Under the pieces are notes generated by a model, which saw nothing but the letters and a program-made list of their open reading frames with translations, searched no databases and was not told where the DNA came from. Positions 1 to 64,000 of a DNA stretch of 64,000 nucleotides are shown here, piece by piece. Source of the stretch: Polytrichum commune (lineage: Eukaryota > Streptophyta > Polytrichopsida > Polytrichales > Polytrichaceae); NCBI GenBank assembly GCA_950295325.1, contig OX485806.1, positions 27,156,001 to 27,220,000 on the forward strand, given 5' to 3'. A program made the translations under genes and the position numbers. The first letter of the stretch is position 1; each line of letters starts with the position of its first letter.

Positions 1-1960
1 TAATCGACTCTCCTTGACTTTGGCGTGAGATAAGCTCATTTCTAGGAGAAGTGAAACCCCACCACTCCCTTTGCAATTTTAAAGTTTAGTTGTTTAAGTG
101 GCTACCGTGATAGGAGGAAGTGAAAACTCCTTGTTTGTTGGCTCTCTTTGAGAAACTTTCCGATTGAAACTTTGAAGAAAATAAGAATTTACAACTTTAG
201 GATGACCGACACAAAGTCCGTGTTTTTTTTTTAAAGCAGTCTTGGCTCGATTTGATTTGGATGTAAGTTGGGTGTAAACCCCTAAGCATGAGAGAGGCCT
301 TATCCAAGGCTCTCCATGCACAAAGACGTGTGTTTGAGCCACATACTTCCATTCTCATGAATTGTGTCAAAATTGACCAAATGTAAAATAAAATTGTTCT
401 TCTAGTGTATAGTAAAAAACTAGTTGGTGTTGAAAAACTTAATGTTATTAGAGATTTGGACCAAAATGCACAACGTGGTGCCCCTTGAATGCAAATACAT
501 GCTTATTATTTTGATCATCAAAAGCCACATGTGAATGTATTTTCAATTCTCATTGACACGAGACAATGTATAACATGTAGTCTAAATTATCTAAAAGCAT
601 GAAAAAACATGTTCTTAAGACTCAACGAGGGTGATAGAAATTGTGAATTTGGCCGTGCGATTAGCCCCTTGGTCCTTAATTGTTAGGAGTCTTGATTATG
701 GTCCATTGCCCATCGTCTAGAACAAAATAATTGTGAAAGAACAATTGAAAGGTCCAAGGTATGTGTGTGTCATTCGGTTACCTTTCTTCATTGAACCCCT
801 ACATTTGATTGGTGTGTGGTCCGGTGAAGATCAATCAACAATAACCTTACAAATACATGTTTAAAAGAGATTGTACTACGCCTTCATACTATATCAACTA
901 TTTCACACTCGACAACAAACACAACTGGGAGAACCTATGTAACCAAAATAAGAAATCAACAAACATGCACTTCCGACAAGCACGAATAAATTAAAGGGAG
1001 GTTCAATTTCCACTCCGATCTTGGTGGTGCTTCCTCATAGATTTGCTAGTGGGACACAAGTTTCATTGTGTGGACTTGATCGGTAGAGCTGGAGAACACG
1101 AAACACAAAACTGAATAAACACCCACATACTTGAGATCAAGGAGGAGTTGATCACATTGGCCACTTCTGGCATCGTCCATCAGCATCTTCGGCTGCAATA
1201 ATGTGAAAAGTGGTGGGCCAACATCCAGTTCTCAACATAATCCCCAACAATTTCACGGCTCGAACTGGACGGAAAGTTTGGTGTGATTGGGGCCCGAGGA
1301 GGCGAACCGACTCAAAAAACCACAAGTTGTAAAGGTGAAGTGTATTTCAATTGGTATTCAAGGCTGACTCGGTCAACAAAACAAATGGTAATAATGTAAG
1401 GTATGTCAAGTTGCTAGGTCGCACAACCCTAAGTGTGGGTGTCGTGTGGGCAACAACTAGCCATTGGAAGAAGTTTTGCCCCATCTTTTCCTCTCTTGGC
1501 CCCACGACTCCAAAACAAAATAAATGTTCCGTCAATGAACGGGGAGAGCTAGGTCAATACACTAGGTCTCGTATTTAGTGTCACCAAGCCTCTTTGTCTT
1601 GCTCAATAATCAATTGTAAACCACCCGTGTAGATGGTGCCAACACTAAATGTAAACCTAACATTACTTTTATCATTCCTTGTAACAAAAAAAGGGGGCAT
1701 TGTAGATTTACAATATTGCAGTTGGTGTCATTTACTCGGTGAATTATTCATTCAGATTCCAATCGTCCATGACAATAGTTCAATGCAAAATTGTTAGGGT
1801 GCAAAGTATACCAAACTTTGTTTCAATGGTTGGCATTTGGATGAAGTAGAAGTAAGTAGGGATGACAGTATTTGTAAACTTTGTTCCTAAGAAATATCAC
1901 TAGGGAAAGCCACCGTGATGACGTACAATACCATATGACACTACATACAATGTTTATTTA
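1..1960. other. AT-rich intergenic DNA
   Basis: I see no gene. A stretch near 1347-1362 (TTGGTATTCAAGGC) weakly resembles an initiator-Met primer-binding site of a plant LTR retroelement, followed by an open frame 1351-1578 without domain signals. Not enough to annotate an element. Confidence 0.5.
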
Positions 1961-2092
1961 GTGTAGTTACAGATGAACCGGTTGAGTTTGTGAAATTACT
2001 GGTTCAAATTCAAGACTTTAGAAACACTACCGACCCTTTTAGAGGAATATATGAAATATTATTCTGTTTGGTAAAGAAAACCAAAAAAGATG
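1961..2092 (-). repeat. Fragment of the hAT-like MITE family
   Basis: The reverse complement of part of the family: TTACAGATGAACCGGTTGAG through AGAGGAATATATG and the AAGAAAACC block. The ends are missing. Confidence 0.6.
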
Positions 2093-2162
2093 GACACTAA
2101 TGTCCATTTTGAGCAACTCATAATATCATATTATTCAACCTTGTTATTGCAAAAGGTGCTTA

Positions 2163-2400
2163 GGGCCAGTTCACACGGGGGTCCCAAGTCCTAAGGCCCA
2201 AGTCACATGAGGTCAATCCATGCAATCTCAACTGTTGAGAGCATGGAAATTGGGACTTACCACTTCACATAGGGTCCCAAGTCCCAAGTATGACGTGGAT
2301 GTCTACATGGCAACACTTTTTGGAAGTGAGGCTTGGGACTTGTGTTGCGAGTTGGGGCGGGCAAAAAGCTAAGACCTAATTCTCAACCCAAGTCTTGCGA
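2163..2400. repeat. Possible Harbinger-like remnant
   Basis: TTA followed by GGGCCAGTTCACACGGG resembles the left ends of the other Harbinger-like elements. Internal phrases GGGTCCCAAGTCC and ACTTGGGACC-type motifs recur in both orientations. No clear right end. Confidence 0.35.
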
Positions 2401-2411
2401 ATATTTTTCCA

Positions 2412-2795
2412 TAAAATAATAAATGACATAAATTAATATTCTATGTCACTTTGGTAACTTTTGTGATGACACTTCTTATGAATAAGTTTGCGAGTATTGT
2501 CATATCAACTTACTTTAGTTCATCCCAAGGTTACTTATTGAAAGTTTGACATATGTTGCATCCTAACGTTTTTGAAATGAAGTATTGGCACGGAAGATTG
2601 GAATTTGGATGAAAAAGTCACTTAGTAAGAGTGACATTTTTGCAACATTGCAAGTCTACAAAGCCCAATTTTTTTCTTATAAGGAATGACATATAATGTT
2701 ATATTCACATATAGTATGGGTGGGCACAACACGGGCCATTCACAATTAGTATCGAGCAAGCCAAGTATAATTGGTGACACTAATTGCATTGTTTA
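2412..2795. repeat. Dispersed repeat family, TTAGTGT type (copy 3, diverged)
   Basis: Shares TATGTCACTTTGGTAACTTT, GAATTTGGATGAAAA, TTGCAACATTGCAAGTCTAC and CAATTAGTATCGAGCAAG with the other copies. Confidence 0.65.
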
Positions 2796-3289
2796 GTGTA
2801 GTTTCTTTGTCGCAATTGACACTAACAATAACATGAATGAATGAATGATTGTCCATGGTCTGAGTTCATGGTCCGACTTTCATGATCCGACTTCATAAAA
2901 ATTTAGTTTTGAGAGCTTTGGGCCCTTCACTAGGTGTAAACCGAATGTGGACCAAGAAGAATGACCATGCACCAAAAAGTGAAGGTGTTGATTTTTTTAA
3001 TACATGCCCAAAAAGGGCAATTTTGAAAAAAAATCAAGTTTGACCATTCTCTTGGCTTCTCTTGGGCTTCAGTTGCCTTCACTTCTTGTTAAATGTGCCG
3101 AAGATGTGGCTTGCAAATCTTCTCACAACAATTTTTACAAAAAAATGAGCGATTTAATTTGTACATGTGACATGTACCTTGTGTTGTCACTACACTAAAT
3201 GTGATATTTAGTGTTTGATTGAATTTAATTTTGTTACCACCCTACCTTGATCAACACTAAAGCTCAATTTTTTGATGATTAGTGTTAGA

Positions 3290-3560
3290 AGATTTCCCAT
3301 TGCGGTTATTTTGACCACCCTGATCTACAGTCACTAAACGACTACAGATTTTTCTTTTTCATTTGTCAACTATAATTTTAAATTTTTTGGGGCGTGTAAT
3401 GTACCTTTGGAAAGGTCTTGAAAATACCTTTCCAACGGTATATTACAATCCCCAAAATTCCAAACATTGCACTTGGTAGAGCAAAAAAACAAATTTGCAC
3501 TCAAAATCTTGGGTTTTAGATATCCCACGTTGATTTGTGGAACACGTTGGAGCCGGTTTA
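3290..3560. repeat. Degraded relative of the CACTA-like MITE
   Basis: It shares CTGATCTACAGTCACTAAAC and the following T-rich and AAATTTTAAATTTT stretches with 24958-25290. I could not find matching ends. Confidence 0.5.
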
Positions 3561-3859
3561 AGGGGTAGGGCAAGATAGCAATGGTATGTGTCATGGGCTA
3601 TGATATGATTAAGGCACATGGAGGGTAGATTTGTTAAAATTTTATTAAAATGGCATTTCTTTGCTATGGGCCCTTGCCTTTTCCTACCAGGCCACCTCTC
3701 TTGCCTCTCTCATCACAAAACCCATTGGACCATGTCAGTGCATTTATTAGGCCTTGAAAATTATATTATGGGGACCTCAACCTTCATGGTCCCTCTGACA
3801 TTTTTTTCCTTAGTGTAAACCGAAGTTGTCCCGGGACAACTTGAGCATCCAATCAGGTG

Positions 3860-3911
3860 CCTTGCAGAGTCTTGGTCTAACTTCATGGTCCATAGTGTAA
3901 ATTGGCCCTAA
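3860..3911. repeat. Harbinger-like terminal fragment
   Basis: The right end reads CATGGTCCATAGTGTAAATTGGCCC followed by TAA, in complement the same plan as the element at 55291. The left partner is unclear; a similar end, GGGCCCTTCACTAGGTGTAA, occurs near 2920, so the element may span about 2920-3911. Confidence 0.45.
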
Positions 3912-4847
3912 GATTTCAAGAAACCAAGAATTTAGCCTCTTGACCTTCACATTGGAGACCAAAGTCCACCGTTGCACTCTAAACTGCCTACATGGCAATA
4001 TATATTTTTATCGAGGCGACAAACTCTCAAAGGAAGTTTGGGTCGGACATGATTGGAAACCCCAAACTATGGTCAAGAGGTTGTCGATTTTTTTCCATAA
4101 AGAAATTAAAAATTGACAAGATCTTGGTTGTTAGATTGCAGGGGTTGTTTTGGGCAAGGAATAAAGTGGGATGCTCCTTCTTCCCTTGGACTTTTGGGCT
4201 TGGCCTTTGGAGGCTTCACACTATGCCCAACCGAAGGCATTAATTCCTATATTTTATTGGCTATGTATTTTCAGCCCAATTATTTGGACTCTCGACTTGG
4301 ACAACCATGTTGTGAAGCGGCCCTCATTTCTTTTGCATGATGGATTTTTAGATGCTTGAAGAACATATAAGATTGAGGCATCTATAACTGACAACATAAG
4401 AAAGTTTGCACATGTCTAGGAGCAATAATAGTGGGGGATTATTTTTCATGCAAAGAGGAACATAATCTAAGGAGGATGCAATTTTTTTAATTTTTTTTAT
4501 AAAAAAAATTTGTCCTTTTTTTTCACCATGAACATAGATTGCTTCAAAGTTCCAAGTGGTAATGTCTATTGGAACACACAATCAATCAATACGTTCATCG
4601 TCAATTGCTCATCTAAATGCTGATTCTTGGCTACACTGGTTGTCAAAACTCTTACGAGGGTAAGCAATTTTCATAAGCCACCACCACATAAACCTCAATT
4701 CCATTGACATAAAAATGTAGCCCAAGAACATATCTCATTTGTGTCAGCATTACATGTAAAGTTGTAAGAGGACCTGGTCAACTTTGGATGCCTCAACCTT
4801 TACCCTACGTTCACTATGGTGGAAGAGATCATCGCAACAGTGTCCAA

Positions 4848-5012
4848 GGAAACTTTAGGGCATAATTAGCCAAGACCCTGGTGTTTCCATCTTTTGTTTT
4901 ATAAATATTTAATTTTAAATGTATTCCATAGAACCCTTTAAAGTTATCGGTAGATTACCTGAGGTCAAAACTCAACCGGTTCATTTGTAACTAGCAGCCG
5001 GTTCTCCCTCTT
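4848..5012 (+). repeat. Fragment of the hAT-like MITE family
   Basis: It runs from GGGCATAATTAGCC to AGCCGGTTCTCCC with the same order of motifs as copies A and C, but without recognisable ends or target duplication. A poly-C run of about 12 lies just after it (5023-5034). Confidence 0.65.
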
Positions 5013-5253
5013 CATTGCTACGCCCCCCCCCCCCCAAAAAAGTAAAAAATCAAATTGGTCGCAATGAATCATGGTATAGTGTTGTGAGAATGTGAAGGCA
5101 CAAAAACGACATTTGGTTTTGGCAATGCCCGGCTCTTTATTTGTAAAAATGAAAGCCAACAATAGTGGCCATATTTGTCATTGAAGGTGTAGAGAACATA
5201 TTGTGTTCAAAGAGAGTGGGTTTTGAAAGGGGCAATCTAAACAAAACTACTTT

Positions 5254-5336
5254 TTCTTTTCTTTTCTTTCTTTTCTTTCTTTTCTTTATTTCTTTATTTC
5301 TTTATTTCTTTCTTTCTTTTTGGGGTGGGGGGGGGG
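5254..5336. repeat. TTTCT-rich microsatellite followed by poly-G
   Basis: CTTTT and TTTCT repeats lead into TTTATTTC repeats and then GGGGTGGGGGGGGGGG. Confidence 0.95.
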
Positions 5337-6228
5337 GATTGGACACCAAAACATGCTTCAGGTTCAAATATGGTGAGGAGTGCGATGCTAATGACTAATG
5401 AGGAAATGTTCAAGAGTTTGGATATCTATCATAGTTTTAAAAAAATAAAGAAGGGTTAGTCCTATACATCGTTCAAAGGGTACTGATGACACAAGCAATA
5501 GATTTTGCAATTTTGAAAAGGAACATGTTTCTTGTAAAATAAAATACATGAAGTTCATGGTTTGTAAGGTAGTCGTCAAGAGAATGTTGTTAATATTACC
5601 ATCAACAAATTTTTCCATCCTCACACACAACTTACAATATTGATGGGTCATGGAGGTGGTCATTCGACGTAGCGGGGAATCATATTCATTGGGTGCTTAA
5701 ATAAATAAATAAATCTTCCATCTTTGTCTAGAAACTTGCAAAATTCAACAACAAAATTAGAAACATTTTATGAGCAATTCTACATCCATTGCTTGAAGAA
5801 TGGTGTATGCTGTTAATCAAGGCTTTGATGTTGAAACTTGTTCCAAATATGAATTAATCAACAACAATCAACCTCATAACGTGACCCAAACTTGACAAGA
5901 TAGAGGGTTTGTGTTGCACTTATGATCCGGACATGTCATCATCTTGCACAATGTATGGTAAGTTGCCCAAAACATCGGGGTTTTATGTCTCATGTCAAAG
6001 TTGTTACATGGCTGAAAAATTATAGTCAACAATTGCATTATAAAACATGTTGTGTATGAGTTTTCTTTTGTGTCAAAGCTATTCAAGATAGATAGATAGA
6101 TAGAAACTCCGGTCCATGTTTCAAAGCTATTCAACTTATAGTGGTACAACCCAAAAACAATCATGAACGAAACAACAATCATCATGCTTTCAAACCCTAA
6201 CTATGAAAGTAATGGGGGAGGTGATTGC

Positions 6229-6247
6229 TTAACCCTTAAAAGAGGTT
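6229..6247 (+). repeat. piggyBac left end: TTAA plus 15-bp inverted repeat
   Basis: TTAA at 6229-6232 is followed by CCCTTAAAAGAGGTT. The opening CCC directly after TTAA is the usual piggyBac form. A subterminal palindrome follows at 6274-6291 and may be a transposase binding site (inference). Confidence 0.93.
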
Positions 6248-6299
6248 GCCCCTTGTTGGTGGGTGCATGTAGAGCCCCAGTATTTTGGGGCAGAGGTGC

Positions 6300-7109
6300 A
6301 TTTGGCTGCCTCTATAGACAGCTACCTGTATCCCACTTGATTGCAACTTTTTTGTGAGGGTGGGCCCCGAAGTGTGGATGATAGCGGAGAAGTTCTTTCT
6401 TGAAATGTATATGCTTTGAATTACTGTTACATTTCCAACTCCGATGGGGTGCGGTTGGGTTGTGGAAATGGAGTACGTATCCGAACCGCATGTATACGGT
6501 CTGTGGTGGGTACTAGACGTACGCTGGACGCAAGCTGGGGTGCGTCCTTTCTGTCCGACGTCACGCCAAACAGGGAGTCATCCAGTGCCTTTCGTGACCG
6601 GGTCAGCCTGTATCCTACTCCAACCGTTCTGTGAGGTGACCTAATGGACAAGGACCATGTGCCACATGGACCAATGGGGTTCGACTTCTGCAGAGTGGCG
6701 TGAGGTGAGTCCATGTCCCACGACAGCGGCATCAGAAACAGTTATGTCTGTGCATATATCTGCGGCACGCTGGTTTCGGTGCGTGACGGCTATGCAAACA
6801 CTCTGCATTCAGGTTGCGATGCGACATTTCAGATGTGCAGGAAATGACTTTACATATTGAAGTTGAATACAAATGTTACATGCCAAACTGCAAGTGATTT
6901 CAGTGCCAAAATACAGTGATCCGTGTTGTGCCTCCGGGATGGCAGCACTCTGGCTCTCAGCGCTATGCCGGAACAAAATCCCATATAAGTACGAGCTATG
7001 TCCAAAACTACACAAATTCTTTGTGTTCGCTCGAGCTACATCTCGCAGCTACGTGCCTGAACTATGTACAAACCGTGTCTTCACTGTGTCTCCAGCGACG
7101 CCCACCCGT
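6300..7109. other. piggyBac left subterminal region
   Basis: This GC-rich stretch lies between the left inverted repeat and the stop codon of the B3 exon. Open frames occur on both strands but overlap one another and lack domain signals. It probably contains the 3' untranslated end of the B3 gene and terminal cis-acting sequence. Confidence 0.4.
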
Positions 7110-7546
7110 TCACAGCTTCGTGACCTCGAATTGATCATCACCAACCAGAGTGAAGGTCACCGTGTCGCCGATCTTCAGTTCATTGGCGGTACAAAACCCC
7201 GCCCAACCCAAAGTGAAGCAGCAGATCGTCTGCTTGCCAAACGTTCGCGTTGCAGTCTTCACGTTCCATGGCATCAGCGGGCCGTGTAGAGTGTACCAAA
7301 TGCCGTCGAACCGCTCCACTCCATGAGTGCGCCAGAACAACGTTGGGACATCCTGCGCCCACCCCCTTGCACTTACAATTCACGAACTGTGTACCAAATA
7401 CCCTAGAACGCCAGAATGAATGACGACAATTCCGTGACAGGGGGGGGAATAATATAGGCACAAAATTTCAAGCCTACCTTTACGGCAGTAGATCCGTCAG
7501 CAAACCTGCCATCAGGGGAAGAGGATTCAAGGCCAAATCTAAATTC
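7110..7546 (-). CDS. B3 DNA-binding-domain gene, two 3' exons, carried in piggyBac
   Basis: B3 domains are sequence-specific DNA-binding domains of plant transcription factors (ARF, LAV, RAV and REM families). The last exon, 7352-7110, encodes 80 residues ending in TGA. Its second half carries the typical B3 pattern: a Gly-Trp followed by a Phe and a Cys, then ANELKIGDTVTFTLVG and a closing FEV strand. The first half (VPTLFWRTHG, then WYTLHG and PWNVK) fits the B3 N-terminal part. The preceding exon, 7546-7478 (69 bp, phase 0 at both ends, acceptor TTTCCAG, donor GTAGGC), joins in frame. More exons are expected upstream on the minus strand, but I could not place them with confidence. It has the same orientation as the transposase and lies downstream of it. 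It may be captured host sequence or an accessory protein of the element. The REM-like assignment is tentative. Confidence 0.72.
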
Positions 7547-7559
7547 CTGGAAATAGATG

Positions 7560-9990
7560 GCACTTCTTCATTACAGGAGGACACAGACTGTCATATACGA
7601 AAATCACGGTAGGGCACATAGACCAATCAACACCGACACTGGAAGTCACTAGTGAATGCGGTTCATTGATTCATTGATTGACTGATTCATTGAAACACAA
7701 ATTTAACGTAAATATAATGTGTATGCAACAATAACAAGGGACATATGGCACTCACCAGTGTTCCATAAACTACAGAATGTCCCCTCGTGCATAAGCTGTT
7801 CGTCCGAGGGAGCGGTATGGAGCAAACCAAATGATCAGAACAATATGATCAAGCAATAGTTGATAAGTATAGATAAAAGTGTGAACCCTGTCCCTAACTA
7901 AACTCAGCACATATATCATATATAAAACCTCCAGTCAGAGCAAACATACATGTAGAATAATTGATGAAGAGATTTGTGCTGGTATTTATGGACTAACTCT
8001 GTGATTAAACACATATGTCTAATCGTCATTGACACATATTGCTTTGTTTCCACTTCCATAGGTTATAGGTGGTGCTAAGTATGGATGCAATACACACAGC
8101 TCAGATGAAATATCATTTCAAAACGTGTTAGGGTTTTGGGCAAACCACCACCTGTCCCATCTAACTACACCCCCCGAACAACAAATCGTACGTACCTGAG
8201 GCGGTGCATAGCGTTGCTTATAAATCTCCCGAGCTTTCAATTAGCACTCGTCTATGAGAGTGACATCCCCTACCGAACACCGACCAAGGTGCTCGCATGT
8301 GCTGCTACTCTGAGCACGATCATGTTTGGCACAACTTTCACTGCAATTAACCCCAAATAATCCCAATCAAGCAGCCAGTCTATATCCATTCCTTGCCTAA
8401 AAAGCTTGACAAGAAAGAGCACATAGCTTTTGTCAGTCTTTAAAATCGGCCAATCATTTACATCCAGTTAATGCCACCACTTGAGGGTATTTGGATCTGA
8501 AATCTCATTCTCACCATACACAGCCACAGTTGGGATACAATTTTAGTCTTTGGTTGATAAGATCTGTTGCAGCTGCCTTCCTGTGTGACAAAGTTGCCAA
8601 AGTCAGCCAACAATGCAAATTCACAATGCCAGTGCCGTGGACCCACAGCAAAAACCCGCTGTCATTGAACAGCAAATGAGAACCATAACTAATAAAATCT
8701 CCACACACCTGGAGGGTTAGTGCAACCCTGTGAACGGAAAGGACCCCATGCACAATGTCTACAATACCTATTCTGAACTACAAATTTGACCAAGGGTACA
8801 AGTACTCTCCAAAGCAGTATATCAGCCCAATTGCTATTACAAGCACATAATTGGGGAATGGATTTTGTGCATGATAAATTACCAGTAGCAGTCAATAAGA
8901 TTGTATGGGCGGTGAAGCTCCTCAAACACATGCTGCGCTCCTCCAACACTGTCGGCGACTGATGGCAAACTTTGGTTGCTCTCTGCAAATTCACATGACC
9001 AGAAATGGTTGAGGACCGATGGCAAAAATAACCGGTAATTGTGCTTCAAATTTAGACTTATCAAGTACATCAGGTAGCCCGTCAGTGAGTCACTATACAT
9101 TATGATATCCAGCGGCCAAAAGGGCAGGCGAATGGACTTCTTCTCACAACAAGGTCGTAAACCAGAAATAGTCTGCCACTATCACACTCACATTTGTAAA
9201 GGCCCGCGCCAAAATGATGTTCACATCCACATTGGTGTAACACCTCGGGACGATCTGTGAGACGTGGCCCACGCGCAAATTATCTGCACATAAATTGGAA
9301 GCCCACGACATAAGAGATGAGCAGTTATTCTACAGGCACCAACTGCCCAAGAAACCTATGACATGAAGGTGCGAACCCACTGGAGTGCATATGCCGATCC
9401 CACGGATAGAATAGCATAAGAACTCGTGACACCTTAGGCAAACATAACAGACGAAACGGCTACAACAGAACACATGAGGTAAACATTTACAATGGAGTGC
9501 ATTTACAAGCAGAAATGGTGGCCTAAGTACAAACAAAGACGTGACAGAGGAAGCTCTCCTAGCCGTCAAAAAGGGCCTTGACTGAGTCACTATGGTCCGT
9601 CATCAAGGCCAAAAAGTTTCCTAAGGGAGTCCAGAAGCGCATCGAGGACACTAAAAAGGATGGGTGACGGAGCCCAGGCGATCCGCAGGGGCCTGTTCGT
9701 CTACGACTAAGCCGGCAGTGAACACTCCAATGTCACCTCTGCTCCGGATATGATATGTCCAGCAAAAAATCAAAAACTCGCGACGCATCGGACGCCAAGC
9801 ACAGTTCATATTGAGGATACTCAAAGCGACCAACGGCGGAATCGGTCTGGGATTGTTTGTCCGCACTGGCTCTTCGCGGAATCCACGACCACGGGGAGAT
9901 CCACACGCGCTTCAATCCACGTCTGCTGCGAAGCTCCTTCCTGTACCAACATCACACTTCTCACACATATCAGATGTGAGACAAGCACCC
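7560..9990 (-). other. piggyBac interior between B3 exons and transposase
   Basis: This is the transposase 3' region and presumably introns plus 5' exons of the B3 gene. Several short open, splice-bounded stretches occur on the minus strand (for example about 8513-8583, following a CACACAG acceptor and ending at GTGAGA, and about 8880-9100), but none shows a recognisable domain. I found no second mobile element here. Confidence 0.4.
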
Positions 9991-9996
9991 CCCAAA

Positions 9997-12794
9997 CTAT
10001 AAGCTCTCGTGATGTGCCTGGTAACAGGATTCCGGGCACATCCACTTGTTTCCGCAAGAGGTGCAGAACCACTTCTGCACCCGGCCACAGATCACACAGC
10101 TGCGCTTTAATTTTGACCGCCGCAGCGTGTGGACAGGGAGGCGGCGTCGAGGTCTTCGTTCAGGGGGGACACGAACTCCTTGGCGGGCATGTATCGCCTG
10201 CATGGCAAGGTGCTTGCCGACCGCGATCTTGAAGGCCAGATGTGAGGTTACGGGCAATCCGAGGTCTTCCATTTGCTTCACCCAACACACGTATGAGTTC
10301 ACCATTGTCTGGTCCACGATGAGGTGGAAAATTTTCACCCACCACTTGTGGCACCTCAGCTGCGATGAATAGTTGCCACGGAGCTGATCCGTGACATCAA
10401 CTCCGCGCATGTACTCGACGTACTGCCGGTGCATGGGGGAGGATGGCACCATCAACTGCCCTGGAAGTCCCGGTATTCGTCGAAGGACCTTACTATTCGG
10501 CTCCCACGGGGCGGCTGCGGTGCTCAACAGGGTCACCAGCTTCTTGTCCTGCCAGGACACGACGCCCATTTGGCGATGGACATGATTCCATATAACCATG
10601 GACCCCCTGACAGTAGAGTCAGGCTCCCGATACAGACCACCAGGCAAGTTTTTGCTGGTGCGTCGAACAGTACCCGTGGCCCATATCCCCTTGCACATTA
10701 GCTCATGAAACAGGTTCACACTTGCGAAGAAATTATCAATCACCAAACAGTGCCCCCGGTTCTCCAATCCCCTCACCATCCGTTCGACCACGTGGTAGCC
10801 CAAACCATGAGGCCCTGCCCCTGTTCCTTCACCGAAGTAGACCTCCATCTGCCAGACAAACCTGCTCTTGGAGCTCGCCAACAACCACACCTTAATCCCA
10901 AACCTCACAGGCTTGTCCGGCATGAATTGCCTAATGAAACAATAACGGCCTTTGTAGGGGATGACACACTCATCCACAGTTATCTCCCTCTCGAGATTGT
11001 AAATATCTTTTGAAACGTTTACAAACATTTCAACAAGCCATCGTGTCTTCGCAATCCTGTCAAACCTAGGGTCACTCACATCCCTCACTATGGTGGAGTT
11101 ATCTACTAGATGCAAACAACGCATTATCTGCTCCCACCTCCCTAGCGACATGATGGACGAGATAAGAGAACAATACAAGAATGGCTGGCTACGCATCCAA
11201 TACTGCCTCACGCTTGGGAGCCTTTTGCATCCCATGAGGATACAAATCCCCAACCACCCCCGAATGTCAGTTCCATTCACATCCTTCCACGCCAGGCCCC
11301 CCTTTGTGCGTGGCAACTCATTATCAGTAGGAGGCAAAACTGCCCTCGCATACCTGTTGGTCTCTAGTACAATTCGATCCACACAGGCATCAGTCCAGTA
11401 CAATTCAAAAACCGAATGTGGTAGAGGAATTCCCGTGGGTCTAGGGCACTTCAAACCTGGCGTCGGGCCCGTGAAGTTGTCACGGGTTCTAACGAAGTCC
11501 ACGCTGCTCGAATTCCAAGACTCCTTCCTGTAGTATTCAGCCAGCTGAGCAGTATCCATGTGCACGGGTGTGAATGAGTCCGGGCTCATGCACCACTGTT
11601 CGAGGCCAGGTGAAGGGGGTTTACTCTCATCCAAATTGTCGACATCGAAATCTGAGTCTGAGCTCTCAATGGTGTCACAAAACTCGGGTAGCCACTCTTC
11701 GCCACTAGAGTCCGCCGACAATATTCCCGTCTCAACCCCACCGGCGGTTTGCACTGATGTGTTAGAGCAATGCAGATATTCGGGGAGCCCAAGACTTACC
11801 TGCGGAAAAGTGTCTCTTGCTGTCGAGTCTTGAGTACCATCGACCCCCTCAGTATCGGAGGGGGCATCGTAATCCGCGATGGGGCAGCCTCCTGGAATTT
11901 CGGGTATCACCTCCACGTCGATGTTTTCAGCTACACACTCCGTTAGGCCCGGCCCGGTGCCACTCCCCACTCCGCTCGCATTCTCTCCCAAAAGCCCGCT
12001 GTCACTCAGTCCCGCGACTGCCCCTCCAAGAACACCGACCGAGTCAGGCACGGGGCTGAAGCAATGCTGCCTCTTCCACCAGCCGTAACCGTGGCCCCCC
12101 TCGCTTCCGTAGGCACGCACCTCTGGCCCATCTGCAACGCGGACGTTCTCCTCATTCAGGTGGCACTCTCTGTCATACCCCCCTAGGTCACACAGCACCA
12201 TCCTCTTGCCAGTAGAGGCATGCACCCCCTCCCCGATTACATCCCCCTGCGTCCAAGAAGGTGTGTCGCCAGTGTGGAAAGAATGCTCACTCAGAAATCT
12301 ATTCGGAACAAGAACGGCCCATCCAGCCCGCCTACAACTCCACTGGACATACGTCCCTTGGAAGCGGTCCTGCATAATACCAACCTCAAGAAGAACCGGC
12401 CTCTCCAACGACCCGCCTGGATGTGTAGCGCCGAAGCCCGTGTGCTTTGAAATTGGAGCTGATGTCCTCCACGCGTCGTCGCGGAACACGGACTCCCAGA
12501 GGTTGACATTTAAGGTATCCATGCTGCCAAGCGAATGTTGCGATTCAGGCGCCACAATGTCGTCCAGGCCCACATACCCTTCAACGTCCCCCAACACCTC
12601 CCAGATTGTGTCGTCGTTCACCCTTTGCTGCTCGTACTCTGCTACTTGCATTGCCAAGGCGCGCGTCCGAACACCATCAGTGAGGTTGGGCTGGAGTGCT
12701 GGCGGCATCCATGCACGCGGTCTCCTGGGCTTGGACCACACAAGCTTGCCCTTCTCCTCCCGCGTTCGTCTTGCACTTGCACCCCGCTGTCCAC
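9997..12794 (-). CDS. piggyBac transposase, catalytic exon
   Basis: This encodes the DDE transposase (DDE_Tnp_1_7 family) that cuts and pastes the element at TTAA. One open frame of about 930 codons runs to a TAG at 9997-9999. The catalytic core starts near 11480. The acidic residues match piggyBac D268, D346, D447 and D450: an ITVDEC motif (Asp codon 10972-10974), a VIDNFF motif (10735-10737), and a GVDVTDQ motif whose two Asp codons are 10396-10398 and 10387-10389. Their spacing of 79, 113 and 3 residues is close to the 78, 101 and 3 of the family type member. The C terminus (about 10009-10098) is a Cys/His-rich zinc-binding domain with CxxC, CxxC, Cx3C and a final HH. About 430 acidic, low-complexity residues precede the core. 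There is no in-frame ATG at the front. A good splice acceptor (pyrimidine tract then CAG) places the exon start at 12794, so it is an internal-to-terminal exon. Confidence 0.96.
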
Positions 12795-13539
12795 CTGCAC
12801 AGCGACGGAACAGTCACACTTGCTCATGCCCAGATGAAGAGATTGCACATGCAACAGCCACACTTGCTCACGCAAAATTCAGGAGATTACACATGCCACA
12901 GTCACACATTCTTACAATGCAAAATTGACAAGATTACACATGCCACAGTCACAGTTGCTCAAGCCTAGATGAAGAGACTGCACATGCAGCAGCCACAGAT
13001 GCAAACAATGAAAAATTGACGAGATTACACATGCCACAGTCACAATTGCTCAAGGCCAGATGAAGAGATTGCACATGCAGCAGCCACACATTCAAACAAT
13101 GCAAAATTGACAAGATTACACATGCCACAGTCACAGTTGCTCAAGCCCAGATGAAGAGACTGCACATGCAGCAACCACAGATGCAAACAATGGAAAATTG
13201 ACGAGATTACACATGCCACAGTCACAGTTGCTCAAGGCCAGATGCAGAGATTGCACATGCAGCAGCCACACATGCAAACAATGAAAAATTGAGGAGATTA
13301 CACATGCCACAGTCACAGTTGTGCAAGCCCAGATGAAGAGATTGCACATGCAGTAGCCACACCTGCTCATGCAAAATTGACGAGGTTACACATGCCACAG
13401 CGACACTTGCTCGCATACCTCTCGAGGAGATTACACATGCAGCAGCCACACTTGCTCATGCACCTTTGATTGTAATTACACATGCCACAGCCACACATTC
13501 TCATGCACCTTTGAGGACCTACCTGGTAACATGACTTAC
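12795..13539 (-). other. Transposase intron filled by a minisatellite
   Basis: The donor GTAAGT lies at 13539-13534 and the acceptor CAG at 12797-12795, giving a 745-bp intron. Nearly all of it is the 91-bp tandem repeat annotated separately. Splicing it out keeps the frame; reading through meets a TGA just upstream of the acceptor. Confidence 0.75.
12830..13515. repeat. 91-bp tandem repeat (dimer of about 45 bp) inside piggyBac
   Basis: About seven units repeat with a 91-bp period. Each is made of two related halves, both containing CACATGC followed by AGCCACA or AGTCACA. Because 91 is not divisible by three, each unit shifts frame, so the Cys-rich reading seen on the minus strand cannot continue as a protein. 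The left-hand units (13375-13515) are shorter and more diverged. Confidence 0.92.
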
Positions 13540-16105
13540 CACGTTCGGGTGCCGGCGTGGAATCAGGAGGTGGAGGCCCGAAATCGTTTGGAGCATCGCT
13601 CTCCGGCATGGGCGTCTGCAGCGTCTGAGGCGTCAGGTTGGACAATCCGCAAGCCGTTGTGGTCACCTTCTTCGATCTCGAGCTCCTGTGTGGTTTCGGT
13701 GTAGTCTCCCCCCCCTCTGCCAGCGCCTTGCACTGCCGCTCCTTCCTCGGGCGTTTCAAGACTGTCTTCGAATGCGTGACGGGAATCTGCGTGCACTGTG
13801 CTATGTCGAACCCCTGTGACGCATCCGCCGAGTGAACCTGGAGCAACGGAGGCACAATTCCCTATCCGGCCAGTCAACGCAAGTGGTGAGAACGTCTGAG
13901 GTACATGAAATGGACAGGGAGGAGGATGGAAACTGAAACCTAAACTCAGCCCTGCGCATCTCACATCAAACCCCATTCACAAATGCCACATCCAAACGGC
14001 CACACCTGCACTTCGTTATGAGCTTCTCACAACCTCACGCAGAGAACAAAGCACAACCAATTATCAGTGTCCGGGTCCTGCTGCTGGAAGCCTAATGCGA
14101 ACTGCACCAACACACCTACATACCCTGGCACTATAACGGTACTTACCTTCCTCGCCCTGGGCATCCGAGGATGCTTTGGCACCGGTGTCGGGTCCACATT
14201 CTCCTTCCTTGTGTCCTGGCCTATCACGCACGCATCCAACCCCCCCTGCAGGGTGTTCCACGACAGCAAACATTTGACTAAGTCCCAGGCGTCCACTACA
14301 ATTTCAATGTCACCAGGGCACAAACATGTCAAACTGTGCACAATGTCCCGGGCAAGTTCAGAAGAAATTGATTGCAATTACCTTGGTCTGCCGTGTCAGT
14401 CTGTGCTTCGGTGTAACACCTCCGCTCTCGGGCGCCGTGAGCGGAAGCTGTACTCCCGCTGGGCATAGCTCCTGGCCATAATTAATATCATCATAAAATC
14501 AATGACCAACATTTCTGCAATGTCTACCTCACTTGGGTTGCCAATTCAGTCTTTAGTTCGTTTGTATGATATGTGCAAGATCTCCTATGTCGACTTGTGT
14601 GATGGATTAATGATAAACTATGCATTAACTAAGAGTGGAATTAGCGACGTAAAGATGTAAAACCCCGAAGGGCATAAAAGGCACATGTGTATTGAATGAT
14701 TACCTTTTTCTGACGCTTCTCAGTGTCATAGGATATAAAACACAGTATGAGTATGTGACAGTTAGCAGATCTGCAGAGGAGGCTGGAGCTGCTATAATTC
14801 CACCATAAAATTCAGACCGCGTATGAAAATCCCGCATTATCAAATTGAGGATTCTAGCTCTCATTAAACGTCTACCCCTTTCGCACCTCTGTGTTAGTGC
14901 ATGACAGGTCTAGGTTTGCAGAAACCATTTAACATTGTTGGTGACATCGTGAATAACAAATATCTTAACAATGCAAGCCACATTTTTCCCGTGTGGATGT
15001 GCTGGAATCATATGGATGCATCAGCAACCACAGAGGTTCACAGTGACACGAGGTTGGAGGCACACAAGTTCAAACTGGGATACTTTTCTACGTTGCATGT
15101 TTGAAAGCCTCGTCTACAGCCCAAAAAACCAGGTAATTATCTTCAACACTGCATTGAATGTGCGCAAGCAATGCATCAGAAAAAATCAAGGGGACACCTA
15201 AGGCTCCGATATGAATTACAGCTCAGCCGAACTATTCCTGGTCTTCACAAATAGGCGGCCGACAACATCGGACATTTAGATCCGCACACCGGTTGGGTGA
15301 CATGAGCCACATGCACAATCGGGTCGTTCACACCAAGCACAAGTGCACTAAACCACACATTTCCCGAACACTGAGCAAATGACGAGCCTCGTTTGCCTAA
15401 ACTCAGCAAGTTCAATCAACCCCAGACCAAAAACACCCACTTAAACCCAGAACCCGGGGCAATGTGTGTCCAAGTGCAGGAGGACTGACCTGCGGAGATC
15501 TGGTCGGCGTTGATCCGGAGCGGTCCTGAATGAGTACCGGCTGTGACCCTCCCCTTGCCTGCCTCGCGAGTCGCTTCATCACAAACAGCCTCCGTCGGAA
15601 AAGCGTGTCCACGCAGAATGCCCGTGACAAGGTCGGGGAACCTCCTGCGATCACACCAACCTAGGATACGAGCCGCGTGCCTGTACCAAAGATAGCGGCA
15701 GCGCTCCTGGACCCCAAATGCGCCTCTCCGATTCCACCGGCTCGGGCGTGGCTGCGCGAGGAGTGTGCTCGCATCCAGGAGTCGAACAGCCCGTGTTGCG
15801 CCTTCCTCTGAAACCCCCTGATCTGCAAACCAGCGCTGCAAGACAGCCTCCACAGAAATGCGTTCAGCGCTCTTACACAACCCACTATTCTCCATGTATG
15901 CTGGTCCCACCCAAGGAAAACTCTTTTGGAATTGCAAAGACAAATCACCTCCAGGAAAACAATCTGGATATACTCCAATCCACCGCCACCAAAACGTCCT
16001 GTCATGAGACCGGGACGCCATTTCCCGCCTATCCGAAAGTCGAGTACCCAAGACGTGGTGGTCACAATCGGAGCAGCCGCCTCTCGAAATCCAACTGCAC
16101 GTCAT
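13540..16105 (-). CDS. Probable 5' exons of the piggyBac transposase gene
   Basis: Three open segments have standard GT-AG borders and reading phases that fit each other and the catalytic exon: 16105-15490 (ATG start, donor GTCAGT, phase 1), 14295-14147 (donor GTAAGT, phase 0) and 13837-13540 (donor GTAAGT, phase 1). The last joins the catalytic exon at 12794 in frame. The four exons would give a protein of about 1,290 residues, twice the usual size for this superfamily. The first segment is rich in Arg, Trp and Cys; the third is basic with many Lys and Arg. I recognise no domain in either. The join 13540 to 12794 is the best supported; the first exon is the weakest and could belong to a separate transcript. 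The intervals between segments are lower in GC, as expected of introns. Confidence 0.55.
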
Positions 16106-16351
16106 GATGCAGCACCTATTCCCGAAACCCTATGCTCGTCCCACACAAGTAAAGCTCCAAAGGGAATTGCAAACACAGTCCACCTACAGGAAAACAGAAT
16201 GGCAATACTCCAATCCGCCCACCACCCAAAACTGCAATGTGATGGCAGCGGCAATTCATTTCCCGCCTGTCCCAACATCGCGTCACCAAGGACGTGGTGG
16301 TCACAATCGTGAGAGTCGCCTCTCCAGATCCAACTCGTCGTCATGATGCAG
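15897..16351. repeat. Direct duplication (about 235 bp) at the transposase 5' end
   Basis: The stretch about 15897-16112 is repeated, with divergence, at about 16130-16351. Both copies end in the same 12 bases GTCATGATGCAG. On the minus strand each copy starts with an ATG and a similar peptide (MTxSWI, then DCDHHVLG). The upstream copy (ATG at 16344) is an 80-codon ORF whose stop overlaps the downstream ATG as ATGA (16105-16102). The upstream copy may act as an upstream ORF or be a leftover exon. Confidence 0.85.
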
Positions 16352-16776
16352 TCCGGATGCCCCTACAAAAAAAATAAAAATCCAAGAACCCTAAACAACG
16401 AGTGGAGAAGGTGGAACGCGAAGCAAAAGCGGGGGAATGCCCGCGCGCTCCCCTTGAGGCACGCCTGCGTCCTTGCAACAACCCCACCGGCCGAGGCGGT
16501 CACCAACGGCCACCAGGAAATACGCACGGTCGCCACGCTGACAGTGCACGCAGTACTACTCTAGCTACCGTATGCTCCAGGAAGACGTAGAAATACACAG
16601 AATCCGTCGCTTATCTCGCGCTGGACATCGCCACAAGGCTCCGAAAATTAGTCTGAAAATAAGGGAGGCATTGTCTAGGTAGTGCCCACATCTCCGTAGT
16701 TCAAAGGTTTGTCCAATTCGGTGAAGGTGGATCACCAGCAGCCCAAATCAATTAACCGTAGGCCATTTTGGCCTGT
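16352..16776 (-). promoter_or_regulatory. Putative transposase promoter and 5' leader
   Basis: This lies between the right inverted repeat and the first ATG-bearing repeat of the minus-strand transposase gene. I see no convincing ORF in it. By position it should hold the promoter and transposase binding sites. I could not pick out a clear TATA box. Confidence 0.4.
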
Positions 16777-16795
16777 AACCTCTTTTAAGGGTTAA
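16777..16795 (-). repeat. piggyBac right end: 15-bp inverted repeat plus TTAA
   Basis: On the + strand this reads AACCTCTTTTAAGGG followed by TTAA at 16792-16795, the exact reverse complement of the left end for 15 bases. The palindrome GGCCATTTTGGCC lies immediately inside at 16761-16773. Confidence 0.93.
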
Positions 16796-18239
16796 TGACT
16801 ACAAAGTAAGGTCATGCATGGTAATAGTGACAACCATCCCAATGCACCATTAGAGCAAAGTGGAGTGAGTTTTTTTTGGGTCAAAAGTTTAATTTAGAGA
16901 AAAAGTTACTCATTCCTTTTGGCCCAACAACCACTACAAAGCCTTCAACACACAAAATTAAAACAAATAGATCTTTGTTGTGCCCATAATTTGATTCCAT
17001 TGATTGATTCCATTTAGAAACAATTCTCCACAAAAGAAATTTGAGGCAATTCATATTGTGCATTTGGATTGGAACTATTGACCAATACATGTGCCTATTG
17101 TCGTCCATCCCACCATATATATATATATATATGAATGATGTGTTGTGATCCTAACCGCTCATTTATCCCCTCCACATTGTCAAGAATTCATGGATTGTGT
17201 TGTTCTTGCAAGAAGCAAAGAGGATGGGTATGAATGGCAAGTAATCAAATCACATAGTATTGGCATGTTTCATTCTAAATAGATCATATTCAAGTGCAAC
17301 ACTTCTCACAATTTTTTTAATTTGTTATTAAATACATTGGATGTACACTCTAAATTATGTAATATCACGCTTGTGACAACCAAAGTGTACGTGACATTAA
17401 GGACATGTGTGGTGTTAGTATGGACGTGTGATGAAAGAGTGTTAGTGTAGCATGTGACACTATGGAATACTTACAATGATGACATGATGAGCATGAACAT
17501 GTGATTTAAATATTTGGTGGTTTAGTTGAATGATAAAAACCCATGATATATGAGAGGGTAACGTGACAATAAGGAGTGAGATTCAAACTAAGAACATCCG
17601 TTCTTTAGGGTTATGGGACATAAGAGAACGAGTGACATTAGGGCTCAGGGGGGGGGGGGGCAATACTTAAAAAGTTAAGGATGTAGGTGCGAACAACCAC
17701 TATTTTATAGGGAGGTATTACTTTCAATTTTTTTTTTTTTTTCACATGCTATCATTATGTAAATTTCTACTTTTGGTTAATAAAATAATGGCTTGCATTA
17801 CTTATAATTCCAAATTACCTATTATTCCATACCCTATAGTACTTTAAAGATGTCTAGTGCCATTTTTGATATCCTATATTACTCTTAAGTCGATTTATAA
17901 TTTTTTGCCCCCATGTTTTTTAAATACCCTATCATTTGTTCGCACGTATATTGCTACTCCAACCAATGACTACCCCCCCCCCCCCGAGCATTAGGGGGGT
18001 TGATATTATGGAGTTTGAAGCATACTTGACCCTTGAGCACATTTAAAAAACACCCTATCGTCCCCCTGCATATATTATTTCGCAATGGTTCCAACAACAT
18101 TAGCACATGGGTTTTCTAGAGTTCATGCGCAAATGCCGTATGGGTTGTACCATGTTGTGAGCCCAAAATGGTGCCCACATGTGGTGATTAACTCTTCGAA
18201 ACCAATTTTAGTTTGACTTTGATGTGTTATGATTATTCA
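16796..18239. other. AT-rich intergenic DNA right of piggyBac
   Basis: No gene seen. Contains an (AT)n run at 17117-17131, a poly-G run near 17650 and a poly-C run near 17975. Confidence 0.5.
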
Positions 18240-18936
18240 CAAAACATAAAAAGAGTGAAGTGTGGTGTGGATTTAAGTTTAGGCATTAGAATGTGTGGTG
18301 TAGTTATTTCAAGGTTTGATTTCAATAAGAGGATGCCTTGATTATGTGAGTAGTGGGTAAGGTGAAGCAAGGTGAGCTCCGTGGGTTAAATGCCCACTTT
18401 TGGATCCACCTTGGTAGTTTAGGAAGAAGGAAGCTTGGTGGATGGGGATTAGTCCCTACTTTGGAGGAGAGGGTTAAAGGATTGTGATTGGAGGTGCTAA
18501 TCCTCTCACCCTATCCTCACCTCTCTCTCCCTCTCTCCCTCTCTCCCTCTTTGCTACTTAAGGTGTTCTTTCTCTCATTTGCCTCTCTCTCCATCAAGCG
18601 CTCTCAAGGGAGCAAGCTCTTAAGAGCTTGAGCCACGTGTGTGGGTCATTAGTTTTAGTGAAGTTAAGTAGTTAAGCTCTCCCTCTCAAATCCTCTCAAG
18701 GGGAGCGAGCTCTTAGAGTTTGAGGCTTATGTGTGGATTAGTTAGTTATAGTGAAGTTAGGAAGTTAATCCCTCTTATGAGTAGGGGAAGCTTAGAGTCA
18801 TTGGACTAAGCTCATGAGTAGTGGTTAGATTGGATTAATTTAGTGGGAGGTGTGCATTCATTAGTTAAGAGGCTTAGATGAGCAATTGATTAAGCACTAG
18901 AGTTGAAATTAGTTTGGTGTTGATTTCATCAACTGC
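18240..18936 (+). other. CT-rich, LTR-like stretch before the minisatellite
   Basis: Contains a (CTCTCTCC)n tract at 18520-18550 and two similar blocks (CTCTCAAGGGAGCAAGCTCT at about 18600 and CTCTCAAGGGGAGCGAGCTC at about 18693), each followed by GAAGTTA-type sequence. It looks like a regulatory or LTR segment of a retroelement, but I could not find a matching second LTR in the window. Confidence 0.35.
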
Positions 18937-19225
18937 TGCCGGGACTGCTGGTCCAGGGGCCTCCCAAGGCTCAACTGCTGCCGGGACTGCTAGTCCAGGG
19001 GCCTCCCAAGGCTCAACTGCTGCCGGGACTGCTTAGTCTAGGTCCTCCCAGGCTCAACTGCTGCCGGGACTGCTGGTCTAGGGGCCTCCCAAGGCTCAAC
19101 TGCTGTCGGGACTACTTAGTCCAGGGGCCTCCCAAGGCTCAACTGCTGCCGGGACTGCTTAGTCCAGGGCCTCCCAGGCTCAACTGCTGCTGGGACTGCT
19201 AGTCCAGGGGCCTCCCAAGGCTCGT
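18937..19225 (+). repeat. Minisatellite, period about 42 bp
   Basis: Seven units of CAACTGCTGCCGGGACTGCT followed by GTCCAGGGGCCTCCCAAGGCT, with small indels. It is GC-rich against an AT-rich background and sits inside the dispersed element that also appears, inverted, at 63240-64000. Confidence 0.93.
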
Positions 19226-19845
19226 TATCTCAGTAGCCGAAAGGGCCGAGACCAGCTCATTGAAGTGGTGAAAGCGAAGGTCAACTTTAAGGGAACCTAG
19301 ATGGTTGGTTTAAGCTGGGTTACCGAGGAATGGGTTTAGGGGCCTAAAACTTAGCCCAAATCGAACATTATCACTAAAACTAAGCATAGGGCAAGTTATG
19401 CATTTTAGATTATTCTAGTGCATATGTAAGTTTTAGACTTATTAGGCTAGGTAGTGTGAGGTGTGGCTTGCTAGTAAATGTAATTGGGGTGGACTAGTAA
19501 GAACAGTGTTTTTGAACACTCGCATCTTATTGGGCAATTAAATCACTTGCATTATTAATGGAGAAGATGGATGACCCCCGCGATGACGAGACAAAGGAGG
19601 TTAGGCCAAAGGTTGCGAGGGGGATGTCTTTAAAGGCATGTGTGGCCACGGCCGCGGGTTGGACTCTTGAGAAAGCCAACTCTAGCACAAGCCAAGAGGC
19701 CAACATTAATAAAGTACAATGAGTGAGACAATACATGTTCATTTGGACATGAAAATTACCTTGCACATGGTTCAATGTTGTAATAGATAAATGTGATTAT
19801 CAAAGTCATCACCTGGACTAGGACGCTTAAGGGTGGTGGATTTGG
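19226..19845 (+). repeat. Dispersed element body next to the minisatellite (copy 1)
   Basis: The region about 19505-19845 matches the reverse complement of about 63240-63610: GTGTTTTTGAACACT, GCATTATTAATGGAGAA, GGGTTGGACTCTTGAGAAAG and CGCTTAAGGGTGGT in the same order. The minisatellite precedes it in both copies. I recognise no protein domain. The flanking stretch from about 18240 could belong to it; its CT-rich tract and CTCTCAAGGGAG repeats are LTR-like, but this is unproven. Confidence 0.6.
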
Positions 19846-21253
19846 CCTCACACATGCTCAATGACTAATATTTATACCATGGACAATGTGGTCGGGGTTT
19901 ATAGAAGATGGACACATGTCCAACTAGCTTTCCAAAGTAAAAGAGCCACATGTCAAAAATTCTTTCTCAAAACAAGCATTTGACAAAAGAAATAGGATAC
20001 GAATGTAGACAAGTGGGGGAACTACAAGTGCAAAAGGTGGGCATGGTGGGGCAAACTAGGGGGAGGTGACAGACATGGAGCTAAGGTGGCGACATGGCAT
20101 GGGCAATAGGACAAAGTAAGATAATTTAATTTCTTTTTAAATGGCATTTTTCCTTAAAGGGCTCCATGGGGACAAGGTGGCAAGTCATGGGGGCTTATGG
20201 GCATACATGCACATGGCGTGTATGCATGAGCATGAGCATGAGCATCTGTGTTTATATGAGAATATGGGGTTGGATTCACATGGGTATTAATTCATATGCA
20301 CTGGTGCAATAGGTCAAGACTACACAAGTCCAAGCTACAGTAATTATTCCAATTACTGGAGGATGGCTAACAGTGCGTGGGAGAAATTAGTGAAGGTAAT
20401 ACTAATGTTTTCAATGCTATGAAATTAGTGCCATCAAAAGATCTAAGAAACATTGTTCATCCTGACAATATTCACTGAAAGTACCATGCATTGCAACACT
20501 ATTCACCGAAAATACCAACACTATTAATCATGGCATTATTCACTGACAAGCATGTGTTTACATATGACGTTTCTATTGCTTTACAAGCACCTTAGAACAC
20601 GTACTAATTTTCTTGAAACGTATGGTAAATGACCAAGTATCCATGAATTTAATATCACACCACAAAAGTTCTAACCTTCATTAATATTTAGACTTGACAA
20701 AATAGTGTGTGTTTTGGTACTTAGTACCACAGGCACTAATCAGGATTATGAATGTTGTAAATACACACTAAAGTTTCCTCCATAACCCATGTGCAAAGTA
20801 TTGGAATTGTATACTCGTAAATCCCTATTCCATGTGTCTATAGAAATTGGTGAAAGATTTTACAAATTTTTAATCAAATTAAATTTCCTATAGACCATCA
20901 TGTGCAACTAGCATCACTACGTCAATTTTCAATCATTGCATTACTTTCACCATCAAGGAATACATCAACCTTAATACCACACTACAATCCTAAATGACAA
21001 TACCTCAAAATATTTTTTCTTGGAAAAACTTGTCTTCATGGAATGGCCAAGGATTGCCTAGGTTGAAAGACGAGTAAAATTTCGGTGCCCTACCTTCCTC
21101 CAATCTTTACCCTATGGCGGTGTTATGAGATTTTAAGACCTCGTTTAAAAATCTTGAATCCCATCCAAATTTGGATGAGATTGCCACACACTTCTATTAC
21201 TTCATTGATCTTTTGCGATCATGTTCACCAACCCAAAATGAATCCAATTCTAC
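19846..21253. other. AT-rich intergenic DNA
   Basis: No gene or delimited element recognised. Confidence 0.45.
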
Positions 21254-21257
21254 TCAA

Positions 21258-21514
21258 ATCACTATATTCGTTAATTTGGGACTTTTTCGGCATTTTGAGA
21301 TAGTTACAAATATAAGAACATGGATAAAATCACACAGATATTGGAGAATGTTGTAAGATGCAAATACTTTGAAGCGGGTGTTCATATCAAGAACCCAATT
21401 AAGAACTCATATCAAGATGGTTTAGGTAGGACGACCCAAACATTAGACCATGTTGTTGTGGTCCATATATTAATTTGAGACAAGAGAAAGTCTCAAATTA
21501 ATGAATATAATGAT
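21258..21514. mobile_element. Related element, same termini, different interior, TSD TCAA
   Basis: It begins ATCACTATATTCGTTAATTT and ends with the diverged complement (AATTAATGAATATAATGAT). TCAA flanks it at 21254-21257 and 21515-21518. The interior does not match the copies at 34731 and 39408, so it is a different member of the same family. Confidence 0.8.
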
Positions 21515-21518
21515 TCAA

Positions 21519-24500
21519 GTTAGAACACTTTTTTGATGCCAATTGAGGCACCGAAGGTTGTTGCAACAAATATGCTACCTCCTTACGTTGAGCAAATGCA
21601 ACTTCATTTTGACGTAGTCACCTTTGGTGGAAAAAATGGCAATTGTGCTACTTGATGCATGTACATGAGCCAAGCTATTTAATAGAAGGCCATGTCATTT
21701 ACCTCTATAAAATAGGTGTTCTCTTAAGATGACAACCCAAATTAGGCATGCTTACCTCATGAAGGTGTCTCATGTGGTGCACCACCATGTAGTCATATCC
21801 CCATCTTTGGATCCACATGAAATACCCACACTATGAGGTTTCAAATATCATTTTCTACAAGATATTGAATTGCAAATGCAAGACAACAAAAAAAAGGTAC
21901 GTGTTAAATGTACTCAAAACTTCAAACTGGTCCAATATGGCTATAAAGACGAAACAAAAATGAAATAAAATAAAATCATTTATTTCAATTTTGAATGGCC
22001 CTTACATATAATAAACCTTTAATGATGACTGGGGCAAACCAACCCGTACACTGGTTCCTTGGAGGCAAGGGTTTAGGCATCCAACAAAGAATGAGTGTAT
22101 GGGTTGGTTTGCCCAAATCTCTAATGACTAGGTGGAAGAAATTCACATGTCTTTTAGCGTAGAGAATCCTTGCGAATTCCATAAAAACAAAAATTTCCAA
22201 AAAAAACTATGCTAAAAAACTATGCTTAAAAACATGCATTTATTTCAAGGGCCAACATACTTGGAGCTTCGTTGGGTGGTGGAGTGGATGATGGTGTTAT
22301 AGGTATAGGTGTTATAGGTAGAAGATGGTCATATTGTCCACGAAACTAACCCTTCGTGTTTATATGCAAAGGCAACAATAACAAAATAAAATAAAACTTG
22401 ATGGTGGATGAGACTCATGTTATTGCAATGTGTGGGTTGGTTGTACTACCAATTGGAAATAGATTCACATCACATATGCTCCTTATAGTTTTTGACGGTA
22501 GTTATTCCATGTGGTATTTGTTCAATGTGAAGAGCATGACGTTATGGCTACATCTTGCAACCAACATATAACGGTTCAATTTTTTGTTTGTTTGTTTGGA
22601 AGGGCGATTTTGATTTTATTTATTTGTTTAGTTTTTGAAGGTTGGTTGCAAGTAGCGGATGATTGGACTAGTCAACCGAATAAGTTTTTTTTTTTGGTTA
22701 GATTAATTACTGCTATAATCAGGGGTCGCCACGTTACGTCGATGTGGACATGACCTGACAACAAAGACCATGTCATGCTCATTTGCACATTCTTGCCACT
22801 GACATGGCTCAATCATATGTCGAGTATATAGTTGTTAACCAATCCAATTTAGATGTCATTGTGGCTTGCAATAAGCATGAGACATATGATGCAATCAAAT
22901 TGTGTTATAGGACAATGATTAGGTGGCAAGACCAACTAGCGCGGTTGGAGCAACAATTACATAGCACATGTGTCATGTCGAAGTAACTTGCGGTTACCAT
23001 AGTTAACATTGAATATGATCTTGGGAGGATCTAGAGAACATTATGCAACCCAAACTCCAAGTTATTCTTGGTCTTGTAGCACATCCAACAAGGAACAAAT
23101 TGTGTTAAGCTTAGTGAGCTAATTTTGGTTATTTATCTCAATATGCCATCTATGTGTGAGTGATGGATGATTAAATGTTGATGTAGGAACGGACGCCATA
23201 AAGACGTGTGACTAAAAGAGATCGGATTACGTGCTATGTTGACCATTCTAGGTTTGGTAGTCAACATAACTAAGGGATCCTATTGGCCCTTCTCATGGCT
23301 CACTATTAATGGTCTTTGAGAATTCATAATAATTCAAAATTAGCTCCAACAATTTCTAGGACTAATCTTGACGTGACATTGTTAAGTGTTATAACATGCT
23401 CTACTCCTTTCTTTGTTGGTTGCACCTTTATAAGTGTTAATTTTGAGAAAACCAATGTAATAATATATGAGAGCATACATTTTAAACATGTAATCACGTT
23501 TATCCCATATTCTTTGCGAACAAGTCAAATGTTCTCTCTTATTTAGAGATCCTTCCTCCTCGTGCACTTTCAAGCAATTTAGGAGAGGAGATGGCAGACA
23601 GAGAAGGTAAATGCTCATGAATACCTCAATTATGAGATGGAGTTTGATTTAAACAACCCCTGTGAACCTACCGACGAGGAGTTTTTGGATATGTATTCCT
23701 CTTAACATCAAGAAATTGATGTTGATGAGGTTATGGTTGATGTGGTAGAAGAAGTTGTAGGATTGAGTGTTGCTAAGCGTTCTCTAGAGACTTTGAAGAA
23801 ACACTTTAAACAAAGACCAAATGATGCCCTATTACACATCAAGAGCATTCAAGGACTCCAAAAGGAAGTTTCATCTCATCATTTGGAAGCTTCTCGTCAC
23901 ACCACTATATATCGGTACTCTTTCCTTCGGTTAGTTTAGTTGAAAGAATCTTGTCAAGTTACTACTATATAGATTATTTCTTTCAATTAGCTTAGTTGAA
24001 TTATGCATTATCATTTGTACTTTCATTTTTTATTTTTATAAAAAAAATTGTTCTTCATTTTCAAAAAAATTAAGTGTTATTTCTATATATGTTATTAATC
24101 ATCGGTATGAATTCCATAATTGTTACTTGTTATAATTCTATACATGTTTTTTGTTTGCTACTCCCGACCTGTAACATTTATAAAGTCCTGACTGTATTCA
24201 GATCCATAACAAGGTTATGTGCAATACTATAGGTCCCACAAAACCATGTTATGGATTTGAATAATGTTATATCATGGAACTCCTTGCAGATAAGTCAACT
24301 TAGTGGATCTTATCTTGTTACAATCAAAAGGTGACTATAGTTATAAAAATTTCAACTTCCTAGTTGACCCAAGACCAGCTTTCGCTTTACTACTACTTAT
24401 ATAGGTTTTAGAAGTCTTGTGCAGTCATTGATAAGTCATGATACTTTGAGATTAGCTCCAACACTTTGTGGGACTGATCTTGGTGAACATAAATTTCAAC

Positions 24501-24954
24501 CTCATGAAATTGAAATCGGTAGTATGTTAAAAGGTAGCTCAAACAACAAAGGGTAACCAAATAAGGGTCTAGCCCCACTTGACTTTAGAGCGTTGTGATT
24601 TTAAATGCTAAAATCTGCACCGTTTATAGGGTTGGGTCCGTTCACACACTCTGTGGTTCATTTCGGACTATTTTGTGGGCCCGGTACTTAATGGTTCGTT
24701 TTATTTTTACATGAGGAGTTGTCATGTCACCCCTAACATTACCGTCTTCTCCGTACCTTCTATACCTCTCATGGTTGTTGCTAAAAAAAAAACAATTGCA
24801 ACTCTTACATATTTAATCGACCCATCATGCTCTATAGAGTTCGGGAAGGGGATTCACACCATTACTTGGATGTTGGAGATTGAAGGAAGCGACAACTAAA
24901 ACTTCGCAATTGCCATTGCTGCCAAGTTAATAAGGGCATGAAGTCACTGCTAGC
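21519..24954. other. AT-rich intergenic DNA with weak coding-like remnants
   Basis: Contains the acidic remnant at 23640-23940. Two similar stretches at about 23320-23370 and 24420-24490 (TTAGCTCCAACA..GGACTxATCTTG) indicate a decayed local duplication. No intact gene seen. Confidence 0.45.
23640..23940 (+). pseudogene. Unidentified acidic coding-like remnant
   Basis: A frame reading DLNNPCEPTDEEFLDMYSS, then a stop, followed by an open frame (23733-23939) with VDVVEEVVGLSVAKRSLETLK. It resembles a fragment of a transposon-associated protein, but no family is identifiable. Confidence 0.25.
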
Positions 24955-24957
24955 TAA

Positions 24958-25290
24958 CACTAGTAGAAAACTATGCCCCAAAAAACAACATCCGAAAACG
25001 AATGTAGTTGTTTTGACTAGGCTGATCTACAGTCGCTAAACAATTGCATATTTGTTTTTTTTTGTGTTTTTTTGTGTGTTTTGTGTGTGTGTTTTAATTT
25101 TTAAAATTTTAATTTTAAAGGTGTTTTCAGTACTTTTCCAATAGTATACTACACGCCCCCAATTTCCTAAAATTTGAGTCGCTAAAGCAAAAAAAAACTG
25201 GCAATCGTTTAACGATTGCAGATCAGGCTAGTCCAAAGAACCGCAACCAATTTCAGCTCTAGTTCTTGTTGACATAGTTTTCTACTAATG
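24958..25290. mobile_element. CACTA-like MITE, 333 bp, TSD TAA
   Basis: It begins CACTAGTAGAAAACTATG and ends with the complement of CATTAGTAGAAAACTATG. TAA flanks both sides (24955-24957, 25291-25293). CACTA termini with a 3-bp duplication indicate the CACTA (En/Spm) superfamily. The inner phrase CTGATCTACAGTCGCTAAAC also occurs, diverged, at about 3310-3340, so another degraded relative lies there. Confidence 0.8.
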
Positions 25291-25623
25291 TAATGACAGA
25301 GAGCAGCCAATGAGAGTGCAAGGACATTGCATTATTAGCGGCCCAAGATTTTAGCCGACGAAGGTGAGTTCTTAAGTTTTATTTGCGGCTTGGAGTTTAA
25401 AGCCTTTTTTTTTGTATGTGCCACGCAATATGCCAGCTAGTAGTTACAAACTCTGGTGTGGAAAAGGCAATAAGTAAACTTCATGTTACAGCTAAAACTG
25501 CAGAAATTAGGGTCATGTGTGTGTGTGTGTGTGTGTGGGGGGGGGGGGGGGTCTTAAGGCCCATCTATCTTTGTGTGCGGATGTGCACGAGCTTTGTGAA
25601 ACTCCTTGCAGGTAAGTGAAGTT

Positions 25624-26133
25624 ATGCCCCCTCCCCATTACACTTGACTTTAGCTAAGCCTAGAAGTTGGTTCTAAGAACACGGCTTTCACACCATTGAC
25701 ACTATCTAGTCCTGCGCCTAGTTGGCGAAGGATGTGGCGTGGATTAAAAGTGGGGGTTTAGAGCCTCCAGCACTGACCCTCCCTCCCATGGGTACCTGGA
25801 CACGAGGCAAAGAATGTAGGACATTTAAAAGTGTTGCCTCCCGCCCTTGTGATTGGTTGCTTTTTAGTCTTAGCTATGAGGGCACAAGGAGCTGCATTAA
25901 CAAAAACCGATGGTAAGATGGAAGAGCAGTAAGCCATTAGGGGACGGGACAAAATGTATCCCACACATCAGTGCTCGGGAGGTAAAACAATGAGCATGTG
26001 TGAAAGCTTCTTAACTAAAACCTACTTGAAAAATCTCCGGAGCAAGTTCTTGTAGGTGCATTGGGATAGCCGGAGGCCTCCGCCATAACTAAGAGAGCTT
26101 TGCCCGGTTTTAAGGAAAGACTTTGGTTATTTG
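25624..26133. mobile_element. CCCCCTCCCC family (copy 3, inverted, truncated)
   Basis: Begins TGCCCCCTCCCC, then follows the reverse complement of copies 1 and 2 to about 26133 (GACTTTGGTTATTTG). The second terminal repeat is absent. Confidence 0.75.
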
Positions 26134-26561
26134 TGGATCCAATGTTCAAGAGCGATACCCTCATATGAGTTTCATTTTGGAGGGCTCTCAAATTCCAAAC
26201 CTTCAGTTGAAGGGTTGGTTCAAACCCAAAACTTGAATCCAAGAATACGTTAATGAAACACAAAGCTTACATTAAACTTGTGCATGAAGCATATGGGTAC
26301 ATGTTTCTAGTACAATGTGAAGAATTAAGAATCAACCATCTACCTCCACTCCAGGTAGTGACAGTGCCCTATGCTCGTTGATTCTTGTGGCGAACATATT
26401 ATATTGAGGACTTCAAGTGACATCTTCATCTTCAATTTGGGGTTGCGTTTTGAAGGGTTGTTTTGAGAGAGGTATATTTTGAAGGGTCAAATCGCGTTTG
26501 AAGGGCATTGATTGAAGACTTCGATCTCGAACACTGGTCACGATCATAATGTGACTATGAT

Positions 26562-26790
26562 CAGTGATGGGGGAGATTTTTGGGCATAATCGGTTGAGAT
26601 CCTAGTGTTTGCAAGTCCAACTGGTTACATGTTGACATCCTCCGGTTTTCCTTTAATAAATTGGGGTATATTCTATAAATTCCTCTAAAATGATCGGTAA
26701 GTTTCATGCAGTCTTGAACTACTTCAACCGGTTATTTCTCAAAATCAACTGGTTCATTTGTAACTAACTGCCGGTTCTCCTCAATCATAG
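26562..26790. mobile_element. hAT-like MITE (copy A), TSD ACTATGAT
   Basis: The ends read CAGTGATGGGGGAGA and, inverted, CTATGATTGAGGAGA. An 8-bp duplication ACTATGAT lies at 26554-26561 and 26791-26798. An 8-bp target duplication and CARTG-type ends are typical of hAT elements. The interior contains repeated CCGGTT-type motifs. Confidence 0.8.
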
Positions 26791-26869
26791 ACTATGATCA
26801 TAAATTTTTGAACTTCCCAAGCTCAGCTTTCACTTTACTATACTTCCTTGCAGTTCCTTATTAAAGTTA

Positions 26870-28505
26870 GAGCCGCTTTACACCTAGAGGCCGGGCCAAT
26901 TCCCCTTGAGGCCGATTGCATGAAATTTCAGCCCCTTTTGGGTTGGAGGCCGGCTTCAACTACACATTATAATAAGATCATAATGGGGGCCAATTTTTCC
27001 ATATGTAAAGGCTTTAGGGCCAAGAAGCTAGGTCGATTCAATAACTCTAGCACAATCTAACGGATCTAGCATAATCTAGCATAAAGTTGTTCATATTTCC
27101 ACATAATCCAATGGATATAATTCATTGAAAAAATCAAATTTTATTTAAAAAAAAGGTTTTATTTTTTTTATTGAAATGTGACGTTGGCCCCGAGGCCAAG
27201 AATTGGCTCTCCATTGTGGGTGCACCCAATTCAACAAGCTCGGGCGGTGTCAGACCATGCATTCTTTGATAAAAAAAATGCATACCACCAAATCGACCCG
27301 GCCTCTAGGTGTAAAGGGGTGGGGGCAGATTTCAGCCTTTTGACTAATCACAAGTGAGGATTTCTAGCCTCTTGGACAACAAATTAGCCCGGCCTCTAGG
27401 TGTAAAGGGGTGGGGTTCGATTTCAACCTTTTAGCCAATCACAAGTGAGGATTTCTAGCCTCTTGCACAACGAATTGGCCCGGCCTCTAGGTGTAAAGGA
27501 ATGGGGGCCGATTTCAACCTTTTGACCAATCACAAGTGAGGATTTCTAGCCTCTTACACAACGATTTGGCCCGGCCTCTAGGTGTGAAGGGGTGAGGTTC
27601 GATTTCAACCTTTTGGCCAATCACAAGTGAGGATTTCCAGCCTCTTACACAACGAATTGGCCCGGCCTCTAGGTGTAAAGGGATGGGGACCGATTTCAGT
27701 CTTTTGACCAATCACAAGTGAGGATTTCTAGCCTCTTACACAACGATTTGGCCCGGCCTCTAGGTGTAAAGGGGTGAGGTTCGATTTCAGCCTTTTGGCC
27801 AATCACAAGTGAGGATTTCTAGCCTCTTACACAACGAATTGGCCCGGCCTCTAGGTGTAAAGGAATGGGGACCGATTTCAGTCTTTTGACCAATCACAAG
27901 TGAGGATTTCTAGCCTCTTACACAACGATTTGGCCCGGCCTCTAGGTGTAAAGGGGTGAGGTTCAATTTCAGCCTTTTGGCCAATCACAAGTGAGGATTT
28001 CCAGCCTCTTACACAACGAATTGGCCCGGCCTCTAGGTGTAAAGGGATGGGGACCGATTTCAATCTTTTGACCAATCACAAGTGAGGATTTCTAGCCTCT
28101 TACACAACGATTTGGCCCGGCCTCTAGGTGTAAAGGGGTGAGGTTCGATTTCAGCCTTTTGGCCAATCACAAGTGAGGATTTCCAGCCTCTTACACAACG
28201 AATTGGCCCGGCCTCTAGGTGTAAAGGGATGGGGACCGATTTCAGTGTTTTGACCAATCACAAGTGAGGATTTCTAGCCTCTTACACAACGATTTGGCCT
28301 GGCCTCTAGGTGTAAAGGGGTGAGGTTCCATTTCAGCCTTTTGGCCAATCACAAGTGAGGATTTCCAGCCTCTTACACAACGAATTGGCCCGGCCTCTAG
28401 GTGTAAAGGGATGGGGACCGATTTCAATCTTTTGACCAATCACAAGTGAGGATTTCTAGCCTCTTACACAACGATTTGGCCCGGCCTCTAGGTGTAAAGT
28501 GGCCC
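26870..28505. mobile_element. Harbinger-like element with terminal-derived tandem array
   Basis: The left end (GAGCCGCTTTACACCTAGAG, then GCCGGGCCAA) and the right end (complement GGGCCACTTTACACCTAGAG, then GCCGGGCCAA) are inverted repeats of about 30 bp. They are preceded by TTA at 26867-26869 and followed by TAA at 28506-28508, a TWA-type site as used by PIF/Harbinger, though the two triplets differ. The right three quarters is a tandem array whose unit contains the terminal repeat itself. No transposase ORF is present, so it is non-autonomous. Confidence 0.75.
27285..28505. repeat. 91-bp satellite-like array with 182-bp higher-order dimer
   Basis: About 13 units of 91 bp each carry GGCCCGGCCTCTAGGTGTAA and AATCACAAGTGAGGATTTC. 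From about 27500 on, two unit types alternate (AACGAATTGG with TTTTGACC, and AACGATTTGG with TTTTGGCC), giving a 182-bp dimer copied several times with almost no change. Minus-strand ORFs of 65 residues repeating through it are by-products. Confidence 0.95.
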
Positions 28506-28989
28506 TAATAAGTCAGCATCTGGCCTGTGTCTTGTCCTCACAACACTCCAACTCGCTGTTGGCACTCAAAACACAAAAGGCTGGATGTAAGTTAAGCTTG
28601 TGGCGCCCATGTGGGCTTCCGCCCTGAGCCAACAATCCCATTGGAAACGTGATCCAGTTTCGCCCCACTTTGCCAAATTGCCATTGTATAAAGGGCGGGC
28701 ATGCTAGCTAGCTAGGCTCTACTTCAATGCAAGGTGGATGCGTCTTCTTACGTTTTTTTTTTCTCTGACTACACTTTCCGACGAAACTTCTTCAAGGATA
28801 ATGAACCTCGTCACAGTTCGTATGCGAGGTGAGCAAATCCAAGTCGATGCCCAAAAGCCACTTTCCTCATGAACTTTGGAGCTCGTTATGGATATTGAAT
28901 TCGTTATCGAAGTGAGGAGTCTCGTGCTCTTTAAATGGTCATATAGGTCGATATATATTAGTATATAGGTATTGAGTTTAAGACGGTTA

Positions 28990-29513
28990 TGCCCCCTCCC
29001 CACTTGACTCTATCAGATAATCAAAGTTCTTCTTAAAAATTGGGTAAAAGCTCCCTCGGTTACAACGGAGGCGTCCGGCTATCCCAATGCACCTACAAGA
29101 ACTTGCTCCGCAGATTGTCGAGTGGGTTTTAGTTAAGTAGCTTTCACGCATGTTCATGGTTTTATCTCCTGAGCAATGAATGGTAGATAGTTTTTGACCC
29201 ATCTCCAAATGCCTTACTACCCATCTATCTTACCATCGGTTTTTGTTAATGAAGCCCCTCGTGCCCTTGTAGCTAAGACTAAAAGCATTCAATCGCAAGG
29301 GCGGGAGGCGACACTTTTAAAGGTCCTATATTCTTGCCTCATGTCTAGGTGCCGATGGGAGGGTCAGTCGGTGCTTGAGGCTTAAAACCCCCACTTTCAA
29401 GCCATGCCACATCATTTGCCAACTAGGCTTGGCACTAGATAATGTCGATGTTGTGAGGCCGTGCTTTTAGGACCAACTTCTAGGCTTAGCTAAAGACAAG
29501 TGGGGAGGGGGCA
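28990..29513. mobile_element. Terminal-repeat element, CCCCCTCCCC family (copy 1)
   Basis: Starts TGCCCCCTCCCCACTTG and ends with its exact complement (17 bp). 524 bp, no ORF of note. Shares most of its length with 33463-33983, and in reverse with 25624-26133 and 34534-35262. Confidence 0.85.
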
Positions 29514-32468
29514 ATATTGTATTTTGAATACGTAGTCGAAATTTCATGAAACGTATGTCCTTTTGGTACCTCCCCACGTGCCACTCAAAAGTAGGTGTTG
29601 GATGGAGACCAATATCCAAATTGGGGATGTGTAGCTTGTGCATAGGGGGTGCACTCATTGTTGGAACCGGGGACCATGTGCATGTGTAACCTTGAAATTA
29701 ATATCCCTAATATACAAGATTTTTCCCCTCTCAAAAATGATAGACATATAATATGCAGCTAGGAAATCTCCTCGAAATAAATAAATTATGTAAATCCCAA
29801 CCATATGTATATGCCTGAAAGATTGCATGGAAATTATGGCTAAAATACTCTTAGCAAGACATATTTATTGGCTGAAATTGGTTGCGGTTTTTTTTGGCAT
29901 AGTTTTTCTTAGCAAGAGAAATTGATACATAAGCATGAGAGCAGGGAGACTTAGATCCTTGCGGCGTAGGAGTGCGAGGTAGAGGCCAAACCCTATTTGG
30001 AAAAAAAATAGATACTTGATCCATGCCTTTCTTATTGTGCGGCGACAATAGCCGTTTGTGGGGGAAGCAAGAGAGGGCGAAGGGGGGGGGTGTGCAAGAC
30101 TCAAGTGTGGAGGCACACAGAGGTGATTGGGTTGTGTCTAGTGTGGGCATGACCTCAGATGTGCAAGGGCAAAACCCGGTTGGGAGACTTGTGTTAGGCG
30201 GGCATACTAACATAACATGCAGGTACCCACATACAAGCGTAAGGGGCACAAGGTAGTTGGGCTACATCGCACGGTGAGGATCTAGGTCGGGCACTCAAAG
30301 CACGCCTTGGAGGCGTGGAAAACCCATGGCTACTGGTTAGCTGGGTCGTACCCCATGGGTTGAGTCACCTAAGACTTCGAAAGCGAGTGTGAACTAGCCT
30401 TGGGAGGCCAAGAGAAGTTAGAGCATACTAACATGTGTTGTGGACTTGGGCAGGTTTAGGTGCTCGTGCCGCGAGTATGGCACGGACCATGACATAGAGG
30501 TACGTTACATGGAGATTGATTAGTTGTATCCTAAATCCAAGGTCAACCCAATCTCCATGTTTGCACTAAAGTTGTGAATGATACTAAGAGGTCAAGCCTA
30601 GGACTCTAACGGGTGCAAGCTAAGCCTTTGTTTATCTTGTCTCTTTGAGGTTGGAATCAATGATCGGGGAGAACCGGCAGTTAGTTACAAATGAACCGGT
30701 TGAGTTTGAGAAATAACTGGTTGAAGTTCAAGTCTGCAGGATAATTACCGATCATTTTAGAGGAATTTATAGAATATACCCCAATTTAGTAAAAGGAAAA
30801 CCAAAGGATGTCAACATGTAACCGGTTGGACTTGCAAACACTAGGATCTCAGCCGATTATGAATGCCCCAAAAATTCCCCGATCACTGGTCAGAATTAAC
30901 TTACTACCCGCTAACAAAACATGAACAATATCAAATCCGGAGTCTGCGATAGGGCGGACATTAAGTTCGCCCCTACGAACTATGGGGGTGTCAGATCCGG
31001 GCGGGGGGCAACCTCCATGGAATTTTTTGAACCCGACCGAAAATTGCTGCCTACCCCGCCCAACTTCGAAAAAAATGTTGCCCTAGCATTCTTGAAGGCC
31101 GTTTGCCTACAAATCCCATATTGAGTGCACTTCGCCTTCAAGGTCTAAAATCCAATATATATGTGCACTTCCTATTAGTAAATAAGCAATTCATTGGGAG
31201 TTCATTCCGGAAATGAAACCATCAATGAAGCCCGTAATCAAATAAAATTACAAAATCCTCATTAACATTGAGGTTATAATTTTTATGACTTACCATTTGA
31301 AATTGTCTTTGTCATTCTAAAATGACACTTAAATTTAGTGTGCTGATTTAGTATGTATATTTTATAATATTTTAGTAATGCGGCCTACTTTCACAAGTAT
31401 TCATACACATTCAAACCAATTAAGTGTGATTTAATGTCATTAAGTCTAATTAATTCTGGACAAATTAAGTCTAAACATGAACAATATCAAATCCGGAGTG
31501 TGCGATAGGAGTATAGATTGATCTGGGGCAAGAGAAGAGATCTTTACTAATTAGAGACGAGATCCTAAACTTCAGGAATACGACTCTCAGATTCTAGGTC
31601 GGTGGTAAAGGAACCTTTACTTCCGTCACGTTTAAAGAAAGGCCACGTAGACCACCACTGCACTTCTACTTATGAGCTACTCATATAGGCCCTGAGTCTT
31701 GTTGCTTGTCTTAGGCATATATCTCCGCTTTTGCACATAAGGTAGAGGGGCCCTTTCCCGCTCGGGTCCTTAAACCGCTCACTAGACCTATCCAAACAAG
31801 AGGTACACTATAGCTTCCAACCTCAAATTTCTATGTAATCATGGTGTACATTTTTGGGGTGAGTGGTTTTGGGTACCCCTATGAGTTCTCCTTCCAAAAT
31901 TCATAACTAATTCAATATTAATCCAAAATTAATTATTCCAATTGGTCCAATTTCCAATGTACTTTGCACATCTTCCAAGATTGATTCCCCCTTAATAACT
32001 CCCCAATGAACATGCCAATCTGAAATTCGAGCGGGAAAGGGCCCCTCTACCTTAGTACCGCTACCAATTTGTAAAACAATGTCCATCACAGTCGGAGTAA
32101 GAGGAGCCGTACACGAACACTCTATAAATAAACTAACCAACCTCGGAATTTCAAAAGCCAACATCAAGACTCTCATGAAGAATATACATCAAAATGCCAC
32201 CAAATATCTCACTTATCTAGTTCTAATTAAAAGGAAACTGGAAAATAAACAAATTTCTGTCCCACCCGCATAAGGCCCTAGGATTACTAATGCACTGCCA
32301 GAGTCCACCTCCCAAAGGAGGCATAACACCACATGTTGCATCATGAATTATTGTGATCAACAGTCAGTGAACGGGCTCCCATTCACGCCGGTATACTATA
32401 CGGGCATTATCTTTTTCTTTTTCTTTTGCTTTATGTACATCGGTGTTGCTGATTCCAACCCATGCTAA
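29514..32468. other. AT-rich intergenic DNA around the hAT-like copy B
   Basis: No gene seen. The phrase AACATGAACAATATCAAATCC occurs twice (about 30919 and 31474), each followed by GGAGTxTGCGATAGG, marking a decayed duplication about 555 bp apart. Confidence 0.5.
30658..30888. mobile_element. hAT-like MITE (copy B), inverted relative to copy A
   Basis: It starts CAATGATCGGGGAGAA and ends with the complement of CAGTGATCGGGGAA. Flanks GTTGGAAT (30650-30657) and GTCAGAAT (30889-30896) match at six of eight bases, a decayed 8-bp duplication. The interior is the reverse complement of copy A with substitutions. Confidence 0.8.
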
Positions 32469-32838
32469 GGGCCACTTCACACACGAGCGAAGAGCCGAGC
32501 CCGAACGAAAGTGTCCAAAGGCCATCCCAACACACCTCCGAAATCATGTCGTGTGTGGTCATGGACCCTCGAGTGTAGTGTGAAGTCATATGCCACCGGG
32601 CTCTCAACCAACTGCTATTTCAAAAAAAAATCTATTACTGAGGGTCCCCGCACATGATGAAATAAAATAAAAACAATGGTTCTGAGCATGCGGAGTCCCA
32701 TGATCTCCCGGTGGTTTTGTGTGAGGCCTACCTCCAAGAGGTGGTTTTTGAGAATAGTCCAAGTGACCATGAAACATAATCCATTTGATGCCATGTATGA
32801 ATCCGTGTAGACTCTTAGTCTCGTGTGTGAAGTGGCCC
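32469..32838. mobile_element. Harbinger-like MITE, about 370 bp
   Basis: GGGCCACTTCACACACGAG at the left is repeated exactly inverted at the right. Adjacent triplets are TAA (left) and TTA (right), so the target duplication is uncertain. Internal sequence has no ORF. Confidence 0.72.
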
Positions 32839-33462
32839 TTAAGTCTTTTGGTTAAAGGCACGAATTCCTCTTTTTGAAGAACCGCCAGAGGTCAAGGGAG
32901 TGTTCTTACATCGATAATCGATGCATGTAGAATGCCTCTCATGCATCAACATCATATCACCAAATCGTGTTATAATTTGATCCAAGTGGACATACCTTTG
33001 GCCCGGGGAGTGCACTTAAAGTTAAGATTAGGAATACACGTGAGTGCGTTTTAATAGCATACCCCCTACAATACTTGGCCTTAAAATAGTTTTTAAATTA
33101 AGACTTTTAAGTGCCAAATCACTACGTATATATCTATCACTTGGTATAAATTTCAGGACGAAAAGTTTTTAAAAATTATTAAAAAAATGATAGAAGTTTG
33201 AACTAAAATGCGTTGCTTTTTGCTTCAAAAATCAATTTAAAAATATTTACAATTGATTATTTTTTGAAATTCATACAACAAGAACTTTAGATTGTGTTTA
33301 ACAACTTCATATTTTTTTTTTACAAATTTTAGATGATTTTTTAGTACACACATAGGGGGGGTCAAAAGTATGCACTCACGTGATTCCTAGTCTTAACTTT
33401 AAGTGCACTCCCTGAGACCTTTGGCTATCGTGATGTTGGTTATTAACTGGCAACACATATAA

Positions 33463-33983
33463 TGCCCCCTCCCCACCTGACTTTACCAAATAACCAAAGT
33501 CTTTCCTAAAAACCGGGTAAAGCTCCCTCGGTTATAGTGGAGGCATCTGGCTGTCCCAATGCACCCACAAGAACTTGCTGCGGAGATTTTTGAGTAGGTT
33601 TTAGTTAAGTAGCTTTCACACATGTTCATGGTTTTATCTACCAAGCAATGAATGTTGGATAGTTTTTGTCCCATCCCCAAATGCCTTACTACTCATCTAT
33701 CTTACCATCGGTTTTTGTTAATGAAGCTCCTCGTGCCCTCATAACTAAGACTAAAAAGCAACCAATCACAAGGGCAGGAGGCGACACTTTTAAAGGTCCT
33801 ATATTCTTGCCTCATGTTTAGGTATGGATGGGAGGGTCAGTGTTTGGGGCTTAAGACCTCCACTTTTAAGCCATGCCACATCATTTGCCAACTAGGCTCG
33901 GCACTAGATAATGCCGATGGTGTGGAGGCCGTGTTGTTAGAACCAACTTTTAGGCCTCGCTAAAGTCAGGTGGGGAGGGGGCA
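33463..33983. mobile_element. Terminal-repeat element, CCCCCTCCCC family (copy 2)
   Basis: TGCCCCCTCCCCACCTGACT at the left is matched inverted at the right, over about 22 bp. 521 bp. Target duplication not clear; superfamily unknown. Confidence 0.85.
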
Positions 33984-34029
33984 TGAGTGCATTTGCAAAT
34001 CCATACAAGGGAACAACTACGGTTGCATC

Positions 34030-34382
34030 ATCTACACTACACATGACATTTAGTTCATACCGTATTTTATGTCACTATGGTAACTTTTTGAATGACACTT
34101 TTTATGAATAAGTGAACAAATACTGTCATGGATGATGGGTGAGTTCATCCATTGTGTTAAACCCTGCCTTCTGTTGTCAAGAAACTTGTGATGAAATATT
34201 GTCATGGATGATTGAAAATTGGATGAAAACTCACTTGGTAAGTCACAGTCACTACAAACACTGTAAATATATAATGTTGGGTTAACATTCAGTGTTGGTG
34301 GCACTACACCACGGTTTACAATTAGTATTGAGCAAGACTATTAGAATTGGTGGCACTAAATATCATAATTAGTGTAGTTTTC
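34030..34382. repeat. Dispersed repeat family, TTAGTGT type (copy 1)
   Basis: Contains TCACTATGGTAACTTTTTG, GTTCATCCATTG, GAAAATTGGATGAAAA and CAATTAGTATTGAGCAAGAC in this order, shared with 57440-57832 and, more diverged, 2412-2795. The ends carry loosely inverted TGAYATTTAGT motifs, so it is probably a degenerate MITE. Confidence 0.75.
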
Positions 34383-34533
34383 CCATACACTGTACAAAGG
34401 TGGAGGATACACTTGAAGCATAATAAGTACTCACCTACTTAGCTATGCAACCTCAATGGATCATCAACATAATATTGCATAGAAATGCCTTACCCTAGTT
34501 AACATCAACACTCTGATGCACTCACCTTCTCTA

Positions 34534-35262
34534 ATGCCCTATCCCACCTGACTTTAGCTTTGCCTAAAAGTTTGTTCTAAAGGCATGGTCTTCACACCAT
34601 CGACGCTATCTAGTCCCGAGCCTATTTGGCAAAGGACGTGGCATGGTTTAAAAGCGGAGGTTTCAAGCCTCAAGACCAACCCTCCCATCTGTACTTAGAA
34701 ATGAGACAAGAATGTGGGATTTTTAAAAATATCACTATATTCGTTAATTAGAGACTTTGGAAAGTCTTAAAGTAAATGCAAATGGTTTAATATTTTGTCC
34801 AATTTCTTATTATGATGACATGTATTTGTGCCAAATTAGTTAGTGTTGCCCACGTGAATCGCTTTATGTCACATCGAGTATATTCTTGTGTTGTTCTTGT
34901 TCTTTATTTGAAAATCATGTCCTTAATTAATAGTCTCAAAATCATGAAAAAGTCTCCAATTACCGAATATAGTGATAAATGTTGCTTCCAACCATTGTGA
35001 TTGGTTGTTGCTTTTAGTCTTAGCTATGAGAGTGCGACGAGCTTCATTAACAAATACTTGGGGATGGGACAAAAACTATTCAACACACCACTGCTCAATA
35101 GATAAAACAATGAACATGTGTGAAAGTTGCTTAAACACAACCTACTCGAAAGTCTCCGGAGCAAGTTCTTGTAGGTGCACCGGTATAATTGGGTGCCTCC
35201 GCCATAACCGAGAGATCTTTACCCAGTTTTTAGGAAAGACTTTGGTTATTTGGTACATCCAT
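34534..35262. mobile_element. CCCCCTCCCC family (copy 4), split by a MITE
   Basis: Left part 34534-34730 and right part 34977-35262 together match copies 1-3. The interruption is the 246-bp MITE at 34731. The end at 35262 is truncated. Confidence 0.85.
34731..34976. mobile_element. MITE with 4-bp target duplication AAAT (copy 1)
   Basis: A 246-bp element starting ATCACTATATTCGTTAATTA and ending with its near-perfect inverted complement (about 26 of 28). AAAT flanks it at 34727-34730 and 34977-34980. It sits inside an older repeat (34534-35262); removing it plus one AAAT restores that repeat, as seen by comparison with 25828-25850. A second, almost identical copy is at 39408. Confidence 0.92.
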
Positions 35263-35999
35263 GTGGGAACATGCCTTCAGTGACCTACAAACTACTAGGA
35301 AGCTTTGCTAATAACATTGGCAAACTACTAGGAAATTTTACTTTATACATTTGCGCCTGAGATACAGAGCTCCACACCTGGCATCACAATGAATTATGAT
35401 TGATAGATGTGAGAGGGAAGTGTGATCTCATTCAATAAGCAATGGTCCAAGATGACCCTAAACTATTGGATGACAATGGAGAGGTGCCCAACTCCGAACG
35501 GAGGGGTTGGCGGTTTGATTCCCGGCTGTGAAATCGCCCCTTGCCTTGATGGAAAAACCAAGAGCCCACCCACCGCAAGGTAGGCAATAAACCCCTGCGG
35601 AGTGTGTAAACTTGTGCTGCAAACGATTACATGAGGCCTCTTAGCTCTGTTAACCATAAGAATTGATTGGAATGTGTTGCGATCTTTAGGGTTTTAGATC
35701 CATGGTGGGGCAATGCATACGTTCTTTGTGTTTGGGGCTTGTGATTTTGTTGCTTCCCTCTATGGTGGTGCTTTAGGGTTTTTACAAGGTGTGGCAATGG
35801 ATAAATGTAACGTGTTTGGTGCTCTCAAGTATGTTGTTTCAGTTGACATTTAAGTATATTTGGATAAATTGTTTATCCAAAATCAATAAGGGATGTGCAT
35901 TTGTGAAGATAAAAGCATTAAATAACAACAACCACAATTTCGAATGTTTGTATTGCATGTTTGTCAACCACCGTATTTGTGTGGTTTTGTGATCTAGTG

Positions 36000-36615
36000 G
36001 GGCACAAGCACAGTCAAGTACACAACTCCATTACCATGCATAGGTTTAAGTGAAAGTAATTCAAAACCATGTACTAACTTTGCGTTTTGTGAAGGAAACA
36101 ACCATAAACATTGGAATAACATATTGATCTACAAAGCCAAGCAATTTATGTTTGACGAAAAAAATTTCAAGAAAAGTCTACATACTTTAAAGGACGGTGC
36201 AAGTAGTGTGCAAGTAGATGTATTGAACACGTGATTGCCTGGCATTTGTTTAAAGCATGATAAAAATACATGAAATTGATGTTTGTCTACAAATTTCTAT
36301 CATGGTGCCCTCAAGTTTACAGTGAATTCAAGGAATATGAAAAATAAACCCAACTTCAAAATATTTAAGGTCATGAGATCTACGTCCAAAACCATGATTT
36401 AACCATTACCTTTTGAGCAGTACTTGTAATGACAAATTTTGAAGATCTCATCTTGATATTCTATATTTGAGTACCTACCACACCAACAGAGGGCATCATG
36501 AAAAAAAATTCCAATTTTAACAACACTTTGTTGTTACTCTTAAGCGTTTGACCCAAAAACTTATGATTTTAGTGTACCGGAGCATTTTTTCCAGTATACT
36601 TGACCGTGCCTGCTC
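36000..36615. mobile_element. 616-bp insertion with inverted ends and CTAGTG duplication
   Basis: Left end GGGCACAAGCACAGTCAAGT and right end (inverted) GGAGCAGGCACGGTCAAGT are imperfect inverted repeats. CTAGTG flanks it at 35994-35999 and 36616-36621. A paralogous uninterrupted site exists at about 59520-59640, where GATCTAGTG runs straight into TATGTCATATTG, so the insertion boundaries are defined by comparison. Superfamily not assigned. Confidence 0.8.
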
Positions 36616-37364
36616 CTAGTGTACATCATATTGGCGGTTGGAATTGTCCAAAATTCATGCATAAATCCAAATATACTTCAATCCTAGTAGTTCCCTTGTT
36701 GAGATCTTTAGTGTCTCACAAGTTGTGAGTGGGATTGCTAAAGTCCTCCATGTTTCGTGCTTTCATTATATTTGAATACTTTTTGTTTCCCTTTGTTGCA
36801 TTATTTTAGGGTTTCCAAGACTGATACTTATCGTACATGTTGATTCCTTCGTTGAGGATTTTATGGTTTCACAACTAGTGTCGTGTATAATAGAGTAGAA
36901 AATTCTACATGGTGGGTGCTTTCAATTTTGTTGCGATACTTTAACGTCCTACAAGCAAGGTGTATGTGGTCATGCATAAATTTCTACATTGTTATTGCTT
37001 CCTTTTGTTGTGGGACTTTAAGGTTCTATAAATAATTCTCACGAGTGCATAAGACTTGCTCTACATGTTTCGTTTTTTTCAATCTAGTTTCTTACCTTTG
37101 TTATGGAGCTCCAAAATTTCACAAGTATTGCTCAGCACTGCAAAAGCTCTACTTGTGTGGTACTCGTGATAAGGCTCTTCATAAGGTGTTCTTCGAAGGC
37201 TCAAGAATGATATGTGACAAACTTATATGAAAACCACATGAACTTTTTTGTTAATATGGATACACTTTTTTCCGTATGACATCTTACATATAAATTATTG
37301 GCATTGAACACAAGATCAATGACATTCTCATCTATGAATAGGAAGGCTTGTACTTAGATGTGTA

Positions 37365-37370
<6 letters not shown>

Positions 37371-37418
<48 letters not shown>
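37371..37418. repeat. (CT)n microsatellite, about 24 repeats
   Basis: An uninterrupted run of TC dinucleotides. The minus-strand ORF of ERERER residues here is an artefact. Confidence 0.98.
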
Positions 37419-37421
<3 letters not shown>

Positions 37422-38039
37422 GACTGTGGTATATATGCCAAAGGTCTTGATTTTTTCCACCGAAAGGCGTATTGTGTACTTTGGGTGTGTGTGACAAACT
37501 TTGTTTACAATACTTGAAAATGTGAAAAGAACTTTTAAGTAGGTTGTCATTCCAATATGTCCTCGATACCAAGAAGAACATTCTCAACTCTACCCGTCAT
37601 TTACATCATTTCATTGCGATTTTTTCACACGTGTCTCCTTCATTTCTAATGGCATCAAAGACTTGTGAATTCCCCTCCAATAGCACATGAGCTATGGAGT
37701 GTCGTCGGCAATTTCTATCCAATCATGTGTGAGGGAGGTTGGAAGGCTAAATTGTATAACCAATTTTACTTTAAAAACATAACAAATGTCTCTAATATTA
37801 GTTAGTTCAATAGTCGGATGCTAGATTTGAATTTTTAACCACAACTCACAACTATTCGAATATATGTCGCATAATTTTACTTAGCGAAGACATGATAGAG
37901 ATCACGTGATCATTGGCTACCATCAAGTAGGCACACAAGGATCATGAATTTAGAGAAGGGTACGCTTAAGGGTTTGGCTTCCACACTGGGCGTAACTACG
38001 CAACAACTTGACACAAGCTGATGGGCTATTTTAAGAGGA

Positions 38040-38665
38040 TTTTAATGAGAAAAACCAGCTTGAAAACAATGTGCTTGAAAATTCTCTCAATAAGTTCAAG
38101 AACTCATTTCAAACAACCATTGATGAGCTCGAAGGAAAACATATAGTACTTGTGGACGACAATGGAATAGTTGGCTATTTTACATTGAAGCAAAATTTGA
38201 TCGGAGCTCAAGTCTGTTCAGGCAAGTCAAACACCTTTAAGTAACTCTTTTCGGGATGTTAGAAACTTGCAAAACCCTTTTTTTTTAAACACGATTGGAC
38301 TCAAGGAAAGGGAGCTCAATAAAGATGACAGATTACTTTGGCTCACTACATTGCTATCCAATGAGGGCACCAATTTAGGAGGCATTATACCCTAAACCCT
38401 AGAACAACGTTTGAAGTTTGATGGAATAAGGCATCCCATTCATGAAAAAACGTTTGGTCCGGAAAGAAAGCATACCACCAACACATTGTACATTCATTTG
38501 AAGGAATTAGATTCTCACATCCTTGACTTTGAGACATCTATGACAAAATCAAAGTTTGTCAACACCTCTCACATGCCAAAGCTAGAAAGTGCCATAGCTG
38601 CACTCCAAGACCATTTAGAAACTCCTGAAAGAAATGCTAATTACTTGGGCATCTAGACTCAAAGA
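38040..38665 (+). pseudogene. Unidentified coding-like remnant
   Basis: Two adjacent coding-like stretches, about 38050-38240 (ENNVLENSLNKFKNSFQTTI and following) and 38411-38656 (81 codons, helical, Glu- and Lys-rich), are separated by stops. Could be exons or remnants of a retroelement or coiled-coil gene. I do not recognise the family. Confidence 0.3.
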
Positions 38666-39316
38666 AGATGATCAAACACCACAATGAGTACGGGCGATAT
38701 TGGAAAGTGAAAAACAAATTAAGTCTACACCTAAAATTGACCAATATGGCAGAATGCAAGCACGAGAACACTCTACGACTTACCCAAACTAGACCTTGCT
38801 CAATTATTCTTGAATGCATCAATTGGGAGACGAAATAGCCTACTTGCAACTATAAATTAATTGAGAAGAAACTAGCGCTACACAAATTGGACTAGAGGAG
38901 GATAGGACACCAACTCAACATAATGGTATATGTTGACTAATGGGGAACAAATGAAAAAACTTCGAAGACAAGGAAAATAGTCAAGCTCAAACGTGGAGAA
39001 ATTGGGGTACTTGAAGACGGGACAAAAAACTAGTTGGGAAGCACGACACACAAGCCATCTAATTGAAGCAAGACTAGGGGTCAAACTTCAACCTAAAAAG
39101 TTGTGTCCCATTTCATGTGTCTCTTGGATTTGTTGAGGTTATTCTAAATTAACATACGATTGGGCGCACCACTTGAGGACATGGGAATATTGTTGTATTT
39201 ATTAAGAAGTCTATCTGAAGGTGGGTCACACATCTTCCTTCCACTCACATAGACACACTTATGTGGATTACAATACAAAAGATATACGTCTATCCGTGGA
39301 TATCTATATTGGCATA

Positions 39317-39363
39317 TGCTAACCGGTTCATCTGTAACTAAGTGCCGGTTCTCCCCGATCATA
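39317..39363 (+). repeat. Terminal fragment of the hAT-like MITE family
   Basis: Only the right end is present: AACCGGTTCATCTGTAACTA, then GCCGGTTCTCCCCGATCA, ending 45 bp before the MITE at 39408. Confidence 0.65.
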
Positions 39364-39407
39364 GATGGCAAGGCTACCAAACTGGTGAGTTCAAACATTT
39401 CCAAGTA

Positions 39408-39652
39408 ATCACTATATTCGTTAATTAGAGACTTTGGAAAGTCTTAAAGTAAATGCAAATGGTTTAATATTTTGTCCAATTTCTTATTATGATGACATGT
39501 ATTTGTGCCAAATTAGTTAGTGTTGCCCACTGAATCACTTTATGTCACATCGAGTATATTTTTGTGTTGTTCTTGTTCTTTATTTGAAAATCATGTCCTT
39601 AATTAATAGTCTCAAAATCATGAAAAAGTTTCCAATTACCGAATATAGTGAT
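39408..39652. mobile_element. MITE with 4-bp target duplication AGTA (copy 2)
   Basis: This is nearly identical over its full length to the element at 34731-34976 and has the same terminal inverted repeats. AGTA flanks it at 39404-39407 and 39653-39656. High identity between the copies suggests recent activity. Confidence 0.92.
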
Positions 39653-39819
39653 AGTATGTATGCTTGCTTGCTCCCTTAGCTACTCTCATTCTACTTTTGC
39701 AGCTTGGACTCTTTGAAAAGAAAGAGAACAAACTTGAGTATAGAAGAGGAGGATGTTGTTGTTGTTGTTGTTTTTTGTTTTGTTGCATAGGTGCAATCCG
39801 AGTGCGACACAAGAACAAC

Positions 39820-41760
39820 AACTTGCCAAGGAATTTAACCAAAAGCATGTGGGAAAGGCTTTGAAGAGAAATACAGTTCCTCAAATTCTAAAGGACTATG
39901 AAGAAGAGTATGCGCTCAAGTGATGATTTGAAAGAAGTTGAGAGGACCAAAAGAAGCCATGTACCCAAAGTTAGAGTCAACCGTCATAGCATGGTTCAAG
40001 TAGGTGCACTTTTTCTCCCACAAACTTTCTAAATCAGGTTTTGTGATATGTATTCGAGCACTCACTTGTTGAAATTGGTTTGATTTATGTTGCGTTGTTG
40101 TCTTTTAGTTTGTATTTCAATCGAATGAGTTTTTATTTCCGGAGTCGCAACAAAGGTGGTTGATTGAGTGATGAGATGCTAACAACAAATGCTAGTCGAT
40201 TTCGTGGTGCCTTCTTGGAACGAGTTGGGTTGGATGAAATTGAATCGGACAAGTACAAGGGTTTCAAGCTATCCAATGGATGGTTAAACATGTTCAAGAA
40301 GAGACACCATATTGTTAGGTAAGCTCCTTCAACTCTAAAACTTTAAACCATGTAGATGTTTTTAAGTTTATGATGTTGTTGTAGTTGCTTCTACACTCTA
40401 TGCCTACATTTTTTGAGGGAAATGGCTACAGACATGATTTAAATGTATTGATTATCTTGCAATTATTGCAGGTGATAAGCACGTTCAAGACTTTGTTTCT
40501 AGCCATTTACAAAGTCGCTTACCTTAAACCTCATGTTATGTAGGGTGATTTTACATGGTGAAAGCGGTGATGCAAGTGGTGTTGGTGTAGCTCATGACAT
40601 GACCAAAATGCCACTTGTAATTGCATGTAATGCACTAGAAGATGTTTATAATGTGGATGAGACCGGTTTATTTTATCATGCCCAACCAAACAAGACACCA
40701 TCGCAAGGAAAAGTTCATGGGCACAAAATTCAAAAGGACCATCTCAATCTTGCTCTTGTTGTAAACACGATAGGTGCTAACAAATTGAAACCTGTGAATA
40801 TTTACAAATCTCTATGCCCAAGATGTCTTGGAAGGTGGTTGCCAACAGATTATGTGTAGTAGTTTGCAAACCAAACAACCTAGATGACATCATATGTATT
40901 TAAAAGTTAAATGATGAGCCTCAATGCACATTTCAATTCTCAAAAGTGGAAGGCACTTGTAATTATGGTCAATTTTGCTTCTCATTCCCTTAAGCATGTT
41001 GGTAAGGGGAATTATTTGGTTTTTCAACCTTGCAATTGAGCAATATTACTCTTGCTTACTTACCCCCAAATGTTACAAGTGTGGTACAACCCTTGGATCA
41101 AGGAATAATTGCTTCATTCAAAGTTCACTATAAGAAGCAACTTTTGGAATGGGTTCTCTCTCAGTGGATTTTGTTACTACTCACCAAGATTGAGGAAAAT
41201 AATGCCTAATGCAAGGCAAGCTATTATATGGTGCTCTCAAGTGTGGAGAGAGATGAATCCCAATTCATACAAAACATCCAGAGGATGTCCAAAACTTTTA
41301 CTTGTAGACTGGAGTGTCGATATTGCCATGGATGATGAACGAGAGAAATTGAGAATGAAAGACGTATGAAATGAATTTGCAAGTCTCATTTCCTCTTTGA
41401 ATCTTGGAAGTGAAGAAATGCCTATCAAAGAATTAATGCAATTGGCAGGAAAGGAAATTGTTGACGTAGAGTACATCATGACCGAGTTGGTGGATTTGGC
41501 TTGGGTGGAGATTCATTTGGGTTTAGAATTGAATGACAAGTCGATGGAGGGCAATGATGTGGATGATCAACCAACACCACTAGTCAAGCTTGCTTATTTT
41601 AATGAGAAAGTTGAAATGTATTATGACGTTGCATGCATTTTAATGAAACAACATACTTTCCAAATAAGATTGTTATTCACATCTTGGAATAACAAAACAA
41701 TCAAAATATGTTGCGAGATCGTGTGTACACTTTACGATCCATAAAAACATTACCATTGAT
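39820..41760 (+). pseudogene. Degenerate pogo/Tigger-type transposase (CENP-B HTH plus DDE)
   Basis: Fragments in conserved order match plant Tigger-like transposases. An HTH segment at about 39820-39920 contains KHVGKALKRNTVPQILK and is ended by a TGA. A CENP-B-type segment with YPKLESTVIAWFK follows at about 39955-40000. A second half with KGFKLSNGWLNMFKKRHHIVR sits at about 40257-40320 and is followed by a likely donor (GTAAGC). The DDE core begins with DVYNVDETGLFYHA and runs to CLGRWLPTDYV (about 40635-40858). The LPPNVTSVVQPLDQGII motif is at about 41065-41115. An acidic C-terminal region lies at 41397-41744. Stops and frame changes separate the pieces, so it is broken unless many are introns. 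I could not define its terminal repeats. Confidence 0.85.
40533..40859 (+). pseudogene. DDE core fragment of the pogo/Tigger transposase
   Basis: The longest surviving reading frame of the decayed transposase. It contains YNVDETGLFYHA, in which the Asp of VDETG is the first catalytic acidic residue in the pogo group, and the LALVVNTIGANKLKPVNI strand region. It ends at TAG right after RWLPTDYV, where intact homologues continue, so the protein is truncated. Confidence 0.85.
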
Positions 41761-41899
41761 GAGTTCTGTGATCAACCTTTTGAATAGGGGGGGGGGGGGG
41801 GCAAAAATACTAACAAATTACCTATTTTTTAACAAGAACTATTCATTTGAAGCATTACCTACGAATTTTTGGATAGATTCAGAGTTGAAGTAAAACAAT

Positions 41900-42828
41900 G
41901 ACCAATATCATGCTACTCCAAAACTATGTTGCATGTGTTGCACATGAAGATTTGGGGAAATGTCAGCTCCAACTTTCAAGTACTCCACTACACAATTTAT
42001 GGTACTTAGTATCACTTACTAATTTTTCCTAAGCATAAAACAAATTACCAGATAAGGTCATTATTTTGTATAATGTACACTAAGCCTATTAATTCTTTGT
42101 TGGTAGAAAATAAAGTCCAAATAGTAAGTGACCCCTAAGTACCATAAATGGTGTAATGGTCCCAACTAGTTCTATTACAAACATGTGTCTAAAGTATCAA
42201 AAAGCAATCTTGACATGGCGCAAGAGTTGTGTGAAGTGATCCAGTGAACACATCATATTCCCAGCAGCCAGGCCACATAGGACAACCAAAGTCTGAGCCT
42301 ACATGGAAGGTAAGGGGAATTCTTCATAGGAAAACGTGAACTGTTGGTATGATTTATTCACAGATTAATAACAATGATAGTCACTTGTAAAATGAGAACA
42401 ATCTGTACAGGTATTTTTAATGTTACAAGGGTTATGTTACCAATTACTATATAAATGCCGTTGATGAGTTCCATTGCAGTACTCTTCTCCAGACTCCAAA
42501 CCCTCTACTGCCAAATCTGCAACGAAAACATATCATAGTTAATGGAAAAGGTCAGAATAGACATCTCGTCCATGCTAAAATTTTGTGGAATTGCCTTTCA
42601 CTCTTCTCGTATATATTTTATATAATTGTCCATGCTAAGCCTGTGGAATTGCCTTCCCCAATCATCTCATACACATTTTATATAAACGTCACAAGTGTTT
42701 TACATGCCAGGGTGTAGTAATTCTAATTTGAGCCGAAAGCAACATCTTAGGCACAACAAAAATGTATAAAACTTAGTACCACAAACTAATAACTTTCCAA
42801 AGGTAAGATGTTGGAGTTGAGAATATAC
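41900..42828. other. Region downstream of ATG2
   Basis: Should contain the ATG2 3' untranslated region and terminator. It includes a splice-acceptor-bounded stretch near 42522-42440 on the minus strand that could be a lost ATG2 exon. No other gene seen. Confidence 0.4.
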
Positions 42829-42892
42829 CTCACACAACTCACACAGCTTAAAGGGCAGAGCTCCAGCAGCAGCAGAGCTCCGCACAAACACC
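42829..42892 (-). other. Possible extra 3' exon of ATG2
   Basis: This 64-bp stretch is bordered by an acceptor (TTTCCAG) and a donor (GTATAT) and contains an FVRS motif that resembles the sequence after the conserved C-terminal domain in plant ATG2 proteins. I could not find a donor in the preceding exon that gives the right phase. A further acceptor-bounded stretch starts near 42522. These may be relics of the missing 3' end. Confidence 0.3.
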
Positions 42893-42969
42893 CTGGAAAG
42901 GGCTAAGCCAGGCCCTGTATTCTGTTCATAAATTTCGTTTTCAAGTAAGAGTACACAATTTACAGGTCA

Positions 42970-45900
42970 TCAGGTTGTTGGACTGGATTGCTTTCCATCG
43001 CGTTTTTCTCTCTTGACTAAAGAGGAAACCCGTTTCAAGTGCTTTCGCACTTCGTGAAGCAAGCGATGTTCTTTCCAGTAATGCTGAGCTGGAGATACCA
43101 CAAGCTTGGCAGCTCCAGAACCAACAGCATAGAGTGGGCGTATTGGCCCTGCACCTTGGACAAATTTGAACAACTGATTTTGGAAAATATCTTGCAGCCA
43201 TTCATTCAGGAATATCTTAGAAAAGCTGCTCAACCCATGTACACCTTTAGCCTTGACATGCTTTAACTGAAGCTCGATTCCCTACACATCACCACCATGA
43301 CATGAACAAATCCATCAACCACTGCTGGAAGGAAAGTTTGTGGCCGTTATGTGGTCACATGGCCTAATTAGGAACCTATATTTAAGTGGTATATGCAAGG
43401 CTTGTTGTTAAGAACAGACACCAGCCTATGCAAATCACTTGAAGAGAGAGAATCTTCACTTTTTACCCTATAGATTTTGCATCTCAAATCCGACTCTGAA
43501 ACTTGAATTCACTTTTTGTGTGATTTGGTAAAGACAATTCCCAGCCCCACCTAATGGCCAGAATTGTCTGTGAAGTTGGAAGTGCCCACAATAGGGCCAC
43601 ATACCTTACAATCAAATACCTTCAACAAGGAGAACCAAACAAATCCTAGCCAACATGGTAAAAGGTCGTACCTTCCACTGGACCATGTTCACAAGTTCAA
43701 CATAATTGCCTGCTCGTAGGGCTGCGAGGTCCACCCTCCGAGGAAGATAATCCACACGAATGTTGAAAGGTAGCACCTCAAACATCTGCACTCCCATGCC
43801 ATCATCGTTTTGTCAATGATAATTTACAACTTGCAATTTACCTAAATATGTGCCAAAGTGCTTGGATTCCAAACCTGGTCAATGTCAGTCAAGAACTACT
43901 TACCATCCATGAGCACAGTGGCAAATTAAGACGTATTTTGTAAATTCAGACTTACAAGGGACACAGTCAAGACATTCTCTTTGAGGAGAAACGTACATAA
44001 CCCAAAAAAGTACTGTCAAGATTGTCTGAAGTGTGTTGGGTACATGATTATAGCATGCACAATGATTTCACGTACCTGAAAAAAAGGTAGCAAAGGTTCT
44101 GTAGGAGAATCAGTGAGATTAGAGCTGACTGAAGGAGTGGAACTGAGAGAAGATCTGCTTGAGAGGTTCAAATTCTCCTCCAGCAAAGTTCCTTGACCAA
44201 CACCAAATTGTGAAGAGAAAAACTTGGTGCAGAAGTCAAGGTGGCGCTGATCGAGATGGAGTCGAATTGGCAGCAATGCAAAAGACACCCTGTTCAAGTA
44301 TAGTTCAGATAAATTAACAAGGACATGTGGTCGAAAGTGGAGGGCAATACCACAAAATACTTTGTTACTATATATCACTTTGATTATAAACCAACAGAAC
44401 TTGAAATTGCATATAACAACTCGAATCTTAGATCAGGCAGCCAGAGCATTGATATGCACAGCGGTGATAGGAATAAAAGAGATGTATGACACAAAGAGAT
44501 GCATAGGGTGCTTGTTCCCAGCTCATTCTAGACCCTTCCTCGCATATCCAAGAAGAGTTTCCATAGTGAGGGCTCAAACAAATACCTACCTGTATTCTTC
44601 CAAAACATCTGTAGGATCTGGACGAACAGCATCCATGTCAATTTTCAGGGCTTGAGATGATGTCTCTCGCGGTCTAGATGAAACATAGTGATAGCCCATG
44701 ACCTGCAGACAAATAGCATGCCAAAGAAGCCAAATATACGAAACTGTATCAAATTCAAAAAGGTCAAACAATAACAGACACAGGTGGCCAAGTCAGAGAT
44801 GTGTCTGTCAGCACCAGGAGACTTTATAATATTCTCATACTTTAAAACTCTGATGCGCTGGTTTTCAAATTTCCAAAAAACAACCCATTATACAGCAGTT
44901 TCCAACATCTTTGCAATGCAGGATATATGTACAAATAAGAGGGACAAATAACATACCGTTTTCCAAGGTGCATCAGGGCTGCAATCCAGGATGCCAAAGT
45001 TGGAGACTGTCACTGTCAATCTAGAGGCATATAACCCAATTGAAGGGAATGCATCATACTGCACATTGATTCCATTTAAGAAAAATTCTAAGCACACATT
45101 TGGCTTCCGTCCACTATCACCAACTGCTCCTGCCAAGTTCCAATCTGACTCCTCATCACCAAATGGCCAGTCAGATCCTTCATGAAGACGCCATTTCAAG
45201 CTCATGTTCTGCAGAATCATGCGGCCTACTGACTTAGGATATCTCTTTGGAAGACTTGGCTTGACCTCTGGTTTGTCGGCGGGCACATGGTCGTCTACAA
45301 TATTCAAAACACTGTCTTCATACCACCCACCCCCTGAAGCCCCTCCACGGATTGAGGTTCTGGTGGGCTCGCTCACAGATCTTGGAGAGTGTTCAGAGTG
45401 TTCAGAATTCCCACCAGGAGTATGTTCAGAGACATAATCTTCAATGAATTCTTGAATATCCTTGTTACTCAAACCAGAGCTTTCAAGATCCAAAGGCTCT
45501 GATTGCAGATCTCGCAAACTTACAAATGCATTCTCAAGAACACCGTCCAACAAGTCAGGGGTTTCAATAATATCTGCAGCCTTGACTTCCATTTTATGCA
45601 TTTTTATTTGCACACTTTGTTGCTCCATGGGAGGAGCAAAGAGCTGCTGTAATTGGGCTACCAGTCTTTCACAGGCTGCAGTAGTATCATGACAAGTATC
45701 AAAGCAAATCTCATTATTTCCACATTCAACCTCCCATTTCCGGGCATCATCTCCTCCAATCTTGACAGTGACTCCCATGGAAGTCTCTTTAGCAACCTGC
45801 CAACACCAGCACTGATTAATGCTTTAACAGAAAGTATCTCGCATATATATATCACTGCACAGGTACAAATGCGACCTATGAACATTTGACATATAAAGGA

Positions 45901-48900
45901 ATAAAGTGCCAAGTCAACCATGAAACAGCAATGAGGTCCTTCATAGTTAGTAAATCACAAACCTGAACAAATCCTGTATATTGCATAGATTCAGTGGAAT
46001 ATGTAAACTGAGCTTGCTTTTTGAACTCCAGATCCAAGACATGAAGTGCAACATCTCGGAGCCTGACATCATACTGCTCTTGGTTGCTGTCAACACTGTC
46101 GCCACTTGAAATCCGCACAGCAGCAGCAGCCAAAACACATGCAACTGCTGAAGCTTCAGGAGCCTGTAGAGCCTCCAACCCAGGTTCATATCCCAGTGCA
46201 GCATCATGCAAATCCAGTAGACAATACTTCCTTCGTGTGGTCTTCACCTTAGCAGAAGCATCATCAACACTTGAACTGCTTACAGAGTTTGAAGCATCAG
46301 AAGGATCAAAGAAAGACATGACCGCAGTGATCCACTCAAGATGGCCACCATAGGCAACAATTGTACATCCCTTCACGTTTCCAATCACAAAATCATCTGC
46401 CAGTCTTTCTTTACCAGGCCATGCCACATAAGTGACAGTAATACCCGCAGTCCCAACCGCAAGGACATTTCCACCTCCTCCATTTCCACGCTGTAAAGCA
46501 CTGTTTCTACAAGCAAAAAGGAGAATCTCCTCCGTGTCTCCTTGTAATGGTGATAACCATGTGTCAGGCGGGGATCCTGACACTTGACATTCTTCATGGC
46601 GCACCCGTAAGTAAGATGCATCACCTTTACCCCCCATTTGCACAACAGACAGCACCTGTATTTGCACCATTTGCGCACTTCAGTCAAAGCACATTGACAA
46701 GACAACAAATAGGACGCATATCACATTAGATTGACCCTAAGCCACATAAATAAACAACTACATATACATGAAGTAAATATCAAAAATTAAGAGTAACCTC
46801 CACAAAAGCAGAGCCCATGTGTGCTGTGCCTATAAGGCACAGAACTGCAGGAGAAGCACAAAAGCTTACATATCTGGAAAAAAAATCATAATGTGTCATA
46901 AAAAATTTCAAAGTTTGCAGGCCCAAAAGGAGGCTTCATGCTTCACCTGTGTTTTATGAATGTCAAAATGTAAAATATCCCAATGCTTTGACCCTTCATT
47001 CAGAGCTTCAGAGATATCACTCAGGTCAAGTATCATGTCCAAACGACCACATTTCACAAGCACCGACATCTGTGGGACTTTATGTCCATCTTGAGCTGGA
47101 ATTGCTTCACAGTTTGGGGATGAACTTTTGCTGTGCTCATCAACAGTAAACAGCTTCGCGCTTGTCAAAAAAGAGAACAGCTCAATCAGCAATAAGTACT
47201 GAGATCTTGATATATGCGCAACAACCAAGGGTAACCTGACTTGGACAACAGTTGCAGAAGATTTGAGCAACTTCTCCCTCAGCTGCGAATCTGCTTGCTC
47301 TGCAGCCTCTGCAGAAATGGCTGCCACAAATTCAAAATTACCACCACCAATTCCACCACCGCCATCACCTCTTCTTTTCTGTGCAACAGCAACATCCCAT
47401 GCCTGTTTTGGTATCCAAGGGCCTGTCTCAGCTAACCGGTTCCATGCAACCTCCACTGACGCATCCAACTCTCCATGTTGCTTGATTTTCAGAACCTCAA
47501 CGGTTTGAAGGTCATCTTGATATGATAGTTCCCCATCTTGAGACTTCACTGCATTCGGGATTATGAACAGAGTGGCCTCTTCAGTCCCAAATACCAATGA
47601 ATCACCATCAGGAGTCGATGTACTTAGCAGTTGCATATCCACAGAAGGTGATCTCAGATCCAGTACAAAGAAAGTCCTCTGAACTGCACACTCAGGTACT
47701 GTTTGCACGCAGGGAACATATGTAATAATCCGAGCAGATGAGATAGATGTAGTCAAGTGTATGGAAGTTGTAATTGCTACATTCTTGGTATCTCCACTGC
47801 AAGAACCTTGTTCCGACAATCCAGAACCCGAAACCTCCTCAACAATGTGGACAATCCGCTCCAAGCTATCAATATCGAGCCATGCAATAAGAGGCTGAAT
47901 CTTTGTGTCGATATCCATGCTCCATGATCCCTCCGAATCGCCACTTTTGTTCCCTCCATGGCTGTAAGATTTCAAATTGACCTGAATACCCTGATTTGTC
48001 TGAAATGAGGTCACCCTTAACAACTGCTTCCTTTCTGCCTTTTCAGAGCTTACATCTTTGCAGAAGGTCCTAGAAAAGGTTACATCCTTCGCACGAGGGA
48101 AAAGTGTAACACCACATTGGGGTAATTTATCTTCAATAAGGTTAGAAAGCTCCATGCATGTATCAGGTTTTGTACTCTGTAAAGTATCATCTGCATCTTG
48201 ATTCAAATTCTGTTGTGCAAGTTCCCAGAGCTCCATGCTTTCCACAGTAAGACTCAGATCCATCTTCTTTTCAGACATCTGGAAGAAAGAAACATTGGAC
48301 ATGTCAGAAAGCTTAGAAGCCAATCAAAAATAATTTGCTACTTCCTATCTTTTCGTTTGTATCAATAGAGCTTGATATGTCTTAAGTACATAGAATCTGC
48401 ATACAGCTGACAATAACCAACACTATCACAGAAACTCTATAGAATGATGACCCTTGGTCAGGAGCAAGTCTATACAGTGAGGTGCATGCACAAGTATAAA
48501 TCAAAAGGGCACAAAAACTTGTTCTGACAACTCTGTAAACAAGCTTGTAGTTCATAAGGCACAAAGTTGTTGAATGCTCACCGCCATGGACAAAATGGTT
48601 CCTGCAAGACGCATATGCAAACTATCTTTGCATCCTCCCTGATCACCAGAAGCATGCTCCTTCTTGTGGTCTTCATAAGCAACCTCCACTGAAATGCTGA
48701 CAAGTCTTGCTTTCACACTGTATTCGACTTGCTTCCATGCATCTACAAAACACATCCCAAACTTCAAAACCAACTCCATTTTTAGGAAGATAAAGTTACT
48801 GTACCACTAAAGTGAGGTGACTGCACCTTGCAGTACCACTGCCAATTCACATTATACCGTGTTTAGGGAAAGATGGTCCAGACTCCAGACAATACAAATT

Positions 48901-51447
48901 TGCAAGCTAAGTTTACAGGAACTAAAACCAAACAAAAGTGCACCCAGCTCCTGTCAACTTTGAGCTGGGTATACAGGTCATAACCAAACAAACATAACTA
49001 ATGAACCTCTTCTAAATACGAAAGAAAATATTCAAGGGCATACCAGTGGCTAGAAGCATAGAACCTGTATCCAAGCACTCGAAGAACTCATCCACACTGC
49101 AACCATCCCAGAAAAGCAAATTATGAGTCAAACTAGCTGTGAATCTTTACAAAACCATGGTATATATTCTAAGCCTCACCTCCAAAAGTATATTCTTATG
49201 GCAACTGGGAGAAGATATTGTAATGAGCACAAGAGTAGCAGGATAGGGCCAAAAGAATGACTAGGCATGAAATCTATTCTTGAAGCTCAACTAAACAAAC
49301 AACAGAGGTAGCTGACAGTTTCCTATACCTGGCAGCAAGGTCTGCCTCTGCCATATCCACTGGGATTTTTTGGTCATCAGCCCCTCCCCACCTCATCCAA
49401 TCTGAAATCAAGTTGGTTGCTGGCAAGAACACTGAGCTGCCAGCCACACCTCCCTCACCTCCAGCCACTGATCTTGAAGACAACATGTCCACAAGCCTCT
49501 CTAGACGTTCACCTCTCTTCTCAAGGGCTCGGGCTGTACCTTCCATTGCCCGCTTACTGCTACTTATAGATTGGATCAAGCCAAGGAGCTGTTGTATCCT
49601 CCAAACAGACCCAGATACTTTGAAAGGCTGAACCAGAAACTCAGTATTGATTTTGGGTATATCTAAAGACCCTTCCCTCAAAGGAATCCTTAATTGGATG
49701 GAGCCCAAAACTCCTCCTCCGTCTGCTCCTGTTAGTACTGGTACTACATGATCTGTAATATATTTGGGTGTCACTTTCTCCCCTGTATTGCTAACTGGCA
49801 GCAATCCAACAGTAACTCCTCTAAATCTCACATTTTTCACGATGACATTTGATTCTGGCCCTTTACCCTGAGAATGTATGTTATCATTGCCATACTCCAC
49901 ATATCCAGCTCGGATTAAAAGTGTGCACGGCGACACCTTTGAACACTGCAATCATCCAAACAGTCCGGTGTCGAGGAATTGTTAGTGCAAGGCTATTCAC
50001 AATCTTTAAGTACTGCAACACCCTGCTCCACAAATAGAGAGCAATATCCACACTCCATTTTCAAACAGTGGGCTATGAAACACACCTCACACCATGAAAG
50101 ACATGACGGGATTGGGAGAGCAAGACTCATGAAGGTCTGCAGGGTTTATGTGAACGACACAACCATTCTAATCGACCTAGTTCACATGATCCATCATGTT
50201 TGATTACCTCCTGTGGTGGCTTTTCCAGAGTAATTGTCAAATTTGAGACTTTGACACACAACCCTGCAACCCTCTGCTCCACAAAATAGAGGGCAATATC
50301 CACACTCCATTTTCAACCAGAGGGCTATGTATCAACCACCCCTGACACCATGAAAGACATGAAGTGATTGGACTAACATACGTAATCAAGGTCTGCAGAG
50401 TTTAGATGACACCACAACCATCCCAATTGACCTAGTTCACATGATTGTCATGTTTAATTGACTCCTGTGGTGGCTGTTCCAGAGTAATCGTGAAATTTGA
50501 GATATTGACACACAACCCTGCAACATTTTGGTCCACAAAATAGAGAGCAATATCCACACTCCGTTTCAACCAGAGGGCTATGTATCAACCACCCCTGACA
50601 TCATAAAAGACATGAGGTGATTGGAATAGTAAACCTCGTGAAGGTCTGCAGGGTTTAAGTGAACAACACAACCATCCCAATTGACCTAGTTCACGTTGAT
50701 CATCTTGTTTGATTTTTACCTCCTGTGGTGGCTGTTCCAGAGTAATTGTCAGATTTGAGACTTTGACACACAACCCTAGAAGCACTTTCTCAACAATTTG
50801 TGCAATTGCCCGAACCCCGACTTCGATGTCCATGTAAGCGGTATCAGCTCCACCGCCCAACGCTCCCCCCACATCCGCTTCACTGCCTTCCGTGGTTGAA
50901 CTATTCCCCGTGCCGCCTGCTGAAACCCTAGAGTTGTCGTCCTCTCCATTATCCGACTTCTTCCCAGGCCGGCAACGAGGCACGAGAACAAGCTCCAGGC
51001 CGTGAATTTGAACCTCACAAGGCTGATCCCGGCTGAAAACACTCCACAGATTCGTGGCAATAACGCTGCCAACCAACCCCTCCTTCACCACCACGGGCGA
51101 CGCTTCTCCCAACTGCGGGCAATTCACCAAACCACAACCAAATTTAACACATTTTAATTACTAAATTAATGAAAAAGCCCAATCGCACCATAATTTCCAC
51201 AGAAACACGGATGGTCCCCGTGGCAACCACTACCGCCACAACGCTCGTCCATTGCACACCACAAACTACAAACCCTAACCTGATCGTTGAAGTAATTGGT
51301 ATTCAACGCGAGATCCTTGAGGTGGATGGTCCCGGAGCCGATCTGCACATCAAGTTGCTCCATGTCCAATTCGTTGCGGAGGATCCTCCCAAGCAGGTGC
51401 TTCATGGCGAATTTCACCACCCGCTTGGTAAGCCATTGGGGAATCAT
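42970..51447 (-). CDS. ATG2: Autophagy-related protein 2 (ATG2), 12 exons
   Basis: ATG2 is a long lipid-transfer protein that bridges the endoplasmic reticulum and the growing autophagosome membrane, working with ATG9 and ATG18. Exons read on the minus strand with matching phases: 51447-51280, 51112-50720, 49945-49329, 49096-49044, 48742-48582, 48278-46947, 46655-45963, 45796-44957, 44702-44590, 44289-44076, 43785-43672 and 43281-42970, about 1,670 residues. The ATG start at 51447 gives an N terminus with a chorein-type pattern (ELDMEQLDVQIGSGTIHLKDLALN). Plant ATG2 hallmarks follow: SVDEFF in exon 4, SALQRGNGGG in exon 7, RPRETSSQALKIDMDAVRPDP in exon 9, and VDYLPRRVDLAALRAGNYVE in exon 11, the conserved ATG2 C-terminal domain. 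The frame ends at TGA (42972-42970), about 150-200 residues short of plant ATG2 proteins as I recall them. It may be a 3'-truncated allele, or the final exons may be unrecognised. Confidence 0.9.
50020..50785. repeat. Triplication (period about 255 bp) spanning exon 2 end and intron 2 of ATG2
   Basis: Three tandem copies lie in intron 2, the third including the real end of exon 2 (50720). Each copy carries 56 bp matching the last part of exon 2. Copy 50263-50208 keeps both a CAG acceptor and the GAG/GTAATC donor. In copy 50517-50462 the donor GT is lost. Copies share the motif CTCCTGTGGTGGC and the phrase TTCACATGATC with small changes. Confidence 0.9.
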
Positions 51448-51760
51448 GGCTACCAAATCACCCCAAACCCTTGCTTCTCTCTCTCTCTCTCTCCCTCTCC
51501 CTCCCCCTCACTCTACCTATCTCTCTCTCTCTCTCCCTTCCTCCTCTCTTCTTCGTCTTACCACGGCACCTTCACGGGCACCACCACTGCGGCCACGAAG
51601 CTCACCCTCCTCCTCGCCATCACCGCAAAGTCGTCCATCATCGACACAATTCACTTCGCCATCGTTGCCATCGCGACGATGACACCAACCATCATGGCGA
51701 TGGGGCTGACGACGATAGCCGCCCGAAAACCTAACCCCAGGCCCCAAAACCCCCTCGAAC
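51448..51760 (-). promoter_or_regulatory. ATG2 upstream region with GA-rich tract
   Basis: Immediately upstream of the ATG2 start lies a (CT)n-rich tract on the + strand (about 51478-51545), which is GA-rich on the ATG2 strand. It is followed by a GC-richer stretch up to about 51740. CT/GA tracts near plant transcription starts are common. The exact start site cannot be seen. Confidence 0.45.
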
Positions 51761-53720
51761 TTGGCTCGGAGGCAAGCAAAGGGCTTCCTTCGTTGCTTAT
51801 TGCCTTGTTGTGGTCGCTACACTAAACTAAACATAACATCCATCTTTACCTTGGTTGTTGTTCTTGGTTGTTGTTCTTGGTTGTTGTTTGGGGTTGTGGA
51901 GTTGGAGAAGTTTGGCTATGAAGGAATTGATGAAGCTTTGTGGGTTTCCTTTACTTTTTGCAACTTGGGAGGGTGGAGTAGGCTAGCCTAGCCTAGGCTT
52001 CGCTTGGGTGCTTAGTAGGAAGGAAGGAAGGTAGTATCCAAGTGGGGGCCATTTGGGAGGGTCTTGCTTTAAATGTATGTAGTTTGTCATGTAGTGGGCC
52101 CTTTCTTTTGACATTTGTTCGGTTAACCCTTCGCCTTGTACTAGGTGTGGTGAGTGCACATTCACACTAGGCTCCAAGACAAAGGAAACTCCAAACTCGA
52201 GCGATCCTATGGGTCGAGAGCCCAAAATTGGACACAAGGAGTTTATTTGGTCGTTCTTCGCCTTGCTTTGGTCGCTACACTCAACTAAACAACTTAACTT
52301 TAGTTGTTGTTGTTGTTGTTTGGGGTTGTGGAGTTGAGTTTGGCTATGAAGGAAGTGAGGGCTTACTTTTAGGTTGTGGGTTTCCTTTTACTTTTGCAAC
52401 TTGGGAGGGGGAGTTGGCTAGGCTTCCTTGGTTGGGTAGTATCCTAGTGGGGTCCATTTTGGTGGGTTATTGCTTAAAGCGCAAAGTAGGTTGTCATTTA
52501 ATGGGCCACAAACATTCCCTTGCTCTCTTTGACATTTGTTTGGTAACCCCTTCTCCTTGTACTAGGTGTGGTAACAAAGGAAACTCCACAATTGAGTGAT
52601 CGTACATTGGTGCATCCACGTGCTTTACTTATTTTGGAAACACTATTAATTAATAGAGGATGTCCCAAAAGATAACAACATAAAAACATACGTCATTTTG
52701 TACGTATATACAAGGTTTAATTTCTCCACAAAAAGAGGTAAGTGTGGGGTTTAGAAACCCTCCTCGAGGCTCCACTCCTTGATCCTCCTCACCGAACCCT
52801 TACAATAAAGAAGGTGGGAGTTTTTTCATCCTTTTGAAGAATATATATATGTAGTAGTTACAATTTTCATAAGTGAGGAGAATCCAACAACATGTGTTGG
52901 TACTAAATTGCTAGTTGTTGTGATTTGTGTCTTTTGGGTTTAGGAAAATGCCTTAAATAGTGTGCCTCCACTAACCGCCACCTTCCTTTTTCCAACACCA
53001 TATCCTCTTGCTAACTAGTAGCATGCGTTACCCCCCCCCCCCAACTAGCCAACGGATTTCCCTCCCCCAAACATTTCCACGTTGACCACTCAAGTTAATG
53101 CACGGAGAGACACAATATTTATTGGGTAGAGAGCAAAAATTTGGACAAAAGCAATTTATTTGGCTTGGCTTGGGCTTTCTTCGCCTTTGCTTTGGTTGTT
53201 GCGCTACTTAAACTCTACTTTAAGCTCATTGTATGTTGGGAGTGTGGACTTTGGCTAACACCATTTGTGGTTTCTAGTGTCACAAATTGTTTGAATTATG
53301 CAATGCTATAGCTATTTACTATACATCTCATTTTTACCAACGAGAATAAACTTGGTGGTTTGGACATTATAGCACATCAACATCTTCACTTGACAAGAAG
53401 CTACATGAATTGTAAGAAGCTATAGCATTGCATGACTCCAAATAGTATGTGACACTAAATACCCTAAATTGTGTAGTATAGAAGAGTGAACATACTTTTA
53501 GGGTAAGGCTTACCTTTCTATATTGCTTGCTTGGGAGGGGAATTGGCTTGGCTTGTGCTTGGGTGGGTATTGCGAAGGGACATAGGTAGGTAGGTAGTGT
53601 CATAGTGGATGCCACTTGGTAGGTTCATAGTTAAAGTGTAAAGGTAAATTGTCGTTTAGTGGGCCACAAACATTCATTCGGGTGAATGTTCACAACACCT
53701 ACTAAGAGGGAGGGCGAATC
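51760..53720 (+). repeat. Tandem units of about 0.5 kb (first block)
   Basis: Units begin near 51770, 52240 and 53150 with CTTCGCCTTGCTTTGGTCGC, then TGTTGTTTGGGGTTGTGGAGTT, GCAACTTGGGAGG, GTAGTATCC, AAATTGTC-type, GTGGGCCACAAACATTC, CTTGTACTAGGTGTGGT and GGAAACTCCAAA. ORFs across two units (for example 52228-52599) give no domain match I recognise and are not conserved in frame. Confidence 0.75.
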
Positions 53721-55290
53721 ACAACAAAGGGATGAATATGTGCTGAAAATGTCGATTGCTATTAAAGAGCCCGGAATTATTATATGGAATTGAACAAAGC
53801 TTTAAATTCGGGGTCAAAGACCCCACATTCGTCTATTCAACTTAAATTGGGATGAATCAACAAACATTATATTAGTAGTCCACAAGGAGTGTCACCCAAA
53901 AAAGAAAACATTAGAGAGCCATACCCAAAAAATATATATTCATAAGTGAAATATTTAAATATAAACACATCTCATTCTCAAAAGGCTTGCTCTACACTAG
54001 CCTCACTAAGGTTGCAAACATGAACTTAGAGAAGCACGTGATTGGTTGCCACCAACATTGATGTAGAGACCACCTCACAGTTGTGGCTGGTACTTTGACG
54101 CCGACACATAGACCACTTCGCGGTTGCAGCTTGTACCTTGGCGCCACCTCCCACAAGAAAACACATTGTTGCAAATAACGGAGAATGCAACACTGAAAAC
54201 ATTAATGTGCGATGAGTCAACAATGCCATATACAAAACTACCCCGAGTATCCTTGTCAATTCACCTCTTGTGCATATCCACAAAGGCACGATCGTCTACG
54301 TCTTCATGTAAACCAACAACTTGTTCATGATGGAGCGCATGATTAATTGTTTGCTCCTCCAATCGATATTCAAACATGAGCCTTGCGCATTAAAGTACCC
54401 CATATTGGAGACAACTATCATTGTATCCAAAAAACATTGGAGGTGTTTTGCATTTGAATATCATAAGGACTCGTCATGATTTTCCATATCCATATTGAAG
54501 CCGCCTTCCTCACATCCATACCCATGGACCTCATTGGAATCACCCATGCAGGATTCGGGTATAATTGGCCACTTTTGCAAATGTGGAACAAAGTGTTGGC
54601 AAGGCTAACGCCCAAGTGCTTTTTCATAAGAAAGTGTGCCCACTGATGGGCCCGTTGCAAAATGTTGTCATGCGAGAGACTCACGTGATTGTTCAAACCA
54701 ACCTTCCAAACTTCACGTACTCCATTTTACCGTTGTTCATGTCATTTGCCGAAACATTATAATGAACGAACTCAAAATGCTCTTCATCATTGTCCTTCAT
54801 ACAATTTTCCACCAAGCCCAAGAAGGTATGCAAACCCTCGTCCCTGGACTTCTTGTAAAAAATGGCATGACCCATTAGAGGACTCACATCCCACCCCAAA
54901 CAAACCTTAATTTTCTTGCTCAACATTGCATGAATAGTAAAATTCCCATTGACGGCCATTTGAAGATGCTTGTGGGTCAATGCCCCCCCCCCCCTCTATG
55001 GAGCGCAATTCTACAATACATTTTTCCTCCATAAACCTACTCAAGTTCACAAGAAGACTAATGTCAATATTGGTGCCTCCCATTGTGATCGTCATTGAAA
55101 CCTCAAAATGCTTTAAACTTGCACAACTTCATTCTTGCCCTTCAGAGTGAGCAAGAGCTCGCATCCTAGGAGCCATGCAAGACAAATTCAATGATTTTCA
55201 AACCAACCGCCAAAGACTCCATGATCGACAATGCAAAGAACAATGCATAATTCCACAACAAGCATGAAGCATGTAGTAACGCAAGACTTA

Positions 55291-55924
55291 GGGGCGGTTT
55301 ACACTATGGACCAAGAGCCATGACCATGAAATTCTAAAATTTGTGATTGGAGAGTAAAGTGCTCTTGGTCCCATTTGGCTTTACACTACCTTGAAAAAAG
55401 GAGAATGACCACTAACTTCGAGGTCCCCAAAAACTACTAAAATCTGCCATTTGGATAATGTGCCATGGTCCAACGGGTTTTCCGTTGAGGCGAGGCAAAA
55501 TGTTCGACTCAACGGAAATCAAGGGAGCCGTAAGGCTGAAAATCAACCATTGGCCGAAAAAATAAAATAAAATATATAAAATACAAAAAATATATATATA
55601 AATTTTTTTTCCCGATTTTTTTTGACGTTACTGTATTTATATTAAAAAATCAGCCCAAAGTTGTCCCGGTCCAAATCTACTTTACACTACAAGAGTGACC
55701 AAGCCACTCAAAAATCCATTTTTAATTTTTCATGGTCACGGCTCTTGGCCAAGAGCTATGACCATGAAAATGATTTAATTTTCTTGGTCACGGCTCTTGG
55801 CCAAGAGCTATGACCATGAAAATGATTTAATTTTCTTGGTCACGGCTCTTGGCCAAGAGCTATGACCATGAAAATGATTTAATTTTCTTGGTCATGGCTC
55901 TTGGTCCATAGTGTAAACCGCCCC
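55291..55924. mobile_element. PIF/Harbinger-like MITE, 634 bp, TSD TTA
   Basis: GGGGCGGTTTACACTATGGA and the following CCAAGAGCCATGACC are repeated in inverted form at the right end. TTA flanks both sides (55288-55290, 55925-55927). The right part (about 55735-55905) is a 52-bp tandem repeat, three units, each containing a palindrome of GGTCACGGCTCTTGGCC type taken from the terminal sequence. No ORF is present. Confidence 0.88.
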
Positions 55925-56991
55925 TTAATGACCGCGAGTGAGCACATTGGAGTTTGCATCAAGAGACACCTACCACCTCCTTGCTCCGCCATTGCCTCAC
56001 ATTGACAACTTCCAAATTAAGGAGCCAATTGTTGCTACCACCATGCTCATGTGGACACCCGCAACCTAGCATCCCCCCAAAACTTACACCCCACCTCACT
56101 AAGGCAAAAGAAAGTTCACATATGGACGTCAATTTTTAGTTTAACTCCTTCAATAGGTGTTCGGAAACCAAATTGCATTCCCTTGGCTTGACACAATTCA
56201 TCGTAGTTATTTTGATGATGGCCGCCCAAATCATCAAAATAACTAATCGTAGCTTGGAGGTAAGCAAGACCTTCTCCATTGTTTGTTTGCCTTGGTCGGC
56301 CCAAGCTTGGTTTTCTTCACCTTGCTTTGATAGCTACATTATTGAGCTTTTTCTTTAGCCCAAGCCATGATCACACTTATTGATGAGTATAGCCGGTGGA
56401 CGGCTCCTACTAGTATCAGGCATTTTTACGTTTGTTTTAACCTAGTGAAAGTTTGAAACTCGAGTATGTTATATCCAATCGTTGGTTGAAAGCGATAGAA
56501 AAGTGCCCCACATCAGTTGGAAATTGTCCATTGGCTATGACCACCAGTAAGTGTGGACATGACATTAGTTGTTGTTAGGGATGTGGAGTTTGGCTATGAG
56601 GCAATGAAATAAAATCACTTGTAGGGCATGCTTGCCTTTTACCATTCCTCGAACCTCTTGGAAAGAGAGTTCAGTCGGCTTGAGTTGGCTTTGGGTGGGT
56701 AGTAGGTACATAAGAAGTTGGGCCCACTTAATAGAATTCCTACTTAAAGCATAAAAGTAAGTTGTTGTTAAGTGGGCCACAAACATTCCATTTGTCCCTT
56801 TTTACCATTTTCTAGGTACATGTGGCCTTTGGCCTTTTCCCATATACGGTAATGGTGGGTTGAGACTTAAAAACTAGGTTCCGAGACCAAAGGAACCCCA
56901 AAATTGAGTGATCTTACATGAGTAAAATATTGGACCTAAGAAGTTTACTTGGCTTAGTTTCTTCGCCTTGCTTTGGTTGCTACACTACTTA

Positions 56992-57308
56992 GGGGCACTC
57001 TAGATGGGGGTCCATGGTCCAAACATAGGAGAAGCAATTTGAAGCAATTTGAAGCAAATTGGGCCCTTGAGCCAGACCCTCCCTTGGACCCTACCCTCTC
57101 TTGATTGTCTAAAAGACAAAGCTTTCTTGCATATTCATTTCATGGTTCGGACCATTACTAGTTTGTTTCAAAATGATGTGAATGTAGGAGACACATCACT
57201 TTGCCTTGGACCCTCGTCTAAAGGCATTCAATTCAATTTACACCTCTCGGTCAATAGGATTGCTCCATTTCGTTGGACTTCCCCCCTGGACCCCATCTAA
57301 AGCGCCCC
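56992..57308. mobile_element. PIF/Harbinger-like MITE, 317 bp, TSD TTA, nested
   Basis: Ends GGGGCACTCTAGATGGGGGT and, inverted, GGGGCGCTTTAGATGGGGT; TTA at 56989-56991 and 57309-57311. It interrupts a repeat unit: removing it restores CTACTTAaaactctacttt, as seen uninterrupted at about 53200. Confidence 0.85.
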
Positions 57309-57439
57309 TTAAAACTCTACTTTAGTTGTTTGTGGGGGTGTGGAGTTGGCTAGTACCATGAAGGAAAAGTCTTATTTTTAGGGTATGGCTTACCGTTACC
57401 TTTTGTAACTTTGGAGGGAGTTGGGTGCTTGGGACGTAG

Positions 57440-57832
57440 GTAAGTAAACTAAATATGATATTTAGTGTCATATGGTATTTTAGGTCACTATGGTGACTTT
57501 TCGGATGACACTCCTTACAAACAAGTGAACGAATATCATCATGGATGATGGATGAGTTCATCCATTGGCCAAAACCCTACCTTCTCTTGCCAACATATTG
57601 TGATGGAATATTCTCATGGATGCTTGAAATTTGGATGAAAATCACTTGGCAAGTAACAATAATTGCAACATTGTAAATCTATAATTCACCCAATAAATTA
57701 CAAGGAATGACAAACGATATTCGGTTAACATTTAGTGTTGGTGACACTATACTGTGGGTTACAATTAATATTGAGCAAGACGATTAGAATTGGTGACACT
57801 AATTATCATGGTGACACTAAGCATCCAATGGG
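57440..57832. repeat. Dispersed repeat family, TTAGTGT type (copy 2)
   Basis: Collinear with 34030-34382. The left end carries CTAAATATGATATTTAGTG. It is embedded in the array of 0.5-kb units. Confidence 0.75.
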
Positions 57833-58345
57833 GTCCACCCGGTAGGTTTCTAGTTAACGTGTATAGGTAAATTGCCATTTAATGGGCGATAAACATCCCC
57901 TAATTGGCTCTTTTTTTCCCTTACTTTGGTCCCTAGAACCTTCGCTAATAGTCCATTTTAGTTGTTGTTGTTGGTGGTGGTGGTGGTAGTATGGAGTTGG
58001 CTATAGAGGAATGAAGTTACTCTTATGGTATGGCTTATCTCTTCCCAACACAAATTGGGAGGGGAGTTGGGCCTTGGGCTTGAGTGATAATAGGTAAGGA
58101 GGTAGGGAGGTAGGGAGGTAGGAAAATAAGAAGTTTGTAGGTTCCTACTTAAAGTGTAAAAGTACATTGTTGTTTAGTGGGCCACAAACATTCCCTTTGT
58201 CTATGTATTTTACATTCTATTAGGTGACATTTTACTAGGTGTTGTGGTAAAGGTGTCTTTTGACTAGGGTCCAAGAGTCAAGACCAAAGAGATTCCAAAA
58301 TTGAGTGATCTTATTGATCGAGAGCAAAAATAAACTGGATCTAAG

Positions 58346-61300
58346 GAGTTTACACTACAATTTAGGTCCAAGGTATGAAAAAATGAAGTGGTGTTAATAT
58401 GGCATCGTTTGTTTGTTTTTTTGGCCAACTCTTAGCGCCCCCTTGTTCAAGAAAATGCTCCTAAGTTAGTTTGAGAAATCGATCTTCACGGTTGGGTCCA
58501 GTTTTTGAGTATGAAAATAAGTTGCACAAAGTAGTGTTTTGGTCCTGGAGATTCGTGGACTTGGACTCTTATGCAAACCTGTCCTAAGTGGGCTTGACAC
58601 CATACCACTCAAATATAAGCTTCCACTTAAGACAAGCGCATAGATTGGACCCTCATATGATGTACCTTAGACTAAGCCCACTATTCTTCCAATATTTATC
58701 CTCCATGCAGCCCAAACATGAGCTTAAGAGGACATGGCATGCTAACATATGTTAGGTGCCTATACTGTATACTTAAGTGTTGAACTAGAAAATAAGATAT
58801 GAGTCAAGTGTTGCCACTGCATAGAGCGATGGTGTTGTTTCATTTTCAAGTTGATCTAAATCTATATATAATCTTGAAACATGCATCACGAGTATGAAGT
58901 TAGAGGGCCCCCTGAAGACTAATATCTCCTTTCAAAGGTGAATAATGAACCACTTTGAATGGGGCATGGACAAGCTAGCATGAATAATGAACACTTTCAA
59001 TGGCCAGCCCCTAGTTTCCCACGTGGGTGGTTGAGGATATCCGGTTTGCCCGGATACCCACACCATGATTGGGTAGACCGTAGGTGGTAGGGTGTACCGG
59101 AAATCAAAGTGCTAAGTATATAGTATGAAGGACACACATCGATAACATTGACATGTCCCTTAACTTAGACATCTTGACCTTGAGTTCTCATAGGATCTTG
59201 GCCTCATGTTTAACCCCTAAATGTTTTCAAAAAGTGATTTGGGCCTTGAATTACAAATGGAATTTCAAAATTTTGTGACATGAACAATTTTTTTGATGTG
59301 ACTTTGTGATACCTAAAGTGATAGCTTATTCGCTTGCATGGTTGTTCTTCTTGACACATGAACACTTTTGTAAACTAACTTCAAAATAATTCAACGAAAA
59401 GTCCGATTGATAATTAGTATATTTGGACAAACCACCTGTCAAAAAAAAGGGGGGAATGTGCATTTGTGGAGACAAAAACATCAGACGACAACAACATAAA
59501 ACAAGAACACAACAACCACAACGTCTAATGTGTCGTTTCCACGTTCACCAACTGCCAAATTTGTATAGTTTTACGATCTAGTGTATGTCATATTGACAGT
59601 CTATAATAGTCCAAAATTCATGCATAAATTCAAATATACTTAAATCTTAGCTATTCACATCATCTAGGATTTACATAGAACACACAGTTAGTATGAACAT
59701 GCTAATAGTGATCGGGGTTGAGGTACTCTTTGAGTTAGAATTATCATGTAGCTTGTGAGGGCGCGTGCAAATCTAATAGACTTATCGAGGACTTCCTATA
59801 AAGTCAACTTGTTTTTTGTAATTGGTTGCGCTATTTAATCCTCAACGAATTCCCCAAAAGTGATATCTAGGACAAGTAGTTTTACTATTAGAGCAAGGCA
59901 TGGTTGCTACATTCGCAATATTAGCAACCATCCTTGCAATTTCAATGTCAATCGGGTCCATGATCTATGATGTCTAATCTCATTGTATTAAATTTGGTTT
60001 GGACCCTTGTTATTCTAGTTTGTAATTCATAAATCATAGTTTTCATATGATTTATGAAACACTTTAACGTGGTCCCATGTGATCCAAACTTGTTACCTTG
60101 TCATTTCAATCCAATGTTCTCAATACTGATTAGGAACGGTGGGGTGATAACCTCACCATCATCATGTTATCACCCCATAATGTTATGATACTTAAGAAGA
60201 ACATTATCATGTCTTGAGTTATTTTCACCTTCTTGTTTAATTATGTCGTTGTCGTAATAAGATGGTTGTTATTGAATGTTATCCCTTGTCAACTACGTTT
60301 GCCTAAGTGCAAGGGTTGAGGCCATTTGAGTGCATGCTTTATTAACCTATCTCTGCATTCTCTATTACCTCGTGATTGTGCAAACGGGGGACCACCAGTG
60401 ACATGCCACGCTTGTTTAGGTTGTCGAATATGTACCTAGTTCATTAAAAAAAAAAGGAATTTGGCAAATTCGTGGACCTCCATATGTTGGACCGTGTAAC
60501 TCATTCGTGTCCATCGAGGTGTGTTGCAACAAACTTGTTATGCGTGCACACAGGTCATGTTATGCCCCCACTAGGTCTTTGTTGTTTTGACATCTTGTAA
60601 TATACGTTGGGTGTTCATAGTGCCTTTGAGTCAAAGAATAAGTCACAAACTAAAACATGTCCAACTATCTTAGAGCCTCTTAATATGCGATAAATGACTT
60701 TACCAAGACGCCATTGACAATTTTGGTTGTTGAATTGGATCGAGAATTGCCTCATTCGACTAGCAGTTGTGAGTATGACGAAGACTAACATTTCAAGTTT
60801 CAAAATTTGGAGTTGAGATGTAGGAGTTGTAGGGAATCCATGTGAAGATTCTCTTTAGCTTGGATGGGATGCATGATGATTTGTACAATTCCCGATAAGT
60901 AATATTCCATTCAATCTATGATATTGAATCCACATTTACAAAATGTATTAGAAAGGAGGAATTTGAAGACCTAATCACATGTGACAACAATAATCATATA
61001 TAGGTGACATACCATATCTCTCCAACAACTTTTTCACCTTCCTGCCTAATAATTAATTAAAATGTGAAACTAAGTTAAGCAACCCATAAAATAATGTTCT
61101 AAAATTGGGTAGACTCAAAAAAGTAATTTTAGATAAGTTAGACATTCAATCCCGTTTGCTTGTCTCATTCCCATGTTTATGGCAGTGTGTCAACATGACT
61201 TGTGAATCAAATTCATGCTTGTATTGTTTTTAGACTCTGCGTGAGATTGATGCCACATGAAAAATTTATTGAAGTTATTTGATGCTACTTTGTTGGATTC

Positions 61301-61707
61301 TTGTGAACGTCACTTGCATTACTATGATTTTAGGCACTCTTTGAATGTTAATTCTCTTTTTGGGACACTCAAGGAAATTACTTTCCCTTGAACTTAGGCA
61401 CCTTTAAAATTGATTATTTTTTGCCCAAGCTGCTAGAGAGCTACGGTATATTTGGGTCTAGGTCTCTATACTATTAGATTTACGTACACGTATGCTCCAA
61501 TTGGAGTACACAATTTATGGTATTTGAAGTCATGTACACTATTTGTGAGGGGCCTGAACTAAATATCTAGATGTCTCAAAGTGTCACGTCTGCTAATTAC
61601 CAATATGGTATTAATTGTCAACATAAGTAACATTTTGAAGTGAAAGTTTATTTACACTGTTGACATTTAGCATAGCACATTGGGTTACTCGAGATGATAG
61701 TTGTTTA
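58346..61707. other. AT-rich intergenic DNA
   Basis: Includes the uninterrupted paralogue (about 59440-59645) of the insertion site at 35890-36700. No gene seen. Confidence 0.5.
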
Positions 61708-61715
61708 GTATGCAA

Positions 61716-61875
61716 CAGTGATCGGGGAGATTTTTGGGCATAATCGGTTGAGATCCGAGTGTTTGCAAGTCCAACCGGTTACATGTTGACATCCTGCAGT
61801 TTTGAACTTCAACCGGTTATTCCTCAAACTCAACCGGTTCATCTGTAACTAATTGCCAGTTCTCCCCGATCATTG
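61716..61875. mobile_element. hAT-like MITE (copy C), internally deleted, TSD GTATGCAA
   Basis: The ends are CAGTGATCGGGGAGA and its complement with one change. A perfect 8-bp duplication GTATGCAA lies at 61708-61715 and 61876-61883. It lacks about 70 bp of the interior found in copies A and B. Confidence 0.88.
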
Positions 61876-61883
61876 GTATGCAA

Positions 61884-63239
61884 GGGGTAGATATTATTGA
61901 GCATACTAATGGCAATTGTCACGCGTTTACATTTTAGTATGCAAGAGGAAGATGTCCTTGAGCATATTAATGCCAAGTGTCATTTCTTTTACACTTTAGT
62001 CAATTGTAGACCATTGTGTAACATAGGCATGCACCTCATCACATTATTGAACATACTCATGCCAACATATGTGTAAATACACGTGAATGCCAAGTGTCAA
62101 CTTTTTATACTTTAGTGAAATTGTACATCATTGTGTAACATAGGCATGCACCTCATTACATTACTAAACATACTCATGCCAAGATATTAGTAAGTGTACT
62201 TGAATGCCAAGTGTCGTTTCTCTACACTCTAGTCAAAACTGTACACCATCATGTAACATAGGCATGCACCTCATCACATTGTTGACACATACGCATGCCA
62301 AAATATTAGTAAGCACACTTGAATGCCAAGTGTCATGAGGTGACAGTAATGCTGAATTTGTTGATAATTAATGAAACCTAACACACACCTCAAAATACGG
62401 TAAGTGACACTATTACGCACATGACACTAAATACCATAAATGGTGTAGTGCATGTGATCACTAAGTTGGTTTTAGATGTGGTCACATCTGACATTTTTAA
62501 CTAAAAACATCGAAGAGAAATAATTTAACCGCTATGTATGACACCTTGAGGCCCCACATGGGCCTCTTGGCTTTTCAAGGGTTAAGTAATAACGTAGACC
62601 TTCCCAATTGCGTAAGAAATTAAACTTACAATGATGTTTATTTTATCAACAACTTTTCCAATCTCATCGTAACAAGTGTCTTTGGGGCGTATGTTTGTGT
62701 TTACAAACCATGCCATACAATATAGGCAGACCTAAAACCTACAATTCCACTCTAGACCCACTTCTATGTGGAAATGACATGTGCCATCAATGTGAGATGA
62801 TTAGCAAATCCAAATCACCCCACATAGCATTTTCCTTGCCATTCTGAAGATTAAAATGAACAAGCTATTCATTATCATATTGCATATTCTTATTCTTATT
62901 GAATGATCATTTACCCCCTCCCCGCAGGTGCGGCTTCCCAATTATGCTGACTATTGAACCTACAATGGCTAACAAATGTTTAGCACCTTGTCGAATCTCT
63001 TGTACCCAAATTATATTGTTTAAGCACGGGCATTCCAATCACGCTGATCACATGGTCAACGTTTCTTCTTCTGTTTAAGCACGTGTCTAAGTGTCCAATC
63101 AAGAATAACGACCTCGTACGAAGGCCCATGTATGTTGCATAAGGTAGACTTGCCTCAATCCAAGATAGAAATCATTTGGACACATATATTTCAGTGGTAT
63201 GTGTCTAGGTGTGGATATAAGAACGGACACCATGAAGAT
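61884..63239. other. AT-rich DNA with a short local repeat
   Basis: A unit of about 120 bp containing AACATAGGCATGCACCTCAT, CATACTCATGCCAA and TGAATGCCAAGTGTC recurs about four times between 61960 and 62335. No gene seen. Confidence 0.6.
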
Positions 63240-63620
63240 ACGTGTTTAGACTAGTGTGAGGCCAAAACCATCCCCCTTAAGCGTCCTAGTCCGGGTGATG
63301 GCTTTGAGAATCACATGTGTTGCCTAATTCAATATTGAACCATGTGCAAAGTAATTTTCATGTCCAAAAGAACACATAATTTTTCCGCTCATTGTGCTTT
63401 ATTAATGTTAGCCTCTTGGCTTGTGGTAGAGTTAGCTTTCTCAAGAGTCCAACCCGCGGCTTTAGCCACACATGCTCTTAAGGACATTCCCCTCGCTCGT
63501 TTAATCTTCACTTCCTTTTTCTTGCCATTGCAAGGATCGTCCACATTCTCCATTAATAATGCAAGGTAGTTATTTTGACCAAGAGGTGCAAGTGTTGAAA
63601 AACACTTTTCTCAATGGTTA
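63240..63620 (-). repeat. Dispersed element body next to a minisatellite (copy 2)
   Basis: Inverted copy of 19505-19845, diverged. The ORF at 63342-63569 is matched by the minus-strand ORF at 19527-19775, with a shared LMLASWLVxELAFSRVQPAA core, so this short reading frame is conserved between copies, though it has no recognised function. Confidence 0.65.
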
Positions 63621-63709
63621 AACACACTCATACAAACCCATACATGGCACCAACTATCCTAAATTAATCTAACTCCCTAGCCACCCCTAAAATGATCCAA
63701 TGTAATCTA

Positions 63710-64000
63710 GTACCGGCAACTCCTAACCCACCAAACCAGTTGCCTCTGATTACAGTCCCGGTTGGGACTTAACCCACCAAACCAGCTGCCTCGGATTACA
63801 GTCCCGGTTGGGATTTAACCCTCCAAACCATCTGCTCTGATTACAGTCCCGGCTGGGACTAACCTCCAAACCAGCTGCTCTAATTACAGTCCCGGTTGGG
63901 ACTTAACCCTCCAAACCAGCTGCTCTAATTACAGTCCCGGTTGGATTTAACCCACCAAACCAGCTGCTCTGATTACAGTCCCGGTTGGGACTTAACCCTC
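63710..64000 (-). repeat. Minisatellite, period about 45 bp, cut by window end
   Basis: Units of CAAACCAGCTGCTCTGATTA and CAGTCCCGGTTGGGACTTAA. It occupies the same place in the element as the 42-bp array at 18937 and shares CCGGGACTG, but the rest of the unit differs. Confidence 0.9.

What the first reader, a model, noticed from the sequence alone, without database searches (positions are those of the whole stretch)
6233..16791. Complete 10.56-kb piggyBac transposon in a plant genome
Perfect 15-bp inverted ends, TTAA on both sides and all four catalytic aspartates in an open catalytic exon point to an intact, possibly active piggyBac element. As far as I recall, piggyBac is well known in animals but rarely described in land plants, and this one is two to four times the usual size.
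Basis: partly seen in the sequence, partly recalled or inferred. Interest (0 to 1): 0.92.

Follow-up and report, generated by a model that had tools for sequence, protein, structure and literature searches.

The report
Plant piggyBac carrying B3 regulator gene
The element is a real piggyBac "jumping gene" in a land plant, and its family carries a second gene, a plant-type DNA-binding regulator that looks captured from the host, which this particular copy has partly lost.

Summary
A 10,559-bp element (6233-16791) has perfect 15-bp inverted ends inside TTAA and an open 938-aa exon carrying the DDE_Tnp_1_7 (piggyBac) domain (E 1e-68). It belongs to a family. In the host's 408-Mb genome the 15-bp end plus a following purine occurs 25 times, each time beside TTAA. 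Nine compared copies are old relative to one another (median dS 0.70) yet under purifying selection (median dN/dS 0.13). One pair differs by 1 base in 3,765, with homology ending exactly at TTAA, so the family moved recently.

Between transposase and left end the family encodes a 268-271-aa protein with two plant B3 DNA-binding domains. It has three exons and is uninterrupted in 6 of 9 copies modelled, with dN/dS 0.29-0.42. The window copy keeps only its last exon, so "complete, intact" holds for the ends and the main transposase exon only.

I read this as a two-gene piggyBac that recruited a host REM/VRN1-like regulator as an accessory factor, perhaps for anti-silencing or transposition. The function is inferred and untested. 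I found no B3-bearing piggyBac in the library searched.

The parts
6229..6232 (.). left TTAA target-site copy
   Evidence: 25 of 25 genome places of the end, searched without TTAA, have TTAA
6233..6247 (+). left terminal inverted repeat CCCTTAAAAGAGGTT
6229..6733 (.). left terminal/subterminal block shared with several family copies
7110..7352 (-). exon 3 (with stop codon) of the second gene: second half of B3 domain 2; exons 1-2 not found in this copy
   Evidence: PF02362 E 3.2e-9, 37.1 bits against cut-off 30.1; 16 strong genome matches, all 884-1258 bp from an end of this family
7438..8292 (.). stretch standing where the nearest relative (L059 1658-3710) holds exons 1-2 of the second gene; no homology beyond an 11-base chance match
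10000..12813 (-). main transposase exon, 938-aa open frame (stop at 9997-9999; true exon start probably near 12794, inferred from a splice-acceptor-like site)
10291..11421 (-). DDE_Tnp_1_7 catalytic domain; aspartate codons at 10972-10974, 10735-10737, 10396-10398 and 10387-10389
10003..10098 (-). C-terminal cysteine-rich zinc-binding-like domain
   Evidence: invariant C/H columns; Pfam only a sub-threshold B-box hit (E 0.38)
12835..13455 (.). 91-bp tandem array (6.8 copies) in an inferred transposase intron
13532..13857 (-). conserved block, upstream transposase exon (inferred)
14142..14478 (-). conserved block, upstream exon(s) (inferred)
15491..15895 (-). conserved upstream exon starting with ATG; unknown domain, mean column identity 76% in 8 copies
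   Evidence: no Pfam match
16285..16795 (.). right terminal/subterminal block shared with family copies, including palindrome GGCCATTTTGGCC at 16761-16773
16777..16791 (-). right terminal inverted repeat
16792..16795 (.). right TTAA target-site copy

Best explanation
The element is a member of a long-lived, low-copy piggyBac family of a land plant (bryophyte-like by marker genes) that moves by cut-and-paste into TTAA. The family is a two-gene element: a multi-exon DDD transposase and, downstream on the same strand, a 3-exon gene for a small protein with two B3 DNA-binding domains. Shown: the ends, TTAA, the transposase domain, the second gene, a consistent splicing model for it, selection on both genes, and recent movement of one sublineage. 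Inferred: the B3 gene was captured from the host's REM/VRN1-like B3 family and serves the element as a DNA-binding accessory factor. That factor would act at the element's own promoter or subterminal DNA, to counter silencing and raise transposase expression (my first guess, about 0.35) or to help assemble the transposition complex (about 0.25). The window copy has an open main transposase exon and perfect ends but lacks exons 1-2 of the B3 gene, so it would depend on other copies for that protein if the protein is needed. The confidence below is for the two-gene element with a useful second gene, not for either specific role.
For: PiggyBac identity. Family: 37 ends with at most 1 mismatch form 16 opposed pairs by my pairing, of which 14 elements were read in full, window included. 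Transposase domain: at least 118 matches in the genome, 0 of 14 control genomes (the only control genome I saw named is a cyanobacterium, so this control may say little about eukaryotes). Main exon: among the 30 best loci, 9 copies of this family have open frames over 850 aa (two loci of another family set aside); 36 pairs, dS 0.40-1.00, dN/dS 0.10-0.17. Neutral decay of the window exon leaves no stop in 16 of 200 runs at 0.02 changes per site, 1 of 200 at 0.05 and 0 of 200 at 0.1, so it was under selection until recently. Second gene: exon 3 matches B3. Of 24 genome matches the 16 strong ones all lie 884-1258 bp from a family end and 13 of 16 lie within 8 kb of a transposase match; the 8 weak ones (E 1.5e-4 to 9.6e-4) lie more than 4 Mb from a family end. 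A GT-AG splicing model gives 268-269 aa in 5 of 8 copies tried and 271 aa in one more. Two B3 stretches per protein, E 1.3e-18 and 9.8e-15, in the two copies scanned. 15 pairs of the 6 copies, dN/dS 0.29-0.42, dS 0.28-1.37. Recent movement: the 3.9-kb and 11.9-kb elements on C6 share 1675 and 2090 bp with 0 and 1 mismatch, homology ends at the TTAA boundaries and flanks differ.
Against: The window copy itself has no near-identical relative among the copies compared, so its own recent movement is not shown. Not all copies need the B3 gene in cis: C7_20.35 keeps a 947-aa transposase frame and has no second-gene match at E below 0.01, and the window copy lacks exons 1-2. No element-wide repeated motif that a B3 protein would bind was found: for CATGCA none of 9 elements exceeds the largest of its 60 shuffles, though two come close (window 22, largest 22; C2_62.69 18, largest 19), and a k-mer search gave nothing convincing. 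The splice sites were sought as GT and AG, so their consensus is partly by construction; the open frame across both joins is not. There is no expression or binding evidence. B3 hits to solved structures are weak (TEM1, VRN1, RAV1 at E 0.17-0.39).
Confidence: 0.8

Rival explanations
1. Ordinary piggyBac with passenger cargo: the B3 gene is a captured host fragment with no role for the element, copied along with it.
For: Capture of host genes by plant transposons is well known (review PMC13317346, one passage and the start of its abstract). The gene is absent or truncated in two copies with open transposase frames (C7_20.35, window). Its dN/dS (0.29-0.42) is weaker than the transposase's (0.10-0.17).
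Against: Six uninterrupted frames with the same two introns persist across dS up to 1.37, with dN/dS well below 1 in all 15 pairs; a neutral passenger would have decayed. Exon 3 lies at a similar distance from a family end in all 16 strong genome matches.
Confidence: 0.17
2. The B3 protein serves the element by acting on the host, for example by altering reproductive or germline expression in a REM-like way so that the element is transmitted better.
For: The host has a large B3 repertoire (114 PF02362 matches, element exons included, many in clusters by eye), and tandem B3 is the REM/VRN1 arrangement (recalled).
Against: No target or expression data. The protein consists of little more than the two DNA-binding domains, with no other domain recognised by Pfam.
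Confidence: 0.1
3. The window element is a domesticated, host-serving copy rather than a transposon, preserved because the transposase is useful.
For: An open 938-aa frame under strong constraint with no close relative among nine compared.
Against: It keeps perfect 15-bp ends and TTAA, as do its relatives, and the family moved recently. Domesticated transposases usually lose their ends (recalled).
Confidence: 0.05
4. Contamination or assembly chimera.
For: G+C is higher inside (0.45-0.54) than just left of the element (0.37-0.39) and just right of it (0.39), though other parts of the window also reach 0.45-0.49.
Against: Family ends sit on 6 of the 7 large contigs, the ends are exact, and the DNA of the element holds no N.
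Confidence: 0.01

Closest known systems
piggyBac superfamily (T. ni piggyBac, Myotis piggyBat)
   Different: 10.56 kb instead of about 2.5 kb (recalled); long N-terminal part and probably several exons; family carries a second gene with tandem B3 domains; land-plant host
Arabidopsis VANDAL elements with VANC anti-silencing genes (PMC5735166, PMC10398659; starts of abstracts only)
   Same: a plant DNA transposon whose second gene encodes a DNA-binding protein; working analogy for anti-silencing
   Different: VANDALs are Mutator-like (passage); VANC is not described as B3 in what I read; repeated target motifs in non-coding DNA were not found here
Plant two-gene transposons: MuDR (mudrB), En/Spm (TnpA), PIF/Harbinger (Myb-like ORF); protein names recalled, additional coding sequences in MuDR, CACTA and PIF/Harbinger noted in PMC9033089 section 6
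   Same: transposase plus accessory gene
   Different: different superfamilies and (recalled) different accessory folds
REM/VRN1-type B3 transcription factors
   Same: two B3 domains in one small protein, PF02362 above cut-off in both copies scanned
   Different: encoded inside transposon ends; the 8 matches of exon 3 outside the family are only 31-49% identical over 37-78 of 81 residues
Teratorn (piggyBac fused with a herpesvirus, medaka; PMC5601938, search listing only)
   Same: piggyBac that gained large extra gene content
   Different: there a viral genome, here one plant regulator gene

Membership tests
piggyBac superfamily | DDE_Tnp_1_7 transposase domain over curated cut-off | tested here: met
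   232.7 bits against cut-off 22.4
piggyBac superfamily | catalytic aspartates | tested here: met
   three invariant in 9 of 9 rows (D614, D693, D806); the fourth (D809) present in the window protein and in 8 of 9 rows
piggyBac superfamily | TTAA target duplication | tested here: met
   25 of 25 genome places of the exact end plus purine, searched without TTAA
piggyBac superfamily | C-terminal cysteine-rich zinc domain | tested here: met
   by sequence only: C906, C909, C917, C920, C930, H935 invariant in 9 rows; no structure made
piggyBac superfamily | seamless excision and transposition by the encoded enzyme | not testable with these tools
   needs an excision assay; recent copying only inferred from sequence
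B3 superfamily (second gene) | PF02362 over cut-off | tested here: met
   67.2 and 54.8 bits against 30.1, two stretches each, in the 2 of 6 uninterrupted copies that were scanned
B3 superfamily (second gene) | B3 fold and DNA binding | not testable with these tools
VANC-type anti-silencing gene | repeated short target motif in the element's non-coding DNA | tested here: inconclusive
   CATGCA exceeds the largest shuffle in 0 of 9 elements; k-mer search in 11 elements without a convincing motif
VANC-type anti-silencing gene | loss of methylation on related copies | not testable with these tools
   needs methylation data
Pack-type passenger capture | captured gene decays without constraint | tested here: not met
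   dN/dS 0.29-0.42 in 15 of 15 pairs of 6 uninterrupted copies; 3 of 9 copies modelled are broken

The most novel reading that the evidence does not exclude
A land-plant piggyBac lineage domesticated a host transcription-factor module (tandem B3) as an essential second gene that binds the element's own DNA and overcomes plant silencing. This would be a two-gene piggyBac and a plant-specific solution to how this otherwise mostly non-plant superfamily survives in plants. The window copy would then be a defective partner that uses the B3 protein of other copies.
Probability: 0.35. Interest if true: 0.88.

Novelty: new variant of a known kind. Interest (0 to 1): 0.74.

Why it matters
PiggyBac is a major genome-engineering tool and is usually thought of as an animal element with one gene (recalled). 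A two-gene, recently moving family in a land plant gives a natural plant-adapted system to study. It also makes testable whether transposons recruit host DNA-binding domains to evade silencing, as the unrelated VANDAL elements do with VANC. The host genome seems to hold at least three further piggyBac families (31-43% identical to the window protein), so the superfamily's scarcity in plants may be a matter of which plants were examined.

Tried and rejected
RY-motif idea: the 91-bp array in the window copy contains CATGCA, the classic B3 target (recalled). Counts in 9 elements against 60 dinucleotide shuffles each: the window 22 (mean 12.7, largest 22), C2_62.69 18 (mean 11.5, largest 19), C4_24.13 15 (mean 10.4, largest 20), the other 6 at or below about their means. 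I dropped it as a family feature. A k-mer search for VANC-like motifs in 11 elements was not convincing. The bZIP-like hit in one copy (21.7 bits, cut-off 22.3) was not pursued. TAL-effector hits in the structure search have no stretch passing on its own; taken as artefacts and ignored. Viral contigs: no relative of the catalytic part. Naming the host: a literature search on assembly size gave nothing useful and one on Polytrichum gave nothing decisive (listing only). Markers point to a bryophyte-like land plant, but the moss PDB entries are named from memory, and one LEAFY position speaks against a Physcomitrium-like moss (see full report). The conserved upstream exon could not be folded because the predictor was full.
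Full report
What was checked. The window has one 19-nt perfect inverted repeat, TTAACCCTTAAAAGAGGTT, at 6229-6247 and 16777-16795, with no other match up to 3 mismatches in the window. The element between the TTAAs is 10,559 bp. On the minus strand an open frame of 938 aa (10000-12813) carries the piggyBac transposase domain PF13843 (E 1e-68). It aligns with solved piggyBat and with the transposase of entry 6x67, recalled as T. ni piggyBac. All four aspartates are present in the window protein; three are invariant in a nine-row alignment and the fourth is present in eight of nine rows.

The host. The window is part of a 407.8-Mb assembly of 64 contigs, of which seven (C1 to C7, 77.9 to 42.1 Mb) hold about 406 Mb. 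It carries LEAFY-family genes (4 matches) and the chlorophyll a/b-binding family (58 matches), so I take it for a land plant. One LEAFY exon scores 201 bits against 4bhk and 181 against Arabidopsis LEAFY. One light-harvesting protein scores 482 and 480 bits against 8htu and 7xqp and 447 or less against the other single chains with a passing stretch; a 620-aa chain ranks above them but no stretch of it passes on its own. I recall 4bhk, 8htu and 7xqp as Physcomitrium patens; no call named the organism. Against a Physcomitrium-like moss: at one position of the LEAFY domain, where 4bhk has D, the host has H like Arabidopsis, a site I recall as separating moss from other LEAFY types. The host is thus probably a bryophyte or another non-flowering land plant, but it is not identified. 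The window also holds part of an autophagy gene ATG2 (PF13329, E 2.7e-19).

The family. The TTAA-plus-15-bp end occurs exactly 25 times in the genome with 0 in the backwards control. With at most 2 mismatches there are 65 against 15 in the control. Searched without TTAA (15 bp plus a purine), the same 25 places are found and no others (control 1), so all 25 have TTAA. The 37 ends with at most 1 mismatch make 16 opposed pairs and 5 single ends (my pairing of the list). I read 14 of the 16 elements in full, window included; they span 0.85 to 18.3 kb. Of the other two, a 33-kb pair on C7 was not read as an element and the C1 pair was fetched in part (L059). Nine of the 13 others hold the main transposase exon in whole or part, at about 77-83% DNA identity to the window in the aligned pieces. 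The two ends differ from each other beyond the repeat. One carries a palindrome block like GGCCAAAATGGCCTACGGT in all 14 elements, with small differences. PF13843 has at least 118 matches in the genome and none in 14 control genomes; those controls may all be prokaryotes.

Age and activity. Nine family copies among the 30 best transposase loci have open frames above 850 aa; two loci of another family were set aside. In the 36 pairs of these nine, dS is 0.40-1.00 and dN/dS 0.10-0.17. Random mutation of the window exon leaves a stop-free frame in 16 of 200 runs at 0.02 neutral changes per site, 1 of 200 at 0.05, and none of 200 at 0.1. So the window exon was under selection until recently although its nearest relative among the nine is at dS 0.40. 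This is the pattern of several low-copy lineages each kept alive, not of one burst. Recent movement is seen on C6. An 11.9-kb element and a 3.9-kb deletion derivative 3.7 Mb away share 1675 bp with no mismatch and 2090 bp with one. The homology ends exactly at the outer TTAA on both sides and the flanks differ.

The second gene. A conserved block at window 7106-7365 translates on the minus strand to half of a B3 domain (PF02362, 37.1 bits, cut-off 30.1). Searching the genome with it gives 24 matches. The 16 strong ones all lie 884-1258 bp from an end of this family, and 13 of the 16 within 8 kb of a transposase match. The 8 weak ones (E 1.5e-4 to 9.6e-4) lie more than 4 Mb from a family end and are probably host B3 genes. 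Other copies show the missing part. Exon 1 starts with ATG, exon 2 holds most of B3 domain 1 and the start of B3 domain 2, and exon 3 holds the rest. Of nine copies tried, six give an uninterrupted 268-271-aa protein (five of eight, one). Three do not: C3_14.61 has a shifted frame and a stop, C3_28.56 has a stop in exon 2, and in C2_24.04 exon 3 is split; for the last two my script found no full set of splice sites. The sites were sought as GT and AG, so their consensus is partly by construction, but the open frame across both joins is not. Two of the six proteins were scanned with Pfam and each has two B3 stretches (E 1.3e-18 and 9.8e-15). In 15 pairs dN/dS is 0.29-0.42 with dS 0.28-1.37. The gene is on the transposase's strand, between the transposase and the left end.

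The window copy. In the 14-element set, exon 3 is found in 11 (window included), exon 2 in whole or part in 10, and exon 1 in 8; the window has neither exon 1 nor exon 2. Its nearest relative (L059) has all three. Homology to the window stops at 7438 and resumes at 8292, and exons 1-2 of L059 lie in just that gap; a sensitive search of the gap finds only an 11-base chance match. So this copy has good ends and a good main transposase exon but a truncated second gene. C7_20.35 keeps a 947-aa transposase frame and shows no second-gene match.

How it probably works. Transposition at TTAA by the DDD transposase is the known piggyBac route and all sequence requirements that could be tested are met. 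For the second gene, persistence of an uninterrupted, constrained frame in lineages separated by dS above 1 argues that it benefits the element. A protein of little more than two DNA-binding domains most likely binds DNA. By analogy with VANC of VANDAL elements (PMC5735166 and PMC10398659, starts of abstracts; PMC13317346, one passage) I favour anti-silencing or self-activation, with a role in the transposition complex next. A passenger without function is the main rival. Evidence against a simple self-binding story: no repeated motif was found, and two copies with open transposase frames lack a whole second gene. That B3 domains are a plant speciality, and the REM/VRN1 comparison, are recalled.

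What is known. A 2022 review of land-plant elements (PMC9033089; section 6 part 1 and passages read) gives six TIR superfamilies; the listing counts zero mentions of piggyBac in it. A fern genome paper (PMC6890710) has a PiggyBac row in its repeat table (passage), a MITE review (PMC10004981) lists PiggyBac among angiosperm MITE groups (passage), and a paper on the PiggyMac zinc domain (PMC8086355) says piggyBac-like elements occur in plants (passage). Searches for piggyBac with B3 domain, transposase and plant gave 0 papers. B3 with DNA transposon and transposase terms gave 8 papers, 7 listed, none of whose titles or abstract beginnings describes a B3 gene inside a transposon. The 2026 review of gene capture by plant elements (PMC13317346) has no hit for piggyBac or for B3 domain. 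All this covers only the open-licence library.

Verdict. Observation confirmed, interpretation partly supported, and a second gene found that makes this a new variant of piggyBac. Its function is unproven.

Noticed in passing
L029-L033 (G000 C2:7057557, C4:26413857, C1:11754775, C1:43458170, C3:11875899): A second piggyBac family: five loci with a 564-aa open frame each, 98-99.9% identical over 2.9-4.1 kb. The ends were not reached, so segmental duplication is not excluded; it may be the most recently spread family here.
   Followed up: partly
L043, L051, L052; L046: Third and fourth, more distant piggyBac families with open frames of 667 to 1,125 aa and 783 aa.
   Followed up: no
G000 C2:33995626-33996474 and C2:10589544-10591197 (L011, L028): Short elements of 0.85 and 1.65 kb with both family ends and no transposase match, MITE-like derivatives.
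   Followed up: partly
window 12835-13455: 91-bp tandem array of 6.8 copies in an inferred transposase intron. The corresponding interval is only about 0.1 kb in C6_41.60.
   Followed up: partly
window 27297-28499: Another tandem array, also of 91-bp period (13.2 copies, 182-bp higher order), outside the element.
   Followed up: no
window 44888-49951: Autophagy gene ATG2 on the minus strand: PF13329 in the frame at 44891-45823. Three neighbouring frames gave no Pfam hit, so their link to ATG2 is inferred.
   Followed up: partly
L023 4246-4377 (-): bZIP-like match just below cut-off between transposase and second gene in one copy (21.7 against 22.3 bits).
   Followed up: no
window 15491-15895 (-) and alignment A1: Strongly conserved upstream exon (mean column identity 76% in 8 copies) with no Pfam match; may be a new N-terminal domain of the transposase.
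   Followed up: partly
G000 C5:1751760-1846160: Cluster of 14 light-harvesting protein matches with identical scores.
   Followed up: no
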